From Kaistia soli DSM 19436 (GTDB lineage Bacteria; Pseudomonadota; Alphaproteobacteria; Rhizobiales; Kaistiaceae), in assembly GCF_900129325.1 (NCBI RefSeq), contig NZ_FQUP01000007.1, positions 126,501 through 190,500 of the forward strand: DNA of 64,000 nucleotides, given 5' to 3'. Position numbers and translations under genes: made by a program. The notes beneath the pieces were generated by a model. That model made no database searches. It had not been told where the DNA came from and saw nothing but the letters and a program-made list of their open reading frames with translations. This document shows positions 1-64,000 of this stretch, one piece after another; within the stretch, counting starts at the first letter, position 1; each line of letters begins with the position of its first letter.

Positions 1-176
1 GTCGAGCGGTCGAACAGCGGCGTGTCGAGTTCTTCCTCGAACTGTGCCAGCGCGCGGCTGATGGACGAGGGCGCGACATTCAGCATGCGGGCGGCCTTGC
101 GGATCGATCCGAGGCGGGCGACGAGCTGAAAATAATGCAGCCTCGGCGAGACGAGGCCGAGCCGGAGCGGATCCAT
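1..176 (-). CDS. LysR-family transcriptional regulator, N-terminal part (cut by window edge)
   Basis: The first 58 codons are visible on the minus strand; the rest lies left of the window. The translation has the LysR winged helix-turn-helix pattern: a hydrophobic helix around HYFQLVARLGS, then KAARMLNVAPSSISRALAQFEEEL and LFDR. The start ATG (174-176) overlaps the TGA stop of the AraC gene by one base (TGATG), so the two are probably co-transcribed and translationally coupled. The target is unknown. Confidence 0.85.
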   Translation of the reverse strand, partial: MDPLRLGLVSPRLHYFQLVARLGSIRKAARMLNVAPSSISRALAQFEEELDTPLFDRS

Positions 177-988
177 CACGCTGTGCCCGCGCCCGCGGCC
201 ACCAAGCTGCGAAAACGGCCGGGCGTCATGCCGAAGCGAGCCTTGAAGGCGCGCGTCATGTGGCTCTGATCGGCAAAGCCGACGCGCGCCGCGACGTCCG
301 ACAGCGTCGCGCCGCCCGCGATCAATGCATGGGCCGCGGCGAGGCGGCGACCGATCAGGTATCGATGCGGCGAGGTGCCGGTGAGGTGGCGGAAGGCCCT
401 GGCCGTCACGAAGCGGTCGATGCCGGATACGCGTTCGAGATCGGAGGAGCCGATCGGGCGGTCGAACTCCGCATCGAGCAGGCTTTTCACGCGCGCGACG
501 GCCGCGATCGGCTGTGAGGTCCCATGGGGCTGGAGGCCGCTCCGCCGCGCCAGCAGCACCGCGAGTTCCGCAAGGAAGCCGTCGATGGCGAGGGGAGAAG
601 CGGGACGCGGGAAGCCGGTGAAAATCTCCGCCAGAAGGTCGGCGAGGCGAGGATCGGCCGCGACTGCCTCGTCGACGAATGGATGCGCGCCGGGCTGGCC
701 GAGCGCTTCGGCAATCCGCGCCGGCTCGACATAGATCATGCGGTAGAGGAAGCCGTCCGGCGCCGCGGCACGGCCGTCATGCAGTTCGTCCGGATGCAGC
801 ACCATGCACTGGCCGCGCCAACTGACCCGGCCCGCACCGCGATAGCGAAAGCCCTGCGCGCCCGCGAGCGTCACGCCGATGGCATAGGTCTCGTGCCGAT
901 GCGGATCATAGGCGTGGCCGCCGAAGCGGGCGACGAGCCGCTGGACGCCATCGGCGGCGGGTTCTGTCATGATGAAGTCGTCGGTCAT
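176..988 (-). CDS. AraC-family transcriptional regulator
   Basis: 270 residues. The N-terminal half is a cupin-like AraC sensing domain with a HAYDPHRHETYAIG segment. The C-terminal 100 residues are a double helix-turn-helix AraC domain, with DLERVSGIDRFVTARAFRHLTG as the first HTH and LSDVAARVGFADQSHMTRAFKARFG as the canonical second HTH. The start could also be the second Met at 970. It is transcribed away from the DUF2000 gene, which starts about 50 bases away, so the two may share a regulatory region. This regulator and the following LysR gene form an overlapping unit. The ligand is unknown. Confidence 0.9.
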   Translation of the reverse strand: MTDDFIMTEPAADGVQRLVARFGGHAYDPHRHETYAIGVTLAGAQGFRYRGAGRVSWRGQCMVLHPDELHDGRAAAPDGFLYRMIYVEPARIAEALGQPGAHPFVDEAVAADPRLADLLAEIFTGFPRPASPLAIDGFLAELAVLLARRSGLQPHGTSQPIAAVARVKSLLDAEFDRPIGSSDLERVSGIDRFVTARAFRHLTGTSPHRYLIGRRLAAAHALIAGGATLSDVAARVGFADQSHMTRAFKARFGMTPGRFRSLVAAGAGTA

Positions 989-1041
989 TCACTGCACGAT
1001 CGTTCAAGACGCGGCCGTCCGACGATCCTAGCCTTGTGACC

Positions 1042-1449
1042 ATGCTTTACGCCACCAAGACTGCACTCGTGATCCTCGACGATCTCCTGCCCTGGCAGAA
1101 GGTCAATATCGCCGCCTTCCTGGCCGGGGGCCTCGCCGCCCGGCATGAGATCATCGGCGAACCCTATCGCGACGGCGACGGCAACGCCTATGCTGCACTG
1201 ATCCGCGAGCCGGTGTTCATCTATGGCGCGGACGCCGCGGGCCTGAAGCGGACGCATGGACGCGCGCTTTCCCGTTCGCTCGAGATCGCGATCTATATCC
1301 GCGAGATGTTCGCAACCAGCCATGACGCCGCCAACCGGGAAGCTGTCGCAGCGCTACCGGCCGACGCGCTGGATTTCGTCGGCATCGGTCTGCATGGCGA
1401 GCGCAAGATCATCGACAAGGTGACGAGCGGCCTGAAGTTCATGGGGTGA
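1042..1449 (+). CDS. DUF2000-family protein
   Basis: 135 residues from ATG 1042; a GTG at 1036 is an alternative start two codons upstream. The sequence matches the DUF2000 pattern (KTALVILDDLLPWQKVN near the start, then LIREPVFIYGADAAGLKRTHGRALSR). The family is small, cytoplasmic and related in fold to peptidyl-tRNA hydrolase 2; no biochemical role is established. It lies divergently beside the AraC gene, a frequent arrangement for this family, so it may be a target of that regulator (inference). Confidence 0.75.
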   Translation: MLYATKTALVILDDLLPWQKVNIAAFLAGGLAARHEIIGEPYRDGDGNAYAALIREPVFIYGADAAGLKRTHGRALSRSLEIAIYIREMFATSHDAANREAVAALPADALDFVGIGLHGERKIIDKVTSGLKFMG

Positions 1450-1716
1450 TCGGCAGCGGGTCATGCCGACATGAGGCTCAACCGCGCCAGCGATGTGGCC
1501 AGAATCCGGACATGATGTGGCGGTCCGTCTCTAGACCGGCGGAAGATGGCTATTGTGCGGCGCAACATGGAGCCGCAATGTGATATTGCTCTGCATCAAA
1601 CGCAGGCCTGCCATGACTTTTCTCTGAGTGCTCATCTCCGGCGGACTGGCCTATCTTCCAATCATCGAAAGCGGAACGGCACTGGCCCGGCGCTTCCGGA
1701 AGAAGGACCGAATGAA

Positions 1717-1869
1717 ATGGCAAATGGCATCGTTGCTTCCTACAAGAGCTGGCTGAAGTATCGCCAGACCTGCAATGAGCTCAACCGGCTGACCACCCGC
1801 GAGCTTGATGACCTCGGCATCGCACGCGGCGAAATCTCCAAGGTCGCCAAGCGCTCGGCCGGATACTGA
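1717..1869 (+). CDS. DUF1127 small protein (CcaF1-like)
   Basis: 50 residues, very basic, with the DUF1127 core LNRLTTRELDDLGIARGEI. The ATG at 1717 is preceded by a good ribosome site, AGAAGGA at 1701-1707. Longer in-frame upstream translation is not needed. In Rhodobacter the DUF1127 protein CcaF1 is made from a stress-induced transcript that also yields the CcsR small RNAs; here three CCTCCTCCC hairpins begin 17 bases after the stop codon, so the same arrangement is likely. CCTATCT at 1650-1656 resembles the -10 of RpoH promoters, but no matching -35 was found. DUF1127 proteins have been linked to RNA binding and turnover. Confidence 0.9.
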   Translation: MANGIVASYKSWLKYRQTCNELNRLTTRELDDLGIARGEISKVAKRSAGY

Positions 1870-1885
1870 GTTTCCAGAATTCGCC

Positions 1886-2000
1886 GGGAACGAACCTCCT
1901 CCCTCGTTCCCCGCGATTGGCGCGCGGCTGACCTCCTCCCCAGCCCAGCGCCCTTTATAGAGACGCCCGTCGACCTCCTCCCCGACGGGCGTCTTTTTTT
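1886..2000 (+). ncRNA. Triple-hairpin CcsR/cuckoo-type small RNA, 3' of the DUF1127 gene
   Basis: Three consecutive hairpins carry exactly the same loop, ACCTCCTCCC, at 1894-1903, 1931-1940 and 1973-1982. The stems are unrelated in sequence: GGGAACGA/TCGTTCCC (1886-1911), GGCTG/CAGCC with an outer GGCGC/GCGCC (1919-1952), and an 11-bp perfect stem GACGCCCGTCG/CGACGGGCGTC (1962-1993) followed by a T run. Conserved loops on diverged stems indicate selection on the exposed C-rich motif, which is complementary to Shine-Dalgarno-like sequence. This is the known layout of CcsR (cuckoo) RNAs, processed from the DUF1127 mRNA 3' region. Processing sites and expression are inferred. Confidence 0.85.
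1962..2000 (+). terminator. Rho-independent terminator of the DUF1127/small-RNA unit
   Basis: An 11-bp perfect stem (1962-1972 with 1983-1993), loop ACCTCCTCCC, then a run of seven T after the stem. It doubles as the third small-RNA hairpin. Confidence 0.9.
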
Positions 2001-2011
2001 GTCTTCAGTCG

Positions 2012-2929
2012 TCAGTCGGCCCGGCCTTTGACATAGGCCGCGAGTTCCTCGCCGAGATGATCGAAGACGAGGCGCATCCGCAGCACCGTCTTCAGGTCCT
2101 CGTGCATCGCCAGCCAGCATTCGAGCGGAAAATCGAACGCCTCCGGCAGGACGCGCACCAATTCGGGATCGCGCCGTGCGATCGGTGCCTGGCAGGCGCC
2201 GATGCCGATCCCGGCCCTGATCATCTGCAACTGCGCGACATCGCTGTCCGTCCTTAGCCGGAACGCCTGCCGATCCGGCAAAAGACCGCTCTGCTGCGCG
2301 GCGCGCACGGCAGGCGTTTCTGTGTCGAAGCCGATCAGCGTGTGCCCGACGAGGTCGGCAAGACGCTGCGGCGTCCCATGCGCGTCGAGATAGTCGCGCC
2401 GCGCATGCAGGCCGACCGCGATCGTGCCGATCCGCCGCTGCACCAGGGCGTCCTGCGCCGGCGTCGCCATGCGCACGGCGATGTCCGACTGGCGCCGCAG
2501 CAGGTTGTCGTTGGCATTGGACACGACAAGCTCGAGCGCGATGCGTGGGTGCCGGCGGGTGAAGCGTGCCAGGATTGGCGGGAGCACTTCCGTGCCTACG
2601 ATCTCGCTGGCCGTGATGCGGACCGTGCCGCGGTCGTCGGCTGCCTCGCCCGAGGCGGTGCGCAACAGGGTCTCCGCGGCCGCTGCCATCGCCTCGGCAT
2701 GCGGCCGCAGTTCTAACGCGGCTTCCGTCGGCTGCAGACCGGACTGGCTGCGCGTGAACAGCGCGACGCCGAGCGTCTGTTCGAGCTCGGCGACATGGCG
2801 CCCAAGCGTCGGCTGGGTCAGCTGCAGCTTGCGCGCCGCGGCCGAGAGGCTGCCCTCCGCAAGGACGGCGAGAAAAGACCGGCAATGATCCCAGGAGAGC
2901 TGCATTATAAAATAATGCATGCCTTTCAT
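2012..2929 (-). CDS. LysR-family transcriptional regulator
   Basis: Up to 305 residues. The N-terminal wHTH (SFLAVLAEGSLSAAARKLQL, then QPTLGRHVAELEQTLGVALFTR) is followed by a periplasmic-binding-protein-like effector domain from about residue 95. In-frame starts are at 2929, 2920 and 2905, and none has a clear ribosome site. A perfect palindrome (2901-2919) covers the 2905 start, so the longer starts would place the operator inside the coding region. The gene is divergent from the NAD-dependent epimerase-like gene at 3005, the usual LysR-target geometry, so that gene is its likely target. Confidence 0.88.
   Translation of the reverse strand: MKGMHYFIMQLSWDHCRSFLAVLAEGSLSAAARKLQLTQPTLGRHVAELEQTLGVALFTRSQSGLQPTEAALELRPHAEAMAAAAETLLRTASGEAADDRGTVRITASEIVGTEVLPPILARFTRRHPRIALELVVSNANDNLLRRQSDIAVRMATPAQDALVQRRIGTIAVGLHARRDYLDAHGTPQRLADLVGHTLIGFDTETPAVRAAQQSGLLPDRQAFRLRTDSDVAQLQMIRAGIGIGACQAPIARRDPELVRVLPEAFDFPLECWLAMHEDLKTVLRMRLVFDHLGEELAAYVKGRAD
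2901..2919. promoter_or_regulatory. Palindromic operator candidate between lysR and the divergent gene
   Basis: TGCATTAT at 2901-2908 and ATAATGCA at 2912-2919 are perfect inverted repeats with a 3-base spacer, containing the T-N11-A pattern of LysR binding sites. It is an AT-rich island in GC-rich DNA, at the lysR start and 86 bases before the divergent gene. Autoregulation by the adjacent LysR protein is inferred. Confidence 0.6.
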
Positions 2930-3004
2930 TCATCGTTCAACAATTTCGTTGCTGCGAGGCCGGTACTAGCTTGAGCTTCATCCTCAAGGCGATGGAGCAA
3001 GACA

Positions 3005-4003
3005 ATGACCAAGACGATACTGGTGATCGGTGCAACCGGCGGGGTTGGCGGTGCTGTGGCGCGCGTCATGGCCGCGCGCGGGTGGACGGTTCGAGGCCTC
3101 GCCCGCGATGTCGCGGCAGCGCAGCGCCGTTGGAGCGGGCCTGCGATCGCATGGGTCGAGGGCGACGCGATGAAACCCGCGGATGTCGTGGCTGCGGCTG
3201 CCGGCGTCTCCGCGATCTTCCACGGCGCCAATCCGCCCGGCTACAAGAATTGGGCCGGCGTCGCGATGCCGATGCTGGACAGCACGATCGCGGCAGCGAA
3301 GGCGAATGGCGCGCGGATCGTCTTCCCGGGCACGGTCTATAATTATGGACCTGACGCCTTGCCGCTGGTTGCCGAGACCGCGCCGCAGAAGCCGGTGACC
3401 CGCAAGGGCCGCATCCGCGTTGCGATGGAGGCGCGCCTCGCGCAGGTGGCGTCGGAAGGCGTGCCGGTCATCATCCTGCGGGCCGGCGACTTTTTTGGCC
3501 CCTCGGTCGGCAATAGCTGGTTCGGCCAGGGCATCGTGAAGCCGAGGATGCCGGTGAAGGCAATCACCTATCCGGGAAAGCCCGATATCGGCCACGCCTT
3601 CGCCTATCTGCCCGATCTTGCTGAAACCTTCGCGCAGCTGATCGAGCGCGCCGACGAACTGCCAGTCTTCGCGCCGTTCCATTTCCGCGGCCACTTCTTC
3701 GAGCACGGGATCGCCATTGCCGAGGCGGTGCGATCCGTTATCGGAAAGCCGGAGATGAAGATCGGGCGCTTCCCCTGGTGGGCGATCTATGCCGGGGCGC
3801 CGTTTGTCGAGACGTTCCGCGAGATTTTGGAGATGCGCTATCTCTGGAAGGAGAGGCTGGAACTGGACAATGGCGAACTGGTCGCCTTTCTCGGGTCAGA
3901 GCCCCATACGCCGACGCCGATGGCGATCCGCACAGCGCTCGAAGGCTTGGGATGCCTGACGAAGGAGACAGCGGAGACGCGGCTGGCTCCCGCATTTCGC
4001 TGA
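3005..4003 (+). CDS. NAD-dependent epimerase/dehydratase-family (SDR) protein
   Basis: 332 residues. The N-terminus has the Rossmann motif VIGATGGVGGAVARVMAARG. The active-site lysine of a Tyr-x-x-x-Lys motif is not clear, so it belongs to the atypical/extended SDR or NmrA-like branch. Other family-like segments are GTVYNYGP and ILRAGDFFGP. It probably binds NAD(P) and acts on, or senses, a small metabolite; the substrate cannot be told. The start ATG lies 7 bases after GGAGCAAG. Its divergent LysR neighbour is the likely regulator. The gene runs convergently into the coiled-coil gene, 20 bases away, with no clear terminator. Confidence 0.82.
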   Translation: MTKTILVIGATGGVGGAVARVMAARGWTVRGLARDVAAAQRRWSGPAIAWVEGDAMKPADVVAAAAGVSAIFHGANPPGYKNWAGVAMPMLDSTIAAAKANGARIVFPGTVYNYGPDALPLVAETAPQKPVTRKGRIRVAMEARLAQVASEGVPVIILRAGDFFGPSVGNSWFGQGIVKPRMPVKAITYPGKPDIGHAFAYLPDLAETFAQLIERADELPVFAPFHFRGHFFEHGIAIAEAVRSVIGKPEMKIGRFPWWAIYAGAPFVETFREILEMRYLWKERLELDNGELVAFLGSEPHTPTPMAIRTALEGLGCLTKETAETRLAPAFR

Positions 4004-4023
4004 AGCGTACCGAATGGACGCGG

Positions 4024-5187
4024 TCAACCCGCCTGCGAGGTCTGCTGCAGCGCCCGGATACGTTCGGCGAGGCTGATGGGCGCAATCGTACCCGTCGACC
4101 GCTCTCCCGGGACGCCCGCAGGTGCCGGAAGCATGGAGACGATGCTGCTCATTTCCATGAGCGCTGGGATGGGCTCGCTGGCGGGAAGAGAGGGGGCAGG
4201 CAGTGCGGCCGGGGCGGCCAGCCTTGCCACGGCCTCGCCGATTTCGAGCAGCTTGCGCCGCATCGCCGCGGTATCGCTGGCCGAAGGCTCGGAAGAGGCT
4301 TCGATCCTGAGATGCGTGGCTTCCAGCGCCGCGACACGGGCCTGCAAGGCGGTCTTCTCGTCACGAAGCACGGCGACACCCATGCTGGTCGCCTCGGCCT
4401 CGACAAGCCGTGCGGACAGCGCCTCGATGCGGCCGGTCGCTTCAGCCAATTGCTCGCGCAGCGCCGATTGCGCAACCGCGCCCGCCTTCGTCTCGACATC
4501 CATTGCGCGGCGCCCGGCCTCGGCGGCGCGGACTTGCTCGATCGCAGCTTCGCGGCGCACCTGCTCGCTCGCCAGCGCCGTGCGCAGTTCCGCCATTTCG
4601 GAGACGACGTCGTCGCCCGCCGACCGCGTGGCTGCCGCGATCTGACCCCGGAGATTGCCGAGCTCGGTGTCGCGCGCGACAAACTCCAACTTCTGCGCCT
4701 CGCGCTCGGCGATCACTGCCTCGATCTGCTGACGCGCCGCATCGAGCCGGCCCTCGATCTCGACAATGCGCTTCTCGGCGGACTTGCGGGCCTCGTCGGC
4801 CTCGGCCAGCTGGCGATCGCGGGTGGCGAGCGTCGTCAGCAACTGGTCGCGCTCTGTCTCCAGGACGCCGAGACCCTGCGCCGAAACGGAGCTCTCCGAA
4901 GTCAGATGCGTGACGATCTCGCGTTTCTGGCCGAGTTCGACTTCGCGCGCGGCAAGCTTTGTCTCCAGCCGCTCGACCGTCGTTTCAAGCTTGCGCAGCG
5001 AAACGGCAAAACCGGCGCGGAGCTGGTCCTTGTCGGCTGCGATTTCCGCCCGGGTCATCGGCAGCGTCATTTCGATGTCGCGGCGATTGAGACGAACCGC
5101 CCGGCGCCAGAACGGCGGAATGAGGACAAGCGCGACGAGGCCTGCTGCAAGCACGCCTAGCGCCACATACATCGCCGCTTCGATCAC
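4024..5187 (-). CDS. Membrane-anchored coiled-coil protein of unknown function
   Basis: 387 residues. One N-terminal transmembrane helix (about residues 7-28) is followed by a short conserved stretch, IPPFWRRAVRLNRRDIE and MTLPMTRAEIAADKDQLRA. Residues 60-320 are a long Glu/Ala/Arg-rich segment with heptad character, probably a coiled coil, and the C-terminus is Pro/Ala-rich. The short motif after the helix looks like one I recall from conserved hypothetical proteins of Hyphomicrobiales. The protein probably sits in the inner membrane with a cytoplasmic coiled coil, perhaps as a scaffold beside envelope genes such as eipA. No enzymatic motif is visible and no function is assigned. Confidence 0.8.
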   Translation of the reverse strand: MIEAAMYVALGVLAAGLVALVLIPPFWRRAVRLNRRDIEMTLPMTRAEIAADKDQLRAGFAVSLRKLETTVERLETKLAAREVELGQKREIVTHLTSESSVSAQGLGVLETERDQLLTTLATRDRQLAEADEARKSAEKRIVEIEGRLDAARQQIEAVIAEREAQKLEFVARDTELGNLRGQIAAATRSAGDDVVSEMAELRTALASEQVRREAAIEQVRAAEAGRRAMDVETKAGAVAQSALREQLAEATGRIEALSARLVEAEATSMGVAVLRDEKTALQARVAALEATHLRIEASSEPSASDTAAMRRKLLEIGEAVARLAAPAALPAPSLPASEPIPALMEMSSIVSMLPAPAGVPGERSTGTIAPISLAERIRALQQTSQAG

Positions 5188-5312
5188 GCCGTGCTCCGTC
5201 GGTCCCGATCCGCGCGCCGCCCCGTCAGCCAGATGACACCGGGCGCGGCCGCGAGTCCAGCACTGGGCAGCCTAGTCGCCGAATCTCTCCGGAGCGTGAA
5301 GGCCGTCGCGCG

Positions 5313-5885
5313 TCAGAAGGGGTTCCAGGTCTGGTGGTCGGTGAACTTCATGTAGCCGACATTGACGCCAAGCCGCGCGCCGACGCCCGAGACGATCGGC
5401 ACCACGAAGATATTGTCGCGCGAGAGCACCGTCATGCCAACACCGCCGACAAGGAACGCCGAACCGTTGATGCCGACGAAGCGATCATAGATCGCGTTCA
5501 CCGAGGGCAGGTTGTAAATCAGCATCATCACCTTCGAGCCCTCGCCGCCGAAATCCCAGCCGATCGACGGGCCCTGGAAGAAGACGGGGTGCTTGCCGGC
5601 GTTCTTGGTATAGAGCGTGCCTTGACCATAGCGGACACCGGCAATGAGAGCGCCGCTGCCCTGTTCGCCGAGCACATAGCCGTTGGGCTGGCCATATTGC
5701 GCCATCGAATGCTCGACGACCGACGCGAGGCCGCCCGAGATTTCGCCGAAGAAGTTACCACCAGCCTTGACGATTTCGTCGACCGAATACTGCTCGGAGG
5801 ACTGCGCGCTGGCCTGGCCGGACGACAGCAAGGCCGCGAGGGCCAGCATGCCGAGCCAGGACCCGAGTCGGAGGGCGAAGGACAT
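5313..5885 (-). CDS. eipA: EipA-like periplasmic envelope-integrity protein (DUF1134)
   Basis: 190 residues from ATG 5885, preceded by AAAGGGA at a suitable distance. A signal peptide (basic start, hydrophobic core LGMLALAALLSS, cleavage after ASA) is followed by the DUF1134 domain with EISGGLASVVEHSMAQYGQPNG and GPSIGWDFGGEGSKVM. DUF1134 is the domain of Brucella EipA, a periplasmic protein needed for envelope stress resistance and controlled by CtrA. The nearby chpT and ctrA genes match the Brucella neighbourhood as I recall it. I see no CtrA box in the upstream 280 bases. Longer upstream translations overlap chpT leader DNA and are unlikely. Confidence 0.85.
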   Translation of the reverse strand: MSFALRLGSWLGMLALAALLSSGQASAQSSEQYSVDEIVKAGGNFFGEISGGLASVVEHSMAQYGQPNGYVLGEQGSGALIAGVRYGQGTLYTKNAGKHPVFFQGPSIGWDFGGEGSKVMMLIYNLPSVNAIYDRFVGINGSAFLVGGVGMTVLSRDNIFVVPIVSGVGARLGVNVGYMKFTDHQTWNPF

Positions 5886-6172
5886 GACGTGATCCCTTTC
5901 GAGCGTGAAGCGAATCCGCGTTGGTGGCGGATGCAGGTCAAAGCGTGCCCCAAGCGCCCGCCCTACGGCAACCCTTGCCGCGGCCTGCACAAGTGCGGCC
6001 CCTGAAGCCTGCATGTGATGACGCGAAAAAGCGGCCCCTTCGCGGCGGTTAGCGATGCGGGGGTGCTGGCCGGCAAGGCGCCGATGCGGTTGGCAGCGGC
6101 GGCGGGTCGGTGTATCCCCGTGCTGCGCTCCGAAAGGCGCGCGATTCGCAACCACATGTTTGGGGGACGGCG

Positions 6173-6829
6173 ATGTCTGAGCCGGTCGAACTCGAGGCGC
6201 TCGACCTCGCGGCGTTGCTGTGCAGCCGCGTCTGCCACGACATCATCTCGCCGGTCGGCGCCATCAATAACGGGCTCGAGGTTCTCGACGAGGAGAACAA
6301 CGAGGAGATGAAGGCGTTCGCCTTCGATCTCATCCGCAAAAGCGCCCGCCAGGCCTCCGCCAAGCTGCAATTTGCCCGCCTTGCCTTTGGCGCCGCCGGC
6401 TCTGCCGGTGCTGAGATCGATCTCGGCGATGCCGAGAAGGTTGCGCGCGGCTGGATGGATGGCGAAAAAGCCGAATTCTCCTGGACGGCGCCGCCGGCCC
6501 TAATGGCCAAGAACCGCGTCAAGCTGCTGCTCAATCTCGTGCTGCTGGCGGTTTCCGCAGTGCCGCGCGGCGGTCATATCAAGGTTGTGGTCGACGGCGC
6601 CCCGTCGGCACCCGATTTCAGCCTTCACTGCTCGGGTCCGAATGCGCGCATTCCCGCCGCCTTCGAAAAGCTCGTCCCCGGCCAGCTGATCGACGTTCAC
6701 GTCGATGCGCATGCCGTGCAGCCTTATTATGCCGGCTTGCTCGCCCGCGCCTGCAACATGGATGTCGTCGCCGCGCTCGAGGGAACCGATGTGCTGATCA
6801 CCGCCAAGACCCGCGTTCTTACCGACTGA
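6173..6829 (+). CDS. chpT: ChpT histidine phosphotransferase
   Basis: 218 residues from ATG 6173, with GGGGGACGG just upstream. The DHp-like helix carries the phospho-accepting histidine, His22, in SRVCHDIISPVGAINNGLEVL. The C-terminal half resembles a degenerate, non-ATP-binding histidine-kinase fold. ChpT moves phosphate from the CckA kinase to CtrA and CpdR, and so controls the cell cycle. It is adjacent to ctrA, converging on it, which supports the call. A terminator hairpin follows at 6950-6969. Confidence 0.93.
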   Translation: MSEPVELEALDLAALLCSRVCHDIISPVGAINNGLEVLDEENNEEMKAFAFDLIRKSARQASAKLQFARLAFGAAGSAGAEIDLGDAEKVARGWMDGEKAEFSWTAPPALMAKNRVKLLLNLVLLAVSAVPRGGHIKVVVDGAPSAPDFSLHCSGPNARIPAAFEKLVPGQLIDVHVDAHAVQPYYAGLLARACNMDVVAALEGTDVLITAKTRVLTD

Positions 6830-6940
6830 AGCCGCGCTGCCGCGCCGCATGCGCGGGAGAGCCGCGTCTATCGATGGCGGCGAGGCGCTTGCCCCCCGGT
6901 CTTGCCGCGGCCATGCGATGTCTGCCGCCCAATCCATCAG

Positions 6941-6969
6941 GCAAAAGAAAACCCCGCCGGAGCGGGGTT
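6941..6969 (-). terminator. Rho-independent terminator of ctrA, between ctrA and chpT
   Basis: Stem AACCCCGC (6950-6957) pairs with GCGGGGTT (6962-6969) around a 4-base loop. On the minus strand it is followed by TTTTCTTTT, a good U-tract for ctrA. The plus side has only a weak T-rich tail, so it may also slow chpT transcription. Confidence 0.85.
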
Positions 6970-6994
6970 CTGTGTTCTTCGACGTTGACGGGTC

Positions 6995-7696
6995 TCAGGC
7001 GCTGACGCGCATCGGGACCTCGTCCGGCTCGCGCAGCACATAGCCGCGGCCCCAGACCGTCTCGATATAATTGTGGCCGTTGGTGGCCGTTGCCAGCTTC
7101 TTGCGCAGCTTGCAGATGAAGACGTCGATGATCTTCAGCTCGGGCTCGTCCATGCCGCCATAGAGATGATTGAGGAACATCTCCTTGGTCAGCGTGGTGC
7201 CCTTGCGGAGCGAGAGCAGCTCCAGCATCTGGTATTCCTTGCCGGTCAGATGGACGCGGCTGCCATTCACCTCGACGGTCTTGGTGTCGAGATTGACCGT
7301 CAGGTCGCCGGTGTTGATGACCGACTGGGCATGGCCCTTCGAACGACGGACGATGGCGTGGATGCGGGCGACGAGTTCGTCCTTGTGGAACGGCTTCGTC
7401 ATATAGTCGTCGGCGCCGAAGCCGAGACCGCGCACCTTGTCCTCGATGCCGGCAAGGCCGGAGAGGATCAGGATCGGCGTCTTGACCTTGGAGAGCCGCA
7501 GCGCGCGCAGCACCTCATAACCCGACATGTCCGGCAGATTCAGGTCGAGAAGAATGATGTCGTAATCATAGAGCTTGCCGAGATCGACACCCTCTTCGCC
7601 GAGATCCGTCGTGTAGACGTTGAAATTCTCGGACTTGAGCATCAGTTCGATGCTCTGCGCCGTGGCGCTGTCGTCCTCGATCAGCAAAACTCTCAT
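6995..7696 (-). CDS. ctrA: CtrA cell-cycle response regulator
   Basis: 233 residues from ATG 7696, with GAGGGG ahead of it. The receiver domain (1-120) has the acidic pair Glu7/Asp8, phospho-acceptor Asp51 in LLDLNLPD, and a conserved Lys in MTKPFHK. The C-terminal OmpR-type winged helix has [12 protein letters not shown] and the near-invariant recognition segment [13 protein letters not shown]. CtrA is the master regulator of the alphaproteobacterial cell cycle, phosphorylated through CckA-ChpT and antagonised by SciP, whose gene lies at 33.4 kb. The C-terminus ends in Ser-Ala, compatible with ClpXP recognition of CtrA (inference). The length agrees with Caulobacter CtrA (231). Confidence 0.97.
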
Positions 7697-8174
7697 ACCA
7701 ATCCCCTCATTGCCTATCCTGGGCTTGGCGTTCCGGTCCTTCGAACCGGCCGCCATGGGAAACGGCTCAACCCCGATTCGAAGCCTAACGAACAATGGTT
7801 AACAAATTCCGATTCGCGCCCACAAGCGGCTTGGACGAACGGGACGAAAATTCCTCCCGCCGCCTGAATTGAACGCCGTTCAGCACCCGAGGGCGTCGAT
7901 AGGCGCAATTGCACGGATCGCAGTAACCAATTCGTCGGACTCCGCATTTTAGGATGGGTCAGCATCCGATGGGGTTTACCTGGCCTTAAGCCCTCCTTCG
8001 CCATGATTAACGCGAGACGTAAACGAAACGTTAGCGTGGAGCCGAAGGTTTAAGGTTTTGACAAGTGACTGGCACGCGCAGGCGGGTCGGTTGCGCCGCA
8101 TCGGGGGCGGACGTGCAAGCACTTCGGAGCCGGCGTTGTGCCGGATTTGGGGGCTGAGGGGAGTTGTGGGTGTA
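7697..8174. promoter_or_regulatory. ctrA upstream region with GANTC and CtrA-type sites
   Basis: This 478-base gap between ctrA and the divergent FliJ-like gene has no convincing ORF. It contains three GANTC (CcrM methylation) sites at 7775, 7811 and 7938. It also has a perfect minus-strand CtrA half site TTAACCAT at 7795-7802 and a one-mismatch copy (TTAATCAT on the minus strand) near 8008-8015. A TTGACA at 8058-8063 on the plus strand could serve the FliJ-like gene, but no good -10 follows. Caulobacter ctrA is controlled by GANTC methylation and by CtrA itself, so the same is inferred here. Confidence 0.65.
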
Positions 8175-8594
8175 ATGAAGTCGCGTGAGAGCCTCATTCG
8201 GCTGAAGCGTTTCCAGGCTGAAGAGAAGCGTCGCCGCGTTCAGCAGATCGAACTCATGATCGCTGAATTCGAACGGATGGCGCGCGATCTCGAGGATCAG
8301 ATCAAGATCGAGCAGGAACGGAGCGGCATCCGCGACCAGAGCCATTTCGCCTATCCGACCTTTGCCAAGGCCGCGTCGCAGCGGCGCGACAATCTGCTTG
8401 CCTCAGCCCAGGAACTGCAAACCCAGCTCGAAACGGCGCAGGACGAACTGCTCGCCGCGACCGACGAACTGCGCAAGCATGAACTGCTCGCCGAGCGCGA
8501 CCAGGAGCGTGAGCGCGGTACTGGTGACGCCGATGCCAAGGAGCCGGCCCGCCGTGGCCGCCAGACGCTGGCCGGCGAGCGCCGTAGCGTCTGA
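8175..8594 (+). CDS. FliJ-like coiled-coil protein next to ctrA
   Basis: 139 residues, almost entirely charged alpha-helix with heptads: KRFQAEEKRRRVQQIELMI, then LEDQIKIEQERSG and LQTQLETAQDELLAATDELR. This matches the FliJ-type flagellar export chaperone proteins encoded divergently from ctrA in many alphaproteobacteria. FliJ interacts with the flagellar export ATPase FliI. The start at 8175 is chosen because the conserved part begins at MKSRESLIRLKRF; the in-frame extension upstream lies in the ctrA promoter region. No other flagellar gene is in this window, so the role stays tentative. Confidence 0.72.
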   Translation: MKSRESLIRLKRFQAEEKRRRVQQIELMIAEFERMARDLEDQIKIEQERSGIRDQSHFAYPTFAKAASQRRDNLLASAQELQTQLETAQDELLAATDELRKHELLAERDQERERGTGDADAKEPARRGRQTLAGERRSV

Positions 8595-8597
8595 CCG

Positions 8598-9236
8598 TTA
8601 TTCAGGCCCGCTCCCGGCCTCGGCTGGATCGATGAGCGGCACATGCGGCCCAGCTTCGCGCGGCAGGAAACCGTCGAGCCGCGGATCACGGGACACTTCG
8701 ATCGCGAATTTCCAAGGCCGAAATCCCATGCGCTGATAGAAGGGCAGGGCGGCCGGATGATCGAAATGGCAGGTGTGCAGCCAGACGCGTTCGGCACCGC
8801 CGCCAAAGGCACGATCGAGCACGTCTGACATCAGTCCGCGCGCCGCGCCTGTTCCGCTTTCGGACGCCACCACGCCGAACATCGCGACTTCGAGCGAGTG
8901 CACATCCTCCGAATGCTGCAGCTCGGCAAGGCCGAGTGGCTCACCGTCCCTTTCGAGAAACAGGATCTCGGCGCCCGGGCGGCCGAGCTGCGCCAGGAGT
9001 TCGGCATCCGACATCACGGCGCGCGAGAACCACAGCCAGGCTTCGCCGATCCGTCGATAGAGATCGCGATAGGCGGCAAGATCGGGCGTCTCGAGCAGTC
9101 GCACCGTCAATCCCGGCGGCAGCGGGGCGACGCGGCCGGCCTTGCGGTCGTTCAACTGAAGATAGGTGACGACATTGGCGATCAGTCCCGGCGGGAGATC
9201 GGTATAGCCATCGAGATCAAGCGGAATGGTCGCCAT
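8598..9236 (-). CDS. GNAT-family N-acetyltransferase
   Basis: 212 residues from ATG 9236. The acetyl-CoA fold is visible: FLERDGEPLGLAELQHSED forms the central strands, VVASESGTGAARGLMSDVL is the pyrophosphate-binding motif A, and FYQRMGFRPWKF is the usual end of the domain. The substrate is unknown. The start overlaps the end of the DUF3572 gene by 20 bases on the same strand, so the two are co-transcribed, reading away from divK. Confidence 0.88.
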   Translation of the reverse strand: MATIPLDLDGYTDLPPGLIANVVTYLQLNDRKAGRVAPLPPGLTVRLLETPDLAAYRDLYRRIGEAWLWFSRAVMSDAELLAQLGRPGAEILFLERDGEPLGLAELQHSEDVHSLEVAMFGVVASESGTGAARGLMSDVLDRAFGGGAERVWLHTCHFDHPAALPFYQRMGFRPWKFAIEVSRDPRLDGFLPREAGPHVPLIDPAEAGSGPE

Positions 9237-9525
9237 CGGACATCTCACGGTCGAGCAGGAAGCGGGCGGCGGCGAACATGGTCGGCCGGATATTGTCGCG
9301 CGCGGCGAGGACGAGCAGAAGCGGTTCGTTCTCGAGGAAATATTCGAGCACAGCGGCAAGGAAGCCGGGATCGGCAGCGGCGGTGCGCAGCGTCTCGGGT
9401 CCGATGCCGGCCAGCGCCAGGAAGCGGCCGAGTTCCTCGGGCTCGCTTGCAAGAAAGGCGAGCGCCTTGATCGCAAGCTGCTCGGCGCCCTCCAGCGACA
9501 TCGGCGGTTCGCGGTCGCGGATCAT
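9217..9525 (-). CDS. DUF3572-family protein
   Basis: 102 residues from ATG 9525, preceded by GGAAAGGAAAA. The helical sequence AIKALAFLASEPEELGRFLALAGIGPETLR matches DUF3572. I recall the family as a small conserved alphaproteobacterial protein encoded divergently from divK. There is no known activity. It overlaps the downstream acetyltransferase gene. A Met eight codons inside is an alternative start. Confidence 0.8.
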   Translation of the reverse strand: MIRDREPPMSLEGAEQLAIKALAFLASEPEELGRFLALAGIGPETLRTAAADPGFLAAVLEYFLENEPLLLVLAARDNIRPTMFAAARFLLDREMSDGDHSA

Positions 9526-9657
9526 GTATTTTCCTTTCCGAAACGAATCGTCGCTAGAACTTAGCGCGAAGTGAACCAGGTGGGGCCGACACCAGCGGCG
9601 CCGGGATGTTGCGTTTCCGCGAGGCTGGTGAGGCTGCGCGGCAGAGGCTGAGTTCGC

Positions 9658-10029
9658 ATGGCGAAGACCGTTCTGGTCGTGGAAGACAACGAGCTCAACA
9701 TGAAGCTCTTCCACGACCTTCTCGAAGCGCATGGCTATAACATCATCCAGACCCGCAACGGCCTGGAGGCGCTCGATCTCGCCCGCCGCCATCGGCCGGA
9801 TCTGATCCTGATGGACATCCAGCTGCCCGAGGTCTCCGGCCTCGAGGTGACGAAATGGATCAAGGAGGATGACGAGCTCCGGTCGATCCCGATCATCGCC
9901 GTCACCGCCTTTGCGATGAAGGGCGACGAGGAGCGAATTCGCCAGGGCGGCTGCGAAGCCTATCTCTCCAAGCCGATATCGGTGACCAAGTTCATCGAAA
10001 CGGTAAAGGCCTATCTCGGAGACGCCTGA
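9658..10029 (+). CDS. divK: DivK single-domain response regulator
   Basis: 123 residues, a lone receiver domain. [23 protein letters not shown] contains the acidic pocket, Asp53 (LILMDIQLP) is the phosphorylation site, and T/K residues lie in [12 protein letters not shown] and LSKPISV. DivK is the essential polar regulator that acts through DivL/CckA to lower CtrA phosphorylation. Its TGA stop overlaps the pleD ATG by one base (TGATG), the known divK-pleD operon. Confidence 0.97.
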
Positions 10030-11402
10030 TGACCGCCCGTGTCCTCGTCGTCGACGACGTCGCGATCAATGTCAAATTGCTCGAGGCGATTCTGACCGCC
10101 GAATATTTCGAGGTCGTGACGGCGTCGAACGGTGTTGACGCGCTGGAGGTCTGCGCGCGCGGGCAATGCGATATCGTCCTGCTCGACGTGATGATGCCGG
10201 GCATGGACGGGTTCGAGGTCTGCCGCAGGCTGAAGCAGAACCCGCTCACCGCGCAGCTTCCGGTGATCATAGTCACCGCGCTCGACCAGCCTTCGGACCG
10301 TCTGAAGGGCCTCGAGGCGGGCGCCGACGATTTCCTCACCAAGCCCATTAATGAACTCGCCCTCATCACGCGTGTGAAGAGCCTCGTCCGGCTGAAAGCG
10401 CTGACGGACCAGTGGCTGCTGCGGGCCGGGCTCAGTAGCGAAATCGGGCTGACCGATCCCTTCGAAGGCGTCATCGCCTCCGGCGACCACGGCACCATCC
10501 TGCTCGTGGAGGACAAGGACTCGCGGCGAGCCCGCATCACGCAGAGCCTTGTCGAAGCCGGCCATCACGTCGATGTCGAAACCGACCCGCAGGAGGCGCT
10601 GTTTCGAGTCATCGAGGGCACCCACGACCTCGTCATCGTTAGCCTCGATCTCGCTGATTTCGACGGCTTGCGGCTCTGTTCGCAGATCCGCTCGCTGGAG
10701 CGGACGCGCCTGCTGCCGATCCTCGTGATCGCGCAGTCCGATCAGACGCACCGACTGGTCCGCGGTCTCGATCTCGGCGTCAACGACTACCTGATGGCGC
10801 CGATCGACACCAATGAGATGCTCGCCCGCGTCCGCACGCAGGTCCGACGCCACCGCTTCATGGAGCGGCTGCGCGACAGCGCCCATCTCACCATGGAGAT
10901 GGCGATCACCGACGGGCTGACGGGGCTGCACAACCGGCGTTATCTGGAGCGCCACCTCGCGGGCCTCGTCGACCAGGCCTCGCAGCGCCAGCGGCCGCTC
11001 AGCCTGCTGATTCTTGACATCGACTTCTTCAAGCAGGTCAACGACACGCATGGCCATGATGCCGGCGATGATGTGCTGCGAGAGTTTTCTCGCCGCATCC
11101 GCCGCACCGTGCGCAGCGTCGATCTCGTCTGCCGGCTCGGCGGCGAGGAGTTCGTCGTGGTGATGCCGGATACGGACATTCGCGATGCGGCGATGGTTGG
11201 CGAACGCATCCGCGAGCGAATCGCGAGCCAGCCCTTCCTGATCGAGGGCGGCGAGGAGCAGATCGCTATCACCGTCTCGATCGGGCTTGCCGCCCGCACC
11301 GGGGGTGGCGATGCGCAGGATACGCTGCTGCGGCGCGCCGACGACGCGCTCTACAAGGCGAAGCGCGAAGGTCGCAACCGCGTCAGCGCCGCCGTCGCCT
11401 GA
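10029..11402 (+). CDS. pleD: PleD diguanylate cyclase
   Basis: 457 residues with the PleD order: receiver 1 with Asp53, a second degenerate receiver (about 155-270), and a GGDEF domain. The active site is GGEEF at 371-375, and an RxxD product-inhibition site (R362-S-V-D365) sits five residues before it, so c-di-GMP feedback should work. In Caulobacter PleD is activated by phosphorylation and drives the swarmer-to-stalked transition. It is translationally coupled to divK. Confidence 0.97.
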   Translation: MTARVLVVDDVAINVKLLEAILTAEYFEVVTASNGVDALEVCARGQCDIVLLDVMMPGMDGFEVCRRLKQNPLTAQLPVIIVTALDQPSDRLKGLEAGADDFLTKPINELALITRVKSLVRLKALTDQWLLRAGLSSEIGLTDPFEGVIASGDHGTILLVEDKDSRRARITQSLVEAGHHVDVETDPQEALFRVIEGTHDLVIVSLDLADFDGLRLCSQIRSLERTRLLPILVIAQSDQTHRLVRGLDLGVNDYLMAPIDTNEMLARVRTQVRRHRFMERLRDSAHLTMEMAITDGLTGLHNRRYLERHLAGLVDQASQRQRPLSLLILDIDFFKQVNDTHGHDAGDDVLREFSRRIRRTVRSVDLVCRLGGEEFVVVMPDTDIRDAAMVGERIRERIASQPFLIEGGEEQIAITVSIGLAARTGGGDAQDTLLRRADDALYKAKREGRNRVSAAVA

Positions 11403-11482
11403 GAAGCGGCGGATTGGATTGATCGCTCGCGCTGGGGTGAGTTACCCGCCGCGCCGAAGGCCGGAGCTGCCACGTTCCCCAA

Positions 11483-11511
11483 ACGAAAAGGCACCGCAGA
11501 GCGGTGCCTTT
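11483..11511 (-). terminator. Terminator between convergent pleD and rpmG
   Basis: Perfect 11-bp stem AAAGGCACCGC (11487-11497) with GCGGTGCCTTT (11501-11511), loop AGA. On the minus strand it runs into TTTTCGTTT, so it ends rpmG; the plus side has a short T run only. It could act in both directions. Confidence 0.85.
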
Positions 11512-11543
11512 GAAGCGCGAGACGGACGCTGTGGCGTCGCGAC

Positions 11544-11711
11544 TTACTTGATCTTGGCTTCGCGGAACTCGACGTGCTTGCGCACGACGGGATCGTACTT
11601 CTTGACCGCGAGCTTCTCGGTCATCGTGCGGGAATTCTTCTTCGTGACATAGAAGAAACCGGTGTCCGCCGAGCTGACGAGCCGGATCTTGATGGTGGTG
11701 GCCTTGGCCAT
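11544..11711 (-). CDS. rpmG: 50S ribosomal protein L33
   Basis: 55 residues, the usual L33 length, starting [14 protein letters not shown] and containing [12 protein letters not shown], with a basic C-terminus. ATG 11711 is preceded by AGAGG. The zinc-binding cysteines of the C+ paralogue are absent, so this is the zinc-independent form normal in this group. Confidence 0.96.
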
Positions 11712-11840
11712 GACAAACCTCTGCATGGTGCCGGCCGGGCATGCCCCGCCGACTGGAAATGTGGGCGCACCCTACGGATATGCGTTCGAAAGTCAAGGAA
11801 GCTTGCGACTGTCGGCGCCATCTGGCGAAGGAAAACGGCG

Positions 11841-13031
11841 TCAGGTCGCGGCAGCCCTGTGGATGCGGGTGATGGCAAGCAGGATATAGGCGCAGAAGAA
11901 CACGCCAAGCGCGATCTCGAACCCGTGTGGATCGACCGCGTCCATCGCGACGCCGATCGAGGCTGGCCCCACAAGGGCGCCAAGCGAATAGCAGAAGATA
12001 TAGGCAGCATTAGCAGCCGCGAGATCCTCGCCGGTGAACCGCGAGCCGAGATGGGCGAGGCCGACCGTATAGAGCGAGCTGACTGCGCCGCCCCAAATTC
12101 CGAGCGTCACCATGAAGGGCCAGAAGTCGGTCGAAACGAGTGGCAGCACGGCGGTGCCGGCAAGGCCGAAGCAGGCGATGCAGAGCAGGAGCTTCCGCCG
12201 GTCGACCCGGTCGGACAGGAGCCCCATCGGCATCTGCAGCAGGATATTGCCGATGGTCGCAGCGATGCCGAGCAGGATCACGGTATCGCGGTCGTGGCCG
12301 ACGCGTTGTCCATAAATGGGCAGCAGAGCGAAGGCGCCGCTCTCGACGACGCCGAACAGAAGCGCCGCGCCGGTGGCGATCGGGGCGAGGACCAGGAAGC
12401 GGGCGAAGGAACCGCTCGGGCGATGGCCGAGCTTCGGGGCAACCTTGAGGCCCGCCAGCACCGGCAGGATTCCGAGCGACAGGACCAGGGCTCCGGTGAT
12501 GAACGGCATCAGGCCGCGCGTGCCCGTCAGCGAGAGGATGACCGGGCCGAGCGCGAAGCCGGCCGAAAGCACCGAGACATAGATGCCCATGATGATGCCG
12601 CGCCGTTCGGGCGGGGCGGCGCTCGAAATCCAGAATTCGGACAGGACGAAGGTAATGGTCAGCGCGGCGCCGGCAACGAGTCGGAGCGGAAACCACAGCC
12701 AGAACGGCGCGAAGTAGAAGACGGGCAGGCAGGCGGCGAGAACGAGGATCGACAGCATCAGCGTCTGGCCGGTGCCGAATCGCGTCGCGAGGCGCGAGAC
12801 GAAGGGCGTGATGCCGAGCGAGGCGAGGCCCCAGAACGCCGTGTTGAGGCCGATCCAGGTGGATGAGATGCCGCGGTCTTCGAGCGTCAGCGCGAGGAGC
12901 GGCAGCGTGATGGAAAAGCCGAGTCCAACCGCCGCGATCGAACCGATGGCCGCGACGAGGCCAGCCATGCCCCCGCCAGCGGCGCCGTGGTCAGGAACGC
13001 TGTCGCGGCCGGGAATGACCTCGCCTGTCAT
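11841..13031 (-). CDS. MFS transporter, function unknown
   Basis: 396 residues with about twelve hydrophobic segments. A signature-like loop, PFVSRLATRFG, lies between helices 2 and 3, and DRVDRRKLLL is its repeat after helix 8. It is an inner-membrane proton-coupled carrier of the YcaD-like/sugar-efflux-like group; the substrate cannot be inferred. The start ATG 13031 fits the first 20 polar residues before TM1. It lies between rpmG and the DUF983 gene. Confidence 0.85.
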   Translation of the reverse strand: MTGEVIPGRDSVPDHGAAGGGMAGLVAAIGSIAAVGLGFSITLPLLALTLEDRGISSTWIGLNTAFWGLASLGITPFVSRLATRFGTGQTLMLSILVLAACLPVFYFAPFWLWFPLRLVAGAALTITFVLSEFWISSAAPPERRGIIMGIYVSVLSAGFALGPVILSLTGTRGLMPFITGALVLSLGILPVLAGLKVAPKLGHRPSGSFARFLVLAPIATGAALLFGVVESGAFALLPIYGQRVGHDRDTVILLGIAATIGNILLQMPMGLLSDRVDRRKLLLCIACFGLAGTAVLPLVSTDFWPFMVTLGIWGGAVSSLYTVGLAHLGSRFTGEDLAAANAAYIFCYSLGALVGPASIGVAMDAVDPHGFEIALGVFFCAYILLAITRIHRAAAT

Positions 13032-13119
13032 GGAAAAACCTCAGGGACAGATGGCTCGGGCAAGCGCCGCTAAGCCGGGCCGCGGGGTCAGCCGACGGCA
13101 CCACCGGGGCGGTGGCGGT

Positions 13120-13575
13120 TCAACTGAGGTCCGGCTGCCAGGGCGCCTTGGCGTCTTCATCCGGAACGTGGTCCGGATCGAAGCCATGCATATACAGCGC
13201 CCATTGCAGGCCGACGACGGCGCCCTTGATCGGACGCAGCAGCGCCAGTGTCAAGATCAGCGTCAGGGGTAGCCAGATGACGAGATGGACGAAATTGGAC
13301 GGATGGAACGCCGTTTCGACGATCAGGATCAGGGGAACGATGATATGCCCGACGGCCATGATCGTGAAATAGGGCGGGGCATCGTCGGCGCGCTGATGCG
13401 AGAGATCCTCGCCGCAGGCTTCGCAGCGATCGACGACCGTCAGATAACCGTTGAAGGCACGGCCCTTGCCGCAGGCAGGGCAGCGGCAAAGAAAGCCGCG
13501 CGCCATCGCGTTCCATGGCGAGCGGCGCGGCCGGGCGGCCGTGGCCTCGCTGGCCTGTCCTGTCCACTCGCTCAT
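13120..13575 (-). CDS. DUF983-family membrane protein
   Basis: 151 residues. An N-terminal cytosolic zinc-ribbon-like part has two CxxC pairs (RCPACGKGRAF and RCEACGEDL). Two transmembrane helices follow, around YFTIMAVGHIIVPLILIVET and LPLTLILTLALL. This is DUF983, of unknown role. ATG 13575 follows GGAGACC. In other Rhizobiales I recall it near rnr and rpmG; here it is separated from rnr by the sugar transporter and pyrBC-topA genes, which suggests local rearrangement (inference). Confidence 0.85.
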   Translation of the reverse strand: MSEWTGQASEATAARPRRSPWNAMARGFLCRCPACGKGRAFNGYLTVVDRCEACGEDLSHQRADDAPPYFTIMAVGHIIVPLILIVETAFHPSNFVHLVIWLPLTLILTLALLRPIKGAVVGLQWALYMHGFDPDHVPDEDAKAPWQPDLS

Positions 13576-13676
13576 CGAAGGTCTCCTTCACACCTTCATA
13601 TCGCGGCGGCCGGGCGACAAACAAGGGAACGCGTCAATCGGCCCCGCCGGAGCGGGCAGGGCCGGTGGCCAGAGGT

Positions 13677-14633
13677 CTATCGTGCGGGACGGCGGGCGCT
13701 CGCGGCCACGATGACGGCGATGATGATGAGCCCGGTCGCGAGATAGCGCATGCCGGCACCGAAGCCATAGGTGTTGAGCATCGTGACGACGAGGAACAGG
13801 AACAGCGCCGCACCCCAGAGGCCCGGGACATTCGAATTGCCGCCGGCGACCGACGAGCCGCCGATGACGACGAGCGCGATCGAGGTCAAGAGATATTCCT
13901 CGCCCATCGACAGCGAGGAACCGCCGGAAAAGCCGGAAAGCAGATAGCCGCAGAGCCCGGCGAAGACGGCGCTCATCACATAGGCCGCGAAGCGCGTCCG
14001 GCCGACATCGATGCCGGCGAGGCGCGCGGCGCGGATGTTCTGGCCGATCGCCGTGACCCAGCGGCCATAGAGGGTCCGGCGCAGGACCAGTTCCATGACG
14101 GCCGCGAGCACGATGATGCAGATCGCCAGCACTGGCATGCCGAACAGCTGCGCCGTCGTGAAATCGGCCAGCATGGGCGGCGGCTTGATGCGGATGCCGC
14201 GGCCATAGGCGATCGCCGCCGACTGGATCAGGAAGCTTGATGACAGCGTCGCGATGATCGGGGGAATGCGCAGCAGCCAGATCAGGGCATAGTTGACAAT
14301 GCCGACGGCGGCGCCGCAGGCGATCGCCACTAAAAGGCCGGCGAGGATCATGCCGTCCTGCGTGTCCATGATCTTGGTCGCGACGGCGCCGGCCAGCGTG
14401 ATGGTGGCGGGGATCGACAGGTCGACATTGCCCGGCCCCAACGTCACCACATACATCTGGCCGATGCCGACGATGACCGAGAAGGTGGCGAAGGTGAAGG
14501 CAGCCGTCAGCACCTCGCCGGCACCACGGCCGCCGGTGAAGAGGATCGTCACGAGCCAGACCGCGATCGCCGCGACATAGGCCCAGAGCCATGGCCGGCC
14601 GGCGAGGCGGCGGAGAAAGGCGGCGGCGTTCAT
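13677..14633 (-). CDS. Sugar ABC transporter permease 2 (RbsC-like)
   Basis: 318 residues, eight or more hydrophobic segments, BPD_transp_2 family. Typical motifs are GPGNVDLSIPATITLAGAVA near TM3 and the EAA-like GRWVTAIGQNIRAARLAGI. It forms the membrane channel with the next permease. Its ATG overlaps the stop of the upstream permease (ATGA). It is the last gene of a four-gene importer operon, so polar expression is expected to be lowest here. Confidence 0.9.
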   Translation of the reverse strand: MNAAAFLRRLAGRPWLWAYVAAIAVWLVTILFTGGRGAGEVLTAAFTFATFSVIVGIGQMYVVTLGPGNVDLSIPATITLAGAVATKIMDTQDGMILAGLLVAIACGAAVGIVNYALIWLLRIPPIIATLSSSFLIQSAAIAYGRGIRIKPPPMLADFTTAQLFGMPVLAICIIVLAAVMELVLRRTLYGRWVTAIGQNIRAARLAGIDVGRTRFAAYVMSAVFAGLCGYLLSGFSGGSSLSMGEEYLLTSIALVVIGGSSVAGGNSNVPGLWGAALFLFLVVTMLNTYGFGAGMRYLATGLIIIAVIVAASARRPAR

Positions 14634-15646
14634 CGGTTGCGCTCCGCTCGGTCGATCAGGGTTCGGGCGGCCAGCACAACGATGAGAATGGCGCCCTGCG
14701 CGCCGATCTGCCAGTCGGGCGAGATGCGCATGAAAGACAGCATCGAGCCGGCGAGGGTCAACGTGGCAGCGCCCATCACGGCACCAACAGGCGAAATGCG
14801 GCCGCCGACGAATTCACCGCCGCCGAGGATGACGCCGGCGATCGAAAGCAGCGTGTAGCGCAGCGCGATATTGGCATCGCCCGACGTGGTGAGCCCGACG
14901 AGCGAGAGGCCCGCCAGCATGCCGAAGAAGCCGGCGAGCGCGAACATCGCCGCTTTGACGCGGAGAAGCGACCATCCCGCGCGCTCGATCGCCTTGGGAT
15001 TGCCGCCGGCCCCGCGCAGAACCGCGCCATAGGACGTCCGCATCAGGAGGATATGCGCGATGACCGCGATCACGATGGCGGCGATGATCGGAAACGGGAT
15101 GAAGGCGGGCTTCAGCGTCATCATCTGGCGGATCCAGGCCGGTGCCTGACCGCCGGGGACCGGCAGGATCAGCACCGAAAGCCCGAGCCAGACGAAGGAC
15201 ATGCCGAGCGTTACGACGATCGAGGGCAGGTTTCGCCAGTGGATGAGCGCGCCGAGCGCGGCATAGACGAGGATGCCGAAGGCGAGCACCACGACCCCGG
15301 CCAGCGGCGTCTGCATGATCCAGGGCAGCACGGCCGGCAACGCGCCTGAGGCCTGCAGATCTTTCACGAGCGGCAACGCCGCAACCCCGCCGGTCAGCAT
15401 CGTCGCGCCGACGCAGGCGACGAAGCCGACATAGGTCCCGATCGAGAGATCGAGATCATTGACGGTGATGACGCACATCTGCGCGATCGTCGCCAGCGCG
15501 ATGGGTATCGCGAGGTTCAGCATCAGGTTGAAGCCGACATAGCTGATGGCGCGGGGTTGCAAGGCATAGATCGCGACCAGGAGCACGACCAGCGAGATCG
15601 CCGGCAGCAGCATCCGAAGGTTCCGCGCGAATGACGTGCCCGTCAT
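14630..15646 (-). CDS. Sugar ABC transporter permease 1 (RbsC-like)
   Basis: 338 residues with the BPD_transp_2 fold; [22 protein letters not shown] is the conserved segment and [25 protein letters not shown] the coupling loop. It pairs with the second, non-identical permease, so the channel is a heterodimer. Overlaps by four bases (ATGA) with the ATPase gene before it and with permease 2 after it indicate tight translational coupling. Confidence 0.9.
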
Positions 15647-17100
15647 GCGACGTCCTCGAACGAGGCGTGCAACACGCGTTCCTCGGTCAGTTCGCCGCGC
15701 GTGAGATCGGCGACGATGCGGTGGTCGCGGAAGACATAGACATGGTCGCAGTGCTTCAACTCGTCCATTTCCGTCGTGTACCAGAGGAAGGTCCGCCCGC
15801 GCTCGGCCTCGGCGCGGATCATGCCGTAGACCTCCTGCTTCGTGCCGATGTCGACGCCGCGCATCGGGTCGTCCATCAGCACGGTTTCGGCGGTCGAGCC
15901 GAGTGCGCGGGCGAAAAGCGCCTTCTGCTGGTTGCCGCCCGAGAGCGACAGGATCGGATTGTGCATATCCGGCGTGCGAATGCCGATGCGGGACCGCCAG
16001 TCGTCGGCCATGGCATCGGTCTTGTCGCGGTCGATCAGGATGCCGCTGCGCAGCCGCTTCAACGATGTGATGGTGATGTTCTCGGCAATCGACCAGAGCG
16101 GGAAGACGCCGTCGGTCTGGCGGTCGCCCGCGACCAGCGCCGAGCCGCCTTCGACCGTGATGCCCGGCGCGCGGTGGCGCGCGGCGTCGAAGATGCGGAT
16201 GAGCATTTCCGATTGCCCTTGGCCGCCGAGGCCGGCAAGCCCGACAATCTCGCCGCGATGGGCAACCAGTTCGTTGCCCCCGGTTCGGGCGCGGGCGCGA
16301 ATGCGCGGAGCGCCCTGGCGGCGCCCTGCGGCCATATCGCGGGTGCCCGCTTCCTCATGCGCAACCGTGCCCATCGCTGCGACAAGGCTGGTGCGCGTGA
16401 ATTCGGCCGCCGGCCGCTCCGCAACGACGCGGCCATCCTTCATCACGATGACGCGGTCGGCGGCGGCGAGGATTTCGCCGAGGAGGTGTGAGATCAGGAC
16501 GACGCAGCCGCCCTCGGCGACGAAGCGGCGGACATAGGCGAGGAGCTGGCTGGCGAGATGCGCGTCGAGCGAGGATGTCGGCTCGTCGAGGATGACGAGC
16601 CGTGCCGGCGCATCAGTGACCGTGAAGGCGCGGGCGATCTCAACCATCTGCCGCCGCGCGATCGGCAGGTCGCCGACGATGTCGCCCGGGCCGATGCCGT
16701 GGTTAGGAAACACCTGGTCGAGCTGCTCGACGATCAGCCGTCCGGCGCGGCCGCGCCAGCCGAAGCCGGACAACGCGCGATGCATGACGCGGGCGTTCTC
16801 GGCGACCGTCAGGTTGGGGCAGAGCGACAGTTCCTGGAACACGCAGCGGATGCCGTTAGCCTTGGCGGTCGCGATCGTGTGCGGGCCGGCCGATTCGATG
16901 CCGTCGATCAGCATCCGTCCCTCGGCGCCGAAGACGCCGGCGAGCAGGTTCATCAGCGTCGACTTGCCGGCGCCGTTATGACCGACAAGGCCGATGCATT
17001 CGCCCGGATGACAGGCGAGGTCGACGCCCTGCAGGGCGCGCACGGCGCCGAAGCTCTTTCGGACATCCTCTAGGCGGATGATCGGCGCGCCGACGGGCAT
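15643..17100 (-). CDS. Sugar ABC transporter ATP-binding protein (RbsA/MglA-like)
   Basis: 485 residues from ATG 17100, two fused nucleotide-binding domains. Domain 1 has Walker [10 protein letters not shown], a family-type signature [15 protein letters not shown] and Walker [13 protein letters not shown]. Domain 2 has a degenerate Walker A ([12 protein letters not shown]), the signature [15 protein letters not shown] and [11 protein letters not shown]. One degenerate site is normal for RbsA/MglA proteins, so it probably hydrolyses ATP mainly at one site. A TTG four codons upstream is unlikely because AGGAG lies immediately before it. Its substrate class is monosaccharides. Confidence 0.92.
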
Positions 17101-17150
17101 GGAAAGCGGCAACTCCTGAGGCGGCGTTAACGCCGTCGACCAAAGCGATC

Positions 17151-17179
17151 GCCGCCGCTGGCGCGGAGCCAGCGGCGGC
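17151..17179 (-). promoter_or_regulatory. Intercistronic hairpin between binding-protein and ATPase genes
   Basis: A 12-bp perfect stem GCCGCCGCTGGC/GCCAGCGGCGGC with a 5-base loop and no T tract. In this position such hairpins act as partial terminators or 3'-end stabilisers that keep binding-protein mRNA more abundant than the membrane components. That role is inferred. Confidence 0.6.
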
Positions 17180-17200
17180 GGATGTCAGCAGCGCGTGCCG

Positions 17201-18226
17201 CTACTTCTTGGCGGCGGCGTCGACGACCTTCTGAGCATCTTCGGCGGTGTATTCGACATTGGCGACGCCACCCTTTTCGGTGGTCTCGAGCGCCTTATCG
17301 AGGCCGGCCTGATCGACGCGCAGGAACGGCACGACGAGGTCCTTCGGGACCTCCTTGCCGTCGAGGATCTGCTGGGCAACCCAGAAGGCCAGCGTCGAGA
17401 CGCCCGGGGCGATCGAGGCCGAATAGGTCTCGTAGCCGTTGGCGTCCTTCTGCTCCTTCCACCAGGCAAGCTCGTCCTGGCGGTTGCCCATGATGATGGT
17501 CGGGATCTTGCGGCCAGCGGCCTTGAACGCCTGCGCGGCGCCATAGCCGTCGCCGCCCTGCGTCACGACCGCGACGATATCGTCCGGCAGCGACGGCAGG
17601 ATGCCGGCAACAGCCGCCTGGGCCTTCGCCTGGTCCCAATCGCCATGCACGGAGCCGACGATCTTGAACTGCGGGTTCTCGGCGACGCCTTCGTGGATGC
17701 CCTTCGAGATCTCATCGTCGACGAAGACGCCCGCGAGGCCACGGATCTCGAGGACATTGCCGCCCGACGGGAACTTCTCCTTCAGGAAGGATATCTCATC
17801 CTTGCCCATCTGCTTGAAATTGACCGCGATGCGCCAGGCGCAGGGCTCCGTCACGATGCCGTCGAAGGAAACGACGGTCACGCCGGCATCGCAGGCTTCC
17901 TTGACGGCGCCGTTGAGCGCGTCGGGCGAAGCGGCGTTGATGACGATGGCATTGTAGCCCTGCAGCACCAGGTTCTGGATCTGCGCGGCCTGCTCGGTCA
18001 CCTGATTCTCGGCGGTGGTGAACGGATCCGCCGCGGCGACGATGCCGGCCGTCACGGCTGGCTTCGTCACCTTGTCCCAGCTGCGCAGCATCGCCTGGCG
18101 CCAGGAATTACCGGCATAATTGTTCGAAAGCGCGATCTTCTTGTCCTTGGTGTCGGCCAGAGCCGATCCGGCGCCGAGCGCGGCCACCAGGGCCAGAAGC
18201 GAAACAGTCCCCACAAAGCGGGTCAT
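17201..18226 (-). CDS. Periplasmic sugar-binding protein of ABC importer
   Basis: 341 residues from ATG 18226 with a strong ribosome site GGAGGAGA. The signal peptide MTRFVGTVSLLALVAALG ends at ALA. The mature part is a Peripla_BP_4 fold (IALSNNYAGNSWRQAML, QNLVLQGYNAIVINAASPDAL, GVTVVSFDGIV). It captures a sugar or sugar-like ligand for the two permeases and ATPase downstream. The ligand is unknown. As first gene of the operon it is probably the most expressed, helped by the hairpin after it. Confidence 0.92.
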   Translation of the reverse strand: MTRFVGTVSLLALVAALGAGSALADTKDKKIALSNNYAGNSWRQAMLRSWDKVTKPAVTAGIVAAADPFTTAENQVTEQAAQIQNLVLQGYNAIVINAASPDALNGAVKEACDAGVTVVSFDGIVTEPCAWRIAVNFKQMGKDEISFLKEKFPSGGNVLEIRGLAGVFVDDEISKGIHEGVAENPQFKIVGSVHGDWDQAKAQAAVAGILPSLPDDIVAVVTQGGDGYGAAQAFKAAGRKIPTIIMGNRQDELAWWKEQKDANGYETYSASIAPGVSTLAFWVAQQILDGKEVPKDLVVPFLRVDQAGLDKALETTEKGGVANVEYTAEDAQKVVDAAAKK

Positions 18227-18607
18227 GATGATCTCCTCCCTCATGTCGCGCTTGTTATGACCGCAGCCTCCCCGCCGACGGTCGCACGACTTGGCCTCAT
18301 GGAGGCGAAGCGGCCCATCAATGTCAAGTCTTCGGCGCTGCAAGCTGTTGGCGTGCACGCGGCTGTTATCACAACGAAAAAGCCGTCGCAGGCGCAGCCG
18401 GCTTACTTCTGTCGCAACGGTCTGAGCGTCTCGTCGTCCAACCAATACTGTTCGGCCGGGGAGGCGTACTTTTTTGCACGCGAAGCCGGCTCTGTTCCTC
18501 ATCCTAATGGTATCGGACGGCTATGGCGCTTGTCGTGGGTATCATCGGGCATGGCAGCATGGCTGCCTTGTCGAGCCGGCGCTTTCCCCCTATAGGGGTC
18601 ACTTCAA
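18227..18607. other. Intergenic region between the ABC operon and pyrB
   Basis: 381 bases without a convincing gene. It holds divergent leaders. Near pyrB are two dyads: GGCAGC-ATG-GCTGCC at about 18553-18567, and the 12-base palindrome CCCCTATAGGGG at 18587-18598, whose right arm contains the AGGGG that would be the pyrB ribosome site. No clear promoter pair was identified. Confidence 0.5.
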
Positions 18608-19588
18608 ATGACACGAAATCCTTCAACGGTCGCGGACCAGCCCGCGGCGGTGTTTGCGCACCGCCATCTGCTGGGCATCGAGGGTCTCACCCCTCCGGAA
18701 ATCGTCGCGCTGCTCGATCTCGCCGAGGAGGCTGTCGATGTCAGCCGCCAGGTCGAGAAGAAGAAATCGGTGCTGCGCGGCCGCACGCAGATCAACCTCT
18801 TTTTCGAAGCCTCGACGCGCACCCAGTCCTCGTTCGAGCTTGCCGGCAAGCGGCTCGGCGCTGATGTCATGAACATGTCGGTCGGCTCGTCCTCGGTGAA
18901 GAAGGGCGAGACGCTGATCGACACGGCAATGACTCTGAACGCCATGAACCCGGACATTCTCGTCGTCCGGCATCACGCGGCGGGCGCTGTGCATCTGCTG
19001 GCCCAGAAGGTCGGCTGCTCGGTGATCAATGCCGGCGACGGCGCGCATGAGCATCCGACGCAGGCTTTGCTCGATGCGCTCACCATCCGACGCCACAAGG
19101 GCAGCTTCAACGAGCTGATCGTCGCGATCTGCGGCGACATCCTGCATTCGCGCGTCGCCCGCTCCAACATCCTGCTGCTCAATGCGCTTGGCGCGCGGGT
19201 CCGCTGCATCGGCCCGTCGACGCTGCTGCCAAAGGCGCTGGACCGGCTCGGCGTCGAGATCTTCACCGACATGAAGGCGGGGCTTGCCGATGCCGACATC
19301 GTCATGATGCTGCGGCTGCAGCGCGAGCGCATGGATGGCTCCTTCGTACCGTCGGTGCGGGAGTATTTCCACTTCTTCGGCCTCGACCAGGAGAAGCTCG
19401 ACTATGCCAAGCCCGATGCGCTGGTGATGCATCCCGGCCCGATGAACCGCGGCGTCGAGATCGACTCGGCCGTCGCCGACGGCGCGCAGAGCCTCATCCG
19501 CGAGCAGGTCGAGATGGGCGTCGCCGTCCGCATGGCGGTGCTGGAGGCCCTGGCGAGCCATCTCCCCAACCAGCCGAGCTTCGCATGA
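18608..19588 (+). CDS. pyrB: Aspartate carbamoyltransferase catalytic subunit
   Basis: 326 residues. Carbamoyl-phosphate binding motif [15 protein letters not shown], then SVKKGETL, the [10 protein letters not shown] motif and aspartate-loop [13 protein letters not shown] are all present. It catalyses the committed step of pyrimidine synthesis, carbamoyl phosphate plus aspartate to carbamoyl-aspartate. It overlaps the next gene by four bases (ATGA), as in pyrBC' pairs where the inactive dihydroorotase-like subunit forms a complex with PyrB. No pyrI regulatory subunit is nearby. Confidence 0.97.
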
Positions 19589-20904
19589 GCGCCAGTCCGC
19601 TGCGATCCGAGCCGCGTCCGCTCGTCCTCTCCAATGCCCGCATCGTCGATCCCGGCCGGCAGATCGATGCACTCGGAACCGTCGTCGTCATCGATGGACT
19701 GATCGTGCATGCCGGGCCGGGCCCGACGCCCTCGCTGCCCGAAGGCGCGGAGATCGTCGATTGCCGGGGCCGCGCCGTGCTGCCCGGCCTGGTCGACATG
19801 CGCGTCTTTGTCGGCGAGCCGGGTGCCGAGCATCGCGAGACCTTCGCCTCGGCGGGCCAGGCGGCCGCCGCGGGTGGCGTCACCACCATCGTCACGATGC
19901 CGGACACAGAGCCGGTTATCGACGATGTCGCGCTCGTTGATTTCATCGCCCGCCGCGCCCGCGATACCGCGTCGGTGAACGTGCTGCCGATGGCCGCGCT
20001 GACCAAGGGGCTCAAGGGGCGCGAGATGACCGAGTTCGGCCTCCTGAAGGCGGCTGGCGCGGTCGGCTTCACAGATGGCCGCCATTCGATCACCAATGCG
20101 CTGGTGCTGCGCCGGGCGCTCACCTATGCGCGCGATTTCGGCGCGTTGATCATGCATCATCCGGCCGATCCCGATCTCGTCGGCTCTGGCGTCATGAATG
20201 AGGGCGAGACCGCGACGCGGCTCGGCCTGCCGGGCATTCCGCGCGAGGCCGAGATCATCATGCTGGAGCGCGACATCCGCATCGCTGCGCTGACTGGCGG
20301 GCGCTATCACGCGGCGCAGATTTCGTGTGCCGAATCGCTCGCCGTCATCCGCCGCGCCAAGGCGGCCGGCTTGAAGGTGTCCTGCGGCGTCTCCGCCACG
20401 CATCTCGCCCTCAACGAGCGCGATGTCGGCCCCTACAGGACATTCTACCGCCTTTCGCCGCCGCTTCGCGCCGAGGATGATCGTCGCGCGATGGTCGAAG
20501 GTGTCGCGGACGGCTCGATCGACGTGATCGTGTCGAGCCACGATCCGCAGGACGTCGATACGAAGCGTCATCCTTTTGCCGAGGCTGCCGATGGTGCCGT
20601 TGGGCTGGAGACGCTGCTCGCCGCGGCGCTGAGGCTGGTCCACAACGGCGAGGCCGAGCTTGCGGCGGTTGTCAACGCGCTTTCGACACGGCCGGCTGCA
20701 CTGCTCGGGCTCGAGTCGGGACGACTGGCGCCCGGAGCGCCCGCCGACCTGATCCTGGTCGATCTCGGCATGCCGTGGATCTGCACGACCGAGGCGCTGC
20801 ATTCGCGCTCCAAGAATACGCCTTTCGAGGGTGCACGCTTCGAGGGCCGCGTTTTGAGAACCATCGTCGCGGGACGCACGGTGTATCGTTTCGGCGACGC
20901 CTGA
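19585..20904 (+). CDS. pyrC: Dihydroorotase-like protein without metal ligands (PyrC'/PyrX type)
   Basis: 439 residues of the amidohydrolase fold. The canonical Asp-x-His-x-His of active class I dihydroorotases is replaced: [13 protein letters not shown] has Arg and Phe where the two histidines belong. The later His motif reads [15 protein letters not shown] rather than the usual SDHAPH. It is therefore probably a non-catalytic partner that stabilises PyrB, as known for PyrC' of Pseudomonas. A second, active PyrC should exist elsewhere in the genome. Automatic annotation would call it dihydroorotase. Confidence 0.88.
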
Positions 20905-20943
20905 GCTACCAGAGGCGATCGGGAACTATCGGGGGAGACACGC

Positions 20944-21540
20944 ATGGGAACCCAGGGCGTTCAGATCTTGGCGACACTGATCCTTGGCTATCTGCTGGGC
21001 TCGATCCCCTTCGGGCTGATCCTCACCCGTCTTTTCGGTGCCGGCGATATCCGGGCGATCGGCTCGGGCAATATCGGCGCCACCAATGTGCTGCGCACCG
21101 GTCGCAAGGGCCTCGCCGCAGCGACGCTGATCGGTGATGCGCTGAAAGGGACGCTGGCAGTGCTCATCGCCAGCAGGATCGGCGAGGGCAACGCGCTCAT
21201 TGCCGGTTTCGCGGTTGTCATCGGCCACATCTTCCCGGTCTGGCTCGGTTTCAAAGGCGGCAAGGGTGTCGCGACCTTTCTCGGTGTCCTGATCGGTCTC
21301 GCCTGGCCGGTGGCGATCGGCTTTGCGGTCGTCTGGCTCGCGGTGGCGGCGCTGTTCCGATTTTCCTCGCTTGCCGCACTCGTCGCGACACTGGCGACGC
21401 CGATCGCGTTCGTAGTCCTCGGCCAACGGCCCCAAGCAATCCTCTTCGTTGTTCTTGCTGCGATCGTCTGGTGGAAGCACACCCCCAATATCGTGCGCCT
21501 CCGCGCCGGGACCGAAGGCCGGATCGGCGACAAAGGCTGA
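20944..21540 (+). CDS. plsY: Glycerol-3-phosphate acyltransferase PlsY
   Basis: 198 residues, five or more membrane helices. The three PlsY cytoplasmic motifs are present: GSIPFG, then [16 protein letters not shown], and [13 protein letters not shown]. It transfers an acyl group from acyl-phosphate to glycerol-3-phosphate, the first step of phospholipid synthesis in the inner membrane. ATG 20944 is preceded by GGGGGAGA. It lies 39 bases after pyrC and may be in the same transcript. Confidence 0.96.
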
Positions 21541-21701
21541 CACCGGCTTAAGAACTCCACAACCTTTTCGTGTTGTCGGGTTGCATTGCCCCTTCCGCTT
21601 TTGTGATGACCCCGCCAAACTCACTTTCTTAATGTGCGGCGTCGCAAGCGGGGGTTGAAGATGACCGGTTGGGTGGGTGATCGCGGTCGCGGGTTCGCTC
21701 G

Positions 21702-22832
21702 GTGAGCGGCGTCGGGCCAACGCCGGGACTGACCGAAAGCCAGAGGCTCAACTGGTTGCGGCTGATCCGCAGCGAGAATGTCGGACCGGCAACGTTTCGC
21801 GATCTGCTCCGGCATTTCGGCTCGGCGGGAGCGGCGCTCGAAGGGCTGCCGGATCTGGTGCGACGCGCCGGAAAGCCGATCCGGATCGCTGGGCTCGACG
21901 ACGCCGAGCGCGAGATGGAGGCACTCGCCGCGATGGGCGCGCGCCTCGTCGCGATCGGCGAGGCGGATTATCCCGAGTGGCTGCGCGCAATCGATGCGGC
22001 GCCACCTCTTCTGGCGATCAAGGGTGCCGGTGCGGCGCTGACGGGACGGCCGATGATCGCTATTGTCGGCGCCCGCAACGCCTCCGTCGCCGGCCGCAAG
22101 ATCGCGGCGATCCTCGCCCGGGATCTTGGCGAAGACGGCTTCGTCATCGCTTCCGGGCTTGCCCGCGGCATCGACGCTGCCGCGCATGACGCGGCGCTTT
22201 CCGGCGGAACGGTCGCCGCTTTCGCCGGCGGGCTCGATCGGCTCTATCCGCCGGAGCATGCCGATCTCGCCGCGCGGATCATCGCCTCTGGCGGCGCGCA
22301 TGTGTCGGAGATGCCCTATGGCTGGGAACCGCGCGCGCGCGACTTCCCGCGGCGCAATCGTCTCGTCTCAGGCATGTCAGCGGGCGTCGTGGTGGTCGAG
22401 GCCGCCGAGCGCTCCGGTTCGCTGATCACCGCCCGGCTGGCGGGTATTCAGGGCCGAACCGTCTTCGCCGTGCCCGGCTCGCCGCTTGACCCGCGCTCGA
22501 CCGGCTCCAACCGGCTGATCAAGGAAGGCGCCCATCTCGTCACCGCGGCGCGTGACGTCGCCGAGATCGTGGCGCCGATGCTTGGCCGCGTCATCGCGCC
22601 GCCGCCCGCATGGAGCGAAAACGACATCGTGGAACCTGTGACGCTGCATACGCCAGACGAAGGCGACCGCGCGATCCTCGTCGAGGCGCTCGGCCCGGTG
22701 CCGACGACGATCGACGACATCATCCGCTTCACGGGGCTCAGCACGCCCACCGTTCAGGTCCTGTTGCTGGAACTCGATCTTGCCGGGCGGATCAGCCGCC
22801 ATCCCGGGCAGCGCGTGTCGCTCATCGATTGA
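21702..22832 (+). CDS. dprA: DNA-processing protein DprA
   Basis: 376 residues from a GTG start. An N-terminal helix-hairpin-helix-like part ([20 protein letters not shown]) precedes the Rossmann-like DprA core with [40 protein letters not shown] and [17 protein letters not shown]. The last 65 residues form a winged-helix-like tail. DprA binds single-stranded DNA and loads RecA during natural transformation. It is widespread even in species not known to be competent. It stands just upstream of topA, a frequent pairing. Confidence 0.95.
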
Positions 22833-22848
22833 GACGGGGTCGGGCGGA

Positions 22849-23055
22849 TCAACTCCGCTCCTGGCTGGTCACCGCCCGCGATTCGTCTTCCACCATCGAG
22901 AGGAGGTAGGCGAGAAAGGGCAGATCGGCGCGTTGCGCGATGGCGCGAAGCTCGCTCGACATCCGGCCGATATAGCGCGCCGCTTCTGCCCGATCCGCGG
23001 TCTCAGGAGCCTCGATGGCGCGGCTGCGAGTGGAATCTGTCTTCGGCATTCCCAT
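22849..23055 (-). CDS. Small conserved hypothetical protein
   Basis: 68 residues from ATG 23055, preceded by GGGGACGGG. The core AARYIGRMSSELRAIAQRADLPFLAYLLSMVEDE resembles a helical motif found in many small rhizobial proteins. It has no membrane segment or known domain. It is convergent with dprA and read against topA. The role is unknown. Confidence 0.6.
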   Translation of the reverse strand: MGMPKTDSTRSRAIEAPETADRAEAARYIGRMSSELRAIAQRADLPFLAYLLSMVEDESRAVTSQERS

Positions 23056-23361
23056 ATCCCGTCCCCAGTCGATCACGATCGCCGAGCTCGTTCATAAGTT
23101 GCATTATGTCACAACTACAATCAATAGCCGCAATGGCCGCATCGCGTCGACGCCTGATTGTCCCGAAGACGCCAACAGGAGGTCGATCACGGTCGATTGA
23201 TTGACAGGCCAGCCGCTTTCCGGGATTGTCCTGCGCGACTTCGCCCGGGAGCCGCCCCGAGACAAGCGGGCTCGGGCTGCGGCGTCGATCCGGCGCGACC
23301 CATTCCCATTTTCCGCCGTTCCGGGCCCCTTGGTCCGGCCGGCCTTGCGCAAACGGCACCG

Positions 23362-26040
23362 ATGAATCTCGTCATCGTCGAATCGCCCGCAAAGGCGAAA
23401 ACGATCAACAAATATCTCGGCTCGGCCTATCAGGTCGTGGCTTCCTATGGACATGTCCGCGACCTGCCGTCGAAGGACGGCTCGGTGTCGCCTGACGATG
23501 ATTTCGCCATGCTCTGGGAGGCGGACCCGAAATCGGCGAAGCGCCTGTCCGACATGGCCACCGCGGCCAAGTCCGCCGATCGCATCATTCTCGCAACCGA
23601 TCCGGACCGCGAGGGCGAGGCCATCTCGTGGCATGTGCTCGAGGTTCTGAAGCAGAAGCGCGTCCTGAAGGACAAGCCTGTCGAGCGCGTGGTCTTCAAC
23701 GCCATCACCAAGCAGGCCGTGCTCGACGCGATGAAGAACCCGCGCCCGATCGATGCGGCGCTGGTCGATGCCTATCTCGCTCGCCGCGCCCTCGATTATC
23801 TCGTCGGCTTCACGCTGTCGCCGGTGCTCTGGCGCAAGCTGCCCGGTGCGCGGTCGGCCGGCCGCGTTCAGTCTGTGGCGCTGCGTCTCGTCTGTGATCG
23901 TGAAAGCGAGATCGAGAGCTTCAGGAAGCGCGAATACTGGTCACTCGTCGCCCGTCTGGCCACGCCACGCGGCGATGAATTCGATGCGCGCCTCGTCGGG
24001 GCGGATGGCAAGAAGATCAGCCGCCTCGATGTCGGCACCGAGGCTGAGGCGGCGGCGTTCCGCACCGCGCTTGAAGCCGGCCGATTCACGGTGGCCGATG
24101 TCGAATCGAAGCCGGCCAAGCGCCATCCGTTTGCGCCGTTCACCACCTCGACGCTGCAGCAGGAGGCGAGCCGCAAGCTCGGCTTCGCGCCGAACCGCAC
24201 CATGCAGCTCGCCCAGCGCCTCTATGAAGGCGTCGATATCGGCGGCGAGACGGTCGGTCTCATCACCTATATGCGAACCGACGGCGTCGACATGGCGCCG
24301 GAAGCCGTTGTCGCCGTGCGCCAGGTGATCGGTGCCGACTTCTCGCCGCGCCATCTGCCGGATGCGCCGCGCCGCTATCAGGTCAAATCGAAGAACGCGC
24401 AGGAAGCGCATGAAGCGATCCGTCCGACATCGCCCGACCGTCGTCCCCGCGATGTCGCGCGTTATCTCGATGCAGACCAGGCCAAGCTCTATGAGCTGAT
24501 CTGGAAGCGCACCATCGCGAGCCAAATGGAATCGGCCGAGATGCAGCGCACCAGCGTCGACATCCTGGCCGAAGCAGGCGGGCGCAAGCTCGATCTGCGG
24601 GCGTCGGGACAGGTCGTCACCTTCGATGGCTTCCTCGCGCTCTATAACGAAGACAAGGACGAGGAGGGCGACGAGGAAGACGGCCGCCTGCCTCGGATCG
24701 ACAAGGGCGAGCTGCTCGAAAAGCGCGCGATCACCGCGGCACAGCATTTCACCGAGCCGCCACCGCGCTACAGCGAGGCGTCGCTGGTGAAGCGCATGGA
24801 GGAGCTCGGCATCGGCCGTCCGTCGACCTATGCCGCGACGCTCACCGTGCTGCGCGACCGCGAATATGTGCGCATCGAGAAGAAGCGCCTCGTCCCAGAG
24901 GACAAGGGCCGGCTTGTGACGGCCTTCCTCCAGAGCTTCTTTTCCCGCTACGTCGAATATGATTTCACCGCCGATCTCGAAGGCAAGCTCGACCAGATCT
25001 CGGCCGGCGAGATCGCCTGGAAGGATGTGCTGCGCGATTTCTGGACGCAGTTCTCTCTCGATGTCGGCGAGACCAAGGAGCTGCGCGTCGCGCAGGTTCT
25101 CGATGCGCTCAACGAGTTGCTCGGCCCGCATATCTTCCCGGAAAAGGCAGACGGCAGCGACCCGCGCGCCTGTCCGGCCTGCGGCAACGGCAAGCTGTCG
25201 CTAAAGCTCGGCAAGTTCGGCGCCTTTGTCGGCTGCTCCAACTATCCGGAGTGCCGCTACACGCGGCAGTTGGTCGTTCAGGGCGATGAAGGGGCTGGCG
25301 AGGCCGGCGAGAACGGCGCGATGCTCGGCGCCGATGGCACGCGTGTCCTCGGCAAGGACCCGGAAACGGGCCTCGAGGTCACGCTGCGCGCTGGCCGGTT
25401 TGGTCAGTATGTGCAGCTGGGCGAGGCCGAGGGTACCGAGAAGCCCAAGCGTTCCAGCCTGCCGAAGGGTTGGGACGCGGCGAGCATCGATCTCGACCGG
25501 GCGCTCGCGTTGCTTTCGCTGCCGCGCACGGTCGGCATTCACCCAGAGGACGGCAAGCCGATCCAGGCGGGTCTCGGCCGCTATGGGCCGTTCGTCCTGC
25601 ATGACGGCAAATACGCCAATCTCGATGGGATCGACGAAGTGTTCGCCGTCGGCCTCAACCGCGCCGTCACGGTGCTGGCAGAGAAGCAGGCCAAGGGTCC
25701 GCGTGCAGCGCGTGGTGCCGAACCCTTGAAAACGCTCGGCGACCATCCGACCTTAGGCGGACCGGTCACGGTTCATTCCGGGAAGTATGGCCCTTACGTG
25801 AAGCATGGCGCCGTCAATGCCACGCTGCCGAAGGATACGCCGCCCGAAACCGTCAGCATGGATGTCGCGGTCGCGCTGATCGCCGAACGCGCCAGCAAGA
25901 CACCGACGAAACCCGTCCGCGCTGCCAAGAGCGCCACGACCAAAGCGCCGGCCGCCAAAAAGACGGCCGCTGCGAAGAAGGCCCCCGCCGCCAAGAAGGC
26001 GCCGGCAGCCAAGACCAAGAAGGCCGCGCAAGCGTCCTGA
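23362..26040 (+). CDS. topA: DNA topoisomerase I
   Basis: 892 residues from ATG 23362, where the conserved MNLVIVESPAKAKTINKYLG begins; the 68 codons upstream in frame lack family similarity. Order: Toprim domain with DPDREGEAISWH, catalytic core with active-site Tyr303 in LITYMRTDG, one C4 zinc finger (from Cys604), two further Topo-C-type repeats, and a Lys/Ala-rich tail (KKTAAAKKAPAAKK) resembling histone H1. It relaxes negative supercoils. The gene belongs to a dprA-topA-rnr run on the same strand. Confidence 0.97.
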   Translation: MNLVIVESPAKAKTINKYLGSAYQVVASYGHVRDLPSKDGSVSPDDDFAMLWEADPKSAKRLSDMATAAKSADRIILATDPDREGEAISWHVLEVLKQKRVLKDKPVERVVFNAITKQAVLDAMKNPRPIDAALVDAYLARRALDYLVGFTLSPVLWRKLPGARSAGRVQSVALRLVCDRESEIESFRKREYWSLVARLATPRGDEFDARLVGADGKKISRLDVGTEAEAAAFRTALEAGRFTVADVESKPAKRHPFAPFTTSTLQQEASRKLGFAPNRTMQLAQRLYEGVDIGGETVGLITYMRTDGVDMAPEAVVAVRQVIGADFSPRHLPDAPRRYQVKSKNAQEAHEAIRPTSPDRRPRDVARYLDADQAKLYELIWKRTIASQMESAEMQRTSVDILAEAGGRKLDLRASGQVVTFDGFLALYNEDKDEEGDEEDGRLPRIDKGELLEKRAITAAQHFTEPPPRYSEASLVKRMEELGIGRPSTYAATLTVLRDREYVRIEKKRLVPEDKGRLVTAFLQSFFSRYVEYDFTADLEGKLDQISAGEIAWKDVLRDFWTQFSLDVGETKELRVAQVLDALNELLGPHIFPEKADGSDPRACPACGNGKLSLKLGKFGAFVGCSNYPECRYTRQLVVQGDEGAGEAGENGAMLGADGTRVLGKDPETGLEVTLRAGRFGQYVQLGEAEGTEKPKRSSLPKGWDAASIDLDRALALLSLPRTVGIHPEDGKPIQAGLGRYGPFVLHDGKYANLDGIDEVFAVGLNRAVTVLAEKQAKGPRAARGAEPLKTLGDHPTLGGPVTVHSGKYGPYVKHGAVNATLPKDTPPETVSMDVAVALIAERASKTPTKPVRAAKSATTKAPAAKKTAAAKKAPAAKKAPAAKTKKAAQAS

Positions 26041-26161
26041 TCCCGCCGCCTGTTGCCAGGTGACGCGCACCCCGCCATTCTGACCGGCAGCAAGCCCGCC
26101 GGAATGGCGGCGCGCGGCCGGCCGTGGCGGCCCCCCGCATTTCATTGGAAAAAGAGACAAC

Positions 26162-28534
26162 TTGGCCAAGAAGCCAGACCACCCCATTTCAAAAGGTTCC
26201 CGATCGGCGGCGCGTGGCGCCCCGGTCGTTCCCGACGCGAACGGCCTGCCGTCGCGCGAACAGATCCTCACCTTCATCGCCGAGCATCCCGGACAGGCCG
26301 GCAAGCGCGAGATCGCGCGCTTCTTCGGCGTTTCCGGCGGCGCGCGCATTGCGCTGAAACGCATGCTGAAGGAATTTGGCGAGGAAGGCCTCGTCAGCAA
26401 GGAGCGCAAGCGCCTCGCGCCGGCCGGCACGCTGCCGGCCGTCAGCGTCCTCCTGATCGTCGAGCGCGACGCGGACGGCGATTTCGTCGCCCAGCCGGTG
26501 TCGTGGAACGATGACAAGACCGGCGTGCCGCGCGTGCTGCTGGTGCAGAGCCGCGGCCGGCCGCTGGTCCCGGCACCGGGCATCGGTGACCGCGTGTTGG
26601 CGCGTGTTTCGCCTGATGCAGCCGCCGAATCCGGTTTTCCCTATACGGCCCGCGTCATCAAGGTTCTCGAAAAGCGTGCCCCGTCGATCCTCGGCGTCGT
26701 TCGGAGCACCATCGACGGCGAGCGGCGCATCGAGCCGGTCGATCGCAAGCAGAGCGAATATTCGCTTGCCGCCGAAGATCTCAACGGCGCCAAGGATGGC
26801 GACCTCGTCGCGATCGAGGTCAAGCGCATGACGCGCTATGGACTTTCGGCGGCCCGGGTCATCGAGGTCATCGGCGCGATGCACAGCGAGAAGGCCGTCA
26901 GCCTGATCGCGATCCATGCGCACAACATCCCGCATATCTTCCCGCCGCCTGTTCTCGAAGCGGCCGAACGGGCGCAGCCGGCGCCGATTTCGGGCGTGCG
27001 TGAGGATTGGCGGCCGATGCCGCTTGTCACCATCGATCCGGCCGACGCCAAGGATCATGACGACGCGGTGCATGCCGAACCGGACAGCGATCCTGAAAAT
27101 CCCGGCGGCTTCATCGTCACGGTCGCGATCGCCGATGTCGCCTGGTATGTGCGGCCCGGCTCGCCGCTTGACCGCGAGGCGCTGAAGCGCGGCAATTCGG
27201 TCTATTTCCCGGATCGCGTCGTGCCGATGCTGCCGGAGCGGATTTCGAACGACCTCTGCTCGCTGCGTGAAGGCGAGGATCGTCCGGCGATCGCCGTTCG
27301 CATGCAGTTCACCGCCGAAGGCAAGAAGAAGTTCCACTGGTTCCACCGCATCATGATGCGGTCGGCGGCGAAGCTCTCCTACCAGCAGGCGCAGGCCGCC
27401 ATCGACGGAAGGCCCGACGACAAGACCGGGCCGCTGCTCGATCCGGTGCTGAAGCCGCTCTGGGACGCCTATGCCGTGATGAAGCGCGGCCGCGACCAGC
27501 GCGAACCGCTCGATCTCGATCTGCCGGAACGCAAGGTGATCGTCGGCCCCGATGGCGCGATCGAGCGCATCGTGGTGCCGGAGCGGCTCGATGCGCATCG
27601 CCTGATCGAGGAATACATGATCCAGGCGAATGTCGCGGCGGCGGAGACGCTGGAGCGCAAGAAGTCGCCTCTGGTCTACCGGGTGCACGACGCCCCATCG
27701 CTGGCGAAGCTCGAGTCGCTGCGCGAATTCCTCGCCTCGATCGAGATGAACCTGCCGCGCGGCGGCAATCTGCGACCGGGTCATTTCAATACGATCCTCG
27801 GCAAGGTGAAGGACACCGAGCACCAGGCGCTCGTCAATGAAGTGGTTTTGCGCTCGCAGAGCCAGGCCGTCTACAGTCCGGAGAATATCGGCCATTTCGG
27901 CCTCAACCTCCGCCGCTACGCGCATTTCACCTCGCCGATCCGCCGCTATGCCGACTTGATCGTGCATCGCGCGCTGGTGCGTTCGCTGGAGCTCGGCGAG
28001 GGTGGGCTGCCCGACGGCGCAGAGACGGATCTCGAAGCAATCGCGCAGGAGATTTCGGGCGCCGAGCGCCGGGCCATGGCGGCCGAGCGCGAGACGATCG
28101 ATCGCCTCGTTGCGCATTGGCTCGCCGACCGCATCGGCGCGATGTTCAGCGGCCGCATCGCCGGCGTCACCCGCTCGGGCCTCTTTGTGAAGCTGGACGA
28201 GACTGGGGCCGACGGCTTTGTGCCGATCGGCTCGATCGGCGCCGATTTCTTCGACTATGACGAGGCGCGCCATGCCGTCATCGGCAGCCGCACCGGCGAG
28301 ATGCACCAGCTCGGCGACCGCGTCGAGGTGAAGCTGGTCGAGGTCGCGCCGATTGCCGGAGCGCTTCGCTTCCAGCTTGTCTCTGATGGCCGGCATGTTC
28401 CAAAGGGCGAGCGCCGGGTCGTCGAGCGCGGCTTCCGTAACGCGATCGGCCGCCCTGGCGGCAAGCCCAGGCCGGGTGCGCCCGTGGGCGCCAAGGCTGG
28501 TGGCAAGCCGCGAGCGGGGACAAAGCGGCGCTGA
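26162..28534 (+). CDS. rnr: Ribonuclease R
   Basis: 790 residues from a TTG start with AAAAAGAGA upstream. The N-terminal winged helix (HPGQAGKREIARFFGVSGG) is followed by cold-shock-like domains, the RNB catalytic domain with VTIDPADAKDHDDAVHAE supplying the metal-binding aspartates, an S1 domain (SGRIAGVTRSGLFVKLDETGADG reads in two parts) and a basic glycine/lysine-rich C-terminus. It degrades structured RNA 3' to 5' in the cytoplasm. It follows topA by about 120 bases. Confidence 0.97.
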   Translation: MAKKPDHPISKGSRSAARGAPVVPDANGLPSREQILTFIAEHPGQAGKREIARFFGVSGGARIALKRMLKEFGEEGLVSKERKRLAPAGTLPAVSVLLIVERDADGDFVAQPVSWNDDKTGVPRVLLVQSRGRPLVPAPGIGDRVLARVSPDAAAESGFPYTARVIKVLEKRAPSILGVVRSTIDGERRIEPVDRKQSEYSLAAEDLNGAKDGDLVAIEVKRMTRYGLSAARVIEVIGAMHSEKAVSLIAIHAHNIPHIFPPPVLEAAERAQPAPISGVREDWRPMPLVTIDPADAKDHDDAVHAEPDSDPENPGGFIVTVAIADVAWYVRPGSPLDREALKRGNSVYFPDRVVPMLPERISNDLCSLREGEDRPAIAVRMQFTAEGKKKFHWFHRIMMRSAAKLSYQQAQAAIDGRPDDKTGPLLDPVLKPLWDAYAVMKRGRDQREPLDLDLPERKVIVGPDGAIERIVVPERLDAHRLIEEYMIQANVAAAETLERKKSPLVYRVHDAPSLAKLESLREFLASIEMNLPRGGNLRPGHFNTILGKVKDTEHQALVNEVVLRSQSQAVYSPENIGHFGLNLRRYAHFTSPIRRYADLIVHRALVRSLELGEGGLPDGAETDLEAIAQEISGAERRAMAAERETIDRLVAHWLADRIGAMFSGRIAGVTRSGLFVKLDETGADGFVPIGSIGADFFDYDEARHAVIGSRTGEMHQLGDRVEVKLVEVAPIAGALRFQLVSDGRHVPKGERRVVERGFRNAIGRPGGKPRPGAPVGAKAGGKPRAGTKRR

Positions 28535-28629
28535 GCGGACGGGCAGGGGACGAGACAGCGATGTCTTTTCCGCCTATTAACAGGTGCGGCCGCATGGTGG
28601 CTACCTGAGGCTGAGGGACAGGGGCAGGC

Positions 28630-30273
28630 ATGGTCGCGCCGGATTTCGAGACGCACGAGGTCGGCAACCAGGTTCCGCCGCGGACCGGTGTCAATCTCTA
28701 CGTCTCCGATCCCGTTCTCGCCGCGCTCGTCGAGGATTTGCCGCCGCCCGTCGTCGACAGCCTGACGCAGCACGGCGCTCAATGGGGCTCGGCCGAGATG
28801 GCCGATCTCGCGCGCCTCGCCAACACCGTGCTTCCGCACCTGAAGACGCATGATGCCAACGGGCGCCGCGTCGATCTGGTCGAGTTTCATCCGGCCTATC
28901 ACGCCTTGATGCGGCGCTCCGTCGGCGCCGGGCTGCATGCCTCGATCTGGGATGCGGTGGGCGATGAATCCAGTGTGCGCGCCGTGGCACGTGGCGCGCG
29001 GATCTACATGACGGCGCAGGTCGAACTCGGCCATCTCGGCCCGCTGTCGCTCACAAGCGCCACCGTGGCCTCGCTCGGACATTCGCAGCCGCTTGCCGAG
29101 GCGTGGCTGCCGCTGCTGCGCTCGCGGCGCTATGACTCTCGCCCCGTGCCGACCGGTCAGAAGACCGGCGCGCTGATCGGCTTCGCGACGACCGAAAAGC
29201 AGGGCGGCTCCGATCTTCGCGCCTCCTCCACACGTGCCGACTCGATGGGCGACGGTACTTTTCGCCTGGTTGGGCACAAATGGTTCGTGTCGGCCCCGAT
29301 GAGCGACGCACTGCTCGTCCTCGCGCAGACGCTCGAAGGCCTGTCGCTCTTCCTGGTGCCGCGCTTCCAGGCCGACGGGAAGCGCAATCCGCTTAAGCTG
29401 ATGCGGCTCAAGGACAAGCTTGGCACGCGCTCCAACGCGGTCGCGGAAATCGAGCTTCCCGGCTCGATCGGGGTGATGGTCGGCGAGCCGGGACGCGGTG
29501 TCTCGACCATTGCGGAGACAGTGACGCTGCTGCGCGTCGACGATGCGCTCGCGGCGGCGGGCGTCGCCCGCGCGGCGCTGGCCGAGGCGGTGCATGTGGT
29601 GCGTCACCGCCGCGCGTTTGGATCACCGCTCATCGACCAGGCGCTGATGACGCGCGTGCTCGCCGACATGGCGCTCGACGTGACGGCGGCGACCGCGCTG
29701 GTGTTCCGCCTCGCCGAGGCCGTCGACCACTCGCAGGACAATCCTGCGGAGGCGGCCTTCGCTCGGCTGATGACGCCGGTGGTGAAATACTGGGTCACCA
29801 AGATCGCTCCCGCCATCGTCATCGAGGCGATGGAGTGTGCCGGCGGCAACGCCTATGTTGAAGACAGCCTTCTGGCGCGGCTCACGCGCGATGTTCTGGC
29901 GCTGCCGCTGGCCGATGGACCGGGCAATGTCCTCAGCCTCGATGTCCTGCGCGTCCTGCGCCGATCGCCCGAGCCGCTCGATGCCGTGCTGAAGGTGATC
30001 GAGGATGGTCTCGGCAGCGCCGCCCGCTCGACGCTCAATGTGCTGCGTGCGGCGACGGCGGTGGCACTGGCCGACGAAGGCTCGGCGCGCATCCTGACCG
30101 AGCAGCTTGCGATGACCGTTGCCGCAGCGGCGCTTCGCCGCCGTTTCCCGTCGGTGATTGCCGATGCCTTCCTCGAAACGCGGCTCGGAAAGCCTTGGCG
30201 CTCGACATATGGCATGCTCGACGCGCGCTTCGACGCCCGGGCCTTTGTGGACTATGTCGTGCCGCGGATGTGA
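28630..30273 (+). CDS. Acyl-CoA dehydrogenase, AidB-like
   Basis: 547 residues, longer than ordinary acyl-CoA dehydrogenases (about 380) and equal to AidB. Flavin and substrate segments are visible: GFATTEKQGGSDLRAS, HKWFVSAPMSD, GVSTIAETVTLLRVDDALAAAG, AFGSPLIDQ and the AidB-like end ECAGGNAYVEDS. AidB proteins bind FAD and DNA and are part of the adaptive response to alkylation in E. coli. No ada gene is adjacent, so a plain acyl-CoA dehydrogenase function remains possible. Confidence 0.85.
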   Translation: MVAPDFETHEVGNQVPPRTGVNLYVSDPVLAALVEDLPPPVVDSLTQHGAQWGSAEMADLARLANTVLPHLKTHDANGRRVDLVEFHPAYHALMRRSVGAGLHASIWDAVGDESSVRAVARGARIYMTAQVELGHLGPLSLTSATVASLGHSQPLAEAWLPLLRSRRYDSRPVPTGQKTGALIGFATTEKQGGSDLRASSTRADSMGDGTFRLVGHKWFVSAPMSDALLVLAQTLEGLSLFLVPRFQADGKRNPLKLMRLKDKLGTRSNAVAEIELPGSIGVMVGEPGRGVSTIAETVTLLRVDDALAAAGVARAALAEAVHVVRHRRAFGSPLIDQALMTRVLADMALDVTAATALVFRLAEAVDHSQDNPAEAAFARLMTPVVKYWVTKIAPAIVIEAMECAGGNAYVEDSLLARLTRDVLALPLADGPGNVLSLDVLRVLRRSPEPLDAVLKVIEDGLGSAARSTLNVLRAATAVALADEGSARILTEQLAMTVAAAALRRRFPSVIADAFLETRLGKPWRSTYGMLDARFDARAFVDYVVPRM

Positions 30274-30360
30274 CGTTGCGGGTCTGGCGGGCAGGAAGCC
30301 GGGCCGTCATCCGAGCTTGTGGCCGAAAGCCCATGCCGTGCAGGACGGCGCTGACCTCGA

Positions 30361-30705
30361 TCAGCCTTCCACCAGTGACTTGAGCCGCGCCAGGCGGTCC
30401 TCCCACTCGGCGGACACCTGGTCGAGATATCGCCTTGCGATCACGAGTTGCTCGACACGCAGTCGCCAGAACCGATCCCGGCCAACGCGAAAGCTCTCCA
30501 CGAGGCCGGCTTGCTCCAGCACGCGAAGGTGCTTGGTGATGCCCTGCCGGGTGACGCCGCTTCCGGGGCCGTTCAACCGGCTCGTCGGGAGAGGGCCGTC
30601 CTCCCCCAGACGTTCGACGATCGAAAGCCGCCACGGATCGCCTAACGCGGCGAAAATCGGTGCTGTATTCTCCGGACGCTGAAGGGTGGCGTGGACGCTC
30701 GTCAC
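30361..30705 (-). CDS. ArsR-family winged-helix repressor
   Basis: 114 residues from a GTG start that overlaps the stop of the SRPBCC gene (GTGA). The domain has FAALGDPWRLSIVERLGEDGP and the recognition helix TRQGITKHLRVLEQAGLVE. Metal-sensor cysteines are absent, so it is of the non-metal type usually paired with an AHSA1/SRPBCC protein. It is expected to repress its own operon in response to an unknown ligand. Confidence 0.88.
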   Translation of the reverse strand: MTSVHATLQRPENTAPIFAALGDPWRLSIVERLGEDGPLPTSRLNGPGSGVTRQGITKHLRVLEQAGLVESFRVGRDRFWRLRVEQLVIARRYLDQVSAEWEDRLARLKSLVEG

Positions 30706-31205
30706 GGCGCGTCCCGTTTGCCGTCCAGGGCGAGATATTTCGCGACAAGCTTTGCCTGGTGCTCCCAGCCCCCGTCATTCGCCTCGAGCGCCGATCTGCG
30801 GCGGTCTATCGGAAGCTGGTCGAATCCGCTTTCGGTTATGGTGAGGAGGGTGCCGCCTTCGACATCGGCGAGCTGGAAGGTGACAAGCGTCGTCGGCTCG
30901 GTGTCATAGCTCTTCGACGGATCAACGGCGAATGGGTGCCAGCGAAACGAAAACAGATGCATGGGATCGATCTGCTCGATCCTGATGCGGAAGATGGTTC
31001 CGCGATACGGCTCCTGCAGTTTTGCGACCTCGGGATCGACCTCGGTCGGAACAATATGGCCGACCGCTTCGTGACCGGCAATGAACGGCCCGTCGATCCG
31101 GACTCCGAACCAGATCCCGAACTCGCCGGATTCGGTGAGCGCATTCCAGACGCGCTCACGCGTGGCACGGAGAACAATCTCCTTTTTGATCTCGTCGGTG
31201 GTCAT
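30702..31205 (-). CDS. SRPBCC (AHSA1-like) ligand-binding protein
   Basis: 167 residues from ATG 31205 with an excellent GGAGG. The START/AHSA1 fold is indicated by IVLRATRERVWNALTESGEFGIWFG at the start and ITESGFDQLPIDRR near the end. Proteins of this group bind hydrophobic ligands in a helix-grip cavity. It is the first gene of a two-gene operon with the ArsR regulator, a common pair in soil bacteria. The ligand is unknown. Confidence 0.88.
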   Translation of the reverse strand: MTTDEIKKEIVLRATRERVWNALTESGEFGIWFGVRIDGPFIAGHEAVGHIVPTEVDPEVAKLQEPYRGTIFRIRIEQIDPMHLFSFRWHPFAVDPSKSYDTEPTTLVTFQLADVEGGTLLTITESGFDQLPIDRRRSALEANDGGWEHQAKLVAKYLALDGKRDAP

Positions 31206-31330
31206 GCGCAACCTCCAGGTTGCGTCATTTTTGGCATATCCTGTGCGATGGAGCAACCATATGGTTGCTCGTCCAATAAGACCTCAGAAGTCTCGGTCGG
31301 TGCGGGGCCGGGAGCGGAAGAGCTGTCTGC

Positions 31331-31825
31331 TTAGTCGTCGCCCGCGAGATCCGCGGCGATCTTGGCGAGGCGGTCGAGCGCGCCCTGGAGGATGAAGGCG
31401 GCGGCCATCTTGTCGACCAGTTCGCCGCGGCGTTTACGGCTGGTGTCCGCCTCGAGCAGCGTTCGCGTGACGGCGACGGTCGACAGCCGCTCGTCCCAGA
31501 AGACGACGGGAATGTCGATGAGCGGCAACAGGTTGCGCACGAAGCTGCGCGTCGCCTGGGCGCGGGGACCTTCCGAGCCATCCATGTTGAGCGGCAGGCC
31601 GATGACGATCGCGGCAGGCTTGTGCTTCGCGATCAGCTTGCCGAGTTCCTCGACATCGAGCGTGAACTTGCGCCGGACGATGAGGACCAGAGGTGAGGCC
31701 ATGCGGCGGCCGAGGTCGGAAATTGCGACGCCGATGGTCTTGGTGCCGAGATCGAGGCCAAACAGCGCCGCGGTCTTGTCCAGCCGCGGCGCGAGATCGG
31801 CGATGTCGAGAAGAGAGGCTGCCAT
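31331..31825 (-). CDS. ruvX: RuvX/YqgF putative pre-16S rRNA nuclease
   Basis: 164 residues of RNase H fold. Conserved parts are [17 protein letters not shown] with the first catalytic Asp, [24 protein letters not shown], the [10 protein letters not shown] motif with the Glu, and [13 protein letters not shown] with the last Asp. The family processes 16S rRNA precursor or resolves junctions. It lies just downstream of the DedA-like gene on the same strand (6 bases apart). Confidence 0.94.
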
Positions 31826-31830
31826 CCCGC

Positions 31831-32451
31831 TCAGATATAGATGATCGCGACGAAGCCGAGAATGACGAGGATCGTGCCGCCGATCATCACCTTGGTGAAA
31901 TGCTCGTCGATCATCGCGCGGGCCTGCGGGCCGAAGCGATAGAAGAGCCAGGCGACGATGAAGAAGCGGAGGCCCCGCGTCAGCGCTGCCGCGACGATGA
32001 AAGTAACGAGATTAAGGTGCACCACGCCGGAGGCGATGGTGACGAGCTTGAACGGGATCGGCGTCAGTCCCTTGGCGACGATGATCCAGCCGCCCCATTC
32101 GTCGAAGCGGAGCTGGAAGTTATGGAACGCCTCTTCGAGATGGTAGAAGGCAATCACCGGCTGGCCGATGACCTCGTAGAGACCTGCGCCGATGGCATAG
32201 CCTGCGAGGCCGCCGAGAACTGACGCAATGGTGCAGACGAGAGCTGCACTCAGCCAACGGTCGCGCCGGGCGAGCACGATCGCAGCGAGGACAGGATCAG
32301 GCGGAATCGGAAAGAACGAGGCTTCGGCGAAGGAGACCACCGCCAGCAACCAGAGCGCATGCGGTCCTGCCGAGAGCACCATGACGCGGTCGAACAGCCG
32401 CTTCAGGAAGCTGCGATTGCCGCGGTCCGCCGTCGTTTCCAGATCCGTCAC
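31831..32451 (-). CDS. YqaA/DedA-family membrane protein
   Basis: 206 residues starting at GTG 32451, chosen because AAGGAGG lies 5 bases before it. It has about five hydrophobic segments, the [23 protein letters not shown] motif near the start and [17 protein letters not shown] in the middle, both typical of the VTT/SNARE-associated DedA superfamily. Relatives are lipid or flippase-like membrane proteins. The substrate here is unknown. Confidence 0.88.
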
Positions 32452-32591
32452 CTGACCTCCTTGCGATCCTGACGCCATTGCCCAATCGGTCGTTGCGCGC
32501 ATTAGGCGCAACTGTTCACCGGACGTGCACTGGTCGGCGTCCGGCCGCAACCCCATAATCCCGACACCAACAACGACAGGGTGTCGATTTC

Positions 32592-33293
32592 ATGAAACTG
32601 ACCTGGCTCGGCCACGCCGCGTTCCGCATCGAGATCAAGGATGCGGTCATTCTCATCGACCCGTTTTTTACCGGCAACCCCAAATTTCCGGGCGATCATG
32701 CCGCAGCGAGCAAAGGCGTCACGCATATCGTCCTGACCCATGGCCATGGCGATCATGTCGGCGACACCCTGGCGATCGCGAAAGCGACCGGAGCGAAGGT
32801 AATCGGCGATGCCGACCTCGTCAGCTTTCTCGCGCGGCAGGGCGTCTCGAATGTCGATCCGATGAATTCGGGCGGGACGGTCGACCAGGGGCCGTTCCGC
32901 GTCTCCTATACGGTCGCGCATCATTCCTCGGCGATGATCGACGACAACGGCGTCTCGCATTCGCTCGGCCATCCGCATGGCGTCGTGATCCGCGCGCCCG
33001 GCGAAAAGACGCTCTATCACGCCGGCGACACCGACATCTTTTCCGACATGGCGCTGATCGACGAGATCTATCAGCCGAAGATCGGCATCCTGCCGATCGG
33101 TGACCGCTTCACCATGGGCGGCGCGGTCGCGGCGATGGCGGCGCGGCGCTTCTTCCATTTCGAGACGGTGATCCCTGGCCATTATGCCAGCTTTCCCATG
33201 GTCGACGCGACCGCGGATGCCTTTATCGACGGCATGAAAGGCGCCGAGACCAAGGTGGTCGTGCCGGTAGTCGGCGAGGCGATGACGCTCTGA
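32592..33293 (+). CDS. Metal-dependent hydrolase, UPF0173/metallo-beta-lactamase fold
   Basis: 233 residues. The zinc motif [10 protein letters not shown] is at the expected place. Further ligands are likely the His in [10 protein letters not shown], the Asp in [17 protein letters not shown], and PGHYASFP near the end. This is the YtkL/UPF0173 group, cytoplasmic, substrate unknown. ATG 32592 begins the conserved [17 protein letters not shown]-rich hairpin follows at 33305-33327. Confidence 0.93.
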
Positions 33294-33304
33294 CACAAAC
33301 GAAA

Positions 33305-33327
33305 GAGGCCGGCACTTGGCCGGCCTC
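33305..33327 (-). terminator. Terminator hairpin between the UPF0173 gene and sciP
   Basis: GAGGCCGGC (33305-33313) pairs with GCCGGCCTC (33319-33327) around ACTTG. The minus-strand continuation CTTTCGTTTG is T-rich, so it should end sciP transcription; the plus side lacks a T run. Confidence 0.7.
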
Positions 33328-33362
33328 AATCGCCCATGGGGTGGGAGAACGGGTTTGGGAAA

Positions 33363-33638
33363 CTATTGACGATATTGCTGGATGCGGGTCGTGCGCAGGC
33401 CGGCGAGGCCGTGCTGGTCGATCGACTGCTGCCAGGAGATGAATTCCTCGACCGTCAGCGTGTAGCGCTGGCAAGCCTCTTCGAGGCTCAGCAATCCGCC
33501 GCGAACGGCTGCGACCACCTCGGCCTTGCGGCGGATGACCCAGCGCTTGGTATCGCGCGGCGGCAAGTCCGCGATCGTCAACGGACTACCATCCGGCCCG
33601 ATGACATATTTTACCCGCGGACGCATCTGATCGGTCAT
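33363..33638 (-). CDS. sciP: SciP-like CtrA inhibitor (DUF1153)
   Basis: 91 residues, DUF1153. A helix-turn-helix-like segment KRWVIRRKAEVVAAVRGGLLSLEEACQRY precedes LTVEEFISWQQSIDQHGLAGLR; the start carries MRPRVKYVIGPDGSPLT. In Caulobacter SciP binds CtrA, blocks its activation of target promoters and is itself CtrA-activated. The CtrA-like box upstream (33693-33707) agrees. It is 26 kb from ctrA, divergent from mnmA. Confidence 0.92.
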   Translation of the reverse strand: MTDQMRPRVKYVIGPDGSPLTIADLPPRDTKRWVIRRKAEVVAAVRGGLLSLEEACQRYTLTVEEFISWQQSIDQHGLAGLRTTRIQQYRQ

Positions 33639-33958
33639 TCTACTCTCACACTCAACCTGACCTTGTCGTAAGGCGAGACTAGAGCTCGGCCCTTAAATTT
33701 TGGCTAAGCCGAACGTCGAAATTCGATGAGATTTCTTGCAAATTGCAAGCAAACGTCGCGTTTTGCGACGCCGCTTCCCGGGTCATCGCGGCCCGCAACC
33801 TTCTCGAACCGCCCCCTTCCACGGACCGCACGCGCATCGCAGTCTTGAACATCGAGGCATCGCGGCTATATTCCGGCGAACCTCCGTGGCGCGAGCCGCA
33901 ATCGAAACGCCCAGGTCGCCGGCCGCATCGAAACCGGTCGACCCCAACGACAGCGGTC
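33639..33958. promoter_or_regulatory. sciP-mnmA intergenic region with near-consensus CtrA box
   Basis: A 320-base divergent spacer. At 33693-33707 the plus strand reads TTAA-ATTTTGG-CTAA, one mismatch from the CtrA full site TTAA-N7-TTAA, 55-70 bases before the sciP start, a position fit for activation. No other gene is visible; an open frame runs upstream of mnmA, but it has no family similarity. Confidence 0.6.
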
Positions 33959-35152
33959 ATGCCGAACAGCCTCGATCTTCCCGGGCTTCCCAAGGACAAC
34001 CGCATCGTCGTGGCCATGTCCGGGGGGGTCGATTCCTCAGTCGTCGCAGGACTGCTGAAGCGCGAGGGCTATGACGTCGTCGGCATCACGCTGCAGCTTT
34101 ACGATCATGGCGAGGCGACGCACCGGAAGGGCGCCTGTTGCGCCGGCCAGGACATTCATGACGCCCGCCGCGTCGCCGAGCGCCTCGACATCCCGCATTA
34201 CGTCCTCGACTATGAGTCGCGCTTTCGCGAGGCGGTGATCGATCGGTTCGCCGACAGCTATATCGCCGGCGAGACCCCCGTGCCGTGCATCGCCTGCAAT
34301 CAGACGGTCAAATTTTCCGATCTGCTGGCGACCGCGCAGGGGCTTGGCGCCGCGGCGCTCGCGACCGGGCACTACGTCGCGACGCAGCCGCTGCCCTCCG
34401 GCCATCGCGGTCTCTTCCGTCCGGCCGATCTCGATCGCGACCAGAGCTATTTCCTGTTCGCGACCACGCAGGCGCAGTTGGATTTCGTGCGCTTTCCGCT
34501 CGGTGGCCTGACCAAGCCGGAGACGCGCGCGATCGCTCGCGAGCTTGGGCTTGAGATCGCCGACAAGCACGACAGCCAGGACATCTGCTTCGTGCCCGGA
34601 GGTCGCTATGCCGACGTGATCGCCCGGCTGCGGCCCCACGCGGCCGAGCCCGGCGAGGTCGTGCATCTCGACGGTGCCGTTCTCGGGCGTCACGAGGGGA
34701 TCATCCATTATACGATCGGCCAGCGCCGCGGCCTCGGCGTCGCGGCCGGGGAGCCGCTCTACGTCGTGGCGCTCGACGCTGCGAGGCGGCGCGTCATCGT
34801 CGGACCGCGTTCGGCGCTTGCCGTCCGCCGGCTGGTGTTGCGCGACGTCAACTGGCTCGGCGACCGACCGCTGTCGGATCATGGCGCCGAGGGTGTCGAG
34901 ATCTTTGCCCGCGTGCGCTCGACGCGTTCGCCGCAGCCGGCCCGGCTCGTCTCCGCGGGCGGGGTCGTCGAGGTCGAGCTGCTCGGCGAGGAAGCGGGTG
35001 TCGCCGCCGGCCAGGCCTGCGTCTTCTATGCGGGCGAGGAAGCCGGGACGCGCGTTCTTGGCGGCGGCTGGATCGAACGCAGCCGGCGCTCGGAAGGGGC
35101 CGAGGCGGCGCTGGCGCGCCTCGCTGCTGCCGAGCCGCTGGCGACGAACTAG
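33959..35152 (+). CDS. mnmA: tRNA-specific 2-thiouridylase MnmA
   Basis: 397 residues from ATG 33959. The PP-loop [22 protein letters not shown], the catalytic Cys region [23 protein letters not shown] and the [17 protein letters not shown] motif with the second catalytic Cys are present, then [16 protein letters not shown]. It thiolates U34 of tRNA-Lys, -Glu and -Gln. The 72 upstream in-frame codons do not match the family and are left out. The next gene starts 10 bases after the stop. Confidence 0.96.
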
Positions 35153-35161
35153 GGAGTTCGC

Positions 35162-35851
35162 ATGCCGGATCTGTTCGAAGACGTTGCGCGCCGATTCAAA
35201 TCCTTTTCAGGCGGCAGAAGCCGCGGCTGGCGGATGGACGATGGCGCGGTCAAGGCCGCCTATGCGCGCTGGGCGCCCGTCTATGACTGGGTGTTCGGGG
35301 TCGTCTTCAATTCGGGGCGCCGCGCCGCGGTCGACGTCGTCAACGAACTGCCGGCCGGCCGTGTCCTCGAATGCGGCGTCGGCACCGGCATCTCGCTGCC
35401 GGATTATCGCCGCGACCACCGCATCACCGGTGTCGACCTCTCGCCAGAGATGCTCGACCGGGCTCGCGCGCGGGTCAGCACCGAACGGCTCGGCCATGTC
35501 GAGGCGCTTGAAGAAGCCGATGCCGGCGATCTCGCTTTCGACGACGCAGCCTTCGACACCTCCGTCGCGATGTTCGTCATCACGGTGGTGCCCGACCCGT
35601 CGGCGGTCATGTCGGAGCTGGCCCGCGTCACGCGGCGCGGCGGCGCGGTGATCCTCGTCAGCCACTTCGCCGACCAGAAGGGCTGGCGCAAGATGATCGG
35701 TGAAGTGTTCGCGCCTCTCTCGGCCGCGCTTGGCTGGCATACGGATTTCCAGCTCGGCCGCATCATGGGCCGCAGCGACCTACGCCTTGCCCAGAAGCGG
35801 CGCGTCGGACCGCTCGGCTTCTTCACGCTCCTCGTCTTCGAGCGCCTCTAG
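35162..35851 (+). CDS. SAM-dependent methyltransferase, PmtA-like
   Basis: 229 residues, class I methyltransferase. Motif I is VLECGVGTGISLPDY, then GVDLSPEMLDRARARV (motif II region) and FVITVVPDPSAVMSELARV. The AYARWAPVYDWVFGVVFNSGRRAAV lead-in and the ending KRRVGPLGFFTLLVFERL resemble the Rhodobacter/Bradyrhizobium-type phosphatidylethanolamine N-methyltransferase, which makes phosphatidylcholine. A ubiquinone-type C-methyltransferase is the main alternative. It lies 10 bases after mnmA and is probably co-transcribed. Confidence 0.7.
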   Translation: MPDLFEDVARRFKSFSGGRSRGWRMDDGAVKAAYARWAPVYDWVFGVVFNSGRRAAVDVVNELPAGRVLECGVGTGISLPDYRRDHRITGVDLSPEMLDRARARVSTERLGHVEALEEADAGDLAFDDAAFDTSVAMFVITVVPDPSAVMSELARVTRRGGAVILVSHFADQKGWRKMIGEVFAPLSAALGWHTDFQLGRIMGRSDLRLAQKRRVGPLGFFTLLVFERL

Positions 35852-35859
35852 GGATCCCC

Positions 35860-36819
35860 ATGTCTCGCCCGATCTATGCCGACCCGGTGCATGACGGCGC
35901 CGCCGACCCGGTCGTGGTGCAACGCGCCGGCACCGATGAATGGTGGATGTTCTACACCAACCGCCGCGCCGACCTCGGCGGGGAGGGGGCTGGCTGGATC
36001 CATGGCAGCGCGATCGGCTACGCCGTTTCGACGGACGGCGGACGCAACTGGGACTATCGCGGCACGGTCGAGGGGCTCGACGATCCCGCGGATGCCGGCC
36101 TCAACACCCATTGGGCGCCTGAAGTCATCCGCGCTGGCGATCGCTATCACATGTATCTCAGCTACATGCCGGGAACGGGCGAAGGCGCTACCGAGCCCGA
36201 TCGCCGCATCGTGCATTTCACGAGCCCCGATCTCGTCGCATGGACGCGCCAGGGCGTCCTGCCGCGCAGTTCGCACAATGTCATCGATGCCGCCGTGGCG
36301 CGCACGCCAGACGGGCTCTACCGCCTCTGGTACAAGGACGAGGCGCAGGGCTCGAGCACCTGGTCGCTGACCAGCCCCGATCTTTATGACTGGACGATGG
36401 AGGGGCAGGTTCTGCCCGGCTCGCCAGACGCGCCGCCGCATGAGGGTCCGAACGTCTTCTTCCTGTCCGGCTTTTGGTGGCTGATCGTCGATGAATGGCG
36501 CGGCCAGGGCGTCTATCGTTCCGATGACGCCATCAACTGGCGGCGCCAGGGCCTGATCCTGGCCGAGCCGGGCTTGGACCCGGACGACAGGCGCTTTGCG
36601 CGGCACGGCGACGTGGTCACGCAGGGCGACTGGGCGGCGTTGTTCTATTTCACCCATCCGCACTGGGCCGAGACGGAGACGCCGGTGCCGGTGACCTTCG
36701 AGGAGCGGCGCACGGTGATCCATGTCGCGCGGCTCCATGTCGAGGACGGCCGGCTGCTGGCGACGCGCGACATCGACGGCGTGACCCTCGATCAGGCTCT
36801 CGGCGAAGGGGCCTGTTGA
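35860..36819 (+). CDS. GH43/GH32-like beta-propeller protein
   Basis: 319 residues. Repeated propeller-like blades are visible: ADPVVVQRAGTDEWWMFYTNRR, TDGGRNWDYRG, HWAPEVIRAGDRYHMYLSYM, LYRLWYKDEAQGSSTWSLTSPDLYDW and FWWLIVDEWRGQGVYRSDDAINWRRQG. The Asp of the first blade and Glu of the second fit GH43-type catalytic positions. It has no signal peptide, so it would act in the cytoplasm on a small glycoside. It starts 9 bases after the methyltransferase. Confidence 0.72.
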   Translation: MSRPIYADPVHDGAADPVVVQRAGTDEWWMFYTNRRADLGGEGAGWIHGSAIGYAVSTDGGRNWDYRGTVEGLDDPADAGLNTHWAPEVIRAGDRYHMYLSYMPGTGEGATEPDRRIVHFTSPDLVAWTRQGVLPRSSHNVIDAAVARTPDGLYRLWYKDEAQGSSTWSLTSPDLYDWTMEGQVLPGSPDAPPHEGPNVFFLSGFWWLIVDEWRGQGVYRSDDAINWRRQGLILAEPGLDPDDRRFARHGDVVTQGDWAALFYFTHPHWAETETPVPVTFEERRTVIHVARLHVEDGRLLATRDIDGVTLDQALGEGAC

Positions 36820-36847
36820 GCGGCTGGGGGCGAAACGCGCATCGCTC

Positions 36848-36877
36848 TTGACAGCACTTTGCCGCCCTCCCTATAAG
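36848..36877 (+). promoter_or_regulatory. Sigma-70-type promoter of the tRNA-Met gene
   Basis: TTGACA at 36848-36853, a 17-base spacer, then CTATAA at 36871-36876. It lies 33 bases upstream of the mature tRNA start. This is the best housekeeping promoter match noticed in the host part of the window. Confidence 0.8.
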
Positions 36878-36909
36878 CGCGGCACCAATGTTCGCCCATG
36901 GCGACGTGT

Positions 36910-36986
36910 GGCGGGGTAGCTCAGCTGGTTAGAGCAGCGGAATCATAATCCGCGTGTCGGGGGTTCAAGTCCCTCTCCCGCTACCA
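36910..36986 (+). tRNA. tRNA-Met (anticodon CAT), prophage attachment site
   Basis: 77 nucleotides with genomic CCA. The acceptor stem pairs GGCGGGG with TCCCGCT (two G-T pairs), D arm GCTC/GAGC, anticodon stem GCGGA/TCCGC with loop ATCATAA, T arm GGGGG/CCCTC-type with TTCAAGT. CAT in a non-initiator body means elongator Met; an Ile2 tRNA read as ATA after lysidine modification cannot be fully excluded. Phage DNA begins at its 3' end, and the recombinase stop codon lies at 36965-36967 inside it. Confidence 0.95.
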
Positions 36987-38566
36987 CCATTCCCCCCCTG
37001 ATGCTTTGCCGCCGGGTTTGTGAGGCTGGCGAGATGTCCGGCAACAGATATTTCGATGTCCCCGGTGCCGGCCTGGGGTGGATGCACCGTGACGGTTTCG
37101 ATCATATCGCGCAGCGCGGACTTCGACTCTGCTTCCAGGGTGCCGTCACCTTCGGCGATTGCCTGCTCCAGGCGGCTCAGTTTGCGGCGATAGTCCGCGA
37201 CGGTTCCTGAGTGAAGAGCAACGATATTCGGGGGCTCGTCCGTGGCAGCGAGGTCCGCTGCAGCTCGCTCCCGTTCAGCACGCATGGCAGGCAGCCGCTG
37301 AACGGCGTCGGCCTCGCTGATGACGCCGCGGATGGCGAGGTCCGTCATTCTCTGCAGGTCCGAGTCGATTCGTGAAAGTGTCCGCTCGCAGTCGGATCTC
37401 GATCGGATCGTCGCAGCAGCAAGGCGCTGCCGCTCGTCATTGTAGACGCTCACGTACCATCTGATGGCCTTATCGTCGGCGAGTTGCTCGCGCAAGCCGC
37501 CTACAACGGCGCGCTCAATCCGGCCGAGAGGGTAGGGGCGTCGGTTGCTGCAAGCGTCGGCTTCCTTGGCGCGCGTGCACATGATCCGTATGCCGCCCGT
37601 CGTTCGATCCTTCACGGACATGCCGGCGCCGCAGCAGCCGCAGCGCAGAAGGCCCGACAGAAGGTGTCGCGCCTTCCGGTGGAGATGAGGGCGCTCGCCG
37701 CCTCGGGACGCCTTCCGGTTGTTGGCAGCATCGAAGGTCGCTTTGTCGATGATGGCGAGGTGTGGCGCTTCAGCCCTCTGCCAATCCGCCTCCGCATTGA
37801 CCCGCGAGATTCGGCGCCCAGTGTCAGGATCCTTCACCATGCGAACGCGGTTCCAGACGATCTCGCCCGCATAAAGCGGATTCAGGATGATCCCGTGACC
37901 GCGCTGCCGATTGCCGTTGATCGTCGATGCGGCCCAGTAGTTGCCGCGCGGCGGCGGCACGCCCTGCTGATTGAGGATGGACGCGATCTGCCGAGGGGAA
38001 TGTCCCTCGAGATAGAGCGTGAAGATGCGGCGAACGATGATGGCTTCATCTGGCACGATCTCGAGTCGGCCCGGTTCACCAGGCACCGCGTGGTAGCCAT
38101 AGGCGCGGCCTCCGGCGTGCCGGCCGCTGCGGACAACGCCAGCCATGCCACGTCGCGTCTTTGCGGCCAGGTTCTTGAGGAACATGGCCGACATCGTGCC
38201 CTTGAGGCCGACATGCATGTCGGAAATCTCGCCGTCGGCGACGGTCCACAGCTTGAGGCCGAGAAAGCCCATGCGCTCGTGCAAGCGGGCGATGTCGCCC
38301 AGATTGCGACTGAAGCGGTCCATATCTTCGGCCAGGACGATCTCAAATCCGCCCTCAAAGGCGAGGCCCAGCATGCGCGCATAGTCAGGGCGGCCATGCA
38401 CGGAAGAGCCGGACGCCGCCCGATCGGCGAAGACGGCAGCGACGTGCCAGCCATGCCGATCGGCGTAGGTTCGGCAGAGTGCAATCTGATCGTCGACGCT
38501 ATGGTCGCTCTGCAGGTCGCTGGAGAACCGGGCGTAGATCGCCGCTCTGGTCATCTGGTCGTCCAT
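36965..38566 (-). CDS. Large serine recombinase (phage integrase)
   Basis: 533 residues from ATG 38566, or 529 from ATG 38554. Resolvase catalytic domain (AIYARFSSDLQ with the nucleophile Ser; DMDRFSRNL), recombinase domain (LEGHSPRQIASILNQQGV), zinc ribbon with Cys pairs (LLRCGCCGAGM, then CTRAKEADACSNRR), and a Glu/Arg-rich coiled coil near the C-terminus. It integrates and excises the phage without host factors. The final codons (GSGRGT) and the stop are made of tRNA-Met sequence, so the att crossover is probably at or near the gene end. Serine integrases seldom use tRNA genes. Confidence 0.92.
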   Translation of the reverse strand: MDDQMTRAAIYARFSSDLQSDHSVDDQIALCRTYADRHGWHVAAVFADRAASGSSVHGRPDYARMLGLAFEGGFEIVLAEDMDRFSRNLGDIARLHERMGFLGLKLWTVADGEISDMHVGLKGTMSAMFLKNLAAKTRRGMAGVVRSGRHAGGRAYGYHAVPGEPGRLEIVPDEAIIVRRIFTLYLEGHSPRQIASILNQQGVPPPRGNYWAASTINGNRQRGHGIILNPLYAGEIVWNRVRMVKDPDTGRRISRVNAEADWQRAEAPHLAIIDKATFDAANNRKASRGGERPHLHRKARHLLSGLLRCGCCGAGMSVKDRTTGGIRIMCTRAKEADACSNRRPYPLGRIERAVVGGLREQLADDKAIRWYVSVYNDERQRLAAATIRSRSDCERTLSRIDSDLQRMTDLAIRGVISEADAVQRLPAMRAERERAAADLAATDEPPNIVALHSGTVADYRRKLSRLEQAIAEGDGTLEAESKSALRDMIETVTVHPPQAGTGDIEISVAGHLASLTNPAAKHQGGNGGSGRGT

Positions 38567-38757
38567 TCGGGTTTCGAGCGATGGCGGCGCGATGATCGCG
38601 ACGCGCGGCTTCGCGCGCAAGGGCGGCAATCAGGCGGGCAACACCCTGATCTATGCCGGCCGGGGGTGAGAGGTGGCTGGAGATTGCATTCATTGCCGCA
38701 GTCCATCGCTGGCCAATCGATGCCGCTCGGCGGCTTCCGGTACCGATGCGCCCATGG

Positions 38758-38961
38758 CTATGCCATCGCCTCTTTCATGGTGCGGCCGGTGGCGAGATGG
38801 ACTTCGCGGAACAGCCCCTTGCCCTGTGCGCCGACCTTCCTGGCCGGGACGCAGTTCGGAAAGCGGATGCCGACCAAGGCCGAGACTTCGCGATCCCCGA
38901 ACCCGAAACTTGCAAGGTCTGATGACGTCGAGCCCGTGGGGCTGGGAACGTAGAGCCACAT
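38758..38961 (-). CDS. Hypothetical phage protein
   Basis: 67 residues from ATG 38961, with GGAG 11 bases upstream. No known domain is recognised; the sequence is mixed polar with no membrane helix. An alternative 91-codon frame (38690-38965) overlaps it, so the choice is uncertain. It lies between the HNH and recombinase genes in the leftward operon. Confidence 0.35.
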   Translation of the reverse strand: MWLYVPSPTGSTSSDLASFGFGDREVSALVGIRFPNCVPARKVGAQGKGLFREVHLATGRTMKEAMA

Positions 38962-39017
38962 TCACTTGGCTCTCCGTGTAGCGCCGCAGAGCAGATCGGC
39001 AGCGAGGATCTTGGGTG

Positions 39018-39401
39018 TCACACTGCTGCCTCCCTCGCCGTGCGGGCGCGCTTTTGGAAGCCGCGCCCAGGTATCGGCTTGCCTTTCGGATAGATGCCGA
39101 GGTGCTTCGCGCGGATCCGTGCGACCTTGGACTTGATCGCGACGTCTCCGGCGGTCTTCTCGCGATGCTTGTCGCGTAGGGCGGGAGCGAGGTTGCTTTC
39201 CCGGTTCTCGCCGCCGTTGATCAGCGCAACGACATGATCGCAATCCCATGCTTCGCCTGGAGCGATCTTGCGGCCCGAGATGTGGCAGACGCCGCCATGT
39301 GCCAGGAAGACCCGCGCCCTAACCCGAGCCGGGATCGGGCTGTCGGGCGTGGCACCGATCCACTCGGATATCCGACGGCCAGCAATCGCTCCGGCCCTCA
39401 C
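39018..39401 (-). CDS. HNH endonuclease
   Basis: 127 residues from a GTG start overlapping the RecT stop (GTGA). The HNH core reads CHISGRKIAPGEAWDCDHVVALINGGENRESNLAPALRDKHREKTAGD in pieces: a Cys-x-x-Ser-Gly first turn, the catalytic DCDHVVAL and the NLAP Asn, then the final His in KHREKT. A basic C-terminal tail follows. In phages such proteins cut DNA during packaging or recombination; here it sits with RecT and exonuclease, so a recombination role is more likely. Confidence 0.85.
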   Translation of the reverse strand: MRAGAIAGRRISEWIGATPDSPIPARVRARVFLAHGGVCHISGRKIAPGEAWDCDHVVALINGGENRESNLAPALRDKHREKTAGDVAIKSKVARIRAKHLGIYPKGKPIPGRGFQKRARTAREAAV

Positions 39402-40582
39402 GTCAGCAGCCCCTCGATCCGAGCATCGGCGTCTTCGACGCTCATCTCGCCAACGACGCGCTTTGTCTCGATGGCATAGATCGCCTGCACCGCGGCGTGC
39501 CCCGGGGTGTTCTCCGCATAGCGACGGCCGGGGTTCTCCTTGCCGAACTTCTCGCGCAGGGCGAGGAGGTCCTTCGGTGATTGCCCAGGGCGGAGCGCGG
39601 TGGCGAACCTGCCGAGGAACGCCCGATCATCAGCGGAGAGAGATGCCATAGGGGCAGCAGATGGCTCTCTCTCCGCTCTTCCATCCTCGCCGGTGGGAGG
39701 CTCGGATAGGTTCGGTTGGGTTGCGGCGGTGGACTTACTGTCTCGGTCCTGCCCCGCCCCGGAAGCCCCTGCCTCGGGGGCTTCCTGATCCGATTCCTTT
39801 CCGGTCGCGGGGCTTGTTGCCGCGGGGGCGGTGGCTTGATCCGCGCCGGGCGACGTAGGGGCTTCGGTGTTGGTCTTGCTCCCCGTGACGGCCGCAGCGA
39901 TTTCCGTCTCGACACGCGCCGATGAGAACCCGCCTTCGCCCTTGGTTGCGGCGAGGCGCTCGGCCATGTTGGACGGCGTCACGTCGCGAGCGCGGTCAGC
40001 TCGGTACTCTTCCAGCTCGTCGGGGGCATAAACGCCGAGGAGAACCTCCGGCGTGTAGCGGCGAGCCCACGACCGGATGCTGTAGTAGCCGAGCTGCTGC
40101 TGGGGGTCAGTCTTCCAGAGCGGCGAGTTCTTCGTCTTGATGTCGCCTTCGCGCGGGCTGACATAGACCTTCACCGAGCCATCGAGCATTTCGCACGTCA
40201 CCGTGCAGACGAGATCCGCTCCGGCACCGGAGAAGGCATAATCAGGCCGGCGCTTGATCGGTGCGCGGGTGTAGACGACGGCCGCGATGAGCTGCGCCTC
40301 ATAGGCGATCATGTCGTTGACGCTGTAGGCCTTCGCCGCGACCGCGAACGGGTCCATTTCCCAGCGAAGCGCCTGCATCGTCACGGCCATGCATGCGCCG
40401 GGGTTTCCGCGCAGGTGCTTGGGGATCGCGTGCTGCGACCGGGACATGAGATCGGCGAAGGCGACGACGTCGCCGAAGGTCTGAGGCAGCAGCATGCCGC
40501 CGCCGCCGACTGACGCGATCTCGATAGTCTTGTAGGATTGGATCGGCTCGCGCGCCGGCGTCGTCGTGGCGATGTCGGTCAC
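39398..40582 (-). CDS. RecT-like single-strand annealing protein
   Basis: 394 residues from GTG 40582, with AGGAG upstream. The N-terminal 220 residues are the RecT core (MAVTMQALRWEMDPFAVAAKAYSV, YSIRSWARRYTPEVLLGVYAPDE). A long Ala/Pro/Glu/Ser-rich linker of about 110 residues follows, then a helical C-terminal domain (LSADDRAFLGRFATALRPGQS). The tail is unusual compared with 270-residue RecT proteins. It anneals complementary strands after exonuclease resection. It overlaps the exonuclease and HNH genes. Confidence 0.85.
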   Translation of the reverse strand: MTDIATTTPAREPIQSYKTIEIASVGGGGMLLPQTFGDVVAFADLMSRSQHAIPKHLRGNPGACMAVTMQALRWEMDPFAVAAKAYSVNDMIAYEAQLIAAVVYTRAPIKRRPDYAFSGAGADLVCTVTCEMLDGSVKVYVSPREGDIKTKNSPLWKTDPQQQLGYYSIRSWARRYTPEVLLGVYAPDELEEYRADRARDVTPSNMAERLAATKGEGGFSSARVETEIAAAVTGSKTNTEAPTSPGADQATAPAATSPATGKESDQEAPEAGASGAGQDRDSKSTAATQPNLSEPPTGEDGRAEREPSAAPMASLSADDRAFLGRFATALRPGQSPKDLLALREKFGKENPGRRYAENTPGHAAVQAIYAIETKRVVGEMSVEDADARIEGLLT

Positions 40583-41502
40583 GCTGCAATCTCCTGCTGA
40601 ATGAAGGCGCGGCGGTCCGCAGCACGGCGGCGCGCGAATTCGGAAAGTCCGATCGGGGCGAGATCGGAAAGGGAGCCGCCGGGGCCGGGCCAACGGCCGT
40701 TCTTGAGGCACTTGGCGAACAGCTGGAGCGCGGCGCGGAGGTCCGTCTCCGCTTCGGCAATGTCGTCGTGGCGGATCACGCGGATCTCGACGCAATGCGG
40801 CGGGCTCTTCTCAACAAAGACGAGCGCGAAGTCCGTCATGTCGATATCGAGGACAGCCTTCGCGGCCCACTTCACGAGCGCGGCCTGCATGTCGTACCGG
40901 CGATCGGAGACGGCGCGGGACAGGTCCTCTGGCGCTACGCTCGCGGCGGTTTTCAGGTCAGCGAAGTCGCCCGAGCTGGTCGGGATCGCATCGGGGCGGG
41001 CCTTCAGCCAGATGCCCGTTTCGGTATCCTGCCAGATGAGGCTTTGCTCGATTGCGCCATCGAGGATTCCGCGGGCGACCAGCGGATGCGCGGCTAGGCT
41101 GGCGTGCATGCCGCGGATGCTCTCGATCTCACCCGGCGACAAGACCGTCCGGCCGACTTCGATCTGAGCGGCCCGCCAAGCTTTCGCCGCGCCGGTCCTC
41201 CAGTCCTTCCAAGCGTCAGGCCGGATTGCGAAGAGGCGATCGAAGCCTTGTTCGCCCAACAGCAGGTGATGAGCTGCGCGGCCAAGGATCAGTTCATCCT
41301 TGTCGGCCGGTTCTGCACGGTCTGGATTGAGGCTGGACGTCGCCCAAAAGTGCGCGGGGCTTTTCGAGAAGATCTCGCGAAGCCCGCTCGAGGAAATGCT
41401 CGGCCCCTCGGTGCATTGCCCGTGATAGCGCTCGATATCGAGATCGGCGTAGCAGCCGGCGGTGTCGATAAGGCCGAGCGGCGCCTTGATCGCGTTGATC
41501 AT
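40579..41502 (-). CDS. RecE-like PD-(D/E)XK exonuclease
   Basis: 307 residues from ATG 41502, AAGGAAA upstream. The nuclease core is LILGRAAHHLLLGE (first conserved helix), ARPDAIPTSSGDFADLKTAAS giving the Asp and the D-x-K motif, and ALVKWAAKAVLDI with the following helix. It resembles the DUF3799/RecE C-terminal family. It should resect double-strand ends for the RecT protein encoded next in the operon (GTGA-type overlap). Confidence 0.85.
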   Translation of the reverse strand: MINAIKAPLGLIDTAGCYADLDIERYHGQCTEGPSISSSGLREIFSKSPAHFWATSSLNPDRAEPADKDELILGRAAHHLLLGEQGFDRLFAIRPDAWKDWRTGAAKAWRAAQIEVGRTVLSPGEIESIRGMHASLAAHPLVARGILDGAIEQSLIWQDTETGIWLKARPDAIPTSSGDFADLKTAASVAPEDLSRAVSDRRYDMQAALVKWAAKAVLDIDMTDFALVFVEKSPPHCVEIRVIRHDDIAEAETDLRAALQLFAKCLKNGRWPGPGGSLSDLAPIGLSEFARRRAADRRAFIQQEIAA

Positions 41503-41525
41503 GTCGGATTTCCTTGTGGGATCGC

Positions 41526-41681
41526 TCAGCGCCCGCCCGGGCGGCGCCAGTACTCGTCGTATTCGGACCTCTCGGCGCTTCGGCCGCCGAAGCTCCGGTG
41601 CGCCGCGATGGCGAGGCACGTGATGCAGGCGAGCGCGGTAAGCCCGATGCACAGCCAGAGGACGGCGTCGCCATGGTTCAT
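41526..41681 (-). CDS. Small single-pass membrane protein
   Basis: 51 residues; one transmembrane helix AVLWLCIGLTALACITCLAIA at the N-terminus and a basic/acidic tail ending WRRPGGR. Start ATG 41681 overlaps the previous stop (ATGA). A phage early-left gene of unknown role. Confidence 0.55.
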   Translation of the reverse strand: MNHGDAVLWLCIGLTALACITCLAIAAHRSFGGRSAERSEYDEYWRRPGGR

Positions 41682-42037
41682 GCTGTGACCCGACCTTCGA
41701 TGATGTCTTGGCCGAGCATGTCGAGATCGATGCCGCGCAGCTCGCGAAGCCATGTCATCAGCGCGCCAAGGATCAGCGCATGCGACCGCCTGGCATCGGG
41801 ATCGCTCCGCCCGGCGCGCTCGGCAAAATGGAACTCCTCGCCGATCGCCTCCTGCTGCGTGATCCAGCGCTCTAGGTCGGCGACGCGGCGACGATGGTTG
41901 TCGACCTTGACGAGCTTGCCGAAATAGGCGGCGAGCATCTCGTCTGCTGACTGGTCGCCGGTCGCGTTGATGGGCGGGGCGGCGAGGGGCGGACGGGACC
42001 CGCGATAGGCCCCGAGGGCCTCGGTGAGGTTCCGCAT
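41678..42037 (-). CDS. Hypothetical phage early protein
   Basis: 119 residues, soluble and helical, with the stretch KVDNHRRRVADLERWITQQEAI predicted as coiled coil. No family is recognised. The ATG (42035-42037) overlaps the stop of the gene before it in a TGATG, and its own stop overlaps the next start, so it is part of a tightly coupled early-left operon. Confidence 0.6.
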   Translation of the reverse strand: MRNLTEALGAYRGSRPPLAAPPINATGDQSADEMLAAYFGKLVKVDNHRRRVADLERWITQQEAIGEEFHFAERAGRSDPDARRSHALILGALMTWLRELRGIDLDMLGQDIIEGRVTA

Positions 42038-42216
42038 CACTGCACCCCATACCCGCCGGCGAAGGCGGCACAGAGCGCGATGGCGATCATCACCAGCGTG
42101 ATGATGCTGACGGTCTCGCGATAGTCATCAGGCGCGTCGACCGGGATGCGGAGCGCGATCAGAAGGCCGAAGAAACCGGAGAGGCCCGACAGGATGAGAT
42201 AAGCGAAGGTTAGCAT
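42037..42216 (-). CDS. Small two-helix membrane protein
   Basis: 59 residues with two membrane segments (MLTFAYLILSGLSGFFGLLIAL and IITLVMIAIALCAAFAGG) separated by a charged loop. Coupled by TGATG overlaps at both ends. Unknown role; its place in the early-left operon would suit a superinfection-exclusion or regulatory membrane peptide (inference). Confidence 0.55.
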   Translation of the reverse strand: MLTFAYLILSGLSGFFGLLIALRIPVDAPDDYRETVSIITLVMIAIALCAAFAGGYGVQ

Positions 42217-42431
42217 CACGCGGCCTCACGAGTTGCGGTTTCGCCGGTGACGGCAGGAAGCTTCTCGACGCGGAAGCCGAGTTCGGCGGCGAGCTGGCGG
42301 AAGTGCCGCTCGGCGCTCTTGTCGTGGAAAGCGACGCTGCCTTGGTCCGAGCTGGCATGAGCCATCAGGAGGGCCTCAGCCGTCGCATGGGCTTCGAGAT
42401 AGGCCCGATAGTGGGGGATGCTGTTCGCCAT
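42216..42431 (-). CDS. Hypothetical phage early protein
   Basis: 71 residues, soluble, helix-rich (RAYLEAHATAEALLMAH, SAERHFRQLAAELGFRVEKLP). No recognised domain. Both ends overlap neighbours by TGATG. Confidence 0.55.
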   Translation of the reverse strand: MANSIPHYRAYLEAHATAEALLMAHASSDQGSVAFHDKSAERHFRQLAAELGFRVEKLPAVTGETATREAA

Positions 42432-42745
42432 CACGCGGCCCTTCCTGCGAAGGAAAAGCGGGCATCAGGGTCGAGCGCGCCGCGGCCGATGAAGGCGACG
42501 TTCTCGCCCGCCATGACGGTCGAGACGAACGCCGCGTCCACCTCGGCCATGGACGAAATCTCGATACCTAGAGCGACGAACGCGCTGTTGCTGGACTGGA
42601 GGAGATCGACGCCGTTCACGAACACGGCCGTGACAGTCAGATCGAACTCGGCACCGGCCGAAACCTGAACCTCGAGCTCGGCTTCGACCTGCAGCACGAA
42701 CTTGCCGTGCTCGGTCATGTCTGCGGTGTAGTCGTATCGGGTCAT
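42431..42745 (-). CDS. First gene of the early-left operon, hypothetical
   Basis: 104 residues from ATG 42745, with AGGGGAA upstream. The sequence is acidic and beta-rich (GKFVLQVEAELEVQVSAGAEFDLTVTAVFVNG read in pieces) and has no known family. It begins 50 bases after the -10 of the operator-controlled leftward promoter, so it should be the first early-left product. Confidence 0.6.
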   Translation of the reverse strand: MTRYDYTADMTEHGKFVLQVEAELEVQVSAGAEFDLTVTAVFVNGVDLLQSSNSAFVALGIEISSMAEVDAAFVSTVMAGENVAFIGRGALDPDARFSFAGRAA

Positions 42746-42794
42746 CTCGGTTCCCCTCATCGCTGCGCCGTGGCGGCTGCGGTTGATGGGGATA

Positions 42795-42846
42795 GATGTA
42801 ATGGGCGATTGCCCATCAGTCAACTGTTAAATGGGCTATTGCCCAA
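42795..42846 (-). promoter_or_regulatory. Early-left promoter with two repressor operators
   Basis: Minus-strand -35 TTGACT (42818-42823), a 17-base spacer and -10 TACATC (42795-42800). The spacer consists of G plus the 16-base palindrome ATGGGCGATTGCCCAT (42801-42816 on the plus strand), identical to the site in the rightward promoter. A second site, ATGGGCTATTGCCCAA, lies at 42831-42846. Repressor binding would block the promoter directly. The binding is inferred from repeated palindromes near the repressor gene. Confidence 0.75.
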
Positions 42847-43330
42847 TATTTCGTCGATCGATATGTTCTCGCCATCCGCTACCCCTGCCGAGGCGCTTCA
42901 TGCGTCGGGGCTTACCCAGTGAGGGCGGATCGCGCGGGGCTCGAAAGTCCTACGGTGCGGCTGGGGAAACTGAGGACGGGCGTTTCGAGAGACCGCTCTG
43001 GCTTATGTCCCATCCCGGCTCCGGTCGTCAGGACAGGCCACGGAACCCCCAACCTCCAAGGGCTTCGGCTCATGGGGGTAGGGGGCTCTTTGGCCCGAAC
43101 CCTCCCACACCAATCGTCATGAACGAGAAGAGTCCTTATCTCTCAGGTGTCTGAGGTGTTTCAGGACTATGTAGGCGCAACACCATGTCAGCTCGCCTCC
43201 ATCCGCATCATCGGTTGCATGGTCGACCAGGTGTCGAAGCTGTGAAGGCGGCGGAATGGCCTCAATCCGCGACAGGCCAGCTTAGCGCTGGCGAGGCGCC
43301 GTAAACGACGCCTGACGGGCCGCTATCCCT
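42847..43330. other. Noncoding-looking stretch between early-left promoter and acyltransferase
   Basis: 484 bases. Short open frames exist but none shows codon bias or family similarity. Two hairpins stand at its right end: GCCAGC-TTA-GCGCTGGC near 43279-43295 and, on the minus strand, AGGCGTCG-TTTA-CGGCGCCT near 43294-43313; without T runs they are weak terminator candidates for the acyltransferase gene. The rest could hold a leader or small RNA, but nothing definite is seen. Confidence 0.4.
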
Positions 43331-44380
43331 TCATTGGACCAGGCGCTTTATGATCGGGACTTTCGACGCCACGACGGAAAAAGTCATGGAATAGATGAAG
43401 GTCAAAGCGACAAATGCCAGCCAACCGATAACGCCGTAGTATCCTGATTTCACCAGCCATAGAATAATGGCAACGTGGATGACGTAGGCTCCTAAGACGT
43501 ACTTCCCGAACCGTCCTATACTGGTGGCTGCTTTGCCTTCCAGGGACGAAAAGAACAAAAACGCGCCGGCTCCGTAAATCGCGGTCGAAAAGAAAAAGTC
43601 TCCGCTCTGACCAAGATCGATGCCTCTGACCTCGTAGCATTCGATCACCTGCGCGGCGGCCCCGAAAATGAATATGGACAGGCCCAGGATGGGCCTTACT
43701 TGGACGTTGCAGCGCGCAAACAGCATTCCAAGCGCGACGAAGGGAAACCCGAAGAACGGCCCGCTGCGCACGATAAAGCCAAAAGTCGGAAAACCAAGCG
43801 GTATGTGATAAGGCCCAATTAAAGTGCCGATCACAAAAAGTGCCGCGCCACATAGTACGGCGATTGAAAGACCGAAAATTCGGACCAGAGCCCAACTCAA
43901 CAGAACCGCGATAGCCAACGCGGAGAGAAACCAGAGTTGAAATCCTACGCCTCCGCCCAAAAACGTGTTCCACCAACCCCGGGGGACCAGATTTTCTGGT
44001 GACGTAAGGTTATATGCGATCACCCAGAACAAGAAAATTATCAGGATACGCAGAACGATCCGGCAAACGCGCGCGAGGGAATTGACTCTAGGCCAAAGGA
44101 AATACCCGGAGGTAATGAAAAAGAACGGCACAGCGAAACGCGGCAGTTGATCCCAAAGCAGTAGCGTCGCAGGGCTCGGATCGATGTTCGGGTATGAATG
44201 CAGAAAAACGATCGCCAAAAAGGCGATGACACGCCCCGCCTCTATGCCGCTCTGACGCGTCAAATTACCTGACGCCCCTGAAAATGCGATGAACTCGGTA
44301 ACGCCTGTTTTCGCGAGTAAGCGGACATCAAAGATTCTTGCCGCTTCATCATCCCGCCCTCCGGCGCCCCGGCCACCCAC
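43331..44380 (-). CDS. Membrane acyltransferase (acyltransferase 3 / OafA-like)
   Basis: 349 residues from GTG 44380, directly after the previous stop, with GGGGGATGA before it. About ten membrane helices; the N-terminal part has GIEAGRVIAFLAIVFLHSYPN (conserved His region) and LPRFAVPFFFITSGYFLW, typical of acyltransferase family 3. These enzymes add acetyl or other acyl groups to surface polysaccharides. Base composition is AT-richer than its neighbours. Cotranscribed with the repressor, it is a likely lysogenic-conversion gene that alters the host surface. Confidence 0.82.
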   Translation of the reverse strand: MGGRGAGGRDDEAARIFDVRLLAKTGVTEFIAFSGASGNLTRQSGIEAGRVIAFLAIVFLHSYPNIDPSPATLLLWDQLPRFAVPFFFITSGYFLWPRVNSLARVCRIVLRILIIFLFWVIAYNLTSPENLVPRGWWNTFLGGGVGFQLWFLSALAIAVLLSWALVRIFGLSIAVLCGAALFVIGTLIGPYHIPLGFPTFGFIVRSGPFFGFPFVALGMLFARCNVQVRPILGLSIFIFGAAAQVIECYEVRGIDLGQSGDFFFSTAIYGAGAFLFFSSLEGKAATSIGRFGKYVLGAYVIHVAIILWLVKSGYYGVIGWLAFVALTFIYSMTFSVVASKVPIIKRLVQ

Positions 44381-44644
44381 TCATCCCCCAGCATCCCCCG
44401 TCTCATCGAACCAATCCGGGATCGTTCCGAGCCTGATCAGCTCGACCGGATCGCTATAGTCGCCGGTATCCGGGTCCAGCGTTCGCGACCAGGCGATGAC
44501 GCCGGCATGTTTCGGGGCGAGAGCCTTCGCGCGCGAAATCGCGGCGCTCGCTGTCGGTGCCTGCTGCGGCGGGTCGGCGGCGATTTCGTCATCGACCTGG
44601 CTGAATGAAACGACGACGTGGATGGTGGCTGGGGCTGCGCTCAT
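44381..44644 (-). CDS. Hypothetical protein between repressor and acyltransferase
   Basis: 87 residues. No known domain is recognised. The start ATG overlaps the repressor stop (ATGA), and its stop abuts the acyltransferase start, so all three should be made in the lysogen. Confidence 0.6.
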   Translation of the reverse strand: MSAAPATIHVVVSFSQVDDEIAADPPQQAPTASAAISRAKALAPKHAGVIAWSRTLDPDTGDYSDPVELIRLGTIPDWFDETGDAGG

Positions 44645-45429
44645 AGGCGCGTCACCTTGCAGATGACCCGTCCGAGTACCTTGAGGCTTTCGGCCAATAT
44701 CGTGTCGGTCGAGTGCTGCGGATTGTCAGAGATGATCCTGACCATCAACGGGTCACTACCGCGAACGATCTGGAGGCGCTTTACCGAAACGCCAATGCCA
44801 TCGTCGATTGCAAAGAGGCCGTCAGGAGAGGGGCGGGTCGCCGAGCGCTGGATCATAACCCGATCGCCGGGCAGCAGCGTAGGGATCATGGAATCACCGT
44901 CGACCGGTATAATATCCACGTCTGCCTCTCGAGCCCGCAGCTCGGCGTGAAGAAATGCCACCGGGAATGTCCATGTCGCACTCACGGCATCTACGGTCAC
45001 CCCGTCGGCGGTAATGACGCTGGCATGTCCGCCTGTCCCCATCCCTCCGCGAGCATCCCGCTCGATGACTTCTCCCGGACGGAGCTTTCTCTTTAATGCC
45101 CTATGCGCTGCATGGTGGTTGTCGTCGACAACGAAGTCAGGGTCGTCGTCGAAGATCTCGTCATTCGAAACACGGACCAGTTCAGGAATTTCTTGCTCGT
45201 GATCCGGCGACATGCCGACACCGTCGAGCAATTCGCCGATCGAGAGGCCAAGCGTTTCGGCGAGCTTAGTGAGCTTGCCAACGCTGGGGTCTCGCTCACG
45301 CTCCAGAATGTCTCGAACGAACGTCTCGCCAAGGTCAGCGTTCAAAGACGCTGACTTCATTGAGAGCTTTCGCTCGTCAATCAACCTGCGGAGTCGTTTT
45401 TTCCAATCCTCGTTCATGCGTGGGATCAT
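44641..45429 (-). CDS. Phage repressor with S24 LexA-like C-terminal domain
   Basis: 262 residues from ATG 45429 (or 258 from ATG 45417). The N-terminal HTH region is SMKSASLNADLGETFVRDILERERDPSVGKLTKLAETLG. The C-terminal half has a peptidase-S24 pattern: VDGDSMIPTLLPGDRVMIQRSA with the Ser, and GLFAIDDGIGVSVKRLQIV with the Lys. It should keep lysogeny by binding the TGGG-N6-CCCA operators and be inactivated by RecA-stimulated self-cleavage. No ribosome site is clear. A fifth operator-like palindrome covers its start codon (autoregulation). Confidence 0.9.
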   Translation of the reverse strand: MIPRMNEDWKKRLRRLIDERKLSMKSASLNADLGETFVRDILERERDPSVGKLTKLAETLGLSIGELLDGVGMSPDHEQEIPELVRVSNDEIFDDDPDFVVDDNHHAAHRALKRKLRPGEVIERDARGGMGTGGHASVITADGVTVDAVSATWTFPVAFLHAELRAREADVDIIPVDGDSMIPTLLPGDRVMIQRSATRPSPDGLFAIDDGIGVSVKRLQIVRGSDPLMVRIISDNPQHSTDTILAESLKVLGRVICKVTRL

Positions 45430-45497
45430 GCCCACGGAGATGGGAAACGTCACTTGGGTTATAGCCCATTGACGAATGGGCGATTGCCCATTATGGT
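45419..45497. promoter_or_regulatory. Lysis-lysogeny control region: operators and divergent promoters
   Basis: Rightward: -35 TTGACG (45469-45474), 17-base spacer, -10 TATGGT (45492-45497). The spacer is A plus operator ATGGGCGATTGCCCAT (45476-45491). A second site TTGGGTTATAGCCCAT is at 45454-45469. Its minus strand contains TATAAC (45458-45463), a likely -10 for the repressor promoter with a poor -35, so that promoter is weak. A third palindrome, CGTGGG-ATCATG-CCCACG (45419-45436), overlaps the repressor start. Confidence 0.78.
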
Positions 45498-45507
45498 CGT
45501 TGACATC

Positions 45508-45705
45508 ATGACCAGCACCCAGGAAATTCTCGATCGGATCACCCTCCACTGTCGCGAGCGCGGCATGGCCGAGAGCACTTTTGGCCGGGTCGCTGTGAAC
45601 GACGGAAAGCTGGTCGCCCGGCTTAGAGATGGCGGCACCATTAGCCTCAAGACACTTGAGCGTATTGAGGCGGTGCTGTCGGCAGAATCCGATGCCGCAG
45701 CATGA
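45508..45705 (+). CDS. Cro-like small DNA-binding protein
   Basis: 65 residues from ATG 45508. Helical, with HTH-like STFGRVAVNDGKLVARLRDGGTISLKTLERIEAVL. The size and place, divergent from the repressor and first under the rightward promoter, fit Cro. The predicted transcript start lies only about 4 bases before the ATG, so the mRNA may be nearly leaderless. An in-frame ATG at 45493 would fall inside the -10 and is unlikely. Confidence 0.78.
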   Translation: MTSTQEILDRITLHCRERGMAESTFGRVAVNDGKLVARLRDGGTISLKTLERIEAVLSAESDAAA

Positions 45706-45857
45706 ACAACTTCGGCCCCGACGTTAGCTCGCAGCGCCGCGCCGACATGGATGGCGGCTGGACCTTCGACGAACTGAGCATCGTCGGAGCCACGCTCATC
45801 GCCGGCATTTGCCTCGCGCTGCTGATGCTCATCCCTGTGGTGGGGCCAGGGCAATGA
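45702..45857 (+). CDS. Small single-pass membrane protein downstream of cro
   Basis: 51 residues, starting at ATG 45702, which overlaps the Cro stop (ATGA). Polar N-terminus (MNNFGPDVSSQRRADMDGGW), then one membrane helix, IVGATLIAGICLALLMLIPVV. Too short for most ORF callers but with coding-like codon use and a coupled start. Unknown role. Confidence 0.6.
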   Translation: MNNFGPDVSSQRRADMDGGWTFDELSIVGATLIAGICLALLMLIPVVGPGQ

Positions 45858-46140
45858 CGACGGCATCCGCCATCGTCTCCTCGACCGGGCCGAACAAGGC
45901 TCTTCGCCGTTTCGCGCGGAAGTCGACACGGATGATCGCGGCCTGCCCGAAGTCGTCATCCTGCCGAACCAGATCCTCGGCAAGCCATTCCGCCAACTCG
46001 GCGTCGATGTCGCCGGCCCCGGCGATGCCCGTCAGCCTCCCTGCGATCTCCTCCGCTGCCATGGGCGAAAGCGCCGCTGCGAGTTCGACGACGACCGCCT
46101 CCAATACCTCGACCCTTGCGGTCAATTCCGTTGCGTTCAT
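45829..46140 (-). CDS. Hypothetical protein on the opposite strand of the early-right operon
   Basis: 103 residues from ATG 46140. It is helical and acidic at the start (TARVEVLEAVVVELAAALSPMAAEEIAGRL), and GDIDAELAEWLAEDLVRQDDD looks like true protein; the plus-strand frames across it are low-complexity Ser/Arg/Ala. It overlaps the 51-residue gene tail by 29 bases. An opposing gene here is unusual; it might be expressed in the lysogen. Confidence 0.6.
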   Translation of the reverse strand: MNATELTARVEVLEAVVVELAAALSPMAAEEIAGRLTGIAGAGDIDAELAEWLAEDLVRQDDDFGQAAIIRVDFRAKRRRALFGPVEETMADAVVIALAPPQG

Positions 46141-46275
46141 GCCGGTTGATGTCCCCGCGTCCCGGTGTGATGGCGCCGCTGCGAGCTCCTCCCCGGAGCG
46201 GCGCCGCATTGCTTCGCCTCGACATGTGCGCCGTAGCGCACGCGCCGTCGATGAAACCGCGAGCGGAGCCGTGTC

Positions 46276-46761
46276 ATGAACATGCGAACGCTGCCCCGGA
46301 ATGACTATTGGGCCATCAAGGCCGCTACCAAGGCACTCGTTGACCGTTGTGGTGGCCCGACCTTCGTCTCTGACGAGGTCACGCGGGTCCAGAAGTCGAC
46401 CGTCTCGAAATACTATTCGACGGGCGAGGAGCACGAGGGGACGTTTATCCCAGCCGATGCTATCGCCGACCTTGAGGCGCATTGCGGCGAGCCCGTCATC
46501 ACGCGGGCGCTCGCCGAGCTGACCGGCCATCTTCTCGTTCCGATCCCGACCGGCGTTGGCACTGCCCATTGGCTAGGGCATCTCGCAGGCGTTTTGAACG
46601 GCGGCGCCAAGGTCGAGGTCGCTTTTTCGGAAGCTCTGGCTGACGGCAGCATCGATCTTGCCGAGGCTGTCGAGGTTCGCCGTCTCACTCTAGCCGCCAT
46701 GGAGCGCCTCGCCGCGCTCGGGACCGCGCTCGACAAGGTCATCGAGGGAGGCGCGGCATGA
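46276..46761 (+). CDS. Phage regulatory protein (CII-like)
   Basis: 161 residues. The first 75 residues form a degenerate HTH-like region (WAIKAATKALVDRCGGPTF, VQKSTVSKYYSTGEE) followed by FIPADAIADLEAHCGEPVITRALAEL, a pattern seen in phage CII-type or related lysogeny regulators. The second half is helical. It is the first large gene after cro, the position of cII in lambdoid phages. DNA binding is inferred. Confidence 0.6.
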   Translation: MNMRTLPRNDYWAIKAATKALVDRCGGPTFVSDEVTRVQKSTVSKYYSTGEEHEGTFIPADAIADLEAHCGEPVITRALAELTGHLLVPIPTGVGTAHWLGHLAGVLNGGAKVEVAFSEALADGSIDLAEAVEVRRLTLAAMERLAALGTALDKVIEGGAA

Positions 46762-46949
46762 GCGCTGCAGGCCAAGCCCCATGGACCGCCGAGGACTGGC
46801 AAGCCCTCTATGACGAGCGCGCCGCCATCATGGAATTCGACGGCGGTCTGCCTCGCAAAATTGCCGAGGCCACCGCGCGCGGCGAGGTCTCAAGGGCCCG
46901 CCGGGATTATCCCGCCCCGCCAACCGCGTCGCTTGAGGGTGCCGCATGA
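46758..46949 (+). CDS. Small hypothetical phage protein
   Basis: 63 residues, starting in an ATGA overlap with the gene before and ending in one with the gene after. WTAEDWQALYDERAAIMEFDGG suggests one amphipathic helix. No family recognised. Confidence 0.55.
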   Translation: MSAAGQAPWTAEDWQALYDERAAIMEFDGGLPRKIAEATARGEVSRARRDYPAPPTASLEGAA

Positions 46950-48268
46950 ACGCTCCGGCGCTGCAGCGCACGATCTCCGACATGATCGAGGAATACGACG
47001 CGAAAAGCGCTGTGCTCGACCAAGAAATCCGCTCGCTCGGAGAAGCCGCCGGCAGGCTCGAAATGGCAACCTGTGTCGGCGGCACCTATGGCGGCGACAT
47101 CTGGTGGCGCGGCAAGCCGTCGGTGGACGAGAAGGCGGCCCATCGCGCGCTTCTGGTGTCCGCTTGGAAGGCGATCCACACGCGCCTGAACATTGATCTC
47201 ATCGCGTCGGCGAACGACAAGCGAAAGTGGGAAGTCGATATTGCCAATCCGCCACCGCTGACGCGCGAGAACGTCGTGTTGACGTTCGGCGATTACCTGC
47301 TCCGCACTCGGTTCCATCTGCTGAAGGGGCTTGCCGAGGTCTTTGTCGACTTGGACCCGGCCTACAAGTCGCACTCCAAGGTCAAGATCGGCGTCGCCGG
47401 GCTTCCGAAGCGAGTCATTCTCCAATCGGTCGGCGGTTGGGGCTCATATGGCCGAGACCGGCTTCGCGATCTCTTGAACGCTCTTGCCGCGTATCAGGCA
47501 CAGCCCTTGATCGCCCACGACGAGTTCGCCGCGCTCGACGCGCTTCACAGCTACACGTCCGGAAGCAAGGCGGGGGAGGTCCAGATCCGTGGGCTTCGCG
47601 TCCGCAAGTTCGTCAATGGCAACGCGCACGTCATTTTCGGGCCTGACCTGTTGCTCGATATCAACCGCGCGCTCGCCGAGTTCTATGGCGAGGTGCTCCC
47701 CGATGCCGAGGGTGAGGAGCCGAGCCGCAAGCCGTCGACTGCGGTCGCCAAGGATCTGCAGTTCTACCCGACGCCGCAGGCCGTGATTGCCGAGATCGTC
47801 GAGGCGGCCAGCATCCCGGACCTTCCCGGCCTGAGGAATGGCTGGCGCGATCAGCCGGCGCCTCTGCGTGTGCTTGAGCCGTCCTGTGGGGACGGTCGCA
47901 TCATGCGCGCGATCAGCAAGCGCGGCCATTCCGTCGTCGGGATTGAGGTGCACCCCGGCCGCGCGGAAAAGGCGCGCCAGAGTGGGCTTTCGGTCGTCAC
48001 CTCCAATTTCTTGGAGCAGCCTGCCGAACCGACTTTCGACCGCGTGGTGATGAACCCGCGGTTCTATGGCCGGCACTACCTGCACCACGTCCGCCACGCG
48101 CTGCGCTTCCTGAAGCCCGGCGGGCTGCTCGTCACCGTGCTGCCGGCAACTGCTTGGTACGACCACGGCGAATTGAAAGGACGCTGGCAGGACCTGCCGG
48201 TCGTCTCATTCGCCGAGAGCGGCACGAACATCCCGACCGGCTATCTCGTCATGTGGGCACCCGAATGA
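46946..48268 (+). CDS. DUF4942-type protein fused to a SAM methyltransferase domain
   Basis: 440 residues. The N-terminal 260 residues resemble DUF4942, with YDAKSAVLDQEIRSLGEAAGR near the start and SKVKIGVAGLPKRVILQ in the middle. The C-terminal part is a Rossmann methyltransferase: motif I VLEPSCGDGRIMRAI at about 309-323 and GIEVHPGRAEKARQSGL. The expected NPPY/NPPF catalytic motif reads NPRF (370-373), a change that may reduce or alter activity. As a phage orphan methyltransferase it could protect phage DNA from restriction, or be an inactive DNA-binding relic. Confidence 0.75.
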   Translation: MNAPALQRTISDMIEEYDAKSAVLDQEIRSLGEAAGRLEMATCVGGTYGGDIWWRGKPSVDEKAAHRALLVSAWKAIHTRLNIDLIASANDKRKWEVDIANPPPLTRENVVLTFGDYLLRTRFHLLKGLAEVFVDLDPAYKSHSKVKIGVAGLPKRVILQSVGGWGSYGRDRLRDLLNALAAYQAQPLIAHDEFAALDALHSYTSGSKAGEVQIRGLRVRKFVNGNAHVIFGPDLLLDINRALAEFYGEVLPDAEGEEPSRKPSTAVAKDLQFYPTPQAVIAEIVEAASIPDLPGLRNGWRDQPAPLRVLEPSCGDGRIMRAISKRGHSVVGIEVHPGRAEKARQSGLSVVTSNFLEQPAEPTFDRVVMNPRFYGRHYLHHVRHALRFLKPGGLLVTVLPATAWYDHGELKGRWQDLPVVSFAESGTNIPTGYLVMWAPE

Positions 48269-48966
48269 TTGCCAACCGTTCCCAAGCCTACCTCCAGGAT
48301 TCCCGCCGCATCGAGGCCCGCCTCGCTCAGATCAAGGAGATCAAACCCATGAATGTCGCGGTCGAGACCCCTAAGGAACACAATCAGCCGATGCCGGCGC
48401 CGGAGGCCCTTATCACGGTCTTCCTGTCTGAGATGCGCCGGGCGCAGGAGGAGCACGCCAGCACGAACGGATCGATGCGCGCCACCTATGCCAAAGCAGA
48501 AGGCAAGGGCATCAACCTCGCCGCCGCCAAGCGCGCGCTGAAGATTCAGAAGTCCGGCAAGGCGGAGGAGTTCGCCGCCGAGCTCGCGAAGCTGCTCCAA
48601 TACCTGAACATCCTCGGCATCGGCGTGCAGAAGTCGCAGCTTGATCTGTTCGAGGTTGCCCCGAACCTCGCGCCGATTGACGAGAAGGCCGAGCTCGACG
48701 GACTTCGCGCCGGCCGGTTCGGCGAGCCCGCCGATCGCAACCCGCACGATCTCACTACCGCGGCCGGCCAGCGCTGGCTGGAAGGTCACTACCGCGGCGT
48801 CGAAGAGCGCAAGCTGGTGTTCGCGCTGCAGGCCGCTGAGGAATCGGAGACGGAGGTCATCGACGGCGACGAGGCCGAAAGCGCCCAGGCCAATCTCGAG
48901 GACGAGGAGCCCTTTGGCGGCCCTTGGCCGGATGATGCCCAGGTTGCGGCGCGCGCGACGGAGTAG
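48265..48966 (+). CDS. Hypothetical phage protein, early operon
   Basis: 233 residues from ATG 48265 (ATGA overlap); a second in-frame Met at 48349 with AAGGAGAT-like upstream sequence may be the real start. The middle has helical LAAAKRALKIQKSGKAEEFAAELAKLLQYL. The C-terminus is acidic (GDEAESAQANLEDEE). I recall similar proteins in alphaproteobacterial phages beside replication genes, but no function is known to me. Confidence 0.6.
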   Translation: MIANRSQAYLQDSRRIEARLAQIKEIKPMNVAVETPKEHNQPMPAPEALITVFLSEMRRAQEEHASTNGSMRATYAKAEGKGINLAAAKRALKIQKSGKAEEFAAELAKLLQYLNILGIGVQKSQLDLFEVAPNLAPIDEKAELDGLRAGRFGEPADRNPHDLTTAAGQRWLEGHYRGVEERKLVFALQAAEESETEVIDGDEAESAQANLEDEEPFGGPWPDDAQVAARATE

Positions 48967-48971
48967 GGGGC

Positions 48972-49616
48972 ATGAACTTCCTCGGTCTCGATCTCTCCTC
49001 GGCAAACACGGGTTGGTGCCTGATCGAGGAAATGGGCGAGGCGCGCTTTCCGCGCGTCACGCTCGGCTCGTTCACCTGCCGCGGCGAGGATTTCAACGAG
49101 AATTGCGATGCGCTCTCCGACGAGCTCGACGCGCTGTTCAAAGACTGGCGAAGCCGCAAGCTGAAGGTTGATCTCGCCGGGATCGAGGCCCCGCTTCGCG
49201 CTCTGCCGAAGAAGAAGCGCGTCATCAGGGATGAGTTCTTCGCCAGCCGCACGGTCGAGGAGCTGGCCTCGAACCCGCACACCATGCTGATCCTGCCGGC
49301 GCTGCAGGGCGCCGCATACACCATGTGCCGCCGCTACCATATCCGCACCGTGCCCCCGAAGCGGATGACGCCGGCGACCTGGCGCAAGACCTGCGGTGTC
49401 GCCACGCGCGCTCCTGTCGGCACGCCGGAGAAAGACCGCGCCGGCTGGTCCAAGCGCGAGACGAAGATGTGGGCGAGCTCGATCGGGCTGCGGGCCGGCT
49501 TCGTGATCAAGAACATGGATCAGTCGGACGCCTTCGGCATCGCCTGCCATGTCGCGATCGAGGGCAATTCGATGGATGTCCGGGCGCTGATTGCCGGGCA
49601 GAGGAGGGCGGCGTGA
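48972..49616 (+). CDS. RuvC-like Holliday-junction nuclease
   Basis: 214 residues. RNase H fold: FLGLDLSSANTGWCLIEE supplies the first Asp, LAGIEAPLRALP the Glu, and IKNMDQSDAFGIACHVAI the final acidic residues. It fits phage RuvC-like resolvases that act on recombination intermediates or branched DNA before packaging. Its stop overlaps the GTG of the helicase gene (GTGA). Confidence 0.78.
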   Translation: MNFLGLDLSSANTGWCLIEEMGEARFPRVTLGSFTCRGEDFNENCDALSDELDALFKDWRSRKLKVDLAGIEAPLRALPKKKRVIRDEFFASRTVEELASNPHTMLILPALQGAAYTMCRRYHIRTVPPKRMTPATWRKTCGVATRAPVGTPEKDRAGWSKRETKMWASSIGLRAGFVIKNMDQSDAFGIACHVAIEGNSMDVRALIAGQRRAA

Positions 49617-51043
49617 GCAATGTCCATCCCTTCCAGCCCTATGATGAACCGCTGCCCTTGCCGCAGAACCTTGAGCTCGAAATCGGGCTCATCGGCTGCC
49701 TCATGCGGGATCAGGCGATATTCGATCGCGTCGCCGGCTTCGTCGATGCCGATGACTTCTTCCTGCAGATCCACAAGGACATCTGGCGCGCGTCGGCAGC
49801 GCTCATTGCCCAGGGGCGGCCGGCAAACCCGGTTACGCTCAAGGGGGCATTTGATCCGTCGATCCGGGTCGAGCATTGGACGCTCATCGAATACCTGATC
49901 CACCTGATGTCCGAAGCCGGACTGCCGATGAATGCGGTCGATTATGCCCAGGGCATCCGGGCGCTGGCGATCCGCCGCGCGATGATCCGCGCCGCGGAAG
50001 ACATCCGCGAAATGGCGATGGCCGCGAGCCCGATCGCAAAGATCGAGGCCATCCTCAAGGATTGCGAGGAGGCGTTTTCGGAGGCCGCCGGCCGTCATAA
50101 GCCGGTTGAGGATATCGACCCAGCACAGCAGGCGATCAACGAGATCAGCCACGCCTATCAGCGCCAGGCGAGTGATGCGGTGCCGTGGTTCCTGTCCGAG
50201 ATCGGTGCCGTGCTTGGCGATGATCTCGAATATGGTTGGCTTGTCGGACTTCTCGCCGACAGCGGCGGCGGCAAGACGAGCTTCGCTCTGCAGCAGGCCG
50301 AACACGCGCTTCGCAAAGGCGTTCCGGTCCTCTTCCTCTCTGGTGATCAGAAGCCCGCCGAGGTCTATCGCCAAATCGCCTCACAGCGCGCCTCGGTGCA
50401 ATCGTCCGATCTCCGAAAGGGCCGCGCCAGTGAGCAGGAGGTGGCGGCCAGCATCGCGGTCATCAACGACCTCTCGAAGCGCCCCCTGCAGGTTCGCAAG
50501 ATGGGGCGGCCAACGACGGCCGAGATTTCCATGTGGGTCCGCGCCTTCAATCGCCAGTTCGGGAAGGGGTTAGTCATCATTGATCACGCCAAGCGGGTCG
50601 GGTTCACCGACCGCCGGGCCATGCTGGCGGAGGGCGTCAATCAGGTCTATGGCGACCTGAAAGCGCTGATGCAGGAGACGGAAAACGCCGGGCTGCTGCT
50701 GATGCAGCGCAACAGCGACGGCGGGGGGCGGGACAATCCCCGCCCGGTCCGGTCGGACTGCTATGGCGGCGCCGGCGCGCTGGAGAACCTCGACGGCCTC
50801 ATCGCCCTTTATGTCGAGGAGCAGTGGACCAGCCACCTGCTTGCGATGGCTCGCACCGACAAGCGGAAGGACGAAATCCGCGCGCGAGCCGCCTTGGCGA
50901 AGGACCTCGCCGAGATCGTGGGGCTCAAGGCCCGGTTCGGCCCCGGCGGCAACAGCCAGGAAATCAAGCGCGAGGCGCGCTACACCCGCTTTGCCAGCCT
51001 CGTCGACGATTGGCGCGGCGGGCAGCAGGGGCTCGAACTATGA
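49613..51043 (+). CDS. Replicative DNA helicase, DnaB-like
   Basis: 476 residues from GTG 49613, with GAGGAGGG upstream. The N-terminal DnaB domain (LELEIGLIGCLMRDQAIFDRVAG, DDFFLQIHKDIWRASAAL) precedes a RecA-like ATPase. Walker A is ADSGGGKTSFALQQA (Lys221), Walker B LVIIDHAKRVG, and LLLMQRNSDGGGRDN is near the sensor/arginine region. It loads on the phage origin to unwind DNA. The Walker B tail (DHAKR rather than DYLQL) differs from host DnaB. Confidence 0.9.
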   Translation: MSNVHPFQPYDEPLPLPQNLELEIGLIGCLMRDQAIFDRVAGFVDADDFFLQIHKDIWRASAALIAQGRPANPVTLKGAFDPSIRVEHWTLIEYLIHLMSEAGLPMNAVDYAQGIRALAIRRAMIRAAEDIREMAMAASPIAKIEAILKDCEEAFSEAAGRHKPVEDIDPAQQAINEISHAYQRQASDAVPWFLSEIGAVLGDDLEYGWLVGLLADSGGGKTSFALQQAEHALRKGVPVLFLSGDQKPAEVYRQIASQRASVQSSDLRKGRASEQEVAASIAVINDLSKRPLQVRKMGRPTTAEISMWVRAFNRQFGKGLVIIDHAKRVGFTDRRAMLAEGVNQVYGDLKALMQETENAGLLLMQRNSDGGGRDNPRPVRSDCYGGAGALENLDGLIALYVEEQWTSHLLAMARTDKRKDEIRARAALAKDLAEIVGLKARFGPGGNSQEIKREARYTRFASLVDDWRGGQQGLEL

Positions 51044-51330
51044 GCAACCCCCGCGTGGCGGTCGATTTGCCGACGAACACGGTGCGGATCGGCGAAATGT
51101 CTGTCCAGACGACGCCGACTGTTGCCGAGCTCATCCATTGCCTCGCTGCTGACGCGCCGCAGCCGGTAGCGCTCGACCTGCTCATTGCCCGGCTGGCGGG
51201 TTGGCGCAAGCCCATGGAGGCAGTCACCCTCCGCTCCCACATCACTGCGGCCCGGAAGACGATCGGCCCGCTCGGTGCCGAGATCGTCAATATCCGCGCC
51301 AAGGGCTGGTATCTGAAAGTGCCCGCCTGA
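51040..51330 (+). CDS. Stand-alone OmpR-type winged-helix protein
   Basis: 96 residues, ATG 51040 overlapping the helicase stop (ATGA). LDLLIARLAGWRKPMEAVTLRSHITAARKTIGPLGAEIVNIRAKGWYL, read in pieces, follows the OmpR/PhoB effector fold, with a recognition helix VTLRSHITAARKTIG and the terminal hairpin IVNIRAKGWYL. There is no receiver domain. It may regulate phage late genes or borrow host sites; the target is unknown. Confidence 0.6.
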   Translation: MSNPRVAVDLPTNTVRIGEMSVQTTPTVAELIHCLAADAPQPVALDLLIARLAGWRKPMEAVTLRSHITAARKTIGPLGAEIVNIRAKGWYLKVPA

Positions 51331-51331
51331 C

Positions 51332-51745
51332 GTGTCCAAGATCGATCGCCTCTGCGACCAACTCGGCATCAAGATCGTGCCCTACCGGCGCCGCCGGCGC
51401 CCGCGGCAGACCCATGCCCGGCAGGTCATGCGGCGGATCGTGCTGAAGCATGGCGAGGGACACTTACTGTTCGTGCTGAAGGCCATCCTCTGGTCGCGCA
51501 ACAACACCGCCGAGCTCTGGTCCGAAACCATACTAGCGGTGTCCGACGTGGTCCTCGATTTCCCCGAATGGGCGGAAGCGCGGGCAGGGGACTTCATGGC
51601 TGCCTTCGACGCCATCGACCTTGCCGTGATCCGGCGGGATGCCATGGCCGGCCGCCGGTTCTCCAAGCGATCCCGGATCTACATGATCCTGGTCATCGCC
51701 CTTCGATCCCTTCTCAATCCCGCGCCGCAAGGAGAGCTTCTGTGA
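51332..51745 (+). CDS. Hypothetical phage protein
   Basis: 137 residues from a GTG start directly after the previous stop. Basic N-terminus (VPYRRRRRPRQTHARQVMRRIV), then a helical core. Basic patches suggest nucleic-acid binding. Its tail overlaps the next GTG (GTGA). No recognised domain. Confidence 0.6.
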   Translation: MSKIDRLCDQLGIKIVPYRRRRRPRQTHARQVMRRIVLKHGEGHLLFVLKAILWSRNNTAELWSETILAVSDVVLDFPEWAEARAGDFMAAFDAIDLAVIRRDAMAGRRFSKRSRIYMILVIALRSLLNPAPQGELL

Positions 51746-52395
51746 CGAACTGGAATGCAATGCTGGTCCGCGAGCGCCTCGTTGAGGCGGCCGACACCAT
51801 GGATCACATCGTCGCCGGACGGATCGGCCCGGGCGCGCCCAAGAGCTGCTGGCCCGTCTTCGCTCAGGAGAAGGGCGACGCCTACGGCTACACGGCCGTC
51901 AAGACGCGCTACGTTCCGACCGCGGCGCACATCTCTCGCGCCAATGAAGCACAGGCATGGTTGTCGGCCCTCGTAGACGACGATCGGTCTCGACAAATCG
52001 TCTGGGCTCGGGCCGTCTGTGAGGCGCGGAAGCAGTCTTTCGCCTCGTGGTGCAAGAAAAACCGCGTCGTCCGCAGGTCAGCCGACCGGCTGCTCCGATT
52101 GATCTATGAACGGATTGCGGTAAGCCTCTGCAAGGCCTTGATTAACTTGCGTTATCCTGACTATGGACGTGTGTCCAATCGTGGGGGCATAACCGGGGTG
52201 CAAATCGATAGCCTGCCCGAAGTCGCGTCGCCGAGGTCTTTCATGACCGAAGACGCCAGACCTGGCGCCGGGCTACCGGATGATCCCGAAGCATTCGAGC
52301 GCTGGCTCGCCAAGACAAACGCCGACCGTCGCAAGGAGCAGGAGCGCCGCCGCCGCGCAAAGCTGGAGCGGGTTGAGGACGAGTTGGCCGCCTAG
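51742..52395 (+). CDS. DUF6362-like phage protein with HTH
   Basis: 217 residues from GTG 51742, with AAGGAGA upstream. Similar in pattern to the DUF6362 group: KGDAYGYTAVKTRYVPTAAHISRANEAQAWLS, then QIVWARAVCEARKQSFASWCKKNRVVRRSADRLLRL, read in pieces, which looks like a helix-turn-helix. The C-terminal third is charged (ADRRKEQERRRRAKLERVEDE). These proteins end the early region of many rhizobial phages, possibly as late-gene regulators. Confidence 0.6.
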   Translation: MTNWNAMLVRERLVEAADTMDHIVAGRIGPGAPKSCWPVFAQEKGDAYGYTAVKTRYVPTAAHISRANEAQAWLSALVDDDRSRQIVWARAVCEARKQSFASWCKKNRVVRRSADRLLRLIYERIAVSLCKALINLRYPDYGRVSNRGGITGVQIDSLPEVASPRSFMTEDARPGAGLPDDPEAFERWLAKTNADRRKEQERRRRAKLERVEDELAA

Positions 52396-52402
52396 ATCTT
52401 TC

Positions 52403-52480
52403 TGTCGCGTGCAGCAGTCCCGTAGCTCGCCAGGCAACATACCCCGTAGGATGCAGGTTCAAACCCTGCCACCGCAACCA
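52403..52480 (+). pseudogene. Degenerate tRNA-fMet-like sequence
   Basis: 78 bases resembling alphaproteobacterial initiator tRNA: the D-loop side CCCGTAGCTCG, an intact T arm GCAGG-TTCAAAC-CCTGC and 3' end CCGCAACCA align well. The acceptor stem has two mismatches, the anticodon stem (CCAGG versus CCCCG) is broken and the CAT of the anticodon is out of register, so it should not work as a tRNA. It lies exactly between the early operon and the cargo segment, and may be an old attachment scar or a decaying phage tRNA. Confidence 0.6.
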
Positions 52481-52519
52481 CCAGCCCGACGATACGGGGC
52501 ACCGCTGAACAAGCCATTT

Positions 52520-53170
52520 TTAGGTGTCAGGACCGACAAGATCTCTAATCTCGTCCTCGAGGCAGTTTATTGCATCTATCCATTTTGTTTTTTCTTCCGC
52601 GTCTATTTTTCCCTGAGGGATTAGACCATTGAGGTCACGCTCAAGGGTAGAATAATCAAACTCAGGCTGGTATTTTGTTCGATCACGCCAGCTTTCAATA
52701 TATTGAGGAGCAAAAGTGTCATAGAAATAATCGCTTCTCCAAGAACATTTTGAAGTTAAGTTCGCGACTTGGGAGTTGGTCAAGGGCGATAATTTGGCAG
52801 CATTCTTCAAAATTTTCTCGTGCATTTCTGCAGACCTTATAGCGTCTTCTGCATTTTGTGTTTGTTTGTTTGAAAACAATACGGCGGTTATTAATATTGA
52901 CAGAAGCAAAAGTGATATAATAATCAATTCTGACGTCCGAACTTTCTTTGAAGTTCGGCCGATCAGCCAAGCAGTTACGCCAACGCCAGCTATACCGAAT
53001 GTCACTATCATTAGGAAAATTAGGACGGAGAAAGCTTGGACCTGGGAAAGGCCGCTTTTTGGCAGGAAATTGGTGGCTAGGACGTCCCGGAAAATTATCA
53101 GGAACGCCCCAATGGAGATTCCTGCTAGGCCAGCGGCCTTGCCCGCAGCTGCGAGAATGCGTCCTTCCAT
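52520..53170 (-). CDS. AT-rich three-helix membrane protein, cargo gene
   Basis: 216 residues from ATG 53170. Three membrane segments (GLAGISIGAFLIIFRDVLAT, FSVLIFLMIVTFGIAGVGV, LIIISLLLLSILITAVLF) are followed by a soluble part with CSWRSDYFYDTFAPQYIESW and DAINCLEDEIRDL. Base composition and codon use differ clearly from both host and phage core. The upstream in-frame extension lies over the terminase-like relic and is left out. Unknown function; an exclusion or defence role is only a guess. Confidence 0.65.
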   Translation of the reverse strand: MEGRILAAAGKAAGLAGISIGAFLIIFRDVLATNFLPKSGLSQVQAFSVLIFLMIVTFGIAGVGVTAWLIGRTSKKVRTSELIIISLLLLSILITAVLFSNKQTQNAEDAIRSAEMHEKILKNAAKLSPLTNSQVANLTSKCSWRSDYFYDTFAPQYIESWRDRTKYQPEFDYSTLERDLNGLIPQGKIDAEEKTKWIDAINCLEDEIRDLVGPDT

Positions 53171-53179
53171 CCCATCATC

Positions 53180-53407
53180 CCCCGAGAGCGTGAAGAGGAA
53201 ATCGTCGGTCGTGTGGCCGAAAAGGCCGAGTGGACTGCCGCCGACCGCCTTTCGATGCTCGCCAATATCGCGAAGAGCGCCGTCAAGACGACCCCCGCGT
53301 CGCCGTCTCGGCCATCGCCGAGGCCAACAAGATGCAGGGCAGTCAAGCTCCGGCGAAGATTCAACACCCCGGCGCGGTCGGTCTCGCAGGTCGGAGCCAA
53401 AGGTTAG
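53180..53407 (+). pseudogene. Frameshifted relic resembling a small terminase subunit
   Basis: One frame reads EEEIVGRVAEKAEWTAADR then LSMLANIAKSA; a one-base shift near 53283-53290 leads into DDPRVAVSAIAEANKMQG then SQAPAKIQHPGAVG. Together the pieces resemble the middle and C-terminus of phage small terminases. No start codon with a ribosome site is seen. An intact small-terminase gene lies 2 kb downstream, so this looks like the remains of a replaced copy. Confidence 0.5.
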
Positions 53408-53415
53408 TCCCCGCT

Positions 53416-53970
53416 TTATTTCAACGGTGGAGCGTCCCAATCTTCGATCGTAACTGTGAGTGCTTCGATATTGGCCGAAGGTATGGGGCGTGCGTCCCCG
53501 CCAGCGGCCTTAATCGCCGCGGCCACTTCTTCGGGGCTGTTGGCTAACAGCTGCCGCTTGTTACCGATGATTAGTGCCGACTTCACTCCCGCCATTTTGT
53601 CGGTAGACGGAACGAATGTCGGTCCCGATGACTTCCGGCCGTCAAGCCAAATCGGGTCGCCGTCTGGCAGCGTCAATTGTGTCAAGGTTGGTAGGCTCGT
53701 CACAACAACCTTAGCAACTGTAGCCGCCTCTTCCTTGACTTGATTCGTCTGTGCCCAATCAACTCTGGTCTTGCCGATCGCACCTGGCACGTGAGGTAGA
53801 GATTCGTCGGCGGACAATATCGCCGCTCTGATGCGCAAAACCAGCGTAGCGTCGATCTGAACTTGCTGTCCGTTAGGCTTCGTCAGGCTGATCGTTTCTG
53901 CGCAACTAAGTGAGCTGAAGCCGACGCCCGCTACTAGCGCGACGGACGCTATTGAAAGCAATCTGGTCAT
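53416..53970 (-). CDS. Exported hypothetical protein, cargo gene
   Basis: 184 residues with a signal peptide (MTRLLSIASVALVAGVGFSS, cleavage near CAE). The mature part has two or three repeating segments around TLPDGDPIWLDGRKSSGPTF and SALIIGNKRQLLANSPEEVAAAI. It should be periplasmic. No domain recognised. Composition is AT-richer than the head genes. Confidence 0.65.
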   Translation of the reverse strand: MTRLLSIASVALVAGVGFSSLSCAETISLTKPNGQQVQIDATLVLRIRAAILSADESLPHVPGAIGKTRVDWAQTNQVKEEAATVAKVVVTSLPTLTQLTLPDGDPIWLDGRKSSGPTFVPSTDKMAGVKSALIIGNKRQLLANSPEEVAAAIKAAGGDARPIPSANIEALTVTIEDWDAPPLK

Positions 53971-54156
53971 TGGATAGCCCCTCCCGAAGGCGATTGAAGT
54001 ATCGCAGAGGCGAGACAGGTTGTCGATCTACCAACAACGTCTTGGGGTAGTATTCATGCCTTGCGCCGGCTGTCTCCGCCGCAGTACCTCAAAGGGCGGT
54101 CTTGACGCTCCATGCACGCAGTGGAGGTATGATGCGGTATCGTGGGGGTTCAGAAC

Positions 54157-54810
54157 ATGGATCCGGCTTCGCTGCTTATCGTCGCCAGGGCATTGCTGGC
54201 CGCCCTGCTTATCTGTGGCGGAGCTCTTTGCGCCTATCTCGGCTTTCTGCTTTACACGAACGGCGCCGGGTTGAAGCGCACTATGCGGTCGCTAGAACTT
54301 AAGGCGGGGGCGGTTGAAATTAGTTCCTTGGGAGTGTCTGTTGGCGCGCTGATGATGATATCAAGTCTCGGCTGGGCGTATTTTGCCTATGCCAGTTCTC
54401 CGAGAATGGTTGCATCAGCAAGCGGGACCTCAATCACGAGCAACGAGACTGGCAAGTCGTTCGTTGCCATCGCTCTACCTCGCGATACGAATAACCCCAC
54501 GATAGACCGGGACATCGTCACGTCGGCGATTGGTACGCTTTACGCAAATGACAAAGCTCCCCCCAAGGGTGATGCCGCAGCCGGGGGCAAAGGGCTGACT
54601 GTCTATGCTTGGCCCTCACCGGGGCAGTCTCTGGTCGATGCATTGGCAACTGGAAAGACAATTGAAAAGGCCGCGAAAGACGCTGGCCACGATGTCTCGA
54701 AGTTGGTGGTTCTGTCTGCGGAAAACGCCAATAAGGAACTAAAAGGGCCAATGAACCTGCCCGACGACGCAGTAGCTGCTGTGGCGTTGTCTCGAAAGGG
54801 TGAAATCTAG
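54157..54810 (+). CDS. Two-helix membrane protein, cargo gene
   Basis: 217 residues from ATG 54157, GGGGG nine bases before; GTG 54142 is an alternative. Two membrane segments (LLIVARALLAALLICGGALC and VSVGALMMISSLGWAYFAYA) frame a short loop; the rest is probably periplasmic (VAIALPRDTNNPTIDRDIVT, TVYAWPSPGQSLVDALATG). No family recognised. It is divergent from the exported protein gene. Confidence 0.65.
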   Translation: MDPASLLIVARALLAALLICGGALCAYLGFLLYTNGAGLKRTMRSLELKAGAVEISSLGVSVGALMMISSLGWAYFAYASSPRMVASASGTSITSNETGKSFVAIALPRDTNNPTIDRDIVTSAIGTLYANDKAPPKGDAAAGGKGLTVYAWPSPGQSLVDALATGKTIEKAAKDAGHDVSKLVVLSAENANKELKGPMNLPDDAVAAVALSRKGEI

Positions 54811-55156
54811 AGTTCGAGGCGGCTCCGACAACATGCCCAGGGCGAACTCTCGAAGCCATCGCCGATCGGTCGGGGCGGCCGGCAGCATGCGCTCTGTGAG
54901 CTACCGACCTGCAAACGTTGCAATCGTCACCTACTCCAAAGCAAGCCCGGCCATCCCCAGCGCCAAGCAGCACGGACGGTGCGACCGGCTGCTAGAGAAT
55001 TGCCTTTTCGGTGGCGGTATATTGCTCCACCTCTCAGCGATTCCGGCACATGCCGCATCCATGTTCTTGATGCGCGTAGGCACTTTGCCTGACGCTGGTC
55101 AGGCAAAGCAGACCTCCATTTGAAAAACAATCAAAGCGAGCATCAGGTAATCAAAC
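54811..55156. other. Intergenic stretch before the packaging module, with a perfect dyad
   Basis: 346 bases without a convincing gene. The main feature is a perfect 11-bp inverted repeat CTTTGCCTGAC-GCTG-GTCAGGCAAAG at 55083-55108, 49 bases before the small terminase start. It lacks a T run on either side, so it looks more like a protein site or mRNA leader hairpin than a terminator. It might mark a late promoter or packaging (cos/pac) region. Confidence 0.45.
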
Positions 55157-55555
55157 ATGTCGCGCGGCGGCAATAGACCAGGGGCGGGGCGCAAGAAGGG
55201 TGAGCCGAATAAGGCCACGCAGAAGCGGCAGGCCGAGGTGAGAGCGTCCGGTGCCACTCCACTCGACGTCATACTGGCCGATATGCGGCACCACCATGAG
55301 ATCGCCGAGACTGAGGCAGCCAAGGGCAGAGAAGCCGATATCGCCAAGGTGACGTCGGCAAGATCCGCAGCTCGCGCCGCGGCCCGTGATGCTGCTCCCT
55401 ACGTCCATCCTCGCCTCGCCGCGGTGGAGCATACCGGCGCCGGCGGCGGTCCTATCGAAACAAGGGATGTGACCGCGCGTGACGCACTCGCTGATCGGAT
55501 CGCTCGCCTCGCTGCCCGAGGCGGACCGGCTGGCGGTCATTCAGGGTCTGAGTAA
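55157..55555 (+). CDS. Terminase small subunit (putative)
   Basis: 132 residues starting MSRGGNRPGAGRKKGEPNKATQKRQ, a basic start typical of phage small terminases. The middle (LDVILADMRHHHEIAE) is helical, and AAPYVHPRLAAVEHTGAGGGP is the usual late segment. It overlaps the large terminase gene by 77 bases in another frame. It should recognise the packaging site. Confidence 0.72.
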   Translation: MSRGGNRPGAGRKKGEPNKATQKRQAEVRASGATPLDVILADMRHHHEIAETEAAKGREADIAKVTSARSAARAAARDAAPYVHPRLAAVEHTGAGGGPIETRDVTARDALADRIARLAARGGPAGGHSGSE

Positions 55556-56816
55556 CGAGCAAGCCGAGGCCATCCTTGTCGACTGGCGCCTCTGGGCGCG
55601 GCCGCAGCAAGTGGCCCCGCCAGGAGACTGGCAGACATGGCTGGTTCTAGCCGGCCGCGGGTTCGGCAAGACTCGCACCGGAGCCGAATGGGTGCGCGAG
55701 AAGGTCTTGGCGGGGTGTGGCCGTGTCGCCTTGATAGCGCCGACGGCCTCGGATGCTCGCGATGTCATGGTTGAGGGTGAGAGTGGGCTTCTCTCGGTGT
55801 GCTGGCGCGGCGATCGGACGATCGACCGGAAACCGATCGGCCGCCCGATTTACGAACCCTCGAAGCGCCGGCTGACCTGGGCAAATGGCGCGGTTGCGAC
55901 GCTGTTCTCGGCTGAAGAGCCTGAAAGACTTCGCGGACCGCAGCATGAAGCGATGTGGTGCGACGAGCTCGCGGCGTGGAAGTACCTGCGCGAGACCTGG
56001 GACATGGCCATGTTCGGGCTTCGTCTCGGCGACGCGCCGCAGGTCACGATTACGACGACGCCGAAGCCGCTGCGGATCCTGCGCGAGATCATGAAGTCGA
56101 CTGGCACGGTGATCACGCGGGGCTCGACCTTCGATAATCGCGCCAATCTTGCTCCCGTGTTCCTCGACAAGATCGTCTCGAAATACGAGGGCACGCGGCT
56201 AGGCCGGCAGGAGCTCGAGGCCGAGATCATGGAAGAGGCCGAGGGCGCGCTCTGGTCCCGAGCCATGGTCGAAGCCGCGAGGTTCTTGAAGCCGCTGCCT
56301 GAGATGAAGCGCGTCGTTGTCGCCGTCGATCCCGCAGTGACCGACAAGGAAGACAGTGCAGAAACGGGCATCGTAGCGGCGGGGCTCGGTACCGATGATC
56401 GCGGTTATGTGCTCGCCGATCGGTCTGGCCGCCGCTCCCCTGGCGATTGGGCAAAGAAAGCGATCGAGCTCTTTCGCGATTTGGGGGCTGACAGGATCGT
56501 TGCCGAGGGCAACCAGGGCGGCGATCTCGTGGCGCACGCCATTCGCACAGTGGATCCTCGCGTGCCAGTCACCATCGTGCACGCATCCCGAGGGAAGGCA
56601 GCGCGGGCCGAGCCGGTCGCCGCTCTCTATGAGCAGGGCAAAGTCACCCATTGGAAGCCGCTTCCAGACCTCGAGGACCAGATGGTTAACTGGGAGCCGC
56701 TCTCGGGCATGCCATCGCCGGACCGTCTAGACGCGCTCGTCTGGGCCCTGACAGAACTGATGTTGAAGCCTGCGGCGCCAGCGCCTGTTGTCTCCTCCTA
56801 TTCCACGAGGCGTTGA
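55479..56816 (+). CDS. Terminase large subunit
   Basis: 445 residues from GTG 55479, with CAAGGGA upstream. ATPase: Walker A LAGRGFGKT (Lys64), Walker B AMWCDELAAW (Asp162/Glu163), then ITTTPKPLRIL as coupling motif. Nuclease: VVVAVDPAV with Asp284, the later ILEGNQGG-like VAEGNQGGDLV, and SPDRLDALVWALTEL with the final Asp. It belongs to the Terminase_6 group and pumps DNA through the portal. Its stop overlaps the portal ATG (TGATG). Confidence 0.95.
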   Translation: MTHSLIGSLASLPEADRLAVIQGLSNEQAEAILVDWRLWARPQQVAPPGDWQTWLVLAGRGFGKTRTGAEWVREKVLAGCGRVALIAPTASDARDVMVEGESGLLSVCWRGDRTIDRKPIGRPIYEPSKRRLTWANGAVATLFSAEEPERLRGPQHEAMWCDELAAWKYLRETWDMAMFGLRLGDAPQVTITTTPKPLRILREIMKSTGTVITRGSTFDNRANLAPVFLDKIVSKYEGTRLGRQELEAEIMEEAEGALWSRAMVEAARFLKPLPEMKRVVVAVDPAVTDKEDSAETGIVAAGLGTDDRGYVLADRSGRRSPGDWAKKAIELFRDLGADRIVAEGNQGGDLVAHAIRTVDPRVPVTIVHASRGKAARAEPVAALYEQGKVTHWKPLPDLEDQMVNWEPLSGMPSPDRLDALVWALTELMLKPAAPAPVVSSYSTRR

Positions 56817-58258
56817 TGGCCGATCCGAAAACGCCGAGCCCGAACGACGAGAGTGGCGCGTATCAGGCTCTCTGCGGGGCCTGGGCCATGATCTCCGATA
56901 TTCGCGCCGGGGCATCCGCGGTGCGGGGGAAAGGCGTCGCCTACCTGCCGAAATACGAGGCTGAATCGACCGAGGACTATGCGCGGCGGAAGGCAACGGC
57001 ACCGTGGCGGCCCGAGTTCAACGACGCCTTGGCCGCTCTCGTCTCCAAGCCCTTCTCACGCGACATCGGAGTGAGGGGAGCGGATGACTTCGATCTGAAG
57101 TCGCTCGTCGAAGATGTCGACACTCGCGGAAACAGCATCACGATCTTTGCGCGTGATGTCTTCGCGGACGGAATCGCGGACGGGCTGCACGGCATCCTGA
57201 TCGATCATCCGCCGATGCCGCCGAACGCAACAAGGGCGGATGAGAAGGCAGCGGGAGCACGACCCTACTTCGTGCACATCCAGGCGATCGACCTTATCGC
57301 GGTTTATTTCGAAGTCATCGGGGGTCGGCTCGTCCCGGTTCATGCCAGGATCCGCGAGTGCGTCACCGAGCGTAGCGGTTTTGCCGAGACGACAATCAAT
57401 CAGGTGAGGGTGCTTGAGCCCGGCATCTGGCAGGTTTGGCGCGCCGACGATCAAGGGAACTGGTTCAAGTATCAGTACGGGGAGACGAGCCTCTCCTATG
57501 TCCCGCTGGTGCTGTTCTTCACCGGCGAGCGCCGCGGCGATTACCTCAACAAGCCACCGCTAAAGGATCTCGCCGACCTGCAGATCGAGCTGTTCCAAGC
57601 TCTGTCCCGACAAGATGAAATCCTGAACTTCGCCGGGTTCCCGATGCTGTCGGCAAACGGCTTCAGCAAGCCGGAGGGGGACATCAAGGTCGGCCCCCGA
57701 TCGATCCTTTTCGCGCCGGCAGTCGAGGGCGTGCAGACGTCGTGGCAGTTCATTCAGCCTGATGCTGCTCTGATTGAGCAGGTCGCGTCTCATGTAGGGT
57801 CGATCACTGAGGATATGCGCCGGCTCGGCATGCAGCCGATGGTGCAGCGCGCTGGCGGCGTAACGGCAACGGCGACCAGCGTCGACACGGCCAAGGCTCA
57901 CTCCGTCTTGCAGGCCTGGGTCATCGGCCTGAAGGACGCATTGGAGCAAGCATTCGTCATCGCTTGTGATTATCTCGGCCGGCAAGCCTCCGTCGAACTC
58001 GACATTTCAACTGACTTCAGCGTCGAGCCCTTTGCGCAGGCGCCGCTCACCGCCCTGGCAACGGCCCGCAAGGCCAAAGATATCTCCCAGCTCACCTATT
58101 GGGACGGCCTCCGCCGGTTCGATGTGCTTCCGAGCGACTTCGATCCTGATCAGGAAGAACTCCGGATCGCCGAGGAGCTGCAGGGGCTGGAGCCGGAACA
58201 AGAGATCGACCCGATCACCGGCCTTCCTGTTGATGATCCATCGAATCTGCCCGCGTAG
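56816..58258 (+). CDS. Portal protein (DUF4055 family)
   Basis: 480 residues from ATG 56816. Family segments are YLPKYEAESTEDYARRKATA, SKPFSRDIGV, GILIDHPPMP and DILKPP-like YLNKPPLKDLADLQIELFQALSRQDEIL (in two parts). DUF4055 proteins are portals of P22-like podo- and siphophages. It forms the dodecameric DNA gate at the head vertex. The acidic C-terminus ends EQEIDPITGLPVDDPSNL. Confidence 0.88.
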   Translation: MADPKTPSPNDESGAYQALCGAWAMISDIRAGASAVRGKGVAYLPKYEAESTEDYARRKATAPWRPEFNDALAALVSKPFSRDIGVRGADDFDLKSLVEDVDTRGNSITIFARDVFADGIADGLHGILIDHPPMPPNATRADEKAAGARPYFVHIQAIDLIAVYFEVIGGRLVPVHARIRECVTERSGFAETTINQVRVLEPGIWQVWRADDQGNWFKYQYGETSLSYVPLVLFFTGERRGDYLNKPPLKDLADLQIELFQALSRQDEILNFAGFPMLSANGFSKPEGDIKVGPRSILFAPAVEGVQTSWQFIQPDAALIEQVASHVGSITEDMRRLGMQPMVQRAGGVTATATSVDTAKAHSVLQAWVIGLKDALEQAFVIACDYLGRQASVELDISTDFSVEPFAQAPLTALATARKAKDISQLTYWDGLRRFDVLPSDFDPDQEELRIAEELQGLEPEQEIDPITGLPVDDPSNLPA

Positions 58259-58324
58259 CGGATGCGCGCGGGTGAATGGGCCTGATAGCCCACCCCAGCC
58301 GGGCGGATGCCCGAAGGAACTCCC

Positions 58325-59116
58325 ATGAAACTGAAACTCGATGACGCAGGCCACGCCGTGGTCAGCGACGGCAAGCCTGTCTATGTGACGGACGATGGCA
58401 AGGAGATCGCGTTCGACGCGCCCGCGACCGTGGCCACGATCTCCCGGCTCAATGGGGAGGCGAGGGGCCATCGTGAGGCCAAGGAGGCCGCCGAGGGTAA
58501 GCTCAAAGCCTTCGAAGGCATCGAGGATGGCGACGCCGCTCGCAAGGCCCTTGAGACCATCCGCAATCTCGATCAGGGCCAACTGGTGACGGCCGGTAAG
58601 GTTCAGGAGATCAAGGACGCGGCAGCGAAAGCAGCCAAGGATCAGGTCGAGGCTGCAGCGAAGGCAAGTGGCGAGCGCATCAAGGAGCTCGAGGCGGCCA
58701 ATCAGCAGCTCACCGATGGCCTCTACGCGGAGAAGGTTGGCGGAGCGTTCTCGCGGTCCAAGTTCATATCTGACAAGGTCGCTGTGCCTGGCGACATGAT
58801 CCAGGCGATGTTCGGTACCCGGTTCAAGATCGAGGATGGCAAGATCGTCGGTCACGACGCCGCCGGGAACAAGCTCTATTCGAGGGCCAAGCCCGGCGAA
58901 CTGGCCGAGTTCGACGAGGCCCTCGAGATGCTCGTCGATGGGTACGGCTACAAGGACAACATCCTGAAGGGATCCGGCGGCAATGGCGGCGGCTCGCGCG
59001 GCGGCGTCACCGGCCCGGCGGGCGGAAAGACGCTGCGACGGGACGAGTTCAATAAGCTCTCGCCCGCGGATCAGATGAAGACGATGCAGGGCGGCCAGAC
59101 CCAGATCGTCGACTGA
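58325..59116 (+). CDS. Phage scaffold-like protein (DUF6651-like)
   Basis: 263 residues from ATG 58325, AAGGAACT upstream. Highly charged and helical, with coiled coils (REAKEAAEGKLKAFEGIED, AAAKASGERIKELEAANQQL) and a Gly-rich stretch near the end. Position between portal and coat is that of the scaffold. It should guide procapsid assembly and be released afterwards. Confidence 0.75.
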   Translation: MKLKLDDAGHAVVSDGKPVYVTDDGKEIAFDAPATVATISRLNGEARGHREAKEAAEGKLKAFEGIEDGDAARKALETIRNLDQGQLVTAGKVQEIKDAAAKAAKDQVEAAAKASGERIKELEAANQQLTDGLYAEKVGGAFSRSKFISDKVAVPGDMIQAMFGTRFKIEDGKIVGHDAAGNKLYSRAKPGELAEFDEALEMLVDGYGYKDNILKGSGGNGGGSRGGVTGPAGGKTLRRDEFNKLSPADQMKTMQGGQTQIVD

Positions 59117-59239
59117 CGAAAGCCGGCTGCGCACCGGCGCACCAAGGCGCAACCGGCCGAACCCCGGATGGGGAGAGGCGCTCGGGCTGGATGGCCCAAT
59201 CGCTCCATACACATCCTCTCCTCATGAAAGGGTTTGGCC

Positions 59240-60385
59240 ATGGCCAACACCATCACGGCCGTTCTGCCGAGCATCTTTGCCGGCCTTGACCTCGTTTCTC
59301 GTGAACTCATCGGCGCGATCCCGGCCGTCCAGCGCGACGCCACCATGGAGCGCGCCGCCGTGGGTCAGACTGTCACGGTGCCGGTTGTCCCTGCTGCGAC
59401 CGGCGGGAACATCACGCCTGCTTCGGTGCCGCCGGATGACGGGGACGCCACCATCGGCTCGAAGACCGTTGCCATCTCAAAGTCGAAATACTCGCCCGTT
59501 CGGTGGAACGGCGAGGAGCAGCGGGCCATCGGTCCGGGCGGTCAGTACAACAAGATCCTCGGTGATCAGTTCGCTCAGGCGTTCCGCTGGCTCGCAAACC
59601 AGGTTGAGGTCGATCTCGTCACCACGGCCTACAGGGCGGCTTCCCGCGCTTATGGCACAGCCGGTACGGCACCCTTTGGTACCGCCGGCGACTTCACCGA
59701 CTTCGCGGGCATCAACCAGATCCTCGACACCAACGGCGCCCCGCAGTTCGGCCGCCACCTGATCGTGGGGTCCGCGGCGCGCTTCAATCTCGAGGGCAAG
59801 CAGTCCGTCCTGTTCAAGGCGAACGAGGCGAATACGGATGAGTTTCTCCGTCGCCGCGTCCTGACCGAAGTCATGGGCTTCGGCCTTGGATACAGCGCGG
59901 GCGTCGGTCTCGTGACCAAGGGAGGCGGCTCGGGCTACTTGGTCAACAATGGCGCGGGCTATTCAGTTGGCTCCACGGCCATCGCGGTTGACACCGGCTC
60001 GGGTACGATCAATGCCGGCGACATCGTCACTTTCGCCGGCGACAGCAACAAGTATGTCGTCGCGTCAGCCACCCCGACGCTGCTCACGCTCAACGCGCCT
60101 GGGCTTCTCTCCGCCGCAGCCGACAATACAGCGATCACCGTCGGCAACAACTTCACCGACAATGTAGCGTTCACCGAGAACGCCTTGGTGCTGGCGGCAC
60201 GCGCCCCTGCCGCCCCTGATGGCGGCGATAGCGCGGAAGACATGCAGATGGTTACCGACCCTGTCTCGGGCATCTCGTTCGAGATCCGGCTGTACCGTGA
60301 GTATCGCCGCATGCGCTACGAGGTCGGTCTCGCCTGGGGCGTCGGCATCGTGAAATCCGAGCACATCGCCCTGCTTCTCGGGTGA
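59240..60385 (+). CDS. Major capsid protein, P22 coat-like
   Basis: 381 residues from ATG 59240, GAAAGGG upstream. The P22 coat pattern is seen: MANTITAVLPSIFAGLDLVSRELIG at the start (in parts), GQTVTVPVVPAATGGNITP, then the HK97-fold core FRWLANQVEVDLVTTAYRAAS. An inserted beta-rich domain (VDTGSGTINAGDIVTFAGDSNKYVV in two parts) is near residues 250-320, typical for P22-type coats. It should be the most abundant virion protein. Confidence 0.9.
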   Translation: MANTITAVLPSIFAGLDLVSRELIGAIPAVQRDATMERAAVGQTVTVPVVPAATGGNITPASVPPDDGDATIGSKTVAISKSKYSPVRWNGEEQRAIGPGGQYNKILGDQFAQAFRWLANQVEVDLVTTAYRAASRAYGTAGTAPFGTAGDFTDFAGINQILDTNGAPQFGRHLIVGSAARFNLEGKQSVLFKANEANTDEFLRRRVLTEVMGFGLGYSAGVGLVTKGGGSGYLVNNGAGYSVGSTAIAVDTGSGTINAGDIVTFAGDSNKYVVASATPTLLTLNAPGLLSAAADNTAITVGNNFTDNVAFTENALVLAARAPAAPDGGDSAEDMQMVTDPVSGISFEIRLYREYRRMRYEVGLAWGVGIVKSEHIALLLG

Positions 60386-60466
60386 TCACTCACACCGCTT
60401 TTGCGGGTCGTTCGGCGCCTGCCTTGAGCCGGCGTCGTTCATCTCACGGGCATATGGAGAACCGCC

Positions 60467-61000
60467 ATGGGCGACATTGAAACTGTGAAGATCAAGCACG
60501 GCGACGGCGACTACGCGATCATCAACCGCACCGATTTCGATCCCGAGAAGCACGAGCTCCATGATGGCGATCAGCGGGTCGCCGATGGTCTGACCGACGA
60601 GGAGCGGAAGACGCTGCGGGAACTTGAGATCAAGCGCACAGCGGAAGCCAACCGCGGCGTCACGCCTTCGCCCGCCGTCGCTGGCGCCGATCGCAATCCG
60701 AGCGGCACCTTCTCCGAGCCGACGCCGACGGACATCCGGTTCCCGGACAAGGACGCAACGGAGTTCGAGCACAACCACGGCGCCTTCGTTGGAAAGTCAG
60801 CGGCCGAGATCCGCGAGGCGGCTGGGCTCCCGGACAAGCCCGGCGGGATCAAGAGCGATGTCGACATCCCCGAGGATTGGTCCGCTCTGCACTGGAAGCA
60901 GCAGGTTGTGCTCGGTCAGCAGATCTCCGGCCGCGACGACCTGAACGCGGCGGATGCCCGCGAAGTCATCGAAGCCGAATTCCAGCGTCGCAAGGCGTAA
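60467..61000 (+). CDS. Hypothetical head-region protein
   Basis: 177 residues. The start (MGDIETVKIKHGDGDYAIIN RTDFDPEKHEL) resembles the N-terminus of small phage proteins downstream of the coat gene that keep an HK97-like SH3 fold. The rest is hydrophilic and probably disordered, ending in a helix (ADAREVIEAEFQRRKA). Possibly a head decoration or connector-assisting protein. Confidence 0.65.
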   Translation: MGDIETVKIKHGDGDYAIINRTDFDPEKHELHDGDQRVADGLTDEERKTLRELEIKRTAEANRGVTPSPAVAGADRNPSGTFSEPTPTDIRFPDKDATEFEHNHGAFVGKSAAEIREAAGLPDKPGGIKSDVDIPEDWSALHWKQQVVLGQQISGRDDLNAADAREVIEAEFQRRKA

Positions 61001-61063
61001 GTCGCGCCAATGTTGAGGGCCGGGGACGAAGAGCTCCCGGCTCGTTCCGATCGAGGACCGCCG

Positions 61064-61579
61064 ATGACGCTCATTGTCGAGGATGGCACGGGACGCGCCG
61101 ATGCGGAGAGCTACGTCTCCGTTGCGGATGCCGTCGCCTATGCTTCTGCGCGGGGCCTGACCTTCCAAGCCGCTCCTGCAGAGGCAGCGGAAGCCGCACT
61201 GCGCCGGGCAACCGCCTGGATCGACGCGACATATGCGCCGCGCTTCTCAGGCGCCCGGCTCAAAAGACGAGCGCAGGCGCTGGCATGGCCTCGCGCCGGG
61301 GCCGAGGATGCGGACTGCAATGCCATCGCGTCCAATGAGATACCGGCGGAGATGATCACAGCGACATCTGAGGCCGCGGTGCGCGAACTCGCCAAGCCGG
61401 GCAACCTCTCGCCCGACCTGAAGCGCGGCGGTGCCATCAAGCGCGTCAAGGCCGTATCGGTCGAGGTCGAATATGCGGCGGGCGCCACGGCCGGCACCGT
61501 GTTCAGCACGATCGACGGCATTCTGTCGGGACTTCTCGGCGCGCAGAGCGCCTACACGGCAAGAGCGGTTCGTGGCTGA
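61064..61579 (+). CDS. DnaT-like head-tail adaptor protein
   Basis: 171 residues from ATG 61064, GAGGAC upstream. It matches the phage DnaT-like family (LIVEDGTGRADAESYVSVADAVAYASARG in two parts, ALRRATAWIDATYAPRFSGARL, ALAWPRAGA). Despite the name, phage members of the family sit at the head-tail adaptor position. It overlaps the next start by one base. Confidence 0.78.
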   Translation: MTLIVEDGTGRADAESYVSVADAVAYASARGLTFQAAPAEAAEAALRRATAWIDATYAPRFSGARLKRRAQALAWPRAGAEDADCNAIASNEIPAEMITATSEAAVRELAKPGNLSPDLKRGGAIKRVKAVSVEVEYAAGATAGTVFSTIDGILSGLLGAQSAYTARAVRG

Positions 61580-61956
61580 TGTCCTTTCTCGACGACATCC
61601 CCGACCTCATCGCGGACGCGCTGGGTGACGATTTCCTCGACGCCGTGCTGACGCGAGAAACCGTCGGCGCTCCTGATCCGGCGACCCCATGGGAGCCCGG
61701 CGCCGTCACGACGACGTCTTATCCATGCAAGGCGATCAATGACGAGTGGGCATCAAGCTATCTGGCTGGCGGTCTGGTCAACGCAGGTGACTGCAAGGTT
61801 CTGGTTCTGGCATCGACCCTTATCGTCGAGCCGGCTCCGGGCGATCGGATCACCGTCCGGGACGAGACCTTCACCGTTGTTCCGGAAGGCAGAGGACAGC
61901 CCGCCGTATCGACGGACCCGGCCAAGGCGACGTGGACGTTGAGAGCGAGCCGCTGA
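61579..61956 (+). CDS. Head-closure (stopper) protein
   Basis: 125 residues. Beta-rich pattern (VLTRETVGAPDPATPW, CKAINDEWASSYLAGGLVNAGDCKVLVLAS in parts, GDRITVRDETFTVV) typical of phage head-completion/stopper proteins in this position. Its start overlaps the adaptor stop (TGATG). Confidence 0.68.
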   Translation: MSFLDDIPDLIADALGDDFLDAVLTRETVGAPDPATPWEPGAVTTTSYPCKAINDEWASSYLAGGLVNAGDCKVLVLASTLIVEPAPGDRITVRDETFTVVPEGRGQPAVSTDPAKATWTLRASR

Positions 61957-63576
61957 ATGGATGCCAATCGCTTCGACCAGCTCGTCGAAGGCTGGCGGCC
62001 GCGTCTGCAGAAGGCTTTCCTCGATGCTGTCTATCAGCTCAGGGATGACGTTCAGATCGGGCTGGTCGGGGAATTGCTGGAGAAGGGCGATGTCGACGGT
62101 GCCCTGCGTGCCGTCGGGCTCGACCCCCTGGCCTTCCGTGACCTCGATCAGGCCATCGCTGATGCCTACGCAGACGGGGGCGACTTCACAACCAAGGGAC
62201 TTCCGCCGCTCCGGCAGCCTTCGGGCCACCGCATCGACATCCGCTTCGACGTGCGTAACCAGCGTGCCGAGGACGATCTTCGCCGTCACTCATCGAGGCT
62301 GATCACCGAGATCATCGCGGATCAACGCGAGATGGTGCGGCAGGTGCTCACTGCCAGCATGGAAGCTAGCGAGAACCCGCGCACCGTGGCGCTCAACATC
62401 GCAGGCCGCGTGAATGCGGCGACTGGCAAGCGAGAGGGCGGCATCCTCGGGCTTACCTCGAGCCAGGAGCAGTGGGTGCGGTCATTTCAAGCTCGGCTTG
62501 CCTCAGGCAACCCGACCGAGATGCGCGCAGCCACGGCGATGACGCTCCGCGACAAGCGGTTCGATCGCACCATCGAGAAGGCGATCCGCGAGGAGAAGCC
62601 AATCCCGGCCGAGGCACTGGCGAAGATGGTCGCGGCCTATCGAAACAGGGCCCTCCGCTACAGGGGCGAGGCCATCGGTCGAACCGAAGCGATGACGGCC
62701 TTGCACAAGGGCGCGATGGAAGCGGCCCGGCAGGCGATCGAGGCCGGCCAGGTCCAGGAGGGCGCCGTCCGGAAGGTGTGGCACTCAGCTTCCGACAGCC
62801 GAGTGCGGGACACGCACCGGATCCTGAACGGCAAGAAGGTGGGCTTTCGGGCCGAATTCGTGTCGCCAAGCGGTGCGAAGCTACAATATCCGGGCGACCC
62901 GGCTGGCGGTCCCGCCGAGGTCGTCAACTGCCGCTGCTGGATGGACGTCAAGGTCGACTATCTGGCCGGCGTGACGCCCTCGGCTCCAAAGCCGTTCCAA
63001 CGCGGCACCCTTGATGCGGCAGCCAAGGACTATGTGGTCTCGAAGGGGAGGGCAGACGGGAAGGAGCACCTCGCCGGCTATGATCTGGACAGCGGAGAGC
63101 CGGTCGAGACGATCGACAGCGACCAGAGCAATTTCGTCGGGTTCACGCCGGCGCTCACCAAGCTGCTGAACAGCCCGGCCAAGCGGATCGTGCTCCACCA
63201 TAACCACCCGTCGAGCACGTCCCTTAGCCGCGGCGACATCGCGATGATGCTGCGGTTCCCCGGGATGGACGAGGTCTTCGCGCATGGCCATGACGGGAGT
63301 GAATACCGGGCCAAGGTGAAGACGAAGTTCGGCATCGAGGTCTATGACGCCGTCCAGCAGAAGGTCTTCGCGGAAATGGCCGTGCAAGGCCGCGCCGGGC
63401 TGCTGGATCTCGCAACGGCAGGGCAGGTTGTGCAGCACGTTATTTCAACCATCATGGCGCGGCGGGGCTATCTGGACTATGCTGCTCGGCTGCTGGGCAA
63501 GAGTGCTGAAGCATATGAGGCTCGGCGGGCATATTTCGACGACCTCGTCGATCGGTTAGCGGGTTCACTTGAATGA
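61957..63576 (+). CDS. MuF-type minor head protein fused to a JAB/RadC-like domain
   Basis: 539 residues. Residues about 230-335 are the Phage_Mu_F domain, ending in the NCRCWM motif (Cys325, Cys327). Residues 350-539 carry a second domain with HHNHPSSTSLSRGDIAMML; His415, His417, Ser424 and Asp427 follow the JAB/JAMM-type H-x-H...S-x-x-D pattern, then VFAHGHDGSEYRAKVK. MuF proteins with C-terminal effector domains are known in temperate phages and enter the host with DNA. The extra domain may be a metal peptidase or deubiquitinase-like enzyme; no enzyme activity is proved. The gene overlaps the next by four bases. Confidence 0.8.
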   Translation: MDANRFDQLVEGWRPRLQKAFLDAVYQLRDDVQIGLVGELLEKGDVDGALRAVGLDPLAFRDLDQAIADAYADGGDFTTKGLPPLRQPSGHRIDIRFDVRNQRAEDDLRRHSSRLITEIIADQREMVRQVLTASMEASENPRTVALNIAGRVNAATGKREGGILGLTSSQEQWVRSFQARLASGNPTEMRAATAMTLRDKRFDRTIEKAIREEKPIPAEALAKMVAAYRNRALRYRGEAIGRTEAMTALHKGAMEAARQAIEAGQVQEGAVRKVWHSASDSRVRDTHRILNGKKVGFRAEFVSPSGAKLQYPGDPAGGPAEVVNCRCWMDVKVDYLAGVTPSAPKPFQRGTLDAAAKDYVVSKGRADGKEHLAGYDLDSGEPVETIDSDQSNFVGFTPALTKLLNSPAKRIVLHHNHPSSTSLSRGDIAMMLRFPGMDEVFAHGHDGSEYRAKVKTKFGIEVYDAVQQKVFAEMAVQGRAGLLDLATAGQVVQHVISTIMARRGYLDYAARLLGKSAEAYEARRAYFDDLVDRLAGSLE

Positions 63577-63740
63577 CGATTCACGGCTTCATCGACCCTC
63601 CGTCACCCTTCGCCTCTGTCGAGGAGTGGGAGGCGTTCGTGCGCGATGTCGAGGATCTCGAGGATCAGAGCCCCGAGGTCGCCCGGGAACTGCGTGAGGC
63701 GCGCCGCATCATCGCCGAGAAGAAGGCGGCCAACGCCTGA
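63573..63740 (+). CDS. Small acidic protein behind the MuF fusion gene
   Basis: 55 residues from ATG 63573, overlapping the MuF-gene stop (ATGA). Rich in Glu/Asp (SVEEWEAFVRDVEDLEDQS), helical and soluble. No family recognised. The place directly behind an effector-like gene suits an immunity or chaperone protein, but a plain connector accessory is as likely. Confidence 0.6.
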   Translation: MTIHGFIDPPSPFASVEEWEAFVRDVEDLEDQSPEVARELREARRIIAEKKAANA

Positions 63741-64000
63741 TGGCCGGCCAAGCCAGTTTCACGGCACAGGTTGATGCCTGGGTGCGAGAAACTGAAGAGC
63801 GCATGGACGCGGTGTTTCGCGAGAGCGCCTCAGAGGTCATTGAAGAGATGCAGCGCCCGGTCGGTGCGGGTGGCAATATGCCGGTCGACACCGGCTTCTT
63901 GCGGTCCTCGCTGCAGGTCGGGGTCAATACGGAGCCAGTCGCCGCGGCAATGCCCAATCCGGGGGCGGGCGCCAAATTCACCTACGCGGCATCGATGGCG
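63740..64000 (+). CDS. HK97 gp10-like tail-completion protein, 5' part
   Basis: 87 codons are visible before the window ends. The ATG overlaps the previous stop (TGATG). RESASEVIEEMQRPVGAGGN and MPVDTGFLRSSLQVGVN match the gp10-like/neck family, where the PVDTG-LRSS element is a hallmark. It should join the tail to the head. Confidence 0.8.
   Translation, partial: MAGQASFTAQVDAWVRETEERMDAVFRESASEVIEEMQRPVGAGGNMPVDTGFLRSSLQVGVNTEPVAAAMPNPGAGAKFTYAASMA

Follow-up and report, generated by a model that had tools for sequence, protein, structure and literature searches.

The three hairpins at 1876–1998 of the window were identified as a small RNA of the ar14 family (NfeR1-type), lying directly behind a short DUF1127 gene and downstream of a promoter region common to the DUF1127-ar14 units of the genome. 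Taken jointly, the evidence makes it very probable that this RNA is the 3′ end of the DUF1127 mRNA, transcribed under a LysR-type activator and released by an RNase, with loops that would block the ribosome-binding sites of target mRNAs. The window is the whole stretch analysed, comprising 64,000 nt of Kaistia soli DSM 19436 (NZ_FQUP01000007.1, positions 126,501–190,500, forward strand). The features of the locus, in window coordinates, were as follows.

1586–1659, + strand, promoter region common to the four DUF1127-ar14 units of the genome (sequence model R1, 63.2 bits)
1592–1605, + strand, candidate LysR-type (LsrB/VtlR-like) box TGCATCAAACGCAG (from the sequence; conserved in the promoter alignment)
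1629–1634, + strand, −35-like element TGCTCA, putative, 37 nt downstream of the box start
1651–1656, + strand, −10-like element CTATCT, putative, with a predicted transcription start near 1663
1700–1707, + strand, ribosome-binding-site-like stretch AAGAAGGA (from the sequence)
1717–1869, + strand, DUF1127 protein of 50 aa (PF06568, E 4e-14)
1876–1998, + strand, ar14 small RNA, NfeR1-type (Rfam RF02344, full model length)
1881–1916, + strand, hairpin 1, loop ACCTCCTCCC at 1894–1903, basal TCGC/GCGA stem (fold and covariation)
1919–1952, + strand, hairpin 2, loop ACCTCCTCCC at 1931–1940 (fold and covariation)
1959–1996, + strand, hairpin 3, loop ACCTCCTCCC at 1973–1982, followed by T residues to 2000 (fold and covariation)

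Structure of the element

The three copies of ACCTCCTCCC, spaced by 37 and 42 nt and all on the + strand, are the only ones in the whole 64 kb window, for which dinucleotide shuffles gave a mean of 0.08 matches and three copies in none of 100. In the minimum-energy fold of 1870–2000 all three copies form 10-nt loops on three different stems. The fold energy is −62.4 kcal/mol, whereas shuffles average −34.3 (z −8.29) and none of the 200 went as low. A preliminary description of the locus had reported three identical loops on differing stems, and the exact count and the separate stems of the fold bear this out. It had placed the start of the element at 1886, which cuts off the base of hairpin 1; in Rfam the match extends over 1876–1998. 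Its reading of the last hairpin as the terminator also held, in that the stem of hairpin 3 runs into T residues, so that by shape the two together would be an intrinsic terminator. A terminator scan found none at the locus, but it permits loops of 3–8 nt only and the loop of hairpin 3 is 10 nt.

Family assignment

The ar14 model (RF02344) scored 81.9 bits at 1876–1998 against a cut-off of 58.8, aligning over model positions 1–123 of 123. Members of this family are described as having three hairpins, each carrying an identical unpaired CCUCCUCCC anti-Shine-Dalgarno motif, on differing stems (PMC10746234), and the same was found here, with three hairpins, an identical CCUCCUCCC in each loop and unlike stems. 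The length of about 123 nt also corresponds to NfeR1 of Sinorhizobium meliloti, the Hfq-independent, 123 nt founder of the family (PMC10746234), whose length is given as 115 nt in PMC8844928. S. meliloti is reported to carry six copies of NfeR1-type RNA, one of which was reliably detected by Northern (PMC7143759). Three copies with exact loops, which had been singled out as a special layout, are thus the norm of the ar14 family rather than a variant.

The preliminary description had assigned the locus to the CcsR/cuckoo layout and had proposed a covariance search with the CcsR model. In the Rfam search CcsR1 (RF02791) scored 34.4 bits at the locus and did not reach its cut-off of 65.3, and membership of CcsR was rejected. 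Matches to ar7, 6C, CC3664 and suhB were likewise discarded as weaker, overlapping and under their own cut-offs, and the AbcR family ar15 was not among the locus matches up to E 1. The AbcR1 and AbcR2 RNAs resemble the present one in being small RNAs with anti-Shine-Dalgarno motifs, with AbcR1 reported to be activated by LsrB/VtlR, but they form a separate Rfam family (ar15).

The layout itself stood. Short DUF1127 proteins are often accompanied by CcsR-like RNAs in alphaproteobacteria, an arrangement termed the CIN1 locus and credited to the cuckoo paper of Reinkensmeier and Giegerich in PMC10253847, from which the definition used here was taken. The locus has this arrangement, with a short DUF1127 gene at 1717–1869 followed by an RNA of anti-Shine-Dalgarno-loop hairpins that begins about 7 nt past the stop codon. 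The Pfam match confirms the earlier identification of the upstream gene; its start codon was picked from family members and the AAGAAGGA stretch. The closest described operon is ccaF1-CcsR1–4 of Rhodobacter sphaeroides, in which a DUF1127 gene also lies directly 5′ of anti-Shine-Dalgarno-loop hairpins in one operon (PMC10253847), but that operon is reported to have four homologous RNAs and an RpoHI/RpoHII promoter (PMC10253847), and the CcsR1 cut-off is not reached here. The locus is therefore ordinary in itself: its family is already modelled in Rfam, and its arrangement has been described before.

Copies, conservation and covariation

Five ar14 matches were found in the K. soli genome, four of them above the cut-off. 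The same genome has five Pfam DUF1127 places, four of which lie directly 5′ of the four ar14 copies above the cut-off. The fifth (L197, G000:C4:628819-628911) has a longer frame and no ar14 match nearby; about 230 nt from it, at C4:628512-628588, there is a weak suhB-like match (34.6 bits, below the cut-off). Another element of the genome, around 1501–1596 of L009 (G000:C4:1192640-1192735, − strand), has two anti-Shine-Dalgarno loops and 36.3 bits to ar14, below the cut-off. It lies directly behind a short reading frame outside the Pfam DUF1127 places of the genome, and no run of T was seen behind it.

Across 41 genomes (K. soli itself, 13 from its genus, 11 from its family and 16 from its order), ar14 was present at E ≤ 0.001 in 32 and above the cut-off in 20. 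Within the genus (K. soli and the 13 others), a DUF1127 gene, called in relatives by an HMM grown from the window protein rather than by Pfam, lies just upstream of 43 of the 46 ar14 matches, the exceptions being L009, L160 and L190. For genus copies above the cut-off the proportion was 39 of 40, with L160 the only exception. Tandem ar14 pairs about 80 nt apart were observed in two genomes of the family (L017, G022:C35:16440-16763; L027, G018:C16:81994-82326), which suggests local duplication.

Covariation was assessed on 45 ar14 rows (44 distinct; 26 pairs) taken from the family of K. soli, with weaker and more distant places left out. Pairing was found in 97.9% of cells, and sliding the structure by 1–3 columns reduced it to 27.7–55.2%. 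Changes on both sides affected 90 cells compared with 20.6 in shuffles, and 16 pairs compared with 7.4. The number of further pair types (27 against 24.9 in shuffles, a value reached by 90 of 500) was not beyond shuffles in these rows. On these alignments, the predicted three-hairpin structure is held by covariation.

Loops and stems were then compared over seven syntenic loci, with synteny judged from flanking genes, of which L013 shares the LysR gene only. Differences were counted at 12 of the 630 loop positions compared (1.9%), at 204 of 1495 in the stems (13.6%) and at 150 of 410 elsewhere. Loops that vary far less than their stems are what a functional loop on a freely chosen stem would show, and the loss of loop identity with stems kept, which had been named as the outcome that would speak against the element, was not seen. 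A single changed loop occurs in each of two of the seven loci (L019, loop 2; L012, loop 1). The exact nine-base CCTCCTCCC is present three times in 27 of the 45 ar14 rows, twice in 13 and once in 5.

A relative retaining the RNA without the protein

At L160 (genome G013) the promoter is kept, DUF1127 is absent and the ar14 match starts 17 nt after the −10-like element, whereas in its counterpart L169 (G005) a DUF1127 gene lies between promoter and ar14, with about 200 nt more between the two. The loci align on both flanks (577 nt at 92.9% and 581 nt at 80.9%), over ar14 (95.2% over 125 nt) and over the promoter region (86.0% over 114 nt). Retention of the RNA without the protein argues for an RNA function of its own, and L160 constitutes a natural experiment separating the two.

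Promoter of the DUF1127-ar14 units

Model R1 matched 1586–1659 as its sole site in the window up to E 10, a site that is itself among the 45 training rows. The box TGCATCAAACGCAG fits TGCA-N6-GCA(T) save for the last base, and its predicted position is about −72 to −59 relative to the putative start near 1663. In the nfeR1 promoter, reported to be activated by LsrB and repressed by NtrC, the LsrB site is given as TGCA-N6-GCAT at −72 to −60 (PMC10746234). In both promoters a LysR-type box, a candidate one here, and a −10-like element stand at comparable distances, but the −35-like element is TGCTCA here and CTTAGAC in PnfeR1. NfeR1 is also reported to have its own sigma-70 promoter, whereas here the DUF1127 gene lies between promoter and RNA; at L160, by exception, the promoter directly precedes the RNA. 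A promoter of the NfeR1 style directly 5′ of the RNA is absent, the common promoter preceding DUF1127, and a simple sigma-70 scan of 1500–2100 found no promoter. An own sigma-70 promoter is a feature of NfeR1 and not a criterion of the Rfam family ar14.

The same design was found in the upstream regions of 50 DUF1127 loci of the family, as TGCR-N6-GCA followed 37 nt on by an anchor TGCTC or TGCAC, a spacing that is partly imposed because the box was sought about 31–39 nt before the anchor. Box and anchor were present in 46 of the 50, followed in most by a CTATMT-like element, and the strict TGCA-N6-GCA occurred in 37 of 50 compared with 2.1 expected from dinucleotide shuffles.

A search of the K. 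soli genome with the promoter model, in which 150 of 2852 first-look candidates were scored, gave four strong sites of 52.7–63.2 bits, all before the four DUF1127-ar14 units; these scores are partly circular because the four sites are among the 45 promoters from which the model was built. The fifth match (16.5 bits) falls within a dnaJ-like coding frame and was rejected as chance, and matches six to eight, among the same 150 candidates, scored 12.2–13.4 bits. Across the order, the model matched 11 of the 101 genomes searched.

The candidate LysR regulator

In the K. soli genome a LysR gene comes after trxB, which is where PMC7486931 places vtlR. VtlR is reported to activate DUF1127 genes in Brucella, and atu1667 of Agrobacterium, probably a DUF1127 gene judging from its stated Brucella orthologs, is likewise reported to be activated. 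These systems resemble the present one in a LysR-type activator of a short DUF1127-type gene, but an anti-Shine-Dalgarno RNA behind the gene is unmentioned in the parts of those accounts available to us. The box at 1592–1605 matches the VtlR motif, in the form in which we found it reported (CAATGCAGCCATGCA), in part only.

The AbcR family (ar15) is a neighbour of vtlR elsewhere. No ar15 match was obtained in the K. soli genome at E 0.001, in a search where the controls likewise gave no match, and behind the trxB-LysR pair (L210) ar15 scored 18.8 bits against a cut-off of 40. On visual inspection, the intergenic stretch there, at 142–278 of L210 (− strand), shows a VtlR-like promoter sequence along with a CTCCTCCC stretch; it may be an AbcR gene too diverged for Rfam to recognize.

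Proposed mechanism and alternative explanations

From the conservation of the promoter and the NfeR1 and VtlR literature, a LysR activator of the VtlR/LsrB kind bound near 1592–1605 most likely drives transcription from about 1663. From there a single transcript would cross the DUF1127 gene and stop at the terminator (2000), with hairpin 3 also serving to end it. By analogy with the CcsR RNAs and the ccaF1 mRNA, the ar14 part would most likely be freed by RNase cleavage. Each single-stranded CCUCCUCCC loop would then pair with the ribosome-binding site of a target mRNA and block its translation. The preliminary description had read the loops as complementary to ribosome-binding sites with a likely role in translation regulation, and the description of the ar14/NfeR1 family agrees with this. 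NfeR1 is reported to silence ntrBC through pairing at the ntrB start region, its pairing at ribosome-binding sites is backed by reporter assays, and its three motifs are redundant in silencing (PMC10746234); by the same analogy, the three loops would be redundant here.

The element could instead act mainly in cis, as a 3′ untranslated region that terminates and stabilizes the DUF1127 mRNA without regulating other mRNAs. Its start 7 nt past the stop codon and the position of 43 of 46 genus copies behind DUF1127 would fit such a role, but stabilization in cis needs no identical loops, and the loops are better kept than the stems. Moreover, L160 retains promoter and ar14 without the gene, and among the matches listed 71 of 132 alphaproteobacterial array clusters lack DUF1127 in the 400 nt upstream (for 66 of these 71 the full 400 nt of sequence was available). 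We therefore consider a role confined to cis improbable. An equally small probability is assigned to a CcsR-type array processed into one short RNA per hairpin, which the preliminary description had proposed from the spacing of the loops. The shared operon with DUF1127, as reported for ccaF1-CcsR, and the reported maturation of CcsR RNAs in Rhodobacter with the help of RNase E and CcaF1 (PMC8625941) are in keeping with such processing. Against it, CcsR1 falls below its cut-off and is itself a two-hairpin model, ar14 matches at full length, and NfeR1, at 123 or 115 nt, is one RNA with three hairpins. Loop spacing is uninformative on cleavage and hence gives no backing to separate RNAs per hairpin.

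The earlier suggestion of an mRNA sponge or a translation regulator survives in its second half. Three identical motifs per RNA and four genome copies above the cut-off would suit titration of a protein or RNA by the loops as a decoy, but NfeR1 is reported to silence target mRNAs with redundant loops, and its reporter assays favour direct pairing at ribosome-binding sites; a decoy is accordingly the least probable of these alternatives. The preferred reading is that of an ar14 RNA derived from the DUF1127 transcript and acting on other mRNAs.

The box and the arrays beyond the order

When named genomes were scanned with a pattern, at least 120 loci matched; their orders were assigned from record titles, and expected box counts were derived from single-base shuffles. 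Among the matches listed, the box was found upstream of all 11 Rhizobiales arrays directly behind DUF1127 (0.23 expected) and, for Rhizobiales arrays that lack DUF1127, of 41 of the 65 examined (1.24 expected; 69 clusters). The Rhodobacterales had been chosen as the negative control for the box and came out positive: among the matches listed, it was found in 15 of 16 examined arrays directly behind DUF1127 (0.53 expected; 17 clusters). It was also present in one of two Rhodobacterales arrays without DUF1127 and four of five arrays of unclear order, and in none of eight non-alphaproteobacterial pattern matches, again among the matches listed. Clusters with DUF1127 more than 100 nt away (box in 3 of 20 Rhizobiales, 0 of 7 Rhodobacterales and 0 of 1 of unclear order among those listed) test something else, because for them the search covered only the sequence immediately preceding the loops.

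At 16 of the 17 Rhodobacterales DUF1127-array loci among the matches listed, the box starts 36–37 nt before a −35-like TTGTGCA or TTGTTGC, with spacings of 14 to about 60 nt allowed and three negative distances at locus edges disregarded; the seventeenth, L055, ends before its promoter region. Of 10 Rhodobacterales loci scored with the ar14 model, 4 attained its cut-off. The 75-nt promoter model, run on 50 of the at least 120 named loci, matched eight (E up to 1), none of them Rhodobacterales, and only the short box and its spacing are therefore shared with that order. R. sphaeroides is absent from the loci compared.

Five Rhodobacterales loci (L133, L117, L085, L096 and L139) have DUF1127 genes followed by 10–14 exact CCTCCTCCC copies, mostly 37–66 nt apart; CcsR1–4, with its four RNAs, would have suggested shorter arrays. 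Outside the alphaproteobacteria, L045 (Streptomyces), L126, L156, L116 and L090 show even repeats of 15–33 nt that are apparently unrelated.

A literature search whose coverage excluded the cuckoo paper and the 2021 CcaF1 paper found neither the box spacing of Rhodobacterales DUF1127 arrays in print nor a paper joining CcaF1 or CcsR1 with VtlR; PMC12501420 mentions both CcaF1 and LsrB (one occurrence).

Implications

From these sequence comparisons we tentatively propose that a LysR-type box, TGCR-N6-GCA, 36–37 nt upstream of the −35 element, may be ancestral to the anti-Shine-Dalgarno-hairpin (cuckoo) loci of Rhizobiales and Rhodobacterales, whatever the promoter core (sigma-70-like or RpoH-like) and with or without DUF1127. 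CcsR/ccaF1 would then be responsive to a VtlR/LsrB-like regulator, and free-standing NfeR1-type genes would descend from DUF1127 operons that lost the reading frame, unless the change went the other way. We judge this proposal to be possible and slightly short of an even chance. The small RNA families NfeR1 (in rhizobia) and CcsR (in Rhodobacter) have been studied apart, yet together with the DUF1127 genes under VtlR control they look like a single regulon built on one promoter design. The common promoter with its fixed spacing is the part worth following.
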